DNA of 51,202 bases from Clostridiales bacterium (lineage in GTDB: Bacteria; Bacillota; Clostridia; Christensenellales; Aristaeellaceae), in NCBI GenBank assembly GCA_015056085.1, contig SVHA01000012.1, positions 1 to 51,202 of the forward strand. Direction: 5' to 3'. The notes under the pieces are model-generated. The model did not search any database and was not told the origin of the DNA. It saw only the letters and a program-made list of their open reading frames with translations. The first letter of the stretch is position 1. Every line of letters begins with the position of its first letter. The translations under genes were made by a program, and so were the position numbers. Below, piece after piece: positions 1 to 51,202 of the stretch.

Positions 1-124
1 CAGCGCCCTTCTGAGCCAGCGTCATGCAGATGGCGGCGGTCAGGGTGGTCTTGCCGTGGTCAACGTGGCCGATGGTACCGATGTTCACGTGGGGCTTTTT
101 GCGCTCGTAGCGTTCCTTAGCCAT
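1..124 (-). CDS. tuf: Elongation factor Tu, N-terminal fragment (cut by window edge)
   Basis: The first 41 codons of EF-Tu, the GTPase that delivers aminoacyl-tRNA to the ribosome. The fragment begins [20 protein letters not shown] and contains the P-loop GHVDHGKT, both typical of bacterial EF-Tu. The start ATG at 124-122 is preceded by an AGGAGGGAA-type ribosome binding site. It is the last visible gene of the leftward rpsL-rpsG-fusA-tuf operon, 83 bp after fusA. The remainder lies outside the window. Confidence 0.97.
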
Positions 125-207
125 GGGAAATTCCCTCCTAAATATCTTATGAGTAGTGCCCCTTTCCTGCCCCGCCATGGGAGCAGGAAGGGGAAGTGAA
201 CAATGTG

Positions 208-2319
208 TTAGTTCTTGGCGCGCTGGCCGATGATCTTCTCAGCCACGGAACCGGGCACGGGCTCGTAGTGGTCGAACTGCATGGTGAACATGCCGCGGCC
301 CTGGGTACGAGAACGCAGGTCAGTGGTGTAGCCGAACATTTCGGACAGGGGCACAAAGGCGTGGATGATCTGATCCTGGCCACGGGCTTCCATGCCGTCC
401 ACACGACCGCGGCGGCTGGAAACGTTGCCCATCACGTCGCCCATGTACTGTTCGGGAACGATAATCTCGACCTTCATCATGGGCTCCATCAGGCAGGGAT
501 CGGCCTTCTTCAGGGCTTCCTTGAAAGCCATGGAGCCGGCGATCTCATAAGCGGTGGCGGAGGAGTCAACATCGTGGTAAGAACCATCGATGACGGCGGC
601 CTTGAAGCCAACGACTTCGAAGCCAGCCAGGCTGCCGGCCTTGGCCGCACCCTGGATACCATCGTTGATGGGCTGGATGAATTCCTTGGGAATCACGCCG
701 CCCACGATGCGGGACTCAAATTCGTAGCCCTTGCCTTCTTCGACGGGCTCGATCTCGATCCAGCAGTGACCATACTGGCCGTGACCGCCGGTCTGACGGA
801 CGAAACGACCTTCGGCCTTGGCGGCCTTGCGGATGGTCTCCTTGTAGGTAACCTGGGGCTTGCCGACGGTGGCTTCCACCTTGAATTCACGCAGCAGACG
901 GTCGACGATGATTTCCAGATGGAGCTCGCCCATGCCGGCAATGATGGTCTGACCGGTTTCCTGGTTGGTGTAAGTCTTGAAGGTGGGGTCTTCTTCGGCC
1001 AGACGCAGCAGCGCCATGGTCATCTTGTCCTGACCAGCCTTGGTCTTGGGCTCGATGGCGACCTCGATCACGGGATCCGGGAACTCCATGGACTCCAGAA
1101 TGATCTGATTCTTTTCGTCGCACAGGGTGTCGCCGGTGGTGGTGTCCTTCAGACCCACAGCGCCAGCGATTTCGCCGGTGTAGATGTGCTCAACTTCCTC
1201 ACGGTGGTTGGCGTGCATCATCATGATACGGCCGATGCGCTCACGCTTCTGCTTGGTGGAGTTCATCACGTAGCTGCCAGCGGCCAGGTTGCCGGAGTAG
1301 ACACGGAAGAACGCCAGCTTGCCCACGAAGGGATCGACCATGATCTTGAAGGCCAGCGCAGCGAAGGGCTCTTCATCGGAGGGCTTGCGCTCCATGGCGA
1401 CATCGGGGTCGCTGGGATCGGTGCCCTTGATGGCGGGAATGTCCACAGGAGAGGGCATGTATTCCACCACGGCGTCCAGCAGGGGCTGCACACCCTTGTT
1501 GCGGTAAGAAGTGCCGCAGCAAACGGGGTTCATGGCGCAGGCCAGGGTCGCCTTACGGATGGCGTCCTTGATCTCGTCCTCGGTCAGTTCTTCGCCGGCG
1601 AAGTACTTCTCCATCAGAGCGTCGTCGGTTTCGGCGACGGCTTCGATCAGTTCAGCACGATACTGCTCGGCCAGATCCATCAGGTCGGCGGGGATGTCCT
1701 CATCACGGACGTCCTTGCCCTGGTCATCATAGTAGACCTCAGCACGCATGCGCACCAGGTCGATGATGCCCTTGAAGGTATCTTCCTTGCCGATGGGCAG
1801 CTGGATCGGCACAGCATTGGCGTGCAGACGATCCTTCATCATGCCGACCACACGGAAGAAGTCAGCACCGGTGATGTCCATCTTGTTGACGTAGGCCATG
1901 CGGGGCACACCGTAGGTTTCGGCCTGCTTCCACACGGTTTCGGACTGGGGCTCAACGCCGCCCTTGGCGCAGAACACGGACACAGCGCCGTCCAGCACGC
2001 GCAGGGAGCGCTCGACTTCCACAGTGAAGTCCACGTGGCCGGGGGTGTCGATGATGTTGATGCGATAGCTGTCGGAAGTGTCCTGAGGATTGCGGGGGTT
2101 GTGCCACACGCAGGTGGTAGCAGCGGAAGTAATGGTGATGCCGCGCTCCTGCTCCTGGGCCATCCAGTCCATGGTGGCGGAACCCTCGTGAGTCTCACCG
2201 ATGCGGTGAGTCTTACCAGTGTAGAAAAGGATGCGCTCGGTGGTCGTGGTCTTACCGGCGTCGATATGAGCCATGATACCGATGTTACGCACCTTGTGCA
2301 AGGGATGGCTGCGTGCCAT
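208..2319 (-). CDS. fusA: Translation elongation factor G
   Basis: EF-G, the cytoplasmic GTPase that drives ribosomal translocation and, with ribosome recycling factor, subunit splitting. The 703-residue product has the usual length. It starts [20 protein letters not shown], with the P-loop [13 protein letters not shown], the switch region [10 protein letters not shown], the G3 motif DTPGHVDF and the G4 motif NKMD. The C-terminal half carries the domain IV signature GGVIPKEFI. The ATG is preceded by AAAGGAG. It lies 35 bp after rpsG and 83 bp before tuf, so it belongs to the str operon. Confidence 0.98.
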
Positions 2320-2354
2320 TCGTTTTCGCTCCTTTCAGGTAGTGACGAAATTGC

Positions 2355-2825
2355 TTACCAGCGATAGTGAGCGAAAGCCTTGTTGGCCTCGGCCATGCGG
2401 TGCATTTCTTCCTTACGCTTCACAGCTGCGCCGGTGTTGTTCGCAGCATCCAGCAGCTCGGCGGCCAGGCGCTCAGCCATGGTCTTTTCGCCGCGCTTAC
2501 GGCTGAAGTCCACCAGCCAGCGCAGAGCCAGGGTCTGACGGCGCTCGGGGCGGATTTCGATCGGGACCTGGTAGGTGGCACCGCCCACACGGCGGGCCTT
2601 CACTTCCAGGGAGGGGGCAACATTGGCCAGAGCGGCATTGAACACTTCATTGGCGTCCTTGCCGGTCTTGGCGGCGATCATTTCGAAGGCTTCGTAGCAG
2701 ACGTTCTGAGCAACGCCACGCTTGCCGTCGAGCATAATCTGATTGATCAGCTTGGTGACGACCGTGGTCCCGTGTACGGGATCCGGCAGCACCTCGCGCT
2801 TGGGCACAAAACCACGACGGGGCAT
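2355..2825 (-). CDS. rpsG: 30S ribosomal protein S7
   Basis: S7 is a primary 16S rRNA binding protein that organises the head of the 30S subunit. The 156-residue product begins [19 protein letters not shown], and 156 residues is the usual length. The start ATG at 2825-2823 was chosen over upstream in-frame codons because it has an AGGAGGGAA ribosome binding site and matches the family N-terminus. The 234 bp gap between rpsL and rpsG is long for this operon and can form stems such as GACAG...GCTGTC. It could be a site for S7 feedback control as in E. coli, which is inference. Confidence 0.98.
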
Positions 2826-3059
2826 AGTATTCCCTCCTGAATGTTTCTGTCGATGTGAGTTGCGGAAGTCCGCGTCCCGGAAAGGGTACTTCCTCTCTCT
2901 GTGACAGCATGTCAGCATCACGCTGTCCCGGCGGCGGTTACCGCCAGACGTCCGCTGTGCCGCAAAAGGACAGGGGCTGCTTCCCGGTTCCAGGGGAAGG
3001 AGCATCTCCGATGGGCAGTTGATGCGGTGTTCAGAGCTGCGAAGGACGCGCCGGCCTGA

Positions 3060-3434
3060 TTACTTCTTGGGCCGCTTGGCGCCGTAGAGAGAACGGGCCT
3101 GCATACGCTTGGCAACACCGGCAGTGTCCAGAGCGCCGCGGATGATGTGGTAACGAACACCGGGCAGGTCGCGCACACGGCCGCCGCGAATCAGCACAAC
3201 ACTATGCTCCTGCAGGTTGTGGCCGATACCGGGGATGTAGCAAGTACCTTCGATGGAGTTCGTCAGACGAATACGGGCAATCTTACGCAGAGCGGAGTTA
3301 GGCTTCTTGGGCGTCGTGGTCTTGACGCTCAGGCACACACCGCGCTTCTGCGGGCAACCCTGCAGAATGGGCGCAGTAGACTTGTTAGCAGCCTTCTCGC
3401 GACCCTTACGAACCAGCTGATTGATCGTGGGCAT
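3060..3434 (-). CDS. rpsL: 30S ribosomal protein S12
   Basis: S12 is a decoding-centre protein of the small subunit. The product is 124 residues and starts [22 protein letters not shown] 3434-3432 has GGAGGTGCTCTC in front and fits the family start. The TPKKPNSA loop with Lys43 is intact. In the second decoding loop the sequence is [13 protein letters not shown], so residue 88 is Arg (codon CGC) where most bacteria have Lys. Arg at this position is a known streptomycin-resistance substitution in M. tuberculosis, so the native protein may give low streptomycin sensitivity. Second gene of the leftward str operon. Confidence 0.98.
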
Positions 3435-3509
3435 GAGAGCACCTCCATAATGTATGTCCAAAAATTTCCGCAACCCTCGGAAACTTATTGGCGTAGTTGG
3501 GGAAAGAAC

Positions 3510-3752
3510 TCAGCGCAGGATACCGGCGCAGGCGGACGCGATCTCCAGCCCGCAGGCACGGCCGAGCTCCAGGGACGAGTTGACACGCACAGCCTGCATC
3601 CCGGCGGCTTCCGCAGCGCGGACGACCTTCTGGAACAGGAATGTGTCGATGTCTGTGGCGACATAGATGGCCTGCAGGGAGCCGCTGCTCAGCGCACGCA
3701 GCACCTGCTTGGTACCAACCACTTTCCGGCTGGCCTGAAGAAGAGTTTCCAC
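3510..3752 (-). CDS. L7Ae/L30e-family RNA-binding protein (YbxF-like)
   Basis: An 80-residue L7Ae-family protein. Members bind kink-turn RNAs, and in Bacillus the homologue YbxF (rplGB) sits directly before rpsL, as here. The sequence runs METLLQASRKVVGTKQVLRA, then a core with IYVATDID and ending LGRACGLEIASACAGIL, the usual small alpha/beta fold. GTG at 3752-3750 was chosen because an AGGAGG lies 9 nt upstream; an in-frame ATG 33 bp further upstream has no such site. It is the first gene of the str operon, ~90 bp after its promoter. Confidence 0.9.
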   Translation of the reverse strand: METLLQASRKVVGTKQVLRALSSGSLQAIYVATDIDTFLFQKVVRAAEAAGMQAVRVNSSLELGRACGLEIASACAGILR

Positions 3753-3843
3753 GCTGAACAACCTCCTGCAAACGCACCGATTCACCCTGACAGATGGCGC
3801 TACGAATAGGGCACACCTGTCACTGATATGCGCTCACTCGATT

Positions 3844-3872
3844 ATTCTACCATAGGAAGCCCCCATTGTCAA
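3844..3872 (-). promoter_or_regulatory. Sigma-A type promoter of the str operon
   Basis: On the minus strand TTGACA (3872-3867), a 17 nt spacer and TAGAAT (3849-3844) give a near-consensus promoter firing leftward into the L7Ae-rpsL-rpsG-fusA-tuf operon. Confidence 0.88.
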
Positions 3873-4227
3873 CAGATTTTCCCCGGTTTTTCAACGACTT
3901 TTGCAAGGTTTTTTGCCCCTCCCGGCAGCTTTTTCCTGTTTTGATTTACCCCTGGCTGTCGCCGCCCTTTCCACCCCGCCCGCCGAGCAGGTCAGACTAA
4001 TCGCTTCCTTATTATATTGCGCATTGATTTCAGGTGACAATCACCATCTCGTTCTCCCCTGCCCTTGTGATGGGCTGTTTCTTCCATTATATACCGATAC
4101 GCTCCCGCAGCCCGATGCGCTTGCGCCCCATCCACACCGCCCGGCGCCAATAACGGCAGACAAATTTTCCCAAATTCAATCAGCGACGAAAAAATGAAAA
4201 ATATCCTCTGAAAGAGCAGAAAAACCC
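3873..4227. other. Intergenic region between divergent str and rpoBC promoters
   Basis: About 355 bp with no credible gene on either strand. It separates two back-to-back near-consensus promoters. I see no rRNA, tRNA or known riboswitch and no L10-type leader. Weak AT-rich stretches occur near 4005-4090. Confidence 0.6.
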
Positions 4228-4256
4228 TTGACTTTTCCCTTGACAGATGATAGAAT
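4228..4256 (+). promoter_or_regulatory. Sigma-A type promoter of rpoBC
   Basis: TTGACT (4228-4233), 17 nt, TAGAAT (4251-4256). A second TTGACA starts at 4240, and a perfect TATAAT at 4278-4283 with a weak -35 may be an additional start. The 5' leader to the rpoB ATG is about 140 nt and contains a CTGTGCC...GGCACAG stem. Confidence 0.85.
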
Positions 4257-4404
4257 TTAGAATTGCATCAGTATCTCTATAATACTGTGCGGATTTTCTA
4301 TGCCTGTGCCGCAGCCCCTTCCCGGGCAGCGTTTCAGGCACAGATCTCCAGCGCGGAATTGTTTCCGGATGCTGGTCGGACGAAGTAAGGGGTGATAGCT
4401 TTCT

Positions 4405-7400
4405 ATGGTGCACGAGGTTCAATTGGGTAAGCATCGCAAGCGCATGAGCTTCTCTCGCATCAACGAAGTTCTGGAGATGCCCGATCTCATCGAGGTGCAA
4501 AAGAACTCGTATCGGCGTTTTCTTGATACCGATCTGCGCGAAGTCCTCTGGGACGCCTCTCCGATTACTGACTACAACGGTAATCTTGAGCTGGAGTTTG
4601 TGGACTATCGGCTGGACGAACCGAAAAATTCCATCGAGCGCTGCCGTGAGCGTGACATGACCTATGCCGCGCCGCTGTATGTGTTCGTCCGTCTGACGAA
4701 CCATGAAACGGGCGAAATCAAAGAGTCCGATGTATTCATGGGTGATTTCCCCCTGATGACCGACCACGGCACCTTCATCATCAACGGTGCGGAGCGTGTC
4801 ATTGTTTCTCAGCTGGTGCGCTCTCCCGGCGCCTATTTCTCCTTTGCCCGCGACAAGGCCGGCAAGGCTCTTTATGCTGCGCAGATCATCCCCTCCCGCG
4901 GCGCCTGGCTGGAGTATGAAACCAGCTCTGACGACGTGCTGTGGGTGCGTATTGACCGTGCCCGCAAGATGCCCCTCACGGTGCTGCTGCGCGCCCTGGG
5001 CTATGGCACCGACGAGGAGATCGTGAATCTGCTGGGTGAGGACGACCGTCTTAACGCCACCATCCTGCATGACAACAAGGGCGAGAAGCAGCAGAATGAA
5101 TCCATCCGTGCTTCCGACAACGCCCTGATCGAAATCTATAAGAAGCAGAAGCCTGGCGAGCCTGCTTCCCTGGACAGCGCAACCAATATGTTCAATTCGC
5201 TGTTCTATGACCCCAAGCGCTATGACCTGATGCGTGTGGGCCGCTACAAGTTCAACAAGAAGCTGTCCCTGGCCACCCGTGTGCTGGGCCATGCCGCCGC
5301 TGAAGACGTCATCGACCCCCGCACCGGCGAAGTGCTGCTGGAAAAGGGCCGCATCTTCGATATGGAAACGGCCCGCAAGGTGCAAAACGCCGGCGTGAAC
5401 AGCGTGGCGGTGGATTGCGAAGGCACCGTGCGCCGTGTGGTTGGCAACAACTTCGTGGACGCCCGGGAATATCTGCCCTTTGATCCCAAGGAAGCCGGCA
5501 TCCTGGAAATGGTGCATCTGCCCACCCTGCAGCGCATCATGAAGGAATGCGAAGGCGCCGATGAGGAGACCCTGCGTGCCGCCGTGAAGGAGAATGCTTC
5601 CCTGCTGGTGCCCAAGCACATCCTCAACGACGACATCGTGGCTTCTGTGAGCTATATGCTGGGCCTGCCCTACGGCCTGGGCGACACCGATGACATCGAC
5701 CATCTGGGCAACCGCCGCCTGCGCTCTGTGGGCGAGCTGCTGCAGAACCAGATCCGCATCGGTCTGGGCCGCCTGGAGCGCAGCGTGCGTGAGCGCATGA
5801 GCGTGCAGGATTCCTCCGACGTCAAGCCCGGCGAGCTGATCAACATCCGTCCTGTGACCGCTGCCATTAAGGAGTTCTTCGGCTCCCATCAGCTGTCCCA
5901 GTTCATGGATCAGCCCAACCCCCTGGCTGAACTGACTCACAAGCGCCGCCTGTCCGCTCTGGGCCCCGGCGGTCTGAACCGTGACCGTGCCTCCTTCGAG
6001 GTCCGTGACGTTCACTACAGCCACTATTCCCGCATCTGCCCCATTGAGACGCCCGAAGGTCCCAACATCGGTCTGATCGGCTCCCTGGCCACCTTCGCCC
6101 GCCTGAATGAGTATGGTTTTGTTGAAGCCCCCTACCGCTGCGTGGTGGACGGCCATGTGACCGACGATATCGTGTACATGACCGCCGATGAGGAAGACTT
6201 CTACAAGATTGGCACCGCCACCGAGCCCCTCAACGCCGACGGCACCTTTGTCAATCCCCTCATCACCGTGCGTGACAAGACCGAATATGTGGAAGTTCCC
6301 GCCAAGGAAGTGGACTTCATCGACGTGTCTCCCCGCCAGGTGGTTTCCGTGGCCACGGCCATGATTCCCTTCCTGGAGAACGACGACGCCACCCGTGCTC
6401 TGATGGGCTCCAACATGCAGCGTCAGGCTGTGCCGCTGCTGGTGCCCGAAGCGCCCTTTGTCGGCACCGGCATGGAATACCGTGCCGCCCATGACTCCGG
6501 CGTGTGCGTGCTGGCCAAGGAATCCGGCGTGGTGGACAAGGTTTCCGGCGACGAGATCGTGATCCGTGATGAACACGGCGAGCGTCACTCCTATCGCCTG
6601 ACCAAGTTTGCCCGCTCCAACCAGGGCACCTGCATCAATCAGCGCCCGGTGGTCTCTGCCGGCGAAAAGATCGAAAAGGGTGATCTGCTGGCGGATGGTC
6701 CTTCCACGGAAATGGGCGAAATCGGCCTGGGCCGCAATGCCCTGATCGGCTTCATGACCTGGGAAGGCTACAACTACGAAGACGCCGTGCTGCTCTCTGA
6801 GAAGCTGGTCAAGGAGGACATCTACACCTCCATCCACATCGAGGAGTTTGAATCCGAAGCCCGTGTCACCAAACTCGGACCGGAAGAAATCACCCGTGAC
6901 ATCCCCAACATCGCTGAAGAAGCGGTGAAGGACCTGGATGAAAACGGCATCATCCGCATCGGCGCTGAAGTCCGTGCGGGCGATATCCTGGTGGGCAAGG
7001 TCACCCCCAAGGGCGAGACCGAACTGACCGCTGAAGAGCGCCTGCTGCGTGCCATCTTCGGCGAAAAGGCCCGTGAAGTCCGTGATACCTCCCTGCGTGT
7101 GCCCCACGGCGAGGGCGGCATCGTGGTGGATGTGAAGATCTTCACCCGTGAAAACAAGGACGAGCTCTCCCCCGGCGTCAACGAGATGGTCCGCGTCTAC
7201 ATCGCCCAGAAGCGCAAGATTTCTGTGGGCGACAAGATGGCAGGCCGCCACGGCAACAAGGGCGTTGTGTCCCGCGTGATGCGTGAGGAGGATATGCCCT
7301 TCCTGCCCGACGGCACGCCCCTTCAAATCGTGCTGAACCCCCTGGGCGTTCCCTCCCGTATGAACATCGGTCAGGTGCTGGAAGTGCATCTGGGCATGGC

Positions 7401-8181
7401 CTGCCGTGCCCTGGGCTGGCACGTGGCTACTCCCGTGTTCGACGGCGCCACCTACGAAGATATCACTGCCACGCTGGAAAAGGCTGGCCTGCGCACCGAT
7501 GGCAAGACCATCCTGCGTGACGGCCGCACCGGCGACCAGTTCGAAAACCCCGTCACCGTCGGCGTGATGTACTTCCTGAAACTGCATCACCTGGTGGACG
7601 ACAAGATGCACGCCCGCAGCGTGGGTCCCTACTCTCTGGTGACCCAGCAGCCTCTGGGCGGCAAGGCCCAGTTCGGCGGCCAGCGCTTCGGCGAAATGGA
7701 AGTCTGGGCTCTGGAAGCCTACGGCGCCGCCAACACCCTGCAGGAAATCCTCACCGTGAAGTCCGACGATACCGTGGGCCGCGTCAAGACCTACGAGGCC
7801 ATCATCAAGGGCGAGAACATCCCCGCCCCCGGTGTGCCTGAGTCCTTCAAGGTGCTCATCAAGGAAATGCAGGCCCTGTGCCTGGACATCAAGGTGCTGG
7901 ACGCCGAGCGCAACGTCATCGAGATTCCCGAACTGGATCCCGAAGATCTGCCCCCGGCCGAGCAGGCCCGTCCCCGCTCCGAAGCTGCCGAGGCTGCTTC
8001 CGGCGAGGCGCCCGCCATCTCCGAAGACGATATCGACGAGATCATGCCTTCCTTCGGGCTGGATGATTTCCGCCTGTCTGACGATGATGACGACGATATG
8101 TCCCTGGGCGATGATTTCTCTGCGGATATGTCCTTTGGTGATCTGGACGACCTGGACGGCCTGTCTGACGACACCGAATAA
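4405..8181 (+). CDS. rpoB: DNA-directed RNA polymerase subunit beta
   Basis: The beta subunit of RNA polymerase, 1258 residues, starting [20 protein letters not shown] with an AAGGGGTGA ribosome binding site. The rifampicin-pocket region [20 protein letters not shown] followed by [12 protein letters not shown] is wild type, so the enzyme should be rifampicin sensitive. The conserved [25 protein letters not shown] and [20 protein letters not shown] blocks are present. The last ~70 residues form an acidic tail rich in Asp/Glu and Ser (a run of six Asp after LS) that goes beyond the conserved core. The gene is not preceded by rplJ/rplL here, unlike in most Bacillota. Confidence 0.98.
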
Positions 8182-8287
8182 TGTCCCTGTCCTTTACTTC
8201 CGCCAGCCGGGGAGGACCCGGCGGCGGCTTCACCCTGCCTGATGCACGCCTGGCATCAGGATTAGATTGAAGGGAGCGTGACCCCTT

Positions 8288-12034
<3,747 letters not shown>

Positions 12035-12060
12035 CATTCCGGCGTAACACAGTGACTTTT

Positions 12061-12094
12061 GCGGGAGTTTCCACTTCGGAGGCTCCCGCTTTTC
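12061..12094 (+). terminator. Rho-independent terminator of rpoBC
   Basis: A 12 bp stem (GCGGGAGTTTCC / GGAGGCTCCCGC, with two G-T pairs), a 5 nt loop and TTTT. Confidence 0.9.
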
Positions 12095-12131
12095 CTTATC
12101 CTCCCCTACCCCCACTTCACAGGAGGTGCGC

Positions 12132-12647
12132 ATGATGACCCCAAAAGACAGCAACGTCATCCTCATCGGGATGCCCGGCAGCGGCAAATCCACCGTGGGC
12201 GTGGCGCTGGCCAGGGAACTGGGCTTTGATTTCCTGGACAGCGACCGTGCCATCGAAGCCCAAATGGGCAAGAAACTCAGCCAGCTGCTGGATGAACACG
12301 GCGACGAGGGCTTCCGGCGCATTGAAGAGGACGTCAACGCCTCCCTGGATGTGGAGCGCACGGTGATCGCCACCGGCGGCAGCGTGATTTACGGCCCCCG
12401 GGCCATGGAGCACCTGAAAACCCTGGGCACCGTGGTGTATCTGCAGCTGCCCTGCCGCCTGCTGGCCCAGCGCCTGGGCGACCTTCACGCAAGGGGCGTC
12501 ACCATCGCCCCCGGCATGACCCTGCAGGACCTCTACAACGAGCGCTGCCCCCTCTATGAGAAATGGGCGGACGTGACCATCCCCTGCCAGAATCAGCGCC
12601 TCCGTTCCACCGTGACGGCTATCGCAGACATCATCCGCAAGGGCTGA
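12132..12647 (+). CDS. aroK: Shikimate kinase-like P-loop kinase
   Basis: A 171-residue P-loop kinase of the shikimate kinase family, which phosphorylates shikimate in aromatic amino acid synthesis. Visible motifs are Walker A GMPGSGKST (residues 13-21), DSD (36-38), FRRIEED (61-67) and ATGGS (80-84). The lid region ends NERCPLYEKWAD. The lid lacks the usual RPLL and reads ARGVTIAPGMTLQDLY, so substrate specificity is less certain than the fold. An AGGAGG at 12121-12126 serves ATG 12132 or ATG 12135. It is a stand-alone gene between the rpoBC terminator and its own terminator. Confidence 0.75.
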   Translation: MMTPKDSNVILIGMPGSGKSTVGVALARELGFDFLDSDRAIEAQMGKKLSQLLDEHGDEGFRRIEEDVNASLDVERTVIATGGSVIYGPRAMEHLKTLGTVVYLQLPCRLLAQRLGDLHARGVTIAPGMTLQDLYNERCPLYEKWADVTIPCQNQRLRSTVTAIADIIRKG

Positions 12648-12655
12648 CATTTTTC

Positions 12656-12705
12656 CCGGCAAGATCAGGCATTCACCGTGCCGACCTTGCCGGTTTTGTT
12701 TTTTT
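12656..12705 (+). terminator. Terminator after the shikimate-kinase-like gene
   Basis: CCGGCAAG at 12656-12663 pairs with CTTGCCGG at 12686-12693, followed by TTTTGTTTTTTT. Confidence 0.85.
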
Positions 12706-12715
12706 GTGGTATAAT
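12687..12715 (+). promoter_or_regulatory. Promoter of the topoisomerase pair
   Basis: TTGCCG (12687-12692), 17 nt, TATAAT (12710-12715). The -35 lies inside the right arm of the preceding terminator, so the two elements are physically overlapped. Confidence 0.75.
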
Positions 12716-12790
12716 GATCGTTGGAAGATTTTTTCTGATTCAACTGCATTCAATGCCATCAAACACCATCAGCAAGCGAGGAGATTCAAC

Positions 12791-14761
12791 ATGTCTCAGA
12801 CTTATGGCGCCGGAAATATTCAAGTGCTGGAGGGCCTGGAGGCCGTCCGGATGCGCCCTGGTATGTATATCGGCACCACCTCCTCCCGCGGCCTGCATCA
12901 CCTGCTGTGGGAAATCGTGGACAACGCCATCGACGAGGCCAGCAACGGCTACGCTGATGAAGTCCGCGTCACCCTCCACACGGATGGTTCCGCCAGCGTG
13001 TGCGACAACGGCCGTGGCGTGCCCGTGGATGAACACCCCACCCTGCACATCTCAGGCGTGGAAGTCATCTACACCCGCCTGCACGCCGGCGGCAAGTTCA
13101 ATAACGAGAATTACAGCTATTCCGGCGGCCTGCACGGCGTGGGCGCCTCTGTGGTCAACGCCCTGTCGAAGTGGCTGACCGTGGACGCCTATGTGAACTT
13201 TGCCCATTATCAGATGCGCTTTTCCTCCTATGTGGACGCTGCGGGCAAGGTGCACGCCGGCGAGCCGGAAGGCCCCCTGGAAAAGATCAGCAACACCCGC
13301 AAAAAGGGCACCATGGTGCGCTTCCTGCCCGATGACACCATCTTCGACGACGTGAAGTTCAACGGCGAGACCGTCTCCCGCCGCCTGCAGGAACTGGCCT
13401 ACCTCAACCGTGGCCTGCGCATCGTCTTCACCGACGAGCGGGTGAAGGACCCCGACAGCCGGGAAAAGGTGTTCTGCTATGAGGGCGGCGTGGTGGACTA
13501 TGTGCGCTACCTCAATCAGGGCAAGACCACCCTGCATGACGATGTGATCTATCTGGAAGGCAAGCGGGACGACGTGATCTGCCGCTGCGCCATTCAGTAT
13601 ACCGACGGCTACACCGAGAGCCTGTTCTCCTACGTCAACAACATCCCCACCGGCGAGGGCGGCAGCCACGAAACAGGCTTCAAGGCCGCTTTCACCAAGG
13701 CGTTCAACGATTACGCCCGCAAGGTGGGCGCCCTGAAGGAAAAGGACAACAACCTCTCCGGCGAGGACTTCCGGGAAGGCCTGACCTGCGTGCTCATCGC
13801 CATGGTCAAAAACCCGCAGTTTGAAGGCCAGACCAAAGGCCGCCTGGGCAACAGCGAAGTGCGCCCGGCAGCGGAAGCCATCATCGCCCAGCAGTTGGCG
13901 GACTGGCTGGACAACCTGAAAAATCAGGATGTGGCTATGCAGATCGTCACCAAGGCGGTGCGTGCCGCCCAGGTGCGTGAAGCCGCCCGCAAGACCCGTG
14001 ACAACGCCCGCAAGGCCAATCAGCTGGAAGCCGCTCCTCTGGTGGGCAAACTGTCCTCCTCCACCGGCCGCAAGCCCGAGGACAACGAGCTGTTCATCGT
14101 GGAGGGCGACTCTGCAGGCGGCAGCGCCAAGCAGGGCCGTGACCGCCGCTTCCAGGCCATTCTCCCCCTGCGGGGCAAGCCCCTCAACGTGGAAAAGAAG
14201 CGCCTGGATCAGGTGCTGTCCAACGAGGAATTCCGCAGCCTCATCACGGCTCTGGGAACTTCCATTGACGAAAGTTTCTCCCTCAAGAGCCTCAAGTACC
14301 ACAAGGTCATCATCCTCTCCGACGCCGACCAGGACGGCGCCCACATCCGTGCCATCCTGCTGACCTTCTTCTACCGGTATATGCGGGAACTGATTTCCGC
14401 AGGGCACGTCTACATCGGCATGCCGCCCCTGTACAAGGTGCAGAAGGGCTCTAAAATCTGGTATTGCTACGATGACAAGGAACTGGCCCATGTGACCAAA
14501 GAAGCCGGCAAGGGCTACACCCTGCAGCGCTACAAAGGTCTGGGCGAGATGAATCCTGAGCAGTTGTGGGCCACCACCATGGACCCCGCCCAGCGCAAAC
14601 TCATGCAGGTCACCATCGAAGACGCCGCCCAGGCGGAGCGCCTGATCACCATTCTGATGGGGGACAAGGTGGAGCCCCGCCGGGATTACATCGTCGAACA
14701 CGCAGAATTCAACCGGGAGGACAACTTTGAACTGCCTCCCCAGCAGGAAGGAGGGAACTAA
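12791..14761 (+). CDS. parE: Type IIA topoisomerase ATPase subunit (ParE/GyrB)
   Basis: The ATPase and TOPRIM subunit of a type IIA topoisomerase, 656 residues. It starts MSQTYGAGNIQVLEGLEAVR with a GAGGAG site. The GHKL ATPase has EIVDNAIDEA, GRGVPVDEHP and GGLHGVGASVVNAL. QTKGRLGNSEVR carries the ATP-contacting Lys. TOPRIM has EGDSAGGSAKQGRDR, PLRGK and DADQDGAHIR (Gln where Val is usual in DADVDG). The partner gene follows after 3 bp. Whether the pair is gyrase or topoisomerase IV cannot be settled from this subunit; the partner's degenerate GyrA box favours the latter. Confidence 0.85.
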   Translation: MSQTYGAGNIQVLEGLEAVRMRPGMYIGTTSSRGLHHLLWEIVDNAIDEASNGYADEVRVTLHTDGSASVCDNGRGVPVDEHPTLHISGVEVIYTRLHAGGKFNNENYSYSGGLHGVGASVVNALSKWLTVDAYVNFAHYQMRFSSYVDAAGKVHAGEPEGPLEKISNTRKKGTMVRFLPDDTIFDDVKFNGETVSRRLQELAYLNRGLRIVFTDERVKDPDSREKVFCYEGGVVDYVRYLNQGKTTLHDDVIYLEGKRDDVICRCAIQYTDGYTESLFSYVNNIPTGEGGSHETGFKAAFTKAFNDYARKVGALKEKDNNLSGEDFREGLTCVLIAMVKNPQFEGQTKGRLGNSEVRPAAEAIIAQQLADWLDNLKNQDVAMQIVTKAVRAAQVREAARKTRDNARKANQLEAAPLVGKLSSSTGRKPEDNELFIVEGDSAGGSAKQGRDRRFQAILPLRGKPLNVEKKRLDQVLSNEEFRSLITALGTSIDESFSLKSLKYHKVIILSDADQDGAHIRAILLTFFYRYMRELISAGHVYIGMPPLYKVQKGSKIWYCYDDKELAHVTKEAGKGYTLQRYKGLGEMNPEQLWATTMDPAQRKLMQVTIEDAAQAERLITILMGDKVEPRRDYIVEHAEFNREDNFELPPQQEGGN

Positions 14762-14764
14762 CCC

Positions 14765-17251
14765 ATGGCGAAGAAGCGTGATTCCCTCAAACCCATCGTC
14801 AAGGACGATCCCTCCCGCATCATCCAGACCACCGTGGAAGACGTGATGCATCAGTCCATGATGCCCTACGCCGAGCACGTCATTCTGGAGCGTGCCCTCC
14901 CCCGGGTGGAGGACGGCCTCAAGCCCGTGCAGCGGCGCATCCTCTACACCATGATGGAACTGGGCACCACCCCTGAAAAGCCCCACCGCAAGTGCGCCCG
15001 CATTGTCGGCGACTGCCTGGGTAAGTATCACCCCCACGGCGATTCCTCCGTGTACGGCGCTCTGGTGCACATGGCCCAGGACTTCGCTATGCGGGGCCCC
15101 ATGGTAGACGGCCACGGCAACTTCGGCTCCATTGACGGCGACAGCGCCGCTGCCATGCGTTACACCGAGGCCCGTATGACCCCCCTGGCCATGCTCATGC
15201 TCCGGGACATCGAGAAGGACACCGTGCCTTTCCGCCTGAACTTTGACGACTCCCTCAAAGAACCGGATATGCTGCCCGCCCGCTTCCCCAATCTGCTGGT
15301 CAACGGCGCCGGCGGCATCGCAGTGGGTCTGGCCACCAACATTCCGCCCCACAACCTGGGCGAGTCCATCAGGGCCACCATTGCCCAGATTGAAAACCCC
15401 GACATCACGCTGGATGAACTGATGGAGATCCTCCCCGGCCCGGACTTCCCCACCGGCGGCGTGCTGGTGAAGAACGAGGAAATCCGCAAGGGCTATGAAA
15501 CCGGCCGGTCAAAGCTCTCCGTGCGGGCCAAGGTGCATTTTGAGGATGGCTCTGCCGGGCGCAAACTGATTTGCATCACCGAAGTGCCCTATCAGGTCAA
15601 CAAGGCCGCCATGCTGGAGAAAATCCTCAAACTCTCTGAGGAAAAGAAGGCGGCCCTGGGCTGCATCTATGACATCCGTGACGAGAGCGACCGGGAAGGT
15701 ATGCGCGCCGTCATCGAACTAAAGAAGGACGCAGACGCCGACAAGGTGCTCAACTACCTGTACAAGTATTCCGACCTGCAGGTGACCTTCGGCGTGAACA
15801 TGGTGGCCATCGCTCAGGGCAAGCCCGTGCAGATGGGCCTCAAGGCCATGATCGGCTACTTCATCGCCCATCAGAAGGAAGTCGTCACAAGGCGCACCCA
15901 GTATGAACTCAAACAGGCCAAGGCCCGTGCCCACATCCTGCAGGGCCTGATGATCGCCGTGGACAATCTGGATGAAGTCATTGCCCTCATCCGTGCCTCC
16001 AAGACGCCCAAGGAAGCCCGCTCCGCCCTCATGGAGCGCTTCTCCCTGACGGAAGTGCAGGCCCAGGCCATTCTGGATATGCGCCTGCAGCGCCTGACCA
16101 ACCTGGAAATCCTCGCCCTGCGCAAGGAATACGAGGAAATCCTCAAACTGATCGCCAAGCTGGAAGGCATTCTGGGCAGCGAGAAGAAGCTGCTGGGCGT
16201 CATCCGCAAGGAGCTGCAGGAGATCGCCGATGAATACGCCGGCGACGCCCGCCGCACCCAGCTGGAATCCCCCTCCGACGCTCCGGCTGCCATTCTGGAC
16301 GATGCGCCTGTGCCGGAAGAAGCCGTGGTCATCTACACCCGTGGCGGCTACCTCAAGCGGATGTATCCCCCGCTGTACCGCAAGAATCCTGCCCCCTCCC
16401 CTCAGGAGAATCTGGAGGATTCCCCCCTGTGGCTGTTCAATACCATGACCGACGAGACGCTGATGATCTTCACCAACCACGGCAACTGCTATCTGCTGCC
16501 TGTGGGCTCTCTGGCGGAGATGAAGCCCAAGGACAGGGGACAATTGCTCTCCGGCGTGCTGGCGGGTCTGGAAGACCAGGAAGCGCCGCTGATGATGACC
16601 TGCGTCAAGATGGCAGACATCGCTTCCCGCCCCGATTTCCTCTTTGTCACCAAGCAGGGTATGCTCAAGCGCAGCAATGCCGCTGAATACGGCATCCGCA
16701 GCAAGAAGTTCGCCGCCGTGAATGTGAAAAAGGGCGATGAACTCCTCACTGTGCTGCCCCTGCCCACCGAGGACGACCTGCTGCTCATCAGCCGTGACGG
16801 TATGTGCATCCGCTTCGCCCAGGACACCGTGCCTGTGCAGGGCCGCATCTCCGCCGGCGTGAAGGGTATGCAGCTGGATTCTGGCGACGCTCTGGTCTGG
16901 GCCGGTCAGATTCACAAGAAGAACGAGATGATCCTCTTCACCGACCGGGGCTATGGCAAGCGGATGCCCGCCATGGAGTTTGAAAAGCAAAACCGCAACG
17001 GCAAGGGCGTCAAGGCCATCACCTTCACCAAAACGGGCACCAACGGCCGCATCATTGCCGGTGTGACCCTGTGCACCAAGGAGCCCTGCGAATTGCTCAT
17101 CACCCAGGCCATCAGCCAGCCCACCCGCATCGCCAAGGAAGAACTGATGCTCAAGGGCAAATCGGACAAGGGCACGCCCTGCGTCATGGCCATTCTGGAT
17201 GACACGGTGACGGGAGTGTATCTCCTGCCCGCAGCCCCTCAGGAAGCATAA
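14765..17251 (+). CDS. parC: Type IIA topoisomerase cleavage subunit (ParC/GyrA)
   Basis: The DNA-cleaving partner, 828 residues. The catalytic Tyr is Tyr133 in [11 protein letters not shown]. The quinolone pocket reads [19 protein letters not shown], with Ser at the usual resistance position. A coiled-coil arm spans roughly 370-490. The C-terminal domain is a GyrA-type pinwheel with repeats such as [28 protein letters not shown] and [10 protein letters not shown]. The GyrA box needed for supercoiling, usually QRRGGKG, is QNRNGKG at 742-748. This weakens a gyrase assignment and suggests a topoisomerase IV role. Confidence 0.85.
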
Positions 17252-17261
17252 GCCTTCCCTT

Positions 17262-17290
17262 GTCAGAGGATGCAAAACATGGTAAGATAA
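17262..17290 (+). promoter_or_regulatory. Promoter of ybaB-recR
   Basis: TTGTCA (17262-17267), 17 nt, TAAGAT (17285-17290), about 85 bp upstream of the ybaB start. Confidence 0.7.
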
Positions 17291-17378
17291 GGTGATCTCC
17301 CCCGGCAGCGTCAATGTTTCCGGTGGGGCCCCTGATTTTCACACGACTTTAGATTGATTTTGAAGGAGGAATTTTCCC

Positions 17379-17717
17379 ATGGCACGACAGAATTTCGGCG
17401 GTTTCGGCGGCGGCGCCAATATGCAGCAGCTCATGCGTCAGGCCCAGAAGATGCAGCAGGCCATGACCGAGGCCCAGGAAAAGCTGGATGCGGCTGAATA
17501 CGAGGCCACCAGCGGCGGCGGCGTGGTGAGCGTGAAGGTTTCCGGCAAGCGGGAACTGCTCTCCATCACCATTGACCCCCAGGTGGTGGATCCCGACGAC
17601 GTGGAAATGCTGCAGGACCTGGTGCTGGCCGCAGTGAACGAAGCCCTGCGCAAGGGTGAAGAAGCCCGTGAGGCCACCATGTCCCGCATGGCTCCCGGCA
17701 TGGGCGGTATGTTCTGA
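17379..17717 (+). CDS. ybaB: YbaB/EbfC-family nucleoid-associated protein
   Basis: A 112-residue YbaB/EbfC protein, a small dimeric DNA-binding protein that coats the nucleoid. It has a Gly-rich N-terminus (FGGFGGGANMQQLMRQAQKM), the conserved middle SGGGVVSVKVSGKRE and ITIDPQVVDPDDVEMLQDLV, and a Met/Gly-rich tail. The ribosome binding site is AAGGAGGA. Its stop codon overlaps the recR start by one base (TGATG), the usual ybaB-recR pairing. The dnaX gene that commonly precedes this pair is absent. Confidence 0.94.
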   Translation: MARQNFGGFGGGANMQQLMRQAQKMQQAMTEAQEKLDAAEYEATSGGGVVSVKVSGKRELLSITIDPQVVDPDDVEMLQDLVLAAVNEALRKGEEAREATMSRMAPGMGGMF

Positions 17718-18316
17718 TGAGCCAGCAGATCGAGCCCATTCAACGCATGGTGTCTGCCCTGGCCCGCCTGCCCGGCATCGGCCAGAAGACCGCCCAGCGC
17801 CTGGCGTATCATATCGTCAGCCTGCCGCTGGAGGATGTCCATGACATCGCCAACTCCATCTGGCAGGGGCGCAAGGCCATCCGCTACTGTGAAACCTGCG
17901 GCAACTATGCTTCCCAAGAGCACTGCGCCGTGTGCGCCAATCCCACCCGCCACAACGGGCAAATCTGCGTCGTGCGTGACCCCCGGGATGTGGCCGCCAT
18001 GGAGCGGATGCACGACTATCACGGGCTGTATCATGTGCTGCACGGCACCCTGTCCCCCATGGACGGCGTGGGCCCCGATGACATTCACATCCGGGAACTG
18101 CTCGCCCGCCTGGGCCAGGAAAACGTGACGGAGGTCATCCTCGCCACCAACCCGGACATCGAAGGCGAAGCCACCGCCACCTACATCGCCCGGCTGCTCA
18201 AGCCCATGGGCGTGCGCTGCACCCGCATTGCCCACGGCGTGCCGGTGGGCAGCGACCTTGAATACGCCGATGAAGTCACCCTCTCCAAGGCCCTGGAAGG
18301 CCGCCGGGAGATGTGA
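17717..18316 (+). CDS. recR: Recombination mediator RecR
   Basis: RecR, 199 residues, works with RecF/RecO to load RecA at gaps. It shows the helix-hairpin-helix ARLPGIGQKTAQRLAYHI, the four-Cys zinc finger (CETCGNYA...CAVCANP) and a TOPRIM domain (ICVVRDPRDVAAMER ... NPDIEGEATATYI). It ends ARGVPVGSDLEYADEVTL-like, here HGVPVGSDLEYADEV. It is translationally coupled to ybaB. Confidence 0.97.
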   Translation: MSQQIEPIQRMVSALARLPGIGQKTAQRLAYHIVSLPLEDVHDIANSIWQGRKAIRYCETCGNYASQEHCAVCANPTRHNGQICVVRDPRDVAAMERMHDYHGLYHVLHGTLSPMDGVGPDDIHIRELLARLGQENVTEVILATNPDIEGEATATYIARLLKPMGVRCTRIAHGVPVGSDLEYADEVTLSKALEGRREM

Positions 18317-18347
18317 CTTCAGTGATTGATCCCCGCCGGAGGTACGC

Positions 18348-19643
18348 ATGCAAGACCCCATTCTTCTTTCCCTGCTCGGCCTGACGGCGCTGCTCATGCT
18401 GATTTGCCTGATTCTCCTCATCGTGCTGATGAATCGCCAGAAGCGCACTTCTTCCAGCGAGGAAGCCATGCGCGGCGCATTGAATCAGGCCTCTCAGGAC
18501 ATCAGCAGCACCCTGAACCAAATCGGCCAGAGCCAGACTAACGTCCTGGAAAGTATGCAGCGGCAGATTCTCCTGTCCACGAGGAATCAGGAGGAGCGCA
18601 TCGGCGGCTTGACCAATGCCCAGTCTGCCGCCCTGACCCAGCTGGACACCCGTATGGAACAGCTGCGGCAAAGCACCCAGCAGTCCCTGCAGACCATCCG
18701 GGAGGACAACGACCGTCAGCTGACCCAGATGCGCCGCACCGTGGACGAAAAACTCACCGAGAACATCGAAAAGCGGCTCAACGAGTCCTTTGCCCAGGTG
18801 TCCCAGCGGCTGGAACAGGTCTATAAGGGACTGGGCGAAATGCAAACCCTCGCTGTGGGCGTGGGCGACCTGAAGCGGGTGCTGACCAACGTCAAGACCC
18901 GCGGCATCTGGGGTGAAATGCAGCTGGGCAGCCTGCTGTCCGCCGTGCTGACCCCCCAGCAGTACGAGGAAAATGTCGCCGTGGCGCCCCGAAGCACCGA
19001 GCGTGTGGAATTTGCCGTGCGCCTGCCCGGCAAGGATAACGATGTGGTGTATCTGCCCATTGACAGCAAGTTCCCCCAGGAGGATTATCTCCGCATCCAG
19101 GATGCCGCCCAGGCGGCGGATGTTCCTGCCCTGGAAGCCGCCCGCAAGGGTCTAACGGCCCGCCTGCGTCAGGAAGCCAAACGCATCCACGACAAGTACA
19201 TCCGTCCGCCCCACACCACCGATTTTGCGGTGATGTTCCTGCCGGTGGAGGGCCTGTACGCCGAGGCTGTGCAGATGCCTGATGTGGCCGAGGGCATTCA
19301 GCGGGACTACCGTGTGGTGGTTGCCGGGCCCAGCACCTTCTGTGCGCTGCTCAACGCCCTGCAGATGGGCTTCCGCTCCGTCGCCATCGAGAAGCGCACC
19401 AGCGAGGTGTGGAAGCTTCTGGGCGCCGTCAAGGCTGATTTTGGCCGCTTTGGTGATGCGCTGGAAAAGACCCAGCAACGCCTGCAGCAGGCCACGGAAT
19501 CCATTGATACGGCGTTTATCCGTTCCCGCTCCATTCAGCGCAAACTGGGCGAGGTGTCAGACGCCGGCATGGACGGCCTGCCGGAAGGTGGGGCTTTGCC
19601 CCACGCCCCAGTCGGGGACTCCGTCCCCGACACCCTTGGTTGA
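18348..19643 (+). CDS. rmuC: RmuC-family DNA recombination protein with repeat-derived C-terminus
   Basis: A 431-residue RmuC-family protein. The family is tied to limiting DNA rearrangement and has a nuclease-like fold. It has an N-terminal membrane helix (residues ~6-29), a long coiled coil (40-160), then the RmuC domain with VKTRGIWGEMQLGSLL, LPIDSKFPQEDY and DFAVMFLPVEGLYAEA. From about residue 414 the frame leaves family-like sequence and runs into a palindrome array that starts near 19587, so the last ~18 residues and the stop codon are supplied by the repeat. The ribosome binding site is GGAGG and the gene lies 31 bp after recR. Confidence 0.92.
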   Translation: MQDPILLSLLGLTALLMLICLILLIVLMNRQKRTSSSEEAMRGALNQASQDISSTLNQIGQSQTNVLESMQRQILLSTRNQEERIGGLTNAQSAALTQLDTRMEQLRQSTQQSLQTIREDNDRQLTQMRRTVDEKLTENIEKRLNESFAQVSQRLEQVYKGLGEMQTLAVGVGDLKRVLTNVKTRGIWGEMQLGSLLSAVLTPQQYEENVAVAPRSTERVEFAVRLPGKDNDVVYLPIDSKFPQEDYLRIQDAAQAADVPALEAARKGLTARLRQEAKRIHDKYIRPPHTTDFAVMFLPVEGLYAEAVQMPDVAEGIQRDYRVVVAGPSTFCALLNALQMGFRSVAIEKRTSEVWKLLGAVKADFGRFGDALEKTQQRLQQATESIDTAFIRSRSIQRKLGEVSDAGMDGLPEGGALPHAPVGDSVPDTLG

Positions 19644-19829
19644 GGGCTTCGCCCCCAACGCCCCCACCAGAGGGCTGCGCCCTCTGGACTCCTGCTTGCG
19701 GGGCTTCGCCCCACACCCCAGCAGGGGCGCCGCCCCTGCACCCCTTCCAAAGGGCTTTGCCCTTTGGAATCCCAGTTGGGGGCGCCGCCCCCAACACCCC
19801 CGCAAGGGTCTTCGACCCTTGACCCATTA

Positions 19830-19868
19830 CCCGGAAATCCTGACGGATTTCCGGGGGTGTTTTGTTTT
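19830..19868 (+). terminator. Terminator-like hairpin of R1, left half
   Basis: CCCGGAAATCC / GGATTTCCGGG stem with TGAC loop, followed by GGTGTTTTGTTTT. It probably ends rightward transcription from rmuC. Confidence 0.75.
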
Positions 19869-20250
19869 GGGGATGATTTCTTGAATGTTGTCTTTGATGC
19901 AAGATTAGGGTTTCGCCCTCACGGGCGACCAAAGGGCTTTCCGATCGTCCGCCTCCGCTTCGCTCCGGAAACTCGCCTTCGGCGACTGCCCACAGGGCAG
20001 TTCGTTTCCTTTGGAAACCTTCGGGCCCCCTCCGGCCATACAATTCGGAACATGAAAATGGAGGAACGGTTTTTGAGGCAAGCATACAAAGGCCCCCTTG
20101 TGTAAAGGGGGCTCCGCCGTAAGGCGGTGGGGGATTGTCCTACTGCGGTAAAGTCTACTTACAAGGATGCAGACCGAAGGGGTCCAGGGGGCGATCGGAA
20201 AGCCCCCTGGTTACCTCGGAAAAGACAAGACTGATATATAGGACTTCTCC

Positions 20251-20289
20251 AAAAAAAGAACACCCCGGAAATCCTTCAGGATTTCCGGG
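20251..20289 (-). terminator. Terminator-like hairpin of R1, right half
   Basis: CCCGGAAATCC / GGATTTCCGGG stem. On the minus strand it is followed by a TTCTTTTTTT tract, so it faces the left-half hairpin. Confidence 0.65.
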
Positions 20290-20427
20290 TGATGGGTCAA
20301 GGGCCAATGGCCCTTGCGGGGTCCAGGGGCAGCGCCCCCGACCGGGATCCAGGGGCAGCGCCCCTGGTGAGGTGCGGGGCAAAGCCCCACATCAGGGGAT
20401 TGGGGGGCGAAGCCCCCAAAATACCTC

Positions 20428-20456
20428 TTGACCATCCCCTCCGTTTGAAGTACAAT
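20428..20456 (+). promoter_or_regulatory. Promoter of galM at the edge of R1
   Basis: TTGACC (20428-20433), 17 nt, TACAAT (20451-20456). The CTTGACC containing the -35 is the same string that ends many palindrome units of the arrays. Confidence 0.78.
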
Positions 20457-20492
20457 AGAATCAGCAAAAAAGCACACAAGGAGGGACTTCCC

Positions 20493-21554
20493 ATGTCCAT
20501 TACCTCCCGCCCCTATGGCGTGACCAAGGCAGGTCACCAGGTTACCGAGTACACGCTGACCAACAAGCAGGGCGCTTCCATCAAGGCCATCACCTACGGC
20601 GCCATTCTGACCTCCATCATCGTGCCCGACAACAAGGGCAACATGGCGGACGTGGCCCTGGGCTTTGAAACCCTGGACCGCTATGAAGGCGATCATGCCT
20701 GCATGGGCGACACGGTGGGCCGCTTCGGCAACCGCATTGCCCTGGGCAAGTTCACCCTGGAAGGCAAGGAATATCAGCTGGCCACCAACAACGGCCGCAA
20801 CCATCTCCATGGCGGCATTGTGGGCTTCTCTGCTAAGATGTGGGAAGCCACGCCCGTGGAAGGCCGGGAGCAGGACAGCCTGAAGTTCCACCTCGTCAGC
20901 CCCGATGGCGACGAGAACTACCCCGGCACGCTGGATGTGACCGTCACCTACACCTGGGATGACCTGTGCAACCTGTCCATCCGCTACGAAGCCACCACCG
21001 ACAAGACCACCCACTGCAACCTGACCAATCACACCTACTTCAACCTCGCCGGCCACGACCATGGCACGGTGCGGGACCATGTGATTTACATCGACAGCGA
21101 CTGCCTCACCGCCGTGGACGCAGAGCTGATCCCCACGGGCTACTTTGCCCCCGTGGCGGGTACGCCCTTTGACCTGCGGGAAGGCCGCGTCATCGGCGAA
21201 GGTCTGGACCTGATCGGCACTTCCCTCACCATGCAGGACGCCGGCGGCTACGACCACAACTACGTGCTGCGCAAGGGCAGCGCCATGGGCCTGTGCGCCT
21301 GCCTGTATCACCCCGAGAGCGGCCGCTCCATGGAAGTGCTGACCGATCAGCCCGCCGTGCAGTTCTACTCTGCCTGCAAGACCGACGTCAAGGGCGGCAA
21401 AAACGGCGCTGATTACGGCCAGTATTCCGGCCTGTGCCTGGAAACCCAGCACTTCCCCGATGCGCCCAATCAGCCCCACTTCCCCACCACCGTGCTCAAG
21501 CCCGGTGAGCGCTACGACACCACCACCATCTACGCCTTCCGCGTGGAGGAATAA
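20493..21554 (+). CDS. galM: Aldose 1-epimerase (mutarotase)
   Basis: A 353-residue galactose mutarotase that interconverts alpha and beta anomers of aldoses in the cytoplasm. Family motifs are GDTVGRFGNRI, NNGRNHLHGG (catalytic-region His), NLTNHTYFNLAGH and GGYDHNYVLR. The catalytic Glu lies in SGLCLETQHFPDAPN. ATG 20493 follows GGAGGGA. It has its own promoter and a strong terminator, so it is monocistronic. No other Leloir genes are nearby. Confidence 0.95.
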   Translation: MSITSRPYGVTKAGHQVTEYTLTNKQGASIKAITYGAILTSIIVPDNKGNMADVALGFETLDRYEGDHACMGDTVGRFGNRIALGKFTLEGKEYQLATNNGRNHLHGGIVGFSAKMWEATPVEGREQDSLKFHLVSPDGDENYPGTLDVTVTYTWDDLCNLSIRYEATTDKTTHCNLTNHTYFNLAGHDHGTVRDHVIYIDSDCLTAVDAELIPTGYFAPVAGTPFDLREGRVIGEGLDLIGTSLTMQDAGGYDHNYVLRKGSAMGLCACLYHPESGRSMEVLTDQPAVQFYSACKTDVKGGKNGADYGQYSGLCLETQHFPDAPNQPHFPTTVLKPGERYDTTTIYAFRVEE

Positions 21555-21566
21555 TCAACAAAACAA

Positions 21567-21609
21567 GGCTCCGTACCTGCCCCCAAAGGAAGCAGGCACG
21601 GAGCCTTTT
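21567..21609. terminator. Bidirectional terminator between galM and nrdR
   Basis: GGCTCCGTACCTGC / GCAGGCACGGAGCC stem with TTTT on the right and AAAACAA on the left. It serves convergent galM and nrdR. Confidence 0.85.
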
Positions 21610-21637
21610 GATGTTGCTGATTTTGGCTGATTCAGCC

Positions 21638-22102
21638 TCATTCGCCCTTGCTCTCATTGACCAGCTTCTGCAGCTCGTCCATGAAGGTGCCAAGGTCGGT
21701 AAACTTGCGATACACAGCAGCGAAACGGACGTAGGCCACATCGTTGACGGCCTTGAGTTCCGCCATCACCATGTCGCCGATGCGATGGCTGGCGATTTCC
21801 GCATCCATGGCGCTGTAAGCGTTCTGCTCGATACGGGTGCACATGGCGTCGATCTGCTGCATGGACACGGGCAGCTTTTCACAGGCGTGCAGGATGCCCG
21901 ACTTGATCTTCTGGGGATCAAAGGCTTCCCGGCGGCCGTCCCGCTTGACCACCATCAGGGGGGCCATTTCGATTTTCTCGTAGGTGGTGAAGCGGCGCCC
22001 GCAGTTGATGCACTCACGGCGGCGGCGGATGCTGCTGCCTTCTTCCGTGGGGCGGGAATCAATCACCTTGCTGTCGGTACAGTTGCAATACTGGCACTTC
22101 AT
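21638..22102 (-). CDS. nrdR: Transcriptional repressor NrdR
   Basis: A 154-residue repressor of ribonucleotide reductase genes. It has an N-terminal zinc ribbon (MKCQYCNCTDSKVIDSR ... CINCGRRFTTYE) and an ATP-cone (VVKRDGRREAFDPQKIKSGI), the standard architecture and length. The ATG follows AGGAGGATAAGGATT. It is the last gene of a leftward operon, 33 bp after nadE. No NrdR boxes or nrd genes are visible here. Confidence 0.97.
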   Translation of the reverse strand: MKCQYCNCTDSKVIDSRPTEEGSSIRRRRECINCGRRFTTYEKIEMAPLMVVKRDGRREAFDPQKIKSGILHACEKLPVSMQQIDAMCTRIEQNAYSAMDAEIASHRIGDMVMAELKAVNDVAYVRFAAVYRKFTDLGTFMDELQKLVNESKGE

Positions 22103-22135
22103 AATCCTTATCCTCCTGAAAAGTATGTTATTTCA

Positions 22136-24028
22136 TCAATCGTGCAGGGTGTCGCAGGCATTCAGCCAATCCGCCGACTGGGCGTCGCTGGGCATCCGCC
22201 AATCTCCCCGGGGGGACAGCCCCACGGAGCCGACCTTCACGCCGTCGGGGGAGCAGTTACGCTTGAACTGCTGGGTGAAGAAGCGGCGGTAGAAGTTTTT
22301 CAGCCACTTGCGGATGGTCTCCGGCGTAAAATCCTCCCGGAAGGCCATGCAGCACAGTTCGTAGATTTTTTGAGGCTCATAGCCGTAGCGGATGACGTAG
22401 TACAGGAAGAAATCGTGCAGCGCATAGGGGCCGACCAGATCTTCCGTCTGCTGGGCAATGTTGCCCTTTTCGTCGGGGGGCAGCAGTTCCGGGCTGATGG
22501 GCGTATCCAGAATGCGCTCCAGCACCGCCTTGCTCTCTGCAAAGCCTTCCATCTCGCTCACCGTGCGCACCACCCAGCGCACCAGCGTCTTGGGGATGCC
22601 CGCATTGACGCCGTACATACTCATGTGGTCGGCGTTATAGGTGCACCAACCCAGGGCGATTTCACTCAGGTCGCCGGTGCCCAGCACGATGCCGCCGAAG
22701 TCGTTGGCCACGTCCATCAGCACCTGGGTGCGTTCCCGGGCCTGGGCGTTTTCATAGGTGACGGAGTGGTCGTTTTCATCATGGCCGATGTCCGCAAAGT
22801 GCTGCAGCACCGCCTGATGAATCCTGATTTCCCGCTGCTGAATGCCCAGCGTGCGCATCAGTTCCAGAGCGCTCTGATAGGTGTGATCGGTCGTGCCGAA
22901 GCAGGGCATGGTCACGCCAAGAATGTTGGTGCGGGGCAGACCCATCACGTCCATGGCCCGCACGGCTGCCAGCAGCGCCAGCGTGGAATCCAGCCCGCCG
23001 GAGATGCCGATGACCACCTTGCCGCCGGTCACCTGCAGGCGGCGCTTGAGGGCGTAGGCCTGCATTTCAAAAATCTGGGTACAGCGAAGGGTGCGTTCCG
23101 CCTTGGTCTGGGGGACAAAGGGCTTTTTGGACACCGCCAGTTTCACCGGCTCGCTGTCCTTCAGCAGCAGGGCACCGCAGGTCATCTGGGGAGCGCCGGG
23201 CTGCATCTGGGCAGCGAAGGTCTCGCTCCGGCGGCGATTGGCCCGGATGCGCTCCAGATCAATATCCGCCACCAGCAGGTTTTCTTCCGCCAGGAAAGCA
23301 GCGGATTCCGCCGCCATGTCGCCGCACACAGCCACCATGCAGTGCCCGGCGCAGAGGGTATCGGTGGTGGATTCCTCCGTTCCGGCGGAGGCGTAGACGT
23401 ATCCGCACAGGCACCTTGCCGACTGCTGGCGCACCAGCTGCTGGCGGTATGCCCGCCCGGTAACTTCCTCGGTGACGGCGGAGAGGTTGACAATCACCTC
23501 TGCGCCCTTCAAACACTGTTCGCCGGAGGGCGGCACAGGCGCCCACAGTTCGCTGCCCAATTCGACGCCGATCATCACACCGTCAGCGCTGATCATGCGT
23601 CCATTGGGGTACAGCGCCACGCCATTGGGAAGCACCACCGGCTCCCGGAGCGGGCGGAAGAAGGCGCTTTCTTCCCGGTTGAGAAGGGTTTTCACCGCTG
23701 CGCCCTGCACCCTGCCGCCGGAAATCACCACCGCTGCCTGATACAGCCCGCCGGGACCGGACAGCGGGGCGCCCACCACCGCCGTCATGCCTTCCGGCAT
23801 TTCCTTGGCGATGGTTTCAAGACCGGCCCACACCCTGTCCTGCAGCGTCTGCTGGAAGAAGAGGTTGCCGCAGCTTGCCCCTGTCAGGGACAGTTCCGGG
23901 AACACCGCCAGCTGCGTCTTTTGTTCAGCCGCCCGGCGGAGCATTTCCAGATGTTCATGCACATTTTTCTCAACATTGGCCAGATGCAGCCGGGGCGTGA
24001 TTGCCGCAACCCGAAGAATTCCGCGCAT
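22136..24028 (-). CDS. nadE: NAD+ synthetase with glutaminase-like domain lacking the catalytic Cys
   Basis: A 630-residue protein with the layout of glutamine-dependent NAD+ synthetase: N-terminal nitrilase-fold glutaminase (~1-300) and C-terminal synthetase with the PP-loop SGGLDST (343-349). The glutaminase keeps catalytic Glu45 (FPELSLTG) and Lys113 (VKTLLN). The nucleophile motif, normally VE-I-C-E-D-x-W, reads VELGSELW, placing Gly158 (codon GGC) at the Cys position. The enzyme may therefore use free ammonia or another amide source. The synthetase half ([30 protein letters not shown]) looks intact. Start ATG after ACAGGAG, 15 bp behind the phosphoesterase gene. Confidence 0.92.
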
Positions 24029-24043
24029 GGTCGTCCACTCCTG

Positions 24044-24586
24044 TCAAAACAATATGGTCTGTGAAAGTATCTTCACCGGCGATTCGCCGTCCCGCATGGC
24101 TGCGGAGATGTCCAGCATGGTCACGTTACCTTCGCCCTGCTGAATCGTCAGCAGGGCCGCTTTGCCGCTGCCGGCGCTGCCGGGATTCACCAGCGCCACC
24201 CGGCCCGGCTGGGCGTCCTGCACATGGGTGTGCCCGTAGGCCGCCAGCAGGCAATCATGCTGCAGCGCTTCCATTTCCAGCGTCAGCAGCGAGTGCTTGA
24301 CGTGATAGCGGTGGCCGTGGGTGACCAGCGTGCGCACACCGGAGAGATTCACCAGACTGGTGTGGGGCGCATCCGCGCCGTAATCGCAGTTGCCCACCAC
24401 GTCCTGAATCACCATCCTGTCGCCCAGGCGGCGGATGTCCGGAAGAATGCGCCTGAAATCATTCAGGCCGTCGCCCATGAACAGGCAGCCGTCCAGTTTC
24501 CCTGCCATGCGCTGAATGGAAGGCAGGCTGCGTCGGAGGCTTTCCCCGGCGCCGTGGAGGTCGCTGAGCAAGAGAACGTTCATCAT
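24044..24586 (-). CDS. YfcE/YsnB-type metallophosphoesterase
   Basis: A 180-residue calcineurin-like phosphodiesterase. Metal-binding motifs are LLLSDLHG, FMGDGLND, VVGNCD, LVTHGHRY and YGHTHV, in the order typical of the MJ0936/YfcE group. The start ATG overlaps the upstream stop codon (ATGATG), so it is translationally coupled to rph::rdgB. The same rph-ysnA-ysnB order is found in Bacillus subtilis, where this protein is YsnB. The substrate is not known from sequence. Confidence 0.88.
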   Translation of the reverse strand: MMNVLLLSDLHGAGESLRRSLPSIQRMAGKLDGCLFMGDGLNDFRRILPDIRRLGDRMVIQDVVGNCDYGADAPHTSLVNLSGVRTLVTHGHRYHVKHSLLTLEMEALQHDCLLAAYGHTHVQDAQPGRVALVNPGSAGSGKAALLTIQQGEGNVTMLDISAAMRDGESPVKILSQTILF

Positions 24587-25911
24587 GCCTCTTCCCCGCC
24601 GTGGAGGGTCTTCATGTAAGCAAGCATCTTCTCGCACGCCCGGGCACGATGGCTGATGGCATTCTTCTCCTCGGCATTCATTTCCGCATAGGTCTTTTCA
24701 AAGGGCGGATAGTAGAACAGCGGATCATAGCCAAAGCCGCCCGTGCCCCGCTCCTCCTCCAGCAGCACGCCGGGGCAGGAACCTTCCGTCACCACGGTTT
24801 CCTGACCGGGGATCGCCAGAGCGATGGCGCACTTGAAGGCGCACTGGCGGGCCGTCTTGCCCTTCATGCGGCGCAGAAGCAAGGCATTATTGGCGCCGTC
24901 GTCGCCGTGATCGCCGGCATAGCGGGCAGAAAGCACGCCCGGCTCGCCGTCCAGGGCCTCCACCGCCAGGCCGGAGTCATCCGCCAGGGCAGGCAGGCCG
25001 ATGGCTTCGCACACGGCTTCCGCCTTGATGGCAGCATTGCCTGCAAAGGTGTCGGCGTTTTCGTCAATGTAATCATGGAAGCCTGCCGCCTTCATGGATA
25101 CCACGGTGTAGTAGTCCCCGAAGATGGCCTGCAGTTCCCGGAGTTTATGCTCGTTGCCGGAAGCCACCACCAGCGGCGGCTTGGGGCCGATGTGCCGGGC
25201 CTTCTCCCCCAGTGCTTCCCGCTGGGCAGCCATGAGGGCACGGATGCCCTTTTCGCCATAGGCGATGAGAGTCTGCAGTTCCTGCGCCGTATAGGCACGG
25301 CCTTCGCCGGTACCCTGCAGCTCGATAAACTCGCCCTGTTCGTTCATCACCAGATTCATGTCCACCTGGGCATGGCTGTCTTCCTGATAGCACAGGTCCA
25401 GCATGGGCTCGCCATCCACCACGCCGCAGGAAACAGCCGCCACCTGATGCACGATGGGGGAATACATAATCTTGCCTTCCTTCACCATCTTGTCCACCGC
25501 ACAGGTGAGTGCCACCATGGCGCCGGTGATGGACGCCGTGCGGGTGCCTCCGTCGGCTTCCAGCACGTCACAGTCCAGGGTGATGGTGTATTCCCCCAGT
25601 TTGGTCAGGTCCACGGCCTGACGCAGGCTGCGGCCAATCAGCCGCTGAATTTCCACGCTGCGGCCATCCTTCTTGATGCCGTCCCGCTTTTTGCGGCTGC
25701 CGGTGGAGGCGGGCAGCATGGCGTATTCCGCCGTGACCCAGCCCTGACCCTTGCCCTTGAGGAAAGGCGGCACACCGGCCTCCACCGAGGCGGTGCAGAT
25801 GACCCGGGTGTTGCCCGTTTCAATCAGGCAGGAGCCTGCTGCCGTCCTGACAAAATCCGTTTGAATATTGATCCGGCGGCCTTCATCTGCCGCCCGCTGA
25901 TCCATGCGCAT
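24583..25911 (-). CDS. Fused RNase PH and RdgB/HAM1 NTP pyrophosphatase
   Basis: A 442-residue two-domain protein. Residues ~1-240 are RNase PH, a phosphorolytic 3' exoribonuclease that trims tRNA ends (GNTRVICTASVE, GRSLRQAVDL, LDCDVLEADGGTRTASITGA). Residues ~248-435 are an RdgB/HAM1 pyrophosphatase that removes ITP/XTP (PLVVASGNEHKLRELQAIFG, ADDSGLAVEALDGEPGVLSARYAG, GTGGFGYDPLFYYP). In Bacillus these are adjacent genes rph and ysnA. ATG 25911 was chosen for its GGAGG site; an in-frame codon further upstream adds 33 residues unlike the family. First gene of the leftward operon ending in nrdR. Confidence 0.94.
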   Translation of the reverse strand: MRMDQRAADEGRRINIQTDFVRTAAGSCLIETGNTRVICTASVEAGVPPFLKGKGQGWVTAEYAMLPASTGSRKKRDGIKKDGRSVEIQRLIGRSLRQAVDLTKLGEYTITLDCDVLEADGGTRTASITGAMVALTCAVDKMVKEGKIMYSPIVHQVAAVSCGVVDGEPMLDLCYQEDSHAQVDMNLVMNEQGEFIELQGTGEGRAYTAQELQTLIAYGEKGIRALMAAQREALGEKARHIGPKPPLVVASGNEHKLRELQAIFGDYYTVVSMKAAGFHDYIDENADTFAGNAAIKAEAVCEAIGLPALADDSGLAVEALDGEPGVLSARYAGDHGDDGANNALLLRRMKGKTARQCAFKCAIALAIPGQETVVTEGSCPGVLLEEERGTGGFGYDPLFYYPPFEKTYAEMNAEEKNAISHRARACEKMLAYMKTLHGGEEA

Positions 25912-26188
25912 AGCGAGATATCCTCCGTTTCTGATGCATCCGGTGCGAGAAAAATCACCCTGCCGGATGGAAAATCGACACAGATATGTTAATATGTCAA
26001 ATTTCGTCATTTCCCCCGGTGATTCCTCCCAGCCTGAAGGGAAAACTTCTGTTTCCGGGCGGAATGCGTATCAGTAGGCATGAAATATGGACAATGTGTA
26101 AATAAAAAGAAGGGTTTCCGCCTTCTGTGGCGAATTTACATAAGGTTAAGATTACAGGATTTGCGGGTTTCCGCAGGAGGGTGTCCCG

Positions 26189-26761
26189 GTGAGCAGTTTT
26201 CGCGAAAAGTACCTGACAAATATCTGGAATGTGCCAAACGTGCTGACCATGCTGCGTATGGCGCTGATTCCTGTGTTTGTCGTGCTGTTTGTCCATGAAC
26301 TGGACAAGTGGGCTCTGGTCGTTTTCCTTCTGGCCAGTGCCACCGATGCGCTGGACGGATACCTCGCCCGCAAGAACCATCAGGTCACCGCTTTCGGCAA
26401 GCTGATGGACCCCCTGGCGGACAAGCTGATGGTCTGCACGGCGCTGATTTGCCAGGGCGTGCGGGGCGTCTTCCCCTGGCCCGCCATCGTGATTGTTTTC
26501 CTCAAGGAATCGCTGATGATCGTGGGCGGCATTTTCATGCTTTCCAGGAACGTAGTGGTCTACTCCGATATTCTGGGCAAGGCGGCACAGTTCACCTTTA
26601 TCGCCGCCCTGGTGCTGTCCTTCTGGCACTTTGAGTTCGCTGCCATCTCCCTGCCCCTGGACCGCATTTTCCTGGTGATCGCCGTGGTGCTGGCCTTCGC
26701 TGCCCTGATTTCCTACGCCCGCAGCGCCCTAAGCACCATCAAGGATATGAAGCAGAAATAA
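26189..26761 (+). CDS. pgsA: CDP-diacylglycerol-glycerol-3-phosphate 3-phosphatidyltransferase
   Basis: A 190-residue membrane enzyme that makes phosphatidylglycerol phosphate, the first committed step to phosphatidylglycerol. It contains the CDP-alcohol phosphotransferase signature DALDGYLAR...GKLMDPLADK with its three spaced Asp pairs, plus about five hydrophobic helices. The start is GTG 26189 with AGGAGG 8 nt upstream. It is divergent from rph::rdgB across a ~277 bp gap in which I see no clear consensus promoter for either direction. Confidence 0.94.
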   Translation: MSSFREKYLTNIWNVPNVLTMLRMALIPVFVVLFVHELDKWALVVFLLASATDALDGYLARKNHQVTAFGKLMDPLADKLMVCTALICQGVRGVFPWPAIVIVFLKESLMIVGGIFMLSRNVVVYSDILGKAAQFTFIAALVLSFWHFEFAAISLPLDRIFLVIAVVLAFAALISYARSALSTIKDMKQK

Positions 26762-26776
26762 TCAATGCTGAAAAAT

Positions 26777-26815
26777 AAGACCTGCAAGTCTGTCTGGACT
26801 CGCAGGTCTTTTGTT
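26777..26815. terminator. Terminator between convergent pgsA and the DUF362 gene
   Basis: AAGACCTGC(A)AGTC / GACT-CGCAGGTCTT stem, TTGTT on the right and AAAAAT on the left. It overlaps the stop codon of the leftward gene by 2 bp. Confidence 0.8.
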
Positions 26816-27995
26816 ATCTCCCCCCAAACAGCCGGTTCAGCGGGCTGCGGTACACGCTGATGGCCTTGGCGGGGCACATCTCCTGACAGCAGTAGCAGCG
26901 GATGCACTTGCGGTAGTCGTAGACCGCCTTTTTGCCGTTGCCAGCCTGCACCGCCTTTTCTTCCACAGGGCAGGCTTCCTGACACACGCCGCAGGCCACG
27001 CACTTGCTTTTGTCCACCCGGGGCCTGTGCTGCAAAAAGGGCAGCAGCGGCATGATCTTGAACAGGAAACCTTTCTTCATTTCGCCCCGGAAAACATCAA
27101 AGTCGCTCTTACCGAACTGCCGCTGGGCTTCCTCCACAGTCAGCGTGCCCTCCGGCGTCAGCACGTCAATCCGCCGCCAGTCCATCACCCCAAGGCCGAA
27201 TTCCTCGCCCTTGAGGCAGGTGGGCACCGTGCGGGGCGACAGATGCACCAGCGCCGCAAACACGCTGTCCAGCGCCACAGGGTCTTGGCTGAACAAAAGC
27301 ACCTTCATGGGCGTGGGCGTGCCGGAGGAAGGCCCGTTGCCCTCCATGGCCACCACGCCGTCCAGGATGTGCAGCCGGGGCGCAATGCAGGCATTCAGGT
27401 CGCAGAGCATTTCCGCAAACACGTCGCTGTTGGGATAGGTGGCGTGGCCGGTGGCCTTGTTCACGCCGCAGATGCACCCGTAGAGGTTCTTCACCCCGCC
27501 GGTGATGCGCTCCAGCGCATGGGTTTTCATCTTGCACAGGTTGATGACGGCGTCCGCTTCCTGCACGCCCTTGCACAGGTAGAAACTCCTGGCCCGCCGC
27601 CCCTGAGGGAAATGCACCACCGAACCGGAAGCGAAATCCGCCTGGGGGATGTTCAGCCTGTCGGCGACTTCCATGAGGCCGCAGCCTTGGGCCGCCTTGT
27701 CCGGCGAGGTGGTGGGGTTGCCGGGGCTGTCGCCGTAGGAAAGATGAGCGTATCCTTCCGCCTGAAGCAGCTGCGCCACGGCTTCAAACACCGCCGGGTG
27801 GGTGGTGATCGCCTTTTGGGGCAGAGCCCGGCCCAGCACGTTGGGCTTGAGGAGAATCTTCTCCTCCGGGGAGACGAATCTGCCCAGCCCGCCCAGCAAT
27901 TGGACGCCCAGGCGCACGGCCTCGTTCACTGCCTGCTGATCGTCATAGCCCGCCAGAGGGACCAGCGCCACCTGCGCCCTTTTTTCCGTCACCAT
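26814..27995 (-). CDS. DUF362 domain protein with two [4Fe-4S] ferredoxin motifs
   Basis: A 393-residue protein of the DUF362 family with a C-terminal bacterial ferredoxin. The DUF362 part (residues ~8-300) has LLKPNVLG, THPAVFEAVAQLL, YGDSPGNP and CKMKTHALERITGGVKNLYG. The ferredoxin part has CVACGVCQEACP and CIRCYCCQEMCP, each able to hold a 4Fe-4S cluster. There is no signal peptide or membrane helix. The role is unknown; members are often annotated as iron-sulfur or quinone-linked proteins. ATG 27995 follows GGGAGGAAAGGCCT. Confidence 0.88.
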   Translation of the reverse strand: MVTEKRAQVALVPLAGYDDQQAVNEAVRLGVQLLGGLGRFVSPEEKILLKPNVLGRALPQKAITTHPAVFEAVAQLLQAEGYAHLSYGDSPGNPTTSPDKAAQGCGLMEVADRLNIPQADFASGSVVHFPQGRRARSFYLCKGVQEADAVINLCKMKTHALERITGGVKNLYGCICGVNKATGHATYPNSDVFAEMLCDLNACIAPRLHILDGVVAMEGNGPSSGTPTPMKVLLFSQDPVALDSVFAALVHLSPRTVPTCLKGEEFGLGVMDWRRIDVLTPEGTLTVEEAQRQFGKSDFDVFRGEMKKGFLFKIMPLLPFLQHRPRVDKSKCVACGVCQEACPVEEKAVQAGNGKKAVYDYRKCIRCYCCQEMCPAKAISVYRSPLNRLFGGR

Positions 27996-28043
27996 AGGCC
28001 TTTCCTCCCGAAGAAGTTCAGCAAAATTGCGAATTCTTTCCCG

Positions 28044-28072
28044 ATTATACACCATTCGAGCCGATTCTGCAA
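28044..28072 (-). promoter_or_regulatory. Promoter of the DUF362 gene
   Basis: On the minus strand TTGCAG (28072-28067), 17 nt, TATAAT (28049-28044). Confidence 0.8.
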
Positions 28073-28081
28073 TCTTTGTCA

Positions 28082-28110
28082 TTGCAAACCTCCCCGGGAT
28101 AGGATATGAT
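28082..28110 (+). promoter_or_regulatory. Promoter of the small ORF at 28161
   Basis: TTGCAA (28082-28087), 17 nt, TATGAT (28105-28110), back to back with the leftward promoter. Confidence 0.7.
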
Positions 28111-28160
28111 AAATCCGTCCCTGTTTCGCCCTTTTACCGTCTGATTTGTCAGGAGGCGCC

Positions 28161-28331
28161 ATGAACGCTTTTGAACGATACACTCTCGCCATTTTTGCCC
28201 GCAAAACGCTGGAAAACGCCCTGGACGCCGGGAATCATTTAACCGTGATGGCCATGAGCCGCCTGGTGGACAGTCTGTGCCTTTTTGAGGCGGAAATTTC
28301 CCCCGGAGAGCGGTCCTCCACTTCCGCCTGA
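28161..28331 (+). CDS. Small protein of unknown function (56 aa)
   Basis: A 56-residue ORF starting MNAFERYTLAIFARKTLENA, with AGGAGG 4 nt before the ATG and a good promoter 50 bp upstream, so expression is likely. The middle is helical, with LTVMAMSRLVDSLCLFEAE. This loosely recalls the S-x-x-L/V-D-x-L pattern of small Spo0E-type aspartyl-phosphatases, but the match is too weak to name it. It is short, lacks Cys pairs and has no membrane helix. Confidence 0.6.
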   Translation: MNAFERYTLAIFARKTLENALDAGNHLTVMAMSRLVDSLCLFEAEISPGERSSTSA

Positions 28332-28407
28332 TGGGGATGATTTGCGCCATATTGGTGAAAAAATGCAGGAAATCAGCGAATTTTTTACAAGGATGACGCA
28401 TTTCGCC

Positions 28408-28436
28408 TTGTGAATCAACCCGGTTTGCGGTATAAT
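28408..28436 (+). promoter_or_regulatory. Promoter of the beta-propeller protein gene
   Basis: TTGTGA (28408-28413), 17 nt, TATAAT (28431-28436). It lies ~110 bp before the chosen start codon and rules out starts upstream of it. Confidence 0.82.
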
Positions 28437-28544
28437 AAGGATGTGTATGCACCCCGCCCTTTTGAGAAAACCAGTGGTTTCTCCCGGCGGGATGATGTGC
28501 GGCCTGCCCCGGCAGGGCGTGTTGAAATGCAAGGAAAAGGAGTT

Positions 28545-31424
28545 ATGACCTTGAACGAGCAGATGAACAACCCTCAAAATACCCAGCAGGACGGCGCTAC
28601 CCGCGTCATGCAGCCCATGCAGCCTGCTGATCAGACCCAGCGTGCCCCTGTGCGCCATCGCCGCGGCGATCGTTATCTCTATGAAACCCCGGCATATGAA
28701 ACTCCGAAAGAGCAGCCCCCCGTGGAAGAAGCGGCGGCGCCTGCCCCGGAAGCGGCAACCAGCACTGTGAGGGTCACCCCAAGGGTGGTCACCCGATATG
28801 ACGCCGAGGGCGAGCTGCCGCCCCAGCCCATCGAAGTGCCCCGCCCCCGTGCCCTGCGGCAGCCTGCCCAGGACATGACCAGCGGCCGCTATATGACGCC
28901 CATGAAGGGCTATCAGCCCCGCCGTCCTCTGGGCACCGGGTATACCGCCGGCACGCCCAAGCAGGACACGGCGCCCCGCCGCCCCATGATGGAGGACTTC
29001 CCGCCTCCCCCGCCCCGCAAGAGCCGTGCCTGGCTGGTGATTCTGATCATCCTCCTGCTGGTAGCCGGTCTGCTGGTGGCAGCCTATATGATGATCGACG
29101 AAGAGCAACCCGGCACCCTGGGCGAGGCCAAGCTGGCAGTGATGAACCTGATCGGTCAGCAGCCGGAAGCCCCCAGCAAGGCCGCCGTTGCCACCGGCTT
29201 CTCCGCCACCATCAACAAGGGCACGGCGCCCATTGACATCATCTTCAACATCACCACCAACGAGCACGCCACGGACGTGCGTCTGGTGGATGCCGACGGC
29301 CTGCCCCTGGGCGACCCGGCGAAGGTCGTGACCACCAACGCTTCCTCCGTCATCTGGATGGTGCAGTTCTCCGTCACCGATGGCTTTGAAGGCACCGTGC
29401 AGGCTCAGGTGCAAAACGGCATCCTCTGGCAGGACACCGGCCTGACCCAGGACCTGCAAATCGCCGTTCCTGTGCTGCCCACCGAGGTGCCCACCCAGGC
29501 TCCCGTGGAGCAGCCCACCGAGACCCCTGCGATCGTGACCACCGAAGCCCCCTCCGAGGCACCCTCTGAGGCGCCTGTTGAAGTGCCCGCTGATTCGGCT
29601 GAGCCGCCCGCAGAGGCTCAGACTCCTGCGCCGGAAGAGGTTGCTCCTGTCACTGAAACGGAAAGCCCCGATGTGACCCCCACCCTCAAGGTGACCAACA
29701 CGCCCACCATGGCGCCCGCCAACACGCCGGCGCCCGAGGCGGCCACCCAGGTGCCTCTGGTGACCGAAGCACCCACGGAAGTCCCCACGGAAGTGCCTAC
29801 CGAAGTACCCACCGAGGCGCCCACGGAGGCTCCCACTGCTACGCCCGTCCCCACGCCCTCCTTTGTGGCGGAAGCGGACAAGAGCGCCGACCCCTCCTTC
29901 ATCAGGAATCAGGTCATCTATGAGAAGAATTCCAAGGTGGAATCCTACACCCGTGACAAGGCGCTGAATATGCCTGCCGGGGAAGCCTATACCACCCTGC
30001 CCTTCGGCGTGCTGACCTATCGCGGCAATGCCTTCCGCCAGAATGCGGCGGTGGGTGATGTGGGCGAAGGCATCAGCGGAATGACGCTGGCCTGGACGGC
30101 AGAAGCCGGCAGTGTGAAGAAAGCAGACTCGAGCTATTATTACGGCATCGGCTGGACGGGTCAGCCCGCCATCATCAAATGGAGCAAGCAGATCCGTGAA
30201 CAGACCAACATCGTAGCTGAAAAGATCAACACCACGGCCCTGAAGGAAGTCATCATCGCCGGCATGGACGGCAACATCTACTTCCTTGACCTGGCCGACG
30301 GCACCCCCACTCGTGACGCTATCAAACTGGGCTATCCCATGCGGGGCACGCCCAGCATTCATCCCCTGGGCTACCCCATGATGACCGTGGGCCAGTACGG
30401 CCGCAAGATGGCCACCGGCACCGGCGATATCGGCCTGCGCTTCTACAATCTGCTCAACCAGAAGCAGGTCACCTGGATCGACGGCCTGGACGGCGACCGG
30501 GACCGCCCCTACTATGAAGTGGGCGCCTTCGACACCTCTGCGCTGATTGACCCCACCAGCGACACGCTGGTGACCGCCGGCACCAACGGCATGGTCTACA
30601 CCCTGAAGCTCAACACCGAGTTCAGCCTCTCTGACGGCCTGGACATGGAGCTGGAGTCTGTCATCATGAAGTCCCAGGCCAAGGGACAAAATGCCCGTGA
30701 CGTGGCTGTAGAATCCTCCGTGGCCATGTATGGCAACTATGTCTACTACGCCGATATGGACGGCGTGCTGCGCTGCGTGGACACCACCACCATGGAAACC
30801 GTCTGGGCCGTGGAAACCGGCGATTCCGTGGAAGCCGCCATCTCCCTGGACATGGACGAAAGCGGCAACGTGTGGCTCTACACCGCCAACACCCTGAACA
30901 ACCGCAAGAAGGGCGACTGCACCATCGCCCGCTATGACGCCCGCACCGGCAAAAAGGATTGGACGCTGGACGTCAACCTCGCCACCCACAAGACCATCAC
31001 CCCCGGTGCCATGGCCTCCCCCGTGGTGGGCCAGTACACCCTCAATGACATGGTGTACTTCACCCTGTCCAACGTGAGCAAATCCGGCGCAAAGGAACTG
31101 GGTCTGGACGCTGACGGCACTGCTGGCAGCATCCTGCTGGCGATCAACAAGCAGTCCGGCGAGGTCGCCTGGCTGATGGAAATGCCCGCTTACACCTATT
31201 CCTCCCCTGTGGCGGTGTATAACGAGGCCCGCTCCAAGGGCTGGATCATCCAGGCCTGCTCCAACGGCATGATGTACCTGCTGGACGGCATGACGGGCGA
31301 AGTCATCAACACCCTGCAACTCACCGGCACCATCGACGGCTCCCCCGCCGTGTATAACGATATGCTGGTCATCGGCACCACCGGCAAGGGCACCAGCTAT
31401 ATCTATGGCGTGAAACTCCAGTAA
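28545..31424 (+). CDS. Membrane-anchored PQQ-like beta-propeller protein with Pro/Thr-rich stalk
   Basis: A ~959-residue protein with a type II membrane layout. A Pro/Arg-rich cytoplasmic N-terminus (1-160) is followed by one membrane helix (162-183, AWLVILIILLLVAGLLVAAY), then a beta domain with PIDIIFNITTNEHATDVRLV. A long low-complexity stalk of TEVPTEVPTEAP-type repeats (~310-450) leads to a C-terminal PQQ/WD40-like propeller with blades such as VIIAGMDGNIYFLDL, VYYADMDGVLRCVD and IQACSNGMMYLLDGMTG. The propeller is probably extracellular and the ligand is unknown. The start could be ATG 28545 or TTG 28551, since an AAGGAG lies at either spacing. Confidence 0.85.
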   Translation: MTLNEQMNNPQNTQQDGATRVMQPMQPADQTQRAPVRHRRGDRYLYETPAYETPKEQPPVEEAAAPAPEAATSTVRVTPRVVTRYDAEGELPPQPIEVPRPRALRQPAQDMTSGRYMTPMKGYQPRRPLGTGYTAGTPKQDTAPRRPMMEDFPPPPPRKSRAWLVILIILLLVAGLLVAAYMMIDEEQPGTLGEAKLAVMNLIGQQPEAPSKAAVATGFSATINKGTAPIDIIFNITTNEHATDVRLVDADGLPLGDPAKVVTTNASSVIWMVQFSVTDGFEGTVQAQVQNGILWQDTGLTQDLQIAVPVLPTEVPTQAPVEQPTETPAIVTTEAPSEAPSEAPVEVPADSAEPPAEAQTPAPEEVAPVTETESPDVTPTLKVTNTPTMAPANTPAPEAATQVPLVTEAPTEVPTEVPTEVPTEAPTEAPTATPVPTPSFVAEADKSADPSFIRNQVIYEKNSKVESYTRDKALNMPAGEAYTTLPFGVLTYRGNAFRQNAAVGDVGEGISGMTLAWTAEAGSVKKADSSYYYGIGWTGQPAIIKWSKQIREQTNIVAEKINTTALKEVIIAGMDGNIYFLDLADGTPTRDAIKLGYPMRGTPSIHPLGYPMMTVGQYGRKMATGTGDIGLRFYNLLNQKQVTWIDGLDGDRDRPYYEVGAFDTSALIDPTSDTLVTAGTNGMVYTLKLNTEFSLSDGLDMELESVIMKSQAKGQNARDVAVESSVAMYGNYVYYADMDGVLRCVDTTTMETVWAVETGDSVEAAISLDMDESGNVWLYTANTLNNRKKGDCTIARYDARTGKKDWTLDVNLATHKTITPGAMASPVVGQYTLNDMVYFTLSNVSKSGAKELGLDADGTAGSILLAINKQSGEVAWLMEMPAYTYSSPVAVYNEARSKGWIIQACSNGMMYLLDGMTGEVINTLQLTGTIDGSPAVYNDMLVIGTTGKGTSYIYGVKLQ

Positions 31425-31437
31425 CTTCACAAATGAT

Positions 31438-31473
31438 TTGCCCGTCAGGATTTCTCCGGACGGGCAATTTTTT
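31438..31473 (+). terminator. Terminator between the beta-propeller gene and glpK
   Basis: TTGCCCGTC / GACGGGCAA stem followed by six T. It lies only a few bases before the glpK ribosome binding site, and no separate glpK promoter is obvious downstream of it. Confidence 0.85.
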
Positions 31474-31488
31474 CAAGGAGGCATCCCT

Positions 31489-32979
<1,491 letters not shown>

Positions 32980-33014
32980 TCAACCAACATGATTGACAAG
33001 CAAGGAGAATCATT

Positions 33015-33344
33015 ATGACGATTGATTTCCCGAACATTCCCGAAGAGGCACTCCCGAATTTTAAGGGCGGCGAAGGCGTCACCTACGCCCGGATGTTCTT
33101 TGACGGCGTGAACCGCATCATGTGCGGACGGCTGCCGGTGGGCTCCACCATTGGGATGCACACCCATGAGACCAACAGTGAGATCATGTACATTTTGTCC
33201 GGCACGGCGAAGGTGATCATGGACGGCGTGGAGGAAATCCTGACCGCCGGACAGGTGCACTACTGCCCCAAGGGGCACACCCACACCACGATTGCCGTGG
33301 GCGACGAGGATCTGCGGATCGTGGCGGTCGTCCCGGAGCAGTGA
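33015..33344 (+). CDS. Small cupin-domain protein
   Basis: A 109-residue single-domain cupin. Motif 1 is GSTIGMHTHETNSEIMYILSG (His, His, Glu metal ligands) and motif 2 is GQVHYCPKGHTHT. It probably binds a divalent metal; the substrate is unknown. The start ATG follows AAGGAG, 35 bp after glpK, so co-transcription is likely. The stop codon is immediately followed by the palindrome array. Confidence 0.85.
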   Translation: MTIDFPNIPEEALPNFKGGEGVTYARMFFDGVNRIMCGRLPVGSTIGMHTHETNSEIMYILSGTAKVIMDGVEEILTAGQVHYCPKGHTHTTIAVGDEDLRIVAVVPEQ

Positions 33345-33586
33345 GGTGGGGGCTTTGCCCCCACCTCCCCCACCAGAGGGCTGCGCCCTCTGGACTCCCC
33401 GCAGGGGCTCCGCCCCTGCACCCCACCAAAGGGCTTTGCCCTTTGGAATCCCAGTTGGGGGCGCCGCCCCCAACACCCCCGCAAGGGCCATTGGCCCTTG
33501 ACCCTTCAGCGGCGCTTTGCCCCGCACCCCACCAGAGGGCTCTGCCCTCTGGACTCCCGCAAGGGGCATTGCCCCTTGACCCATTA

Positions 33587-33625
33587 CCCGGAAATCCTGA
33601 CGGATTTCCGGGGTGTTTTTGTTTT
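33587..33625 (+). terminator. Terminator-like hairpin of R2, left
   Basis: CCCGGAAATCC / GGATTTCCGGG stem then GTGTTTTTGTTTT. It ends rightward transcription from glpK-cupin. Confidence 0.75.
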
Positions 33626-34382
33626 AGGGTAGTCTGATGGATTGGGCTTGTCTTTGTCGGGACAACCAGGGGGCTTTCCGATCGCCCCCTGGACCCCTTC
33701 GGTCTGCATCCTTGTTAGTTGACTTTGCCCCAGCAATAAACCGAAACATATTTCGTACCCGCTTCGGTACAACAGTTCCGGCGTGCGGCGCTCCGTCGCC
33801 GCACACGGACTCCATCGGAGCGACCCCGAAACGGGGCGCCCCCGCGAGGCGTTTGAGGGGCAGTCAACAAAATAACCCTCATAAGATAGGGGGAAAGGGG
33901 GGAGTCCAGAGGGGGTGTCTCCGGGTGGGATGAATTGAGACACCCCCTCTGGCCCTCTTTGGTTCTTTCTCAGGCTTGAGAAAGAACGCCTATCATGCGC
34001 TACCCCTTGCAAGAAATCATACCCGCTGCAGCGCAGGCTCCCCCACCGCCTAACGGCGGAGTTCCCTCCCGGAGGAGGTTTTTGTTTGTGCAATGCTAAA
34101 ACTACTTGCATCCGAAGGTTTCAAAAGGAAACGAACTGCCCAGTGGGCAGTCGCCGAAGGCGAGTTTCCGGAGCGAAGCGGAGGCGGACCGATCGGAAAG
34201 CCCTTTGGTCGCCCGTGAGGGCGAAAACTTACCTTGGATAAAGGATTATCCGTTTCTAATCCGATACCTGTTGCACGTTTTCCCCACAGCAACCAGGGGG
34301 CTTTCCGATCGCCCCCTGGACCCCTTCGGAGTCCCCTCCGTTGTTGCTTGTCCGAGCAATAAACAAGAGAAAATCCCCCTAA

Positions 34383-34415
34383 CAAAAAATTCCCCAAGCC
34401 CGTCAGGGCTTGGGG
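34383..34415 (-). terminator. Terminator-like hairpin of R2, right
   Basis: CCCCAAGCCC / GGGCTTGGGG stem with a T tract on the minus strand (AATTTTTTG). It ends leftward transcription from the trpXYZ operon after it crosses the array. Confidence 0.75.
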
Positions 34416-34583
34416 TGATGGGTCAAGGGGCAATGCCCCTTGCGGGGTGCAGGGGCGGCGCCCCTGCTGGGAGTCCAGAGGGCAAAGCCCTCTGGTGGGG
34501 GTGTCGGGGGCAGAGCCCCCGACTGGGGTGCGGGGCAAAGCCCCGCAAAAGGGCAAAGCCCCGCAAAGGGCAACGCCCTTTGG

Positions 34584-35384
34584 TCAAGTGTGCGACAACA
34601 GCATCCTGTCATTGTCCAGCAGTTTGCCGCGCTTGCCGGCATAGAGGTTCATCAGGTCAGTGACCTGCATCTGTGCCCGCTCGTCGCCGGAGATGTCGAG
34701 AATGACCTCGCCGGCGTCCATCATGACGGTACGGTTGCCTACGCTCAGGGCGGACTGCATATTGTGCGTAATCATCATTGTGGGAATCTTCTGTTCCCGG
34801 ACAATCTGCACGGTAATTTTGAGCACCTTTTCCGCCGTGGCTGGATCCAGTGCTGCGGTGTGTTCATCCAGCAAAAGCAGGTGCGGCTGGGCAATGGTGG
34901 CCATCAGCAGCGTCAGCGCCTGACGCTGTCCGCCGGAAAGCAGGCCCACCTTCATCTTCATGCGGTCTTCCAGCCCCATCTCGAAGGCAGCCAGTTTCTC
35001 CCGGTACACCGCCAGATCCTTCTTCTGCACGGCTTTGGCCAGGGGGAAACGATAGGACTGATTATACGCCAGCGAGAGGTTTTCCTCGATGGTCATGTCC
35101 GGCGCAGTGCCCTTGAGGGGATCCTGAAACAGCATCCCGATCTTGCGGGCACGCTTGTAATCAGGCATGAAGGTGACGTCCTTGCCGTCAAGGATGATCT
35201 GCCCGGCATCCACCAGAAACGTACCCGCAATGGCGCCGAACAGCGTGGACTTGCCCGCACCGTTGGAGCCCAGCATGGTCACGAAATCGTCGTCCTTCAC
35301 CGTCAGGGAGACATTCTTCAGCGCCGTGTGCTCATTCACCGTACCCTTGCCGAAGGTCTTGTACAGGCCGCGAATCTCAAGCAT
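34584..35384 (-). CDS. ABC transporter ATP-binding protein, TrpZ-like
   Basis: A 266-residue ABC ATPase. It has Walker A GSNGAGKST, a Q-loop in GMLFQDP, the signature LLSGGQRQALTLLM, Walker B LLLLDEHTAALDP and the H-loop in MMITHNMQ. It overlaps the permease gene by 8 bp and is the third gene of the T-box-controlled operon. The substrate is predicted to be tryptophan from the T-box specifier and the TrpXYZ gene set. Its stop codon lies at the edge of palindrome array R2. Confidence 0.9.
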   Translation of the reverse strand: MLEIRGLYKTFGKGTVNEHTALKNVSLTVKDDDFVTMLGSNGAGKSTLFGAIAGTFLVDAGQIILDGKDVTFMPDYKRARKIGMLFQDPLKGTAPDMTIEENLSLAYNQSYRFPLAKAVQKKDLAVYREKLAAFEMGLEDRMKMKVGLLSGGQRQALTLLMATIAQPHLLLLDEHTAALDPATAEKVLKITVQIVREQKIPTMMITHNMQSALSVGNRTVMMDAGEVILDISGDERAQMQVTDLMNLYAGKRGKLLDNDRMLLSHT

Positions 35385-36270
35385 TGCGTCGTCCCTCCCT
35401 GCGGATGCGATAGTAGCGGAACTTTTCCTTGATGGTGGGCAGGGCCAGCGCCACCGCCACGATCACGGCAGAAATCAGCTTCAGATAGAACACGGGGAAC
35501 TGGTCGCTGGACAGGGCAATATCAATCAGGATGCGGTAAATCACCGAGCCCACAATGGCGCTGATGAGACCGATGGTCACACCACGCTTGCCGAAGATCG
35601 CTTCGCCAATAATCACCGAGGCCAGACCCACCACCATCATGCCGATGCCGCTGGAAATGTCCGCATAGCCCTGATACTGGGCCACCAGACCGCCGCACAG
35701 GCCGATACAGGCATTGGACAGCGCCAGGCCGAACACCTTCATGCCGGAGGCGTTGATGGAGGAGGAGCGCACCATGGCTTCATTGTTGCCAGTGGCACGG
35801 ATGCACAGGCCGATGTGGGTCTTGAAGAACCAGATCAGCAGCACCAGCACCAGCACGGCCATCACGCCGCCGATGACGGCCTTGGTCACGTCCTTGGTGA
35901 AGGGCAGAATCTTGAACATCATGCGGTACAGCGTCTGCTTGCCCAGCAGCGTCACATTGGGGGCGCCGTTCATGACCATCATGTTCACGGTATAGAGGCC
36001 GGACATGGTCAGAATACCCGCCAGAATGGGGTGTATGCCCACTTTCGTCTGGAGCAGGCCAGTGACCACCCCAGCCAGCGCACCGGCTGCAAAGGCCGCC
36101 AGAAGCGCCAGAATCGGCTGATCCTGCATGGTGACCATGGCAGACACCGCCACGCCCAGCGTGAAGGAGCCTTCCGCCGTCAGATCCGGCGTATTGAGAA
36201 TCCGGAAACTGATATACACGCCCATCGCCAGCAGCGCATACATCAGTCCCAGCTGCAAAGCACCCATCAT
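35377..36270 (-). CDS. ABC transporter permease, TrpY-like
   Basis: A 297-residue integral membrane protein with 8-9 hydrophobic helices, of the branched-chain/TrpXYZ type permease family. It begins MMGALQLGLMYALLAMGVYI and has FRILNTPDLTAEGSFTLG, characteristic of this group. The conserved cytoplasmic loop is IRATGNNEAMVRSSSINASGMKVFGLALSNA. It lies 42 bp after the binding-protein gene and overlaps the ATPase gene. Confidence 0.9.
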   Translation of the reverse strand: MMGALQLGLMYALLAMGVYISFRILNTPDLTAEGSFTLGVAVSAMVTMQDQPILALLAAFAAGALAGVVTGLLQTKVGIHPILAGILTMSGLYTVNMMVMNGAPNVTLLGKQTLYRMMFKILPFTKDVTKAVIGGVMAVLVLVLLIWFFKTHIGLCIRATGNNEAMVRSSSINASGMKVFGLALSNACIGLCGGLVAQYQGYADISSGIGMMVVGLASVIIGEAIFGKRGVTIGLISAIVGSVIYRILIDIALSSDQFPVFYLKLISAVIVAVALALPTIKEKFRYYRIRREGRRNA

Positions 36271-36312
36271 AAGTCAAAACCCTCCCTGGCGCAAGGTGCG
36301 CCGGATTTTCCG

Positions 36313-37284
36313 TTATTTCAGCAGTTGTGCCGCCGCTGCCACGTCTTCTGAAATCGTCACGCCGATTTGAGCAGCCGTGGTGGTGTTGATGACGGTGGTG
36401 AACTGATCCACCACGATGGCAGGGATTTCCTCAATGGGCGTACCCTGCAGGAATTTGTGGCACATATCCGCCGTGATGGCGCCGATGTCCCTGTCGGAAA
36501 TGGAGATGGTAGCAAAGGCGCCAGAGGCCACCATGACGGCAGAGGAGCCGTACACGGGGATGCCAGCGTCCGCGGCGGCTTCCGCCACCACAGGCATGGC
36601 CGTCTGCACCACGGAGTCATTAGGCACGAAGATGGCGTCCACCCGGTCGATGATGGCGTCCACGGCCTGCATCACTTCAGCGGTGGAAGTGACCACGGCC
36701 TCAACGTATGCCAGGTTGTGAGCGTCCAGGTATTCCTTGGCCTGATTGGCCGTGGTAACGGAGTTGATCTCGCTCAGGCAATACAGCAGGCCGTAGGTCT
36801 TAATGCCGGGGGTCAGCTGATCCGCCAGGGCGAACATTTCGCTGACGGGAATGGCATTGGAGGTGCCGGTGGCATTCATGTCAGGATGCTCCATATCGCT
36901 GATGACGCCGGCGCCCACGGGATTGCTGACGGAGATGAAGAACATGGGGATGTCGCTGTCCATGTTCATGAAGGCCTGGGTGGGCGGCGTGGCGATGGTC
37001 ACCACAAAGTCCACTTCGTCATCCACCATCTTCTGGCAAATCTGCATCAGGGTGGCCATATCGCCCTGGGCGTTGCGGTAATCAAAGGTCATCACGTCTT
37101 CTGAGTAACCCAGCGCCCGCATCTGGTCGATGTAGCCCTCGCGCATATCCTCAAAGGCGCCGTTATCGGCCATCTGGATGATGCCCACCTTATATTGTTC
37201 AGCGGAGGCAACACCGGGGAGAATCAGCATCAGGCACATCAGGGTCACCAAAAGGGTCTTGAGCAGGTTCATCGTCTTCTTCAT
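36313..37284 (-). CDS. ABC transporter substrate-binding protein, TrpX-like
   Basis: A 323-residue periplasmic-binding-type protein of the TrpX family. The signal peptide MKKTMNLLKTLLVTLMCLML ends with GVASA before EQYKVGIIQM. There is no lipobox Cys at the cleavage site, which is unusual because most Gram-positive binding proteins are lipoproteins. The mature part has two alpha/beta lobes (DFVVTIATPPTQAF, PMFFISVSNPVGAGVISD, DAIFVPNDSVVQTAMPVV). The start is ATG 37284 with AAAGGTGG. First gene of the operon, behind the T-box leader. Confidence 0.9.
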   Translation of the reverse strand: MKKTMNLLKTLLVTLMCLMLILPGVASAEQYKVGIIQMADNGAFEDMREGYIDQMRALGYSEDVMTFDYRNAQGDMATLMQICQKMVDDEVDFVVTIATPPTQAFMNMDSDIPMFFISVSNPVGAGVISDMEHPDMNATGTSNAIPVSEMFALADQLTPGIKTYGLLYCLSEINSVTTANQAKEYLDAHNLAYVEAVVTSTAEVMQAVDAIIDRVDAIFVPNDSVVQTAMPVVAEAAADAGIPVYGSSAVMVASGAFATISISDRDIGAITADMCHKFLQGTPIEEIPAIVVDQFTTVINTTTAAQIGVTISEDVAAAAQLLK

Positions 37285-37370
37285 GGGAAATCCACCTTTC
37301 TGCCGGGAAATAAGTCCGGCGTCTGAATTGGCGTCCCCTGTGCGGAGGGATGGAAGCAACGGCGCCGCCT

Positions 37371-37637
37371 GAAAAAGAAAACGCACCTGCCCCTTTGCAA
37401 GGACAGATGCCATTACATCTGCGGTACCACCTTGGTTGACGGCATAGCCGCCCACTTAGCCGGATGCCGACACATCCGCCGCCCTATAACGCCGGCCAGC
37501 GTCGCGCCATACTCACCCCGCAGGGTTTTCCGCGCGCCCTCAGCGGTCCATTTGTCCGGGTCGCTTCCTGCCGGCTTTCAGCCACAAGGCCGGCTCTCTG
37601 TGCGGGCGTATCCGGTTTCATCTCCGCCTCATCGGTT
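37371..37637 (-). promoter_or_regulatory. T-box leader, predicted tryptophan specificity
   Basis: A leftward RNA leader. The conserved T-box core AGGTGGTACCGC is at 37432-37421. Upstream is a stem I apical region with AGAGAGCCGGCCTTGTGGC and the returning arm GAAAGCCGGC. A likely specifier is TGG (37550-37548) in ACAAATGGACC, which matches the Trp codon. The terminator CATCTGTCCTT / AGGGGCAGGTG is at 37409-37384, followed by CGTTTTCTTTTTC. Uncharged tRNA-Trp would favour the antiterminator and switch on the transporter. The T-box call is firm; the specifier position is inferred without folding. Confidence 0.85.
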
Positions 37638-37643
37638 TCCATT

Positions 37644-37672
37644 ATTATGTCATGTGTCAAGCGGTTTGTCAA
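37644..37672 (-). promoter_or_regulatory. Promoter of the T-box/TrpXYZ transcript
   Basis: On the minus strand TTGACA (37672-37667), 17 nt, CATAAT (37649-37644). Confidence 0.78.
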
Positions 37673-37755
37673 TGGCATATTTGTACATCCTTTGTACTTT
37701 TGATTTTCCCCTTCACTCAACCGCCAATTTTCAGAAGGAAAATGCCCGATTTGCC

Positions 37756-37784
37756 TTGACAAACGGCCCGCAAAAGCCTATATT
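37756..37784 (+). promoter_or_regulatory. Promoter of glyS
   Basis: TTGACA (37756-37761), 17 nt, TATATT (37779-37784), about 50 nt before the start codon. The leader is too short to hold a T-box. Confidence 0.85.
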
Positions 37785-37843
37785 TAACAGGTATGAATAC
37801 GGGCGTATCATGCCAGATACGCACCACAAGGAGGAAACAATCA

Positions 37844-39223
37844 ATGGCTGAACTGACGATGGACAAGCTGGTTGCCCTGTGCAAAAACCGCGGCTTCATT
37901 TTTGCCGGCTCCGAGATTTACGGCGGCCTGGCCAACACCTGGGACTTCGGCCCCCTGGGTGTGGAATTCAAGAACAACGTGAAAAAGGCCTGGTGGAAGA
38001 AGTTTGTGCAGGAAAGCCCCTACAACGTGGGCCTGGACTGCGGCATCCTGATGAACCGTGAAGTGTGGGTGGCCAGCGGCCATGTGGGCGGCTTCAACGA
38101 CCCCCTGATGGACTGCAAGGCCTGCAAGGCCCGCTTCCGTGCCGACAAGCTGATTGAAGACTTTACCAAGGGCGCTGAAACCGGCGACGGCTGGTCCAAC
38201 GCTGAACTGGAAGCCTTCATCGCCGACCATGACATCGTCTGCCCCGTGTGCGGCAAGAAGGATTTCACCGGCATCCGTCAGTTCAACCTGATGTTCAAGA
38301 CCCATCTGGGCGTGAACGAGTCTTCTGCGGCGGAAGTGCTGCTGCGCCCCGAAACGGCCCAGGGTATCTTCGTGAACTTCATGAACACCATGCGCACCAC
38401 CCGCAAGAAGCTGCCCGCCGGCATCTGCCAGATCGGCAAGTCCTTCCGCAATGAAATCACCCCCGGCAACTTCATCTTCCGTGTGCTGGAATTCGAGCAG
38501 ATGGAGCTGGAATTCTTCTGCAAGCCCGGCGAGGACCTGGAATGGTTCAACTACTGGCGGTCCTTCTGCAAGAACTGGCTGCTGAGCCTGGGCATCCAGG
38601 AAGACAAGCTGCGCCTGCGCGACCACGAGCCCGAAAAGCTGGCCTTCTACTCTAAGGCGACCACCGACTTCGAGTACCTGTTCCCCTTCGGCTGGGGCGA
38701 ACTGTGGGGCATTGCGGACCGCACCGACTACGACCTGAAGCAGCACGCCGATCACTCCGGCAAGGCGATGGAATACCTGGATCCCATCACCAACGAGAAG
38801 TACGTCCCCTACTGCGTGGAGCCCTCTGTGGGCGTGGAGCGCCTGGTGCTGGCCTTCCTGTGCAACGCCTACGAGGAGCAGGAACTGGAGGGCGGCGACG
38901 TGCGCAATGTGCTTCACCTGCATCCCGCGCTGGCGCCCTACAAGGCCGCCGTGCTGCCCCTGCAGAAGAACAAGCTGGGCGATCTCTCCCGGGAGATCCA
39001 CCAGCAGCTGTGCAAGTATTTCCCCGTGGAATACGACGAGACCGGCTCCATCGGCAAGCGTTATCGCCGCCAGGATGAAATCGGCACGCCCTTCTCCATC
39101 TGCGTGGACTTTGACACCGAAGCCACCGGCACCGTCACTGTGCGTGACCGTGACACCATGCAGCAGGAGCGCGTCGCCATCGCCGACCTGCGGAAGTATA
39201 TCGAAGATCGGATGGAATTCTAA
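37844..39223 (+). CDS. glyS: Glycyl-tRNA synthetase (single-chain, dimeric type)
   Basis: A 459-residue class II glycyl-tRNA synthetase that charges tRNA-Gly. It is the eukaryote/archaeon-like alpha2 type common in Bacillota. It begins [20 protein letters not shown], with [20 protein letters not shown], motif 2 region [24 protein letters not shown] and motif 3 region [14 protein letters not shown] Cys pair set ([17 protein letters not shown]) forms the zinc insert. The C-terminal anticodon domain is present. The start ATG follows AAGGAGGAAACAATCA. It has its own promoter and terminator. Confidence 0.97.
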
Positions 39224-39229
39224 AATATG

Positions 39230-39263
39230 TCGCCAAAGTTCTGTTGGACTTTGGCGATTTTTT
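39230..39263 (+). terminator. Terminator of glyS
   Basis: TCGCCAAAGT / ACTTTGGCGA stem followed by TTTTTT. A second stem (GCTCCCTC / GAGGGGGC then TTTTT) follows at 39274-39298. Confidence 0.9.
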
Positions 39264-39298
39264 GACACAAACAGGCTCCCTCTGATGAGGGGGCTTTT

Positions 39299-39632
39299 TG
39301 GGTGGGGGTTTCGCCCTCACGGGCGACCAAAGGGCTTTCCGATCGCCCTTTGGAAACCTTCGGCGCGAATCCGCACATACAGTTCGGGGCATGAAGGTTG
39401 AAAAGAGTGTTAGCCATATTTTTCTTCCGGCAAAGTCTACTCAGAAGGATGCGGACCGAAGGGGCCAGGGGGCGATCGGAAAGCCCCCTGGTTGCCTCAC
39501 AACAGACAACAATCAAGAAATCAACCCCAAAACAAAACACCCCCGGAAATCCTTCAGGCTTTCCGGGGAATGGGTCAATGGCCAATGACCCTTGGGGGGG
39601 GGCAGGGGCAAAGCCCCTGCCAAAGTCCCTGC
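39299..39632. repeat. Composite palindrome-array element R3
   Basis: About 330 bp between glyS and the pilin-like gene, built from the same parts as R1 and R2. The rightward module GACCAAAGGGCTTTCCGATC is at ~39325-39344, followed by CCTTCGG. The reverse module GGATGCGGACCGAAGGGG...CGATCGGAAAGCCCCCTGG is at ~39448-39491. A CCCCGGAAATCC/GGCTTTCCGGGG hairpin spans 39541-39568, then a short GGCAGGGGCAAAGCCCCTGC palindrome. It is a shorter form with only one or two palindrome units. No gene is seen. Confidence 0.82.
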
Positions 39633-39659
39633 AAAAACGCTCCCCCTGATGGGGGAGCG
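39633..39659 (-). terminator. Terminator at the end of the sipW/TasA-like operon
   Basis: On the minus strand CGCTCCCCC / GGGGGAGCG stem with 4 nt loop followed by TTTTT, 8 bp after the last stop codon. Confidence 0.88.
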
Positions 39660-39666
39660 TCAATGT

Positions 39667-40296
39667 TTACTTCTCGCCAGTGCGGAACCGCCGGGACTTC
39701 CACAGATAAATCAGCAGGCCGCAACTGACCACCAGCAGCACCGCCAGCACCACCACGGGCATCGGGTCGCCGGTATCGGGGATTTCAGGCGCCGTATACT
39801 GGTTGACGAACACCGGAGCGAAAGCATCCACCGGGGCGCCGTTCACATACAGCCGGGTCTTCGCCTCGCCGGCATCCAGATAGACCTCCACGTCCAGCAG
39901 ATACTTCACGGTGGAGTAGGTCACGCCGGGGTGATTGCCCGCCTGCTCGGTGAGGATATAGCGGAAAGTCGTGCCGGACTGAGCGCCGTTGTAGCCCAGC
40001 GTCATCAGGGCAGCGCCGGTTTCATCAGACACAGCGGTCAGCACCTGGCCGTATTCATCCTTCAGGTGGAAGGTGAAGCCCTTGGGGGACAGTTCCGCCT
40101 CGCCGGTGTTCTTCACCTGCTTGGTGATGGCAATGTCCACCACAACCTCGTCCTGCAGGCCCGCCGGGGGCCGGAAGGTGTTGACCAGCGGCGCAGTTTC
40201 ACTGAAGATGTAACTCAGGGTGACGGGCACCGCCGCCGCCATGACCACCACGGCAGAAAGGAGCAGCGCCAGCTTTGCCCATTTGCGGATATTCAC
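39667..40296 (-). CDS. Pilin-like isopeptide-domain surface protein with sortase-type C-terminus
   Basis: A 209-residue secreted protein. The N-terminal hydrophobic segment (8-30) runs into YIFSETAPLVNTF, resembling the SipW-type signals of the upstream genes. The mature part resembles the Spy0128/FctA pilin domain (VVVDIAITKQVKNTG, FTFHLKDEYGQVL, GTTFRYILTEQ). The C-terminus is IPDTGD, a hydrophobic helix and KSRRFRTGEK, a sortase-type cell wall signal with Ile instead of Leu in LPxTG. The start is GTG with AAAGGAG. Last gene of the operon; no sortase gene is in the window. It could anchor fibres to the cell wall. Confidence 0.78.
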   Translation of the reverse strand: MNIRKWAKLALLLSAVVVMAAAVPVTLSYIFSETAPLVNTFRPPAGLQDEVVVDIAITKQVKNTGEAELSPKGFTFHLKDEYGQVLTAVSDETGAALMTLGYNGAQSGTTFRYILTEQAGNHPGVTYSTVKYLLDVEVYLDAGEAKTRLYVNGAPVDAFAPVFVNQYTAPEIPDTGDPMPVVVLAVLLVVSCGLLIYLWKSRRFRTGEK

Positions 40297-40323
40297 TTGG
40301 CTTCACTCCTTTCGGCTGATTGA

Positions 40324-41049
40324 TTAGAAGGGGCGGAAATTTTCGTCCAGCGGGATGGCAGCGTTCAGCGCCTCGCTGTACGTCATCTGCTGATCGTTTT
40401 TCGTCTTGTCAACGAATGCGCTGGCCTGAATGGCCATGACCTTGAAGCGGAGGAAATCGCTGCCAAGGGTCTCCAACTGCTCGCTGGTGGTGCTCTTGTC
40501 CATGGCGATTTGCATCAGGGTCGGCGGGGTTGTCTCGCCAGGCTTCAGCGCCCTGGTGTATGTGAAGACGTGCAGGGTGTACTTTGCGCCGTCGATTTCG
40601 TAGTTCTTAATGGTTGTAATGTCGAAATCATCACTGTTTTTGAAGTTGAGGTAAACGAAGTTATTGTCCTTCATAGCGACAACGATGCGCAGATAGGCGT
40701 CATGGGTGCCATCTGTCGTTGCCGTGCTGTTGTTGGTGGCGCAGGTGAATCGATCCACCACGCCGGTGGCGGTCCACAGGCCTTCCGTGTTGGCAGTGGG
40801 CATACCGCTGATTTCATGAGACGGCGCCAGCACCTGACCACGGTCAATCGCAGCGCCGTTTTGCTGCGTGAAGACCAGATCCACCTTGAAGTTCTCGCTA
40901 TCAACGTCAGGGGTAGGATTCAGAATATTCTGTACGGTTCGGAAAAGGTTCTGTGCCAACTGTTCCGCTTGATTCGCCAGGGTGCCATTGACGTCCAGCA
41001 CCAGCACAAGGGCAACACAAACCAGAAGCACGGAAACAAATTTCTTCAC
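40324..41049 (-). CDS. TasA/camelysin-like secreted protein without the canonical SipW signal
   Basis: A 241-residue protein with an N-terminal hydrophobic segment (MKKFVSVLLVCVALVLVLDV). The GTLAYLTDTD pattern of its neighbours is absent; only a short GTLAN follows the helix. The body matches its operon partners: DAYLRIVVAMKDNNFVYL, ALKPGETTPPTLMQIAMDK, and a late LRFKVMAIQASAF resembling the conserved AxAIQxxxF motif. GTG 41049 was chosen because AGGAG lies 8 nt upstream; a GTG 6 bp earlier has poor spacing. Probably a structural or accessory matrix protein. Confidence 0.7.
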   Translation of the reverse strand: MKKFVSVLLVCVALVLVLDVNGTLANQAEQLAQNLFRTVQNILNPTPDVDSENFKVDLVFTQQNGAAIDRGQVLAPSHEISGMPTANTEGLWTATGVVDRFTCATNNSTATTDGTHDAYLRIVVAMKDNNFVYLNFKNSDDFDITTIKNYEIDGAKYTLHVFTYTRALKPGETTPPTLMQIAMDKSTTSEQLETLGSDFLRFKVMAIQASAFVDKTKNDQQMTYSEALNAAIPLDENFRPF

Positions 41050-41149
41050 GGGCACATCTCCTTTCTAAGCGTTGGTACACCGCGGTACCCGAAGGGCACA
41101 GGCTGACCCATGCCCTTGGGGTACCGCCCCCGAAGGGGCGGTGGGGAAA

Positions 41150-42679
41150 TTACTTAACAGTGGCGTAGTTGATGTAAGAAGCAGTCACCAGCTCGGCCAG
41201 ATTCTCAGCAGTCAGAGGCACGTTGTTGATGGTGCAGTTCTCAAAGGTGACAGCAGCACGGGGATCAATCGTGTAGTCTTCGCAGAAGTTGCAGCCCACG
41301 AACTCGGTGGGAGCGTAGGGACGGCAGTACTTGTAGCCGTTGCCATAACCGAATTCGCAGTCGATGAACTTAGCATCGCCCAGAGTGGCAGCGTAGCTGG
41401 TCCAGCCGTTGAAGGTGCAGTCAGTGGCGGTCAGGCCCTGGTTGAGGCCCTGGTCGCAGCTGATGGTGTAGGTGGTGCCGTCGATGGTCACATTCTCAAG
41501 GATAACACGCTCGGAATGAGTGCTGTTATGGTTGATGAAGATGCCACGGAAGGAACCGGTGACGGTCACGTCCTTGATGAGGCCGCCGGTGGTGTTGATA
41601 CCGGAGTCCCAGGTGCCGTCAGCGCCAGAAATGTCAATGGTGTTGCCATTGCCGTCGATGGTCTGGCCATTCTTGATATTGATGCCGGTGGTGCCATAAG
41701 CGTTGCTCATGTTGGCGGGATCAATGACGATCGGATTGGTAAGAACAACATCCTCACCATTTTCCAGCGCCTCAATCATTTCGTCGGCGGTGGAGGCCAC
41801 AGCGGGAGTAACGTACTCAGGAGGATTGTTGTCTTCGTTCTTTTCTCCGGGAGAGCCGACTTCCAGCTTGTTAAACCAAGCATTCAGGTTGGCGCTGGTG
41901 ACAGGGAAGGCTTCGTTCAGAGCGGTCTCGGCGTCAGCAAAGCCAGCGGCCTGCACAGCCTGAGACAGCACCAGCACGTTCAGCTTGCCTTCGGCATCGG
42001 CGATGTTTTTGATGGGGTAGGTCTCAGTGCCAACGGTCATGAAGTAGCCGTTTTCGTTCATGTCAACGCGCTTATCCATGAACACGCCGGTGAGGGAAGG
42101 ATAGGTGATAGCGCCGGGAGCCAGAGGCTCTTTGTGGGTGAACTGCCACACTTCGTACTCAACGCCGCCAACTTCAATGAAGAATTTGCCGGGGCCGGTG
42201 ACTTCTTCAAGATCCCAGTGAGTGTAGACGTCCTTGCAAAGGTTCCAGTGCAGCCACACATCGGCAGCAGCGTCATACTGACGCCAATGTTCGGTGCCGC
42301 CGGTGGGCAGAGCAACCAGAGTGCGGACATACGCATCGCTGTTGCCAGTGTTGGTCACGGTAACGATCTTGTCAATGTAGTTATTGTACCTATCATTAAT
42401 CGTGACCTGATACTCGCCAATCGTCACAGTGTCGGGAGTGTTTTCTTCACGATCGGTGTAGGGCACCAGCGTCTTGTCATTCTGGTAGGCTTCCAGCACG
42501 TTGGTGAAAACGCCGTCCTTTTCAACACGACGCTGCTCGTTCTGCACGATCTGCACATTGCCCAGCACCATGGTGTTTATGTCAGCGTCGGTGTCGGTCA
42601 GGTAAGCCAGGGTGCCACCCAGGCCCAGTGCCAGCGCCAGCACAAGGCTGACGATCATGGCAATTGTCCGCTTTTTCAT
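41150..42679 (-). CDS. TasA-like SipW-type secreted protein with beta-helix tail (A)
   Basis: A 509-residue secreted protein. The signal MKKRTIAMIVSLVLALALGL followed by GGTLAYLTDTDADINTMVLG is the SipW-processed class. A TasA/camelysin-like domain follows (~30-275) with NSDAYVRTLVAL, PLAPGAITYPSLTGVFMDKR and VLSQAVQAAGFADAETALNEAF. After a linker (GSPGEKNEDNNPP), the C-terminal ~200 residues form short repeats typical of a right-handed beta-helix (INIKNGQTIDGNGNTIDISG, VILENVTIDGTTYTI, AKFIDCEFG). There is no enzyme signature. The signal is almost identical to that of the upstream gene, so the pair are likely duplicates. Confidence 0.82.
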   Translation of the reverse strand: MKKRTIAMIVSLVLALALGLGGTLAYLTDTDADINTMVLGNVQIVQNEQRRVEKDGVFTNVLEAYQNDKTLVPYTDREENTPDTVTIGEYQVTINDRYNNYIDKIVTVTNTGNSDAYVRTLVALPTGGTEHWRQYDAAADVWLHWNLCKDVYTHWDLEEVTGPGKFFIEVGGVEYEVWQFTHKEPLAPGAITYPSLTGVFMDKRVDMNENGYFMTVGTETYPIKNIADAEGKLNVLVLSQAVQAAGFADAETALNEAFPVTSANLNAWFNKLEVGSPGEKNEDNNPPEYVTPAVASTADEMIEALENGEDVVLTNPIVIDPANMSNAYGTTGINIKNGQTIDGNGNTIDISGADGTWDSGINTTGGLIKDVTVTGSFRGIFINHNSTHSERVILENVTIDGTTYTISCDQGLNQGLTATDCTFNGWTSYAATLGDAKFIDCEFGYGNGYKYCRPYAPTEFVGCNFCEDYTIDPRAAVTFENCTINNVPLTAENLAELVTASYINYATVK

Positions 42680-42758
42680 GGGAAATTACCTCACTTTGTT
42701 GTTATGTTCTCCCGGGGCGGGGTTGCCGCCCCGGGGAAAGGGTACGTGGGAAGAGGGA

Positions 42759-44282
42759 TTACTTAGCAGAAACGGTCCAGACGCCTTCGTTTTCCACAGC
42801 CTGATAGCCTTCGGCAACCCACTTGGTAGGATCGAAGCCGAAGGTGCCGCCAGTGATGATGACGGTGCCGGGGCCCATGATGCCATCGGTGTAGCCAGAA
42901 CGAGTGGAAGCCTTGCCGAAGGTGCCGCCCTTCACATAGACGGTGGTGCCAGCTTCAGCATAGATGTAAGCGCGCTTCTGGTTCTGGGTACGGTCCCAAT
43001 CGAAGGTGCCGCCGTTGATGGTGATTTCAGTGCCTGCGCCCACGGCGTAGAACAGGTAGCGACCGGAGGTGCTGGTGGTCTTCATGCCGATATTGCCGCT
43101 GTTGAAGATCACCTTGGCGCCGTCGGCAGCAGCAATAGCACCGCCCTTGGCATTGACATTCACATCGTTCAGAACGGTGGTGCTGCCAGCACGGCCGATC
43201 ACGGCGTAGTCACCAGCAGTGCCGGATTCCAGTTCCATATCGGAGACGGTCATATCACCGAAGTTGTTGATGTACTGACCAACATAGTCACCACCGGAAA
43301 TGGTAGTTTCGCCGTGGTTGTTCAGACTGCCGCTCAGGGTGTTGCCATTCATGTTGATGTTGGCAGCAACGCCATCACCAATTTCGTGAACAGAGTCCTT
43401 TTCGCCAACGTCGCTGGTCAGGTACAGGTTGCCGCTGGTCTTCAGAGCATCGCTCAGTTCAGTTTCGGAACCAACGATGGTGGGCTCTTCATAGGTCACG
43501 CCGCCGTTTGCGCCCCACTGAGTGGCGTAGCCAGCATAGGCTTCCTTCACATCAGCAAAGCCTTCGGTCTGGATGGCGTAAGCAGCCACTAAGATCTTGG
43601 GATTCTTGTCTTCCTTGATGTTCCATGCAACAGGGGTCACAACGCCCTTATCAACCAGGAACATATTGCCTTCGGGATCGATGTCCACACGGGCATCCAT
43701 GTACACGTTGTACACGCTGGGCAGGGTCTCTTCACCGGGGGTCAGAGCCTTGTTGTACAGCAGCACATAGGTGTTGTAATCCACGCCGTCAATCTCTTCG
43801 GTGATGAAATTCTTGCCTTCGCCCAGGCTGTTGAACACGTTCCAGGTCATCTTGTTTTCCTTGATCTGGTCGGCTGTGATGCCTTCGGGCAGCAGGCCCT
43901 TGGCGACGGCGGTGTTCACGCGGTCTGCGGTCACATAGCCATCAGCGGTGGCGCCCAGGGGATTCCAGTGAATGATGTTTTTATCGGAGCCGATTTCAGT
44001 GCCCTGAACAGCATTGTCCAGCGCAGCGGGGATGGACCAGGTCATCCACACCCAGGCAGCGTGGTTGCCGGTGTTGCGGATGGTGGGAGTCTTTTCGATG
44101 TTGACGCCGGGGATCAGTTCGATGCCCTGCTCGAACTTTTCGGTCAGTTCGATGTCCACGTTGCCGATGGTGAACACGTTCACGTCGGAGTCGCGGTCAG
44201 TCAGGTAAGCCAGGGTGCCACCCAGGCCCATCGCCATGGCCAGCACAAGGCTAACGATCATGGCAATTGTGCGCTTTTTCAT
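42759..44282 (-). CDS. TasA-like SipW-type secreted protein with beta-helix tail (B)
   Basis: A 507-residue paralogue of the next gene. The signal is MKKRTIAMIVSLVLAMAMGL then GGTLAYLTDRDSDVNVFTIG. The TasA-like domain has TIRNTGNHAAWVWMTWSIP, ALTPGEETLPSVYNVYMDAR and VAAYAIQTEGFADVKEAYAG. The tail from ~285 is beta-helix-like (LSGSLNNHGETTISGGDYVG, TEITINGGTFDW, TTVYVKGGTFGKA, GTVIITGGTFGF). Repeated GGTF turns suggest regular coils. The ATG follows GAGAGGTAATTCCCC, similar to the downstream paralogue. Confidence 0.82.
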   Translation of the reverse strand: MKKRTIAMIVSLVLAMAMGLGGTLAYLTDRDSDVNVFTIGNVDIELTEKFEQGIELIPGVNIEKTPTIRNTGNHAAWVWMTWSIPAALDNAVQGTEIGSDKNIIHWNPLGATADGYVTADRVNTAVAKGLLPEGITADQIKENKMTWNVFNSLGEGKNFITEEIDGVDYNTYVLLYNKALTPGEETLPSVYNVYMDARVDIDPEGNMFLVDKGVVTPVAWNIKEDKNPKILVAAYAIQTEGFADVKEAYAGYATQWGANGGVTYEEPTIVGSETELSDALKTSGNLYLTSDVGEKDSVHEIGDGVAANINMNGNTLSGSLNNHGETTISGGDYVGQYINNFGDMTVSDMELESGTAGDYAVIGRAGSTTVLNDVNVNAKGGAIAAADGAKVIFNSGNIGMKTTSTSGRYLFYAVGAGTEITINGGTFDWDRTQNQKRAYIYAEAGTTVYVKGGTFGKASTRSGYTDGIMGPGTVIITGGTFGFDPTKWVAEGYQAVENEGVWTVSAK

Positions 44283-44372
44283 GGGGAATTACCTCTCTTC
44301 CTTATTTTTAGCGGCGAGCCGCTAAGATTTGATGGGGATGCTTGCGCCCGTTTCATCAGGCGGAGGTGCGGG

Positions 44373-45011
44373 TCACTGCACAGCGGTGGCGTTGCCATTC
44401 AGAAGCGCCCATGCATCCGCCGGGGTCGCAGCCTCGGTCACGTGATCGTCCCGCTGCACGGCATAGGCCGTGAAAGTCAGCGTGGGATAATCCGCCTCAG
44501 TGAGGGGGGCCATCATGGCCAGGGTCACGCCGGTTTTCACCAGCACCTGGTCGCCTTCCAGCACCTGGAACATCTGGTCCGCATGGGTAGATTCAACCTT
44601 GCGATAATAGACGTTGTCCGTGCCATCCAGCGCCGTCCAGCCCTCTGCCACAGTGTAGGTCAGGAAGGTATCGAAATTGGCGGATTCATCCATGCGGATG
44701 AACAGCCAGCAATCCATGCTTCCGGCCAGCACCGTCACGCGGGGATCTTTGGCGATCACGGCGTCCACGTCCATCTCGTAGAGATTGGTGTTGGGGTCGC
44801 CGTCGTCATCCAGCAGGGTGTCGGTTTCGTCCAGCATGATCTGAATATCGCCATGGGTGAAGGTGTTCTCCGCCCGCTGACTGTTCATCAGAAATGCTGC
44901 CGTGCCGCCGATGGTGCCCGCTGTGATGAGGGCCATTGCCAACAGCAGAATCATGATCCTGCGGCCGGAAAGGTCCGCCAGCTTGAGGCAAGCGCGCTTC
45001 AGTCTGTACAA
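44373..45011 (-). CDS. TasA-like SipW-type secreted protein (C, small)
   Basis: A 212-residue protein from a TTG start with AGGAGG 9 nt upstream (MYRLKRACLKLADLSGRRIM). The signal helix ILLLAMALITAGTIGGTAAF is followed by LMNSQRAENTFTHGDIQIML, which fits the SipW-class pattern. An acidic loop LLDDDGDPNTNLYEMD may bind a metal. The late motif FTAYAVQRDDHVTEAATPADAWALL matches the AYAxQ...AW ending of TasA-like proteins. There is no tail domain, so it may be a plain fibre subunit. Confidence 0.78.
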   Translation of the reverse strand: MYRLKRACLKLADLSGRRIMILLLAMALITAGTIGGTAAFLMNSQRAENTFTHGDIQIMLDETDTLLDDDGDPNTNLYEMDVDAVIAKDPRVTVLAGSMDCWLFIRMDESANFDTFLTYTVAEGWTALDGTDNVYYRKVESTHADQMFQVLEGDQVLVKTGVTLAMMAPLTEADYPTLTFTAYAVQRDDHVTEAATPADAWALLNGNATAVQ

Positions 45012-45096
45012 TTTTTCGCACCTCCTTTCCTATTAGAATAGGGCAAACGGCTGGGGCAGTTACCCACCCCGCCGGTTAAGCCGGGTTAGGGGGAAA

Positions 45097-46005
45097 TCAG
45101 TTGCCGTACTGGTTGCCGAAAGCAGTCCAGGCTTCGTCTTCGGTTTCGAAGGCAACGGTCTGGATGGCGTCGGCCACGACTTCCATTTCCAGGGTAGCCA
45201 GGGTCTTGAGCTGATCGCCGGTGAGCTCGCCGGGCACCGTGAAGGTGTCGAACAGGGCGGGCAGTTCCACGTCAGCGTTGGTGCCCTTGACGATTTCCTT
45301 GTAGCGGAATTCGTAGGTGACGGTGTCCGCAGTGGCGTCAGCCGCAGCGGCCTTCAGCGTCCAATCGGTGGTATTGACGTTGACGAACTTGCCCAGCAGG
45401 TCAGCGTCCTGAGCATCGGTGAAGATGGCCTTCAGGGCGGCGTAGCTGTTCAGCGTCACGCGGAAGCGGACGTAGCAGTCTTCGCTGTCAGCCACAACGG
45501 TCACCACGGGGTCCTTCTTGAAGGACTTGCCGGGCACCATGTTGTACTCGTTGCCCATGTCACGGGAAGGCTCGGCAGTGGCGGGATCCACGGTGACGGG
45601 GTCCTTGCCATTTTCGGTGACGGTGACCTTGCCACCCTCTTCGCCCTCGACGGTCACGGTGTTGCCATCACCATCGGTGACGGTGCCGGTCTCGCCGGGC
45701 TTGATGACGACGTCGTTCTGAGGATCATCGTCATTGTCGGGGGTAGGATCCACACGAATGGTGCCGTCAGGCTCCACGGACACCTCGATGTCGGCCTTGC
45801 CGTCATTATCGGTATCCACGGGGAACTTGGGGTTGCCGTCCTCGTCCACATCGGTTTCGGTCAGAGTGATCTGAACATCGCCGACGGTGAAGGTGTTGGT
45901 GACGGTCTGACTGCTGGTCAGGTAAGCCACCGTGCCAAACACGGACAGGGACATGGCAAGCACCAGACTCGTGACCAGGATCAGAGTGCGCTTGCTGAGT
46001 TTCAC
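45097..46005 (-). CDS. TasA-like SipW-type secreted protein with acidic insert (D)
   Basis: A 302-residue protein, GTG start with GGGAGGAA. The signal MKLSKRTLILVTSLVLAMSL runs into VFGTVAYLTSSQTVTNTFTV. An Asp/Gly/Thr-rich insert (~50-145) has VDTDNDGKADIEV, a calcium-loop-like pattern, and TVTDGDGNTVTVEG repeats. The C-terminal half is the TasA-like part (DCYVRFRVTLNSYAALKAI, MEVVADAIQTVAFETEDEAW). It is the first substrate gene after sipW, 58 bp downstream. Its best guess is the major fibre subunit, on position only. Confidence 0.78.
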   Translation of the reverse strand: MKLSKRTLILVTSLVLAMSLSVFGTVAYLTSSQTVTNTFTVGDVQITLTETDVDEDGNPKFPVDTDNDGKADIEVSVEPDGTIRVDPTPDNDDDPQNDVVIKPGETGTVTDGDGNTVTVEGEEGGKVTVTENGKDPVTVDPATAEPSRDMGNEYNMVPGKSFKKDPVVTVVADSEDCYVRFRVTLNSYAALKAIFTDAQDADLLGKFVNVNTTDWTLKAAAADATADTVTYEFRYKEIVKGTNADVELPALFDTFTVPGELTGDQLKTLATLEMEVVADAIQTVAFETEDEAWTAFGNQYGN

Positions 46006-46063
46006 CGGTTATTCCTCCCTTTATTGTAGATTCAGCGCTTCTCAAACGCTGGAAGTACCGGGG

Positions 46064-47146
46064 TTACTGTTGTCTGGGATGCCGGGGCTGCCGGTATCCC
46101 TGGGGAACCTGTTGCTGAAAGCCTTGCTGATACCCCTGTTGGGGAACCTGCTGGGGCTGAAAGCTCTGTTGGGGGTAGCCCTGCTGGGGCTGGGTGTACT
46201 GGGGCTGATATCCCTGCTGGGGAACCTGCTGTGCCTGCCGGGGCTGGCGCTGCTGGGTGTAACCCTGCTGGGGCATCTGCTGCTGGTACTGCTGGGGGTA
46301 GGGCTGCATCTGCTGATAGCCCTGCTGAGGATACCCTTGCTGGGGCATCTGCTGAACCTGCTGGGGATAGGGCTGATACCCTTGCTGGGGATAGCCCTGC
46401 TGAGGATACTGCTGGGGCATCTGCTGGAAGCCCTGCTGGTAACCCTGCCGGGGCATCTGCTGGAAGCCCTGCTGCTGGTAACCTTGCTGGGGGTATTGCT
46501 GCATCGGCTGATATCCCTGCTGGCCAGCGGGGGAATAACCCTGCTGCGCCGCCGGCTGCTGCTTCTGGGGAATCTTGATGCCTACCTTGGCCAGCAGTTC
46601 AACCACCTTGGGCGGCAACTGGAAGGACTTCTTGGCAGCGGAGGCGTTCTTCTTGTCCTTGTCATCGTCCTTGTCTGCGTAAATCAGCAGGGCGATGGCC
46701 AGCACGCCCACAATCAGCGTGACATAAATGCCGGGGGGATTCTGGATGTAATTGGCCACATTGCCCAGATGGGGAATGCAGAACGCCACGCGCCCGATGA
46801 TATCCGCCGGGCCCACCAGAGAGGCGTCAGCTTCGTCATTGGCGTCACCCTTGGTGCGGAAGCGGGTCGTGCCGCCTTCGGGCACGATTTCCACGATGCG
46901 GTGGGTGACCACGTTCTTGCCGCTGGAGAAGGTGATGACGTCCCGGAGCTGCAGCTCGGAAGGCTGCACGCTCTGCACATACACCAGAGAGCCCACCGGA
47001 TAAGACGGCGCCATGGAGCCGGTCAGCACGCCATAAATCTGGAAACCGAAAATGCGGATGCCGGAGATCAGAAACGCAAAAATGACAGCCACGCAAACCA
47101 GTGCTGTCGCTGCTGTCTTGATCAGTCCTTTCGTGCTTTGATTCAC
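46064..47146 (-). CDS. sipW: SipW-type signal peptidase I with Gln-rich C-terminal tail
   Basis: A 360-residue membrane peptidase of the ER/SipW (S26B) type, which cleaves TasA-class signal peptides. One helix lies at 9-30. The catalytic Ser44 is in [13 protein letters not shown], His82 in VVTHRIVEI replaces the Lys of ordinary type I peptidases, and the Asp region is [12 protein letters not shown] (98-109). A second helix spans 139-156. Residues ~195-360 are a low-complexity tail of QGY/QGF and PQQ repeats (about 16 QG[YF]), with no charged residues except a few Arg. Ordinary SipW proteins are under 200 residues, so this tail is unusual. GTG 47146 has AGGAGG 6 nt upstream. First gene of the operon. 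Confidence 0.9.
46070..46560. repeat. Repeat tract encoding the Gln-rich SipW tail
   Basis: An imperfect tandem tract rich in CTGCTGGGG / GGTAACCCTGCTG units on the plus strand, coding PQQGY-type repeats on the minus strand. Unit lengths vary, so repeat number may be unstable. Confidence 0.7.
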
Positions 47147-47222
47147 AGGACACCTCCTGCAAGATTTAAGAATTGTAAACCCGTCAAAAGGTGTACCTTT
47201 TGAATCTATCATACCACAACAT

Positions 47223-47251
47223 ATTGTACACCCAACTTCTAAAATATGCAA
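47223..47251 (-). promoter_or_regulatory. Leftward promoter into sipW, inside the candidate invertible segment
   Basis: On the minus strand TTGCAT (47251-47246), 17 nt, TACAAT (47228-47223). A TATGAT further downstream with TTGGGT at 16 nt is an alternative. The predicted start is just before the left site. Confidence 0.72.
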
Positions 47252-47355
47252 GGGTTTTTTGCCCATTTTATGAAGAAATTATAAGAAAATTTTTGAGTCG
47301 CCCTGCAATTTGAAGAAAATCTTGGAGAAAATGCCTTTATTTCACCTTACAGGTG

Positions 47356-47384
47356 TTGCAAATCCAGCGAAATTAAGGTATTAT
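47356..47384 (+). promoter_or_regulatory. Rightward promoter inside the candidate invertible segment
   Basis: TTGCAA (47356-47361), 17 nt, TATTAT (47379-47384). It points away from sipW into a short non-coding stretch and a terminator. Confidence 0.65.
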
Positions 47385-47449
47385 ATATGTAGTGTACTTT
47401 TTTGCAAAAGGTACACTTTTTGAATGCCATCACGCCATCCTCTCTTTCG

Positions 47450-47483
47450 CCGCCTGTGGATGCCGCGCCCGGGCGGTTTTTTT
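47450..47483 (+). terminator. Rightward terminator beyond the right inversion site
   Basis: CCGCC (47450-47454) pairs with GGCGG (47472-47476), followed by seven T. It would stop transcripts from the rightward promoter after ~90 nt. Confidence 0.7.
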
Positions 47484-47614
47484 GTTGCCTGCTTCGCTGA
47501 TTTTGCCGACAAGATAGAAAACACACGACATCTTGTGCCATTCCGTGTCGGATTGTGTCGGATTTTGCTTATGTCGTCATTGGGTTTTTCGTTTGTCTTT
47601 TGGAAGCATTTTCC

Positions 47615-48274
<660 letters not shown>

Positions 48275-48283
48275 TCACCTCAT

Positions 48284-48311
48284 AGCATAATCCAGCCAAA
48301 GGGGATTGCAA
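48284..48311 (-). promoter_or_regulatory. Promoter of the serine recombinase gene
   Basis: On the minus strand TTGCAA (48311-48306), 16 nt, TATGCT (48289-48284), about 60 bp before the start codon. Confidence 0.6.
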
Positions 48312-48352
48312 CCCCTGTTCCATCATCACGGATGCCTTCATCATTTCATCAC

Positions 48353-48387
48353 AAAAGATCCCCCGGGAGCCGCTTCGCTTCCGGGGG
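48353..48387 (-). terminator. Terminator of the membrane protein gene
   Basis: CCCCCGGAAGC / GGCTCCCGGGGG stem on the minus strand followed by ATCTTTTG. The T tract is short. Confidence 0.65.
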
Positions 48388-48408
48388 AATATCAGGCTGA
48401 TTCACTTG

Positions 48409-49158
48409 TCAGAGGGGATCCTCCCGCACTTCGTCCAGCACCTCTTCCAGCGGCGGAACGTCCTGCTGAGCCGGCCATTCTTCGGGCTCGTTCCAGTTAT
48501 CCAGCATGGTCACCTGCTGGGTGCGGGCCTTCTTCGGGGCGGATTTCACCGCCTTGGCGGGTTTCAGTTCTTCGGGCAGTTTCACCGTCTTCTTTTTGCC
48601 GATTTTTTCGCTGATAAATGCCAGCGTTTCCTCCCATGTGAAGGCGGAACAGGGCAGCGCCAGGCGCATCCACTGCGCCGGGGCATAGAAGAGGATCAGC
48701 AGTTTTTCCGGCCACAACTGCACCCGACGCACGTCCTTCCACTTCAGGTCGCTCGTCGCCACGCACACCGTGCCCTCGGCGTCCGCATTCTTCAGCAGCG
48801 CCGGGGATTTGAGGCGCATCAGCAGTTTCAGCCGGGTGGCGCAGGGCAGCATCACCCGCACATGGACGCCCTGATTGTCCACGGTGCACACCAGCACATC
48901 CTCGCCCTGCAGCAGGAAAACCAGCCACAAAATGGGCAAAAACATGGCCAGCAGCCCGGTCAAAACCATCAGCAGCGGGCCCTTGAGCATATCTTCCACG
49001 CCCTGGGTCCCCGCCGACAGCCCCTGCAGCGCCAGAATCATCACCAGCACCGCCGCCATCACGGGCAGCGTCAGGCGCAGCACGGCATTCCAGCACATCC
49101 AGTCCTTCGCCGGCATGTGGGGCACTTCCCACGTTTTGCCATAACCCGTCTTCGCCAT
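48409..49158 (-). CDS. Membrane protein of unknown function
   Basis: A 249-residue protein with two membrane helices near the N-terminus (~26-48 and ~62-86) and a soluble domain with VDNQGVHVRVMLP, LKWKDVRRVQLWPEKLLILF and an alternating-strand look. This layout is reminiscent of YcxB/PH-like membrane proteins, but the match is not firm. The C-terminus is Lys/Pro then Glu/Asp rich. ATG 49158 follows AAGGAGGGCGTGGC. It has its own promoter and terminator and sits between the recombinase and the last TasA-like gene. The role is unknown. Confidence 0.7.
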   Translation of the reverse strand: MAKTGYGKTWEVPHMPAKDWMCWNAVLRLTLPVMAAVLVMILALQGLSAGTQGVEDMLKGPLLMVLTGLLAMFLPILWLVFLLQGEDVLVCTVDNQGVHVRVMLPCATRLKLLMRLKSPALLKNADAEGTVCVATSDLKWKDVRRVQLWPEKLLILFYAPAQWMRLALPCSAFTWEETLAFISEKIGKKKTVKLPEELKPAKAVKSAPKKARTQQVTMLDNWNEPEEWPAQQDVPPLEEVLDEVREDPL

Positions 49159-49189
49159 GCCACGCCCTCCTTTCATCCGATTCCCTCCG

Positions 49190-49218
49190 ATTGTACCACG
49201 GATTGCCCTCCGGCGCAA
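49190..49218 (-). promoter_or_regulatory. Promoter of the membrane protein gene
   Basis: On the minus strand TTGCGC (49218-49213), 17 nt, TACAAT (49195-49190). Confidence 0.68.
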
Positions 49219-49247
49219 CTTTTCCCGCTGATTTTGCCCATGAGCGC

Positions 49248-49277
49248 AAAAAACCGCCCGCCCAAACGGGCGAGCGG
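49248..49277 (-). terminator. Terminator of the outlying TasA-like gene
   Basis: On the minus strand CCGCTCGCCC / GGGCGGGCGG stem with GTTT loop followed by TTTTTT. Confidence 0.9.
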
Positions 49278-49292
49278 AGGGGCGCGGGGGGA

Positions 49293-50786
49293 TTAGTTGA
49301 AGGTGTACTTGTACACGCCAGCGGTAATGTAGTTACCGGTTTCGGTATCACGGCTGCCACCAGTCGCTTCGTACAGGCGAAGTTCAACGGTAATGGTCGT
49401 GCCGGCAGGCAGCTGCCCCGCGGTTTCGCTACCGACCATCTTTCCGCTCAGGTCAACTGCACCGCACAGGAAGCCAATGCCATCGTTGCCGTATTCGCAA
49501 AGTTCCCTGTAGGCAACGGTGATACCGCCATTGCCCATTGCATCCACCAGGCGAATTTCGGTGCCAGCCTTGATTTCCACATCGCTTGCCAGCAACACCC
49601 ACTTGTCGTTATTGAGAGAACACCAGGCATCATAGTAACCCGCCAAGCCAACGGAGTAAGCGGGAACATCCTTGTTCACCGACACCACGAAATCGGCGTG
49701 CCAGTCTGCCCATTCAGACACATCGCCCTCTTCGGCGGTCATGGTAGGCTCAAACTGGTAGAGTACATCCATCTTGACCTTACCAACATCAAAGCCCATT
49801 TTACTGTCAGTTGTGTCGATCAAAAGACCTTTTTCCACGACATCTACCTCACCATCTGCGCTCTTGATGGTGGTGTTTTCCGTCAGCGTGGTAACCTCGG
49901 CGAAGGGGGAGCCCTCCGGCGCGATCTCAGGAATCTCGATCTTAGCATTAACCCAGGGATGATTTTCAAGCACAGCAGGCTTGAAAGCAGCTTCCAGCGC
50001 AGTGTGAGCATCCGGGAAGTTGTTGGTCTGGCAAGCCTGAGTGAAAGCCAGCACTTCGTAGGTCTCACCCAGCAGTTCCATCTGCTCGTTGGTGGCGTTA
50101 TGCGTCATGACCACCTGCAGCAGAGAGGGGCGAGCGGTCTCGCCTGCGGGCAGGATGTACTTGTCCGTGCCCTTGTTCAGGGGATCCTTGTAAGTGCCGC
50201 AATAGATCAGGTAACGAGTGCCGTCAATTGTGTCATAGCCAACGCGCTCCCATTCATAGGCAGCATTGACATTCATCATGAATTCTTTGTCACTGCCTTC
50301 GCTGTAGTCCATTCCCTCAGGGCACTCAAAGGCCAGCCAGGTGCGGAAGTAGCAATCAGAAGCGCCCGTGTTCTTCACGAAGACGAACTTATCAACGACG
50401 CCCTTCAGACCATCGTCCCACAGACCATTGCCGTCCATCTCGACGCTGGTGTAATCGCCCCACTTGAACATCTCAGTCATCGTTTCAGCATTTCCGCTGC
50501 TGCCAGGCTTGGCGGTGTAGGGCTTATCAACAGAGGGATCTGCATAAGCAGGATACAGCGGCTTGCCCTCCACAAAGAGAACAAGATCGCCTTCCCCAGC
50601 TTCAGCGTTGTGAGCTACGTCAGTCTTACGCTGCAGCTCGAACTGGTCAATCTGCACATTGCCCAGCGTCATGACATTCACATCGCTGTCCGTGTCCGTC
50701 AGATAGGCCAAAGTTCCGCCCAGGCCCACTGCCAGAGACAGAACCAGACCCACCACCATGATCAGGGTCTTTTTGTTGAGTTTCAT
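49293..50786 (-). CDS. TasA-like SipW-type secreted protein (E, outside the operon)
   Basis: A 497-residue secreted protein. The signal MKLNKKTLIMVVGLVLSLAV then GLGGTLAYLTDTDSDVNVMT is clearly of the SipW class and close to that of the operon paralogues. The TasA-like part has FVFVKNTGASDCYFRTWLAFE, LPAGETARPSLLQVVMTHNA and VLAFTQACQTNNFPDAHTALEAAF. The C-terminal ~200 residues form a second beta-rich domain (MDVLYQFEPTMTAEEGD, EIRLVDAMGNGGITVAYREL, GTTITVELRLYEATGG). It is transcribed separately, from a promoter near 51185 with a ~390 nt leader holding a repeat-containing leader ORF and an attenuator. Confidence 0.82.
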   Translation of the reverse strand: MKLNKKTLIMVVGLVLSLAVGLGGTLAYLTDTDSDVNVMTLGNVQIDQFELQRKTDVAHNAEAGEGDLVLFVEGKPLYPAYADPSVDKPYTAKPGSSGNAETMTEMFKWGDYTSVEMDGNGLWDDGLKGVVDKFVFVKNTGASDCYFRTWLAFECPEGMDYSEGSDKEFMMNVNAAYEWERVGYDTIDGTRYLIYCGTYKDPLNKGTDKYILPAGETARPSLLQVVMTHNATNEQMELLGETYEVLAFTQACQTNNFPDAHTALEAAFKPAVLENHPWVNAKIEIPEIAPEGSPFAEVTTLTENTTIKSADGEVDVVEKGLLIDTTDSKMGFDVGKVKMDVLYQFEPTMTAEEGDVSEWADWHADFVVSVNKDVPAYSVGLAGYYDAWCSLNNDKWVLLASDVEIKAGTEIRLVDAMGNGGITVAYRELCEYGNDGIGFLCGAVDLSGKMVGSETAGQLPAGTTITVELRLYEATGGSRDTETGNYITAGVYKYTFN

Positions 50787-50984
50787 GTGGTTTTCCTCCC
50801 TTTCTTGTGTTCAAACGTTGCCGTTTGAAATTCTGGTTTGATTCCTGCGGTCGTGTTTTACCAATTGGTGTGGATGAAAGCAATTTTCCCAAGCGCAGCG
50901 TTGCCGCTCGCTGACCGCATGACAGGTCTTTCACCCTGCTGAGATTCCGCTTCCATCAACCCCTTTACCGCAGATTTTTCATAC

Positions 50985-51030
50985 AAAAAAGGCGCACTTG
51001 CCCCGCACATCATTGCAGAGGCCTTGCGCC
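50985..51030 (-). terminator. Attenuator hairpin in the leader of the outlying TasA-like gene
   Basis: On the minus strand GGCGCA (51030-51025) pairs with TGCGCC (50996-50991), with further inner pairing, followed by TTTTTT (50990-50985). It lies ~200 nt before the coding start, so it would stop transcription before the gene. Confidence 0.75.
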
Positions 51031-51073
51031 TGTGTATGCATTATGTTGGTCAAGAGCCCAAAAAAGGGTATAG

Positions 51074-51121
51074 TTATGCCTGCCTGCCTGCCTGCCTGCC
51101 TGCGCTTTCAGCGTAACGCAT
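51074..51121 (-). CDS. Leader peptide ORF built on a tetranucleotide repeat
   Basis: A 15-residue ORF, MRYAESAGRQAGRQA, ending in TAA. An AAGGA lies 5 nt before the ATG, and the ORF starts ~50 nt after the predicted transcript start. The last nine codons are made of GGCA units. With one more GGCA unit the frame stays open through the attenuator and stops right after its T tract. With one fewer unit it stops inside the hairpin. Translation is inferred, not shown. Confidence 0.5.
   Translation of the reverse strand: MRYAESAGRQAGRQA
51077..51103. repeat. Tetranucleotide simple sequence repeat (TGCC)6 plus TGC
   Basis: Six perfect TGCC units at 51077-51100 plus a partial unit to 51103 (GGCA on the coding strand). 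Tetranucleotide tracts of this kind are prone to slipped-strand change of repeat number. Confidence 0.95.
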
Positions 51122-51179
51122 GGGCGTCCTTCCCTTCTTTTTTCCTATCGATATCGCACGATAGAACTCAACCACGATA

Positions 51180-51185
51180 ATTATA
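51180..51185 (-). promoter_or_regulatory. -10 element of the outlying TasA-like gene
   Basis: A perfect TATAAT on the minus strand. The -35 at 17 nt spacing would begin one base past the window end, so it cannot be checked. Confidence 0.65.
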
Positions 51186-51202
51186 GCACAGCGCAAAATA
51201 GG

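Follow-up and report, generated by a model that had tools for sequence, protein, structure and literature searches.

The 240 bases at 47184-47423 very probably act as a phase switch with an invertible promoter, a piece of DNA lying before a run of matrix-protein genes that is most likely flipped by a small recombinase. The segment lies in a stretch of 51,202 nucleotides, referred to here as the window, which is the entire contig 5 of an assembly of 26 contigs that is 94.8% complete. The initial annotation had already read the region as an invertible promoter switch, and that reading gained support from the anatomy of the window, from conservation of the site pair beside homologous recombinases, from matched asymmetric cores and helical spacing of the sites, and from two natural inversions in relatives. 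From these observations we infer that inversion of the window copy takes place within its own host, that each of its two promoters is active, and that cells differ in matrix production. If so, heritable and reversible DNA flipping decides SipW/TasA-type matrix production in this bacterium, and recombinase-plus-promoter cassettes built to the same plan have come to stand in front of unrelated genes across related bacteria.

Anatomy of the probable switch region

Two palindromic sites of about 20 bp had been reported, identical at 18 of 20 positions in inverted orientation, carrying asymmetric GT cores that point in opposite directions and enclosing 200 bp of AT-rich DNA, and each of these features was recovered. 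The site proximal to sipW (47184-47203, + strand) reads TCAAAAGGTGTACCTTTTGA, has a GT core, and recurs in homologous loci; the site proximal to the recombinase gene (47404-47423) is the inverted copy, with its GT core on the - strand. The predicted invertible spacer between them (47204-47403, 200 bp) is 68.5% AT inside a window that is 40% AT, a composition matched by 1 of 2551 200-bp windows. From site to site the distance is 220 bp, which with a 10.5-bp turn amounts to 20.95 turns.

An inverted 19-nt pair with its arms 70-450 apart and no more than 1 mismatch appeared in none of 1000 local shuffles of 46000-48600. Across the whole 2.08-Mb assembly the 16-nt core AAAAGGTGTACCTTTT matched just the two window sites when up to 2 mismatches were allowed, with no third copy at that threshold. 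Allowing 3 mismatches added 11 more places, which is background level (a backward control pattern gave 34 and 32 hits versus 7 and 9). When the window switch DNA was searched directly in 40 genomes, it returned itself and one weak match in G012 (L002, E 9e-4). The window segment is seen in one orientation, in one assembly.

The recombinase gene had been placed about 190 bp from the segment, and we measured 191 bp between its stop codon and the right site. The gene (47615-48223, - strand) is codirectional with sipW and encodes a small serine recombinase of 202 aa, a predicted invertase that matches PF00239 with 99.4 bits over residues 4-147. Its nearest solved structures are Sin, a Gin-type DNA-invertase and gamma-delta resolvase, and a phmmer search matched residues 3-192 to a DNA-invertase structure chain. 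In the recombinase tree it occupies a long solitary branch (0.62), with at most 71% identity to switch-bearing relatives (L106).

On the other side, the GTG start of sipW, with a ribosome-binding site, lies at 47149, 34 bp from the left site. This first operon gene downstream of the switch (46064-47149, - strand) encodes a SipW-like signal peptidase, scoring 85.8 bits with the signal peptidase I model TIGR02228 (cut-off 51.85) and 96.9 bits with the SipW equivalog NF046067, under that model's cut-off of 190. The part at 46064-46580 encodes a long Gln/Pro/Tyr-rich repeat tail, and the SipW tails of sister genomes G002 and G004 are similar. The run continues on the - strand with a TasA/BsaA-like SipW-dependent protein (45097-46005; TIGR04088 25.7 bits; M73 E 4e-4, below its cut-off) and an exported-looking protein (44373-45011) without a family hit, which by position and length is the counterpart of 211-aa open reading frames in G002 and G004. 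Next come a SipW-dependent matrix-protein-like gene (42759-44282; TIGR04088 29.5; M73 7e-7), a SipW-dependent protein with a pectate-lyase-like adhesive region (41150-42679; TIGR04088 24.7; PF20585 24.0, just under the cut-off of 24.3), and a gene that looks exported by eye and has no family hit (40324-41055). At the far end lies a pilin-like FctA/Spy0128 domain protein (39667-40296; PF12892, 33 bits) whose C-terminal tail, IPDTG, resembles a sorting signal by eye. The SipW-dependent signal-peptide domain TIGR04088 was found in 4 of the 9 non-recombinase window proteins scanned, at 24.7-29.5 bits with a cut-off of 19. Another SipW-dependent protein gene is present at 49293-50786, beyond the recombinase gene.

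Site pairs and natural inversions beside homologous recombinases

Homologues of the recombinase (E 1e-30 or better) were present in 66 of the 308 family genomes. Counting the window and duplicates, 79 of 155 homologous loci had a site pair just 3' of that gene. These loci came in two sets. The first consisted of 28 family loci, the best 80 of at least 581 genome-contig relatives (a top slice, not a census), six sister-genome regions and the window; a search within 1.2 kb 3' of the gene, with the 2-bp core left free, gave a pair in 63 of its 115 loci, the window included. The second set of 40 (38 from the order and class and 2 viral contigs) gave 16, of which 3 repeat first-set loci. A simpler search recovered the pair in 64 of 108 loci, compared with 0-1 of 108 for five shuffled palindromes.

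Pair-bearing recombinases were spread over the tree and did not form one clade (27 label changes, versus 47.9 when labels were shuffled). Within the same genus, L053 of G011, whose protein is 64% identical, carries the same two sites directly downstream of its gene, at a distance of 150 bp from each other, and this switch precedes an unrelated secreted-looking protein with WSxWS motifs. L053 was the one locus with a pair among the six recombinase regions of two sister genomes (L053-L058), of which L055 ends early. G1002 belongs to the same class as the window, and its recombinase locus is close to that of Cuneatibacter, which makes Clostridia the most likely class.

The expectation that the sites are kept wherever the recombinase is kept held only in part: the other 76 of the 155 loci (52 of 115 and 24 of 40) have no recognisable pair, some of them because the contig ends within a few hundred bases. 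Among the no-pair rows of the tree, 35 of 56 fell in one weakly supported group and the other 21 were scattered. A de novo search for inverted repeats in 62 no-pair loci produced 12 hits, two of which were runs of N, against a control mean of 0. Five loci (L225, L211, L213, L152 and L077) have other inverted pairs in place of the main motif, for example CACGAAGTATACTTCGTG in L225. Judging from these pairs, site specificity may have diversified.

We also identified orthologues of the sipW operon in the sister genomes G002 and G004, which are 88 and 87% complete (SipW 67-69% identical over about 175 aa). Neither has a site pair by sipW or a close recombinase in the genome, and the switch is therefore not an inherent part of the sipW operon.

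The cores of the two sites agree in inverted register in 79 of 79 pairs, 77 of which are informative (L140 and L241 have a palindromic AT core), and the rarer cores TT, AG and AA are each common to both sites of their own locus. Spacing ran from 91 to 253 bp in the family, mostly in whole turns. Because related loci are not independent, p-values here and below are optimistic; with that proviso, first-set distances clustered around multiples of 10.5 bp (n=61 with L066 and L140 dropped, R 0.695, 0 of 5000 jittered nulls) and so did those of the second set (R 0.658, p 0.0018, n=16). For pooled analysis we reduced the 79 pairs to 72 by removing copies with a 100% identical spacer (L066, L119, L207, L232 and L233), L138, whose spacer is masked, and L140, which is doubtful and has an AT core; 62 of these 72 lay within 0.2 turn of an integer (10.5 bp per turn), with 28.8 expected. 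L129, in the recombinase group of L139 and L114, looks like a broken switch: the promoter end of its spacer is gone, and its 91 bp distance is off helical phase.

Two comparisons between relatives captured inversion itself. The recombinases of L107 (Cuneatibacter sp. NSJ-177) and L231 are 95% identical, and the two loci are colinear on the recombinase side through the first site (81.8% over 2155 bp). Their site-to-site segments are 95.8% identical over 168 bp in opposite orientation, and past the second site they agree for only a few bases, so that the target sides differ. In L103 and L158 the recombinase is colinear (72% protein identity), as is the target gene at its start, with 84.6% identity across 91 bp (target proteins 36%), while the promoter end of the spacer is inverted together with its site (82.6% over 86 bp). 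With two pairs of relatives inverted between the sites and colinear on the recombinase side, one of them on the target side too, we conclude that this recombinase family does invert DNA. No near-identical loci with opposite orientation were found beyond these two pairs; other close pairs (e.g. L115/L119, L105/L170, L114/L139 and L208/L157) have the same orientation.

Promoter arrangement and competing readings

A leftward promoter into sipW and a rightward promoter had been claimed for the spacer, and matches to both are present. The promoter toward sipW (47223-47251, - strand) is TTGCAT-17-TACAAT, with a -10 box that ends 20 nt from the 18-mer site. The promoter toward the recombinase (47356-47384, + strand) is TTGCAA-17-TATTAT; the two are exact mirror images about the segment centre, and the second would face sipW once inverted. 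We built a family promoter matrix from the 56 loci in which a single promoter was called and the gap was 17 nt; there the -10 box ends 19-22 nt from a site and the consensus is aTTGcAtTTt......tTTTaTGgTATAAT.

On this matrix the rightward promoter scored 20.8 and the leftward one 14.3. Opposite ends in the 56 loci reached -3.4 at best; part of this gap is built in, since the training loci had already been sorted by a related generic score. The generic score of the leftward promoter, 8.63, is modest, being reached by 1.2% of shuffles. A generic scan of the region gave 3 promoter-like sites versus 0.8 in shuffles, namely the rightward promoter and two overlapping leftward candidates at 47408-47380; TTGCAT/TACAAT was absent from that list and was picked out by the family-trained matrix.

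Promoter orientation was scored at the spacer ends, since a whole-spacer score proved muddled, with mononucleotide shuffles as the null. At a fixed threshold, the promoter pointed toward the recombinase, and hence away from the target, in 52 of 72 loci and toward the target in 8; 11 were uncalled, and the window alone had a called promoter at each end. The assemblies thus mostly show the presumed OFF state. The proposal that inversion exchanges the promoter is supported in particular by the singular status of the window and by the mirror positions of its two promoters.

Orientation was also reflected in the bases that flank the sites. Promoter-away loci tend to have locus-specific palindromic flanks beyond the 18-mer at both sites, with means of 4.98 and 4.12 of 6 positions complementary, compared with 3.13 for first-site flanks taken between different loci. 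The palindromic score exceeded the inverted-type score in 46 of these 52 loci, with 5 ties, and the sign was opposite in 7 of the 8 promoter-toward loci, the pattern expected from inverting the palindromic state. The association of promoter orientation with flank pattern (p 1.5e-5, 52 versus 8 loci) is what inversion predicts; the relation was weak when first correlated without classes (Spearman -0.27, p 0.035, n=60) and became clear only once the second set was added and the loci were classed. In L158 the same left and right hexamers flank both sites. Sense-strand hairpins at the two sites averaged -15.4 and -10.3 kcal/mol in promoter-away loci versus -9.3 and -6.8 in promoter-toward loci, which suggests that the crossover sites double as terminators in one state.

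The window lacks such palindromic arms, and its flanks are uninformative (palindromic 2 and inverted-type 3 of 12). It has instead a separate terminator-like hairpin at 47449-47477 (+ strand), followed by seven T residues to 47483, that would keep rightward transcripts from running antisense into the recombinase gene. A terminator had been annotated at 47450-47483, and the hairpin and its T-tract are indeed there, but by two counts the structure is no better than chance: its -17.1 kcal/mol corresponds to a z of just -1.18, and the region has 2 terminator-like sites versus 1.6 in shuffles, no excess. A further terminator-like hairpin of 12 pairs (47391-47417, + strand) includes part of the site and begins approximately at the expected transcript start of the rightward promoter.

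In the mechanism that we propose, the recombinase would pair the two sites, cut at the 2-bp GT cores and rejoin the 200-bp spacer reversed. With a -10 box 20 nt from the site at each spacer end, the flip would swap promoters at identical bases before the sipW/TasA-type operon, and the terminator-like hairpin at 47449-47483 would lie in the path of whichever promoter faces right. Most relatives have a promoter at one end only, and there the same flip would act as an ON/OFF switch; the window looks like an either/or version, with two levels or two signals.

The mirror-placed promoters at both ends lead us to promoter exchange as the preferred reading, with an ordinary ON/OFF switch as its main rival. 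In its most far-reaching form, the exchange reading holds that the window is a two-promoter exchange element, swapping distinct promoters at the same base before the matrix operon in a reversible choice of regulation and not an ON/OFF decision, and that it belongs to a widespread and apparently undescribed Clostridia family of portable serine-invertase switches. Sites in this family would lie whole turns apart, and in one-promoter members they would be embedded in hairpins, intact while the promoter faces away and scrambled once the segment inverts, which means that the sites may double as terminators. We give this complete proposal about an even chance of being right.

The ON/OFF alternative, in which only the rightward TTGCAA-17-TATTAT is real, the assembly caught the OFF state and the leftward match arose by chance, appears rather unlikely. 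It accords with the 52 of 60 single-promoter loci that face away from their target, and with the higher score of the rightward promoter on both the generic and the family scale. It leaves to coincidence a leftward match that falls on the exact mirror base, that scores far above the opposite ends of the 56 one-promoter loci (all -3.4 or lower), and whose generic score few shuffles attain.

We regard it as improbable that the recombinase is a resolvase left over from a former mobile element, with the window switch as a frozen relic. Relatives of the enzyme do occur in 388 plasmid records, all of them less than 60% identical (the 15 listed among them are all annotated just as recombinase family protein), L053 of G011 adjoins genes that by eye resemble mobilisation and large serine recombinase genes, and decay happens, as the lost promoter end and phase of L129 and the many loci without a pair attest. 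The window, however, shows an intact recombinase gene that aligns across the conserved catalytic region, two near-perfect sites close to a whole number of turns apart, and promoters at both spacer ends.

Least probable of all, and rejected, is that the near-palindromes are operators of a DNA-looping regulator acting over the sipW promoter without recombination: helically phased palindromes near promoters are typical of looping repressors, but these sites follow the recombinase gene across diverse targets, their asymmetric cores match in inverted register in each of the 77 informative pairs, they are involved in two natural inversions, and they are missing from the sipW orthologues of G002 and G004.

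Known switches, targets and viral copies

Like Hin/hix, the flagellar switch of Salmonella, whose hix sites are near-palindromic, inverted and built on a short core, the window element combines a small serine recombinase with two sites of this kind and a promoter that would be flipped. The Hin gene lies inside its invertible segment (PMC5903667), whereas the window-family recombinase gene lies outside a short one, and the host of the window is Clostridia-like. For Hin, a Fis-bound recombinational enhancer has been described (PMC3798978). Mpi of Bacteroides fragilis is likewise a serine invertase that works on invertible regions before surface genes (PMC5903667). It differs in acting on at least 13 scattered regions, where the window has one local pair in the genome, and the window recombinase scored 47.7 bits with the Mpi model NF009949, below the cut-off of 272.

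Other surface switches rely on tyrosine recombinases, among them FimB and FimE for fim and RecV for cwpV, the last encoded at another locus than cwpV. In Clostridioides difficile a phase switch of some 200 bp precedes the surface-protein gene cwpV, with a proposed model in which a terminator forms in the OFF transcript (PMC2784873), making it the nearest precedent for an inversion-made terminator. The window is similar in being a clostridial switch of about 200 bp, and the hairpin arms of its relatives echo the OFF-transcript terminator. It differs in that the cwpV segment is inverted by the tyrosine recombinase RecV and has its promoter outside (PMC2784873), whereas the family-type promoters of the window are inside the segment. 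The fim switch of E. coli also places an invertible promoter before a surface fibre operon (PMC2784873). Unlike the window, fim is an ON/OFF switch with one promoter. With the Bacillus sipW-tasA operon the window shares a SipW-type peptidase and SipW-dependent proteins, and it differs in having a recombinase and sites before sipW; we know of no DNA inversion in the Bacillus operon. The Hin-like invertible promoter is thus the known part of the design, and the two-ended promoter variant is the new part.

Titles and abstract openings on phase variation, DNA inversion, SipW and TasA named no such switch, and six variants of the site string were absent from the literature text searched, a body of text that covers few subscription papers. 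According to the hCom2 inverton paper (PMC11892184), inverton counts are low in Clostridia-like strains, and groups 139 and 145 are linked with tyrosine recombinases; the term serine recombinase does not occur in its main text. Inversions near signalling genes have been reported in Clostridia (PMC5903667). The wider literature search, again mostly outside subscription papers, showed no description of this switch family. Within that coverage, we provisionally consider this family of serine-invertase switches undescribed so far.

The genes placed behind the switches were diverse. We scanned 51 targets, covering L090-L169 except L119, L138, L140, L163 and loci with short or absent open reading frames; among the first 25 of 66 families, 6 targets had BspA-type leucine-rich repeats, and AMP-binding, Band-7, radical SAM, kinase and C39 transporter families were also present. 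By a crude rule, 27 of 62 first target genes had a signal-like N-terminus. Switches of the same design sit before many other genes in related gut bacteria, from leucine-rich-repeat surface proteins to a kinase, Band-7 proteins, a transporter and radical SAM enzymes. Because the site is conserved, sequence alone suffices to find such switches, and helical spacing together with flank scrambling should make orientation history readable from single assemblies.

Relatives of the recombinase were also found in viral contigs (14) and phages (4), and a motif scan of viral contigs returned 23 stretches. Among 37 viral loci, four had a convincing pair (L170, L184, L196 and L200), L170 being identical to L105. 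The other three are related IMG/VR contigs with a switch; in L196 no recombinase was found, and when it is aligned to L184, most of that gene is passed over but the sites are retained. Five other IMG/VR stretches (L185, L192, L195, L197 and L202) have a single 18-mer and no recombinase relative in the stretch, and several of their pairwise alignments break at or near the 18-mer.
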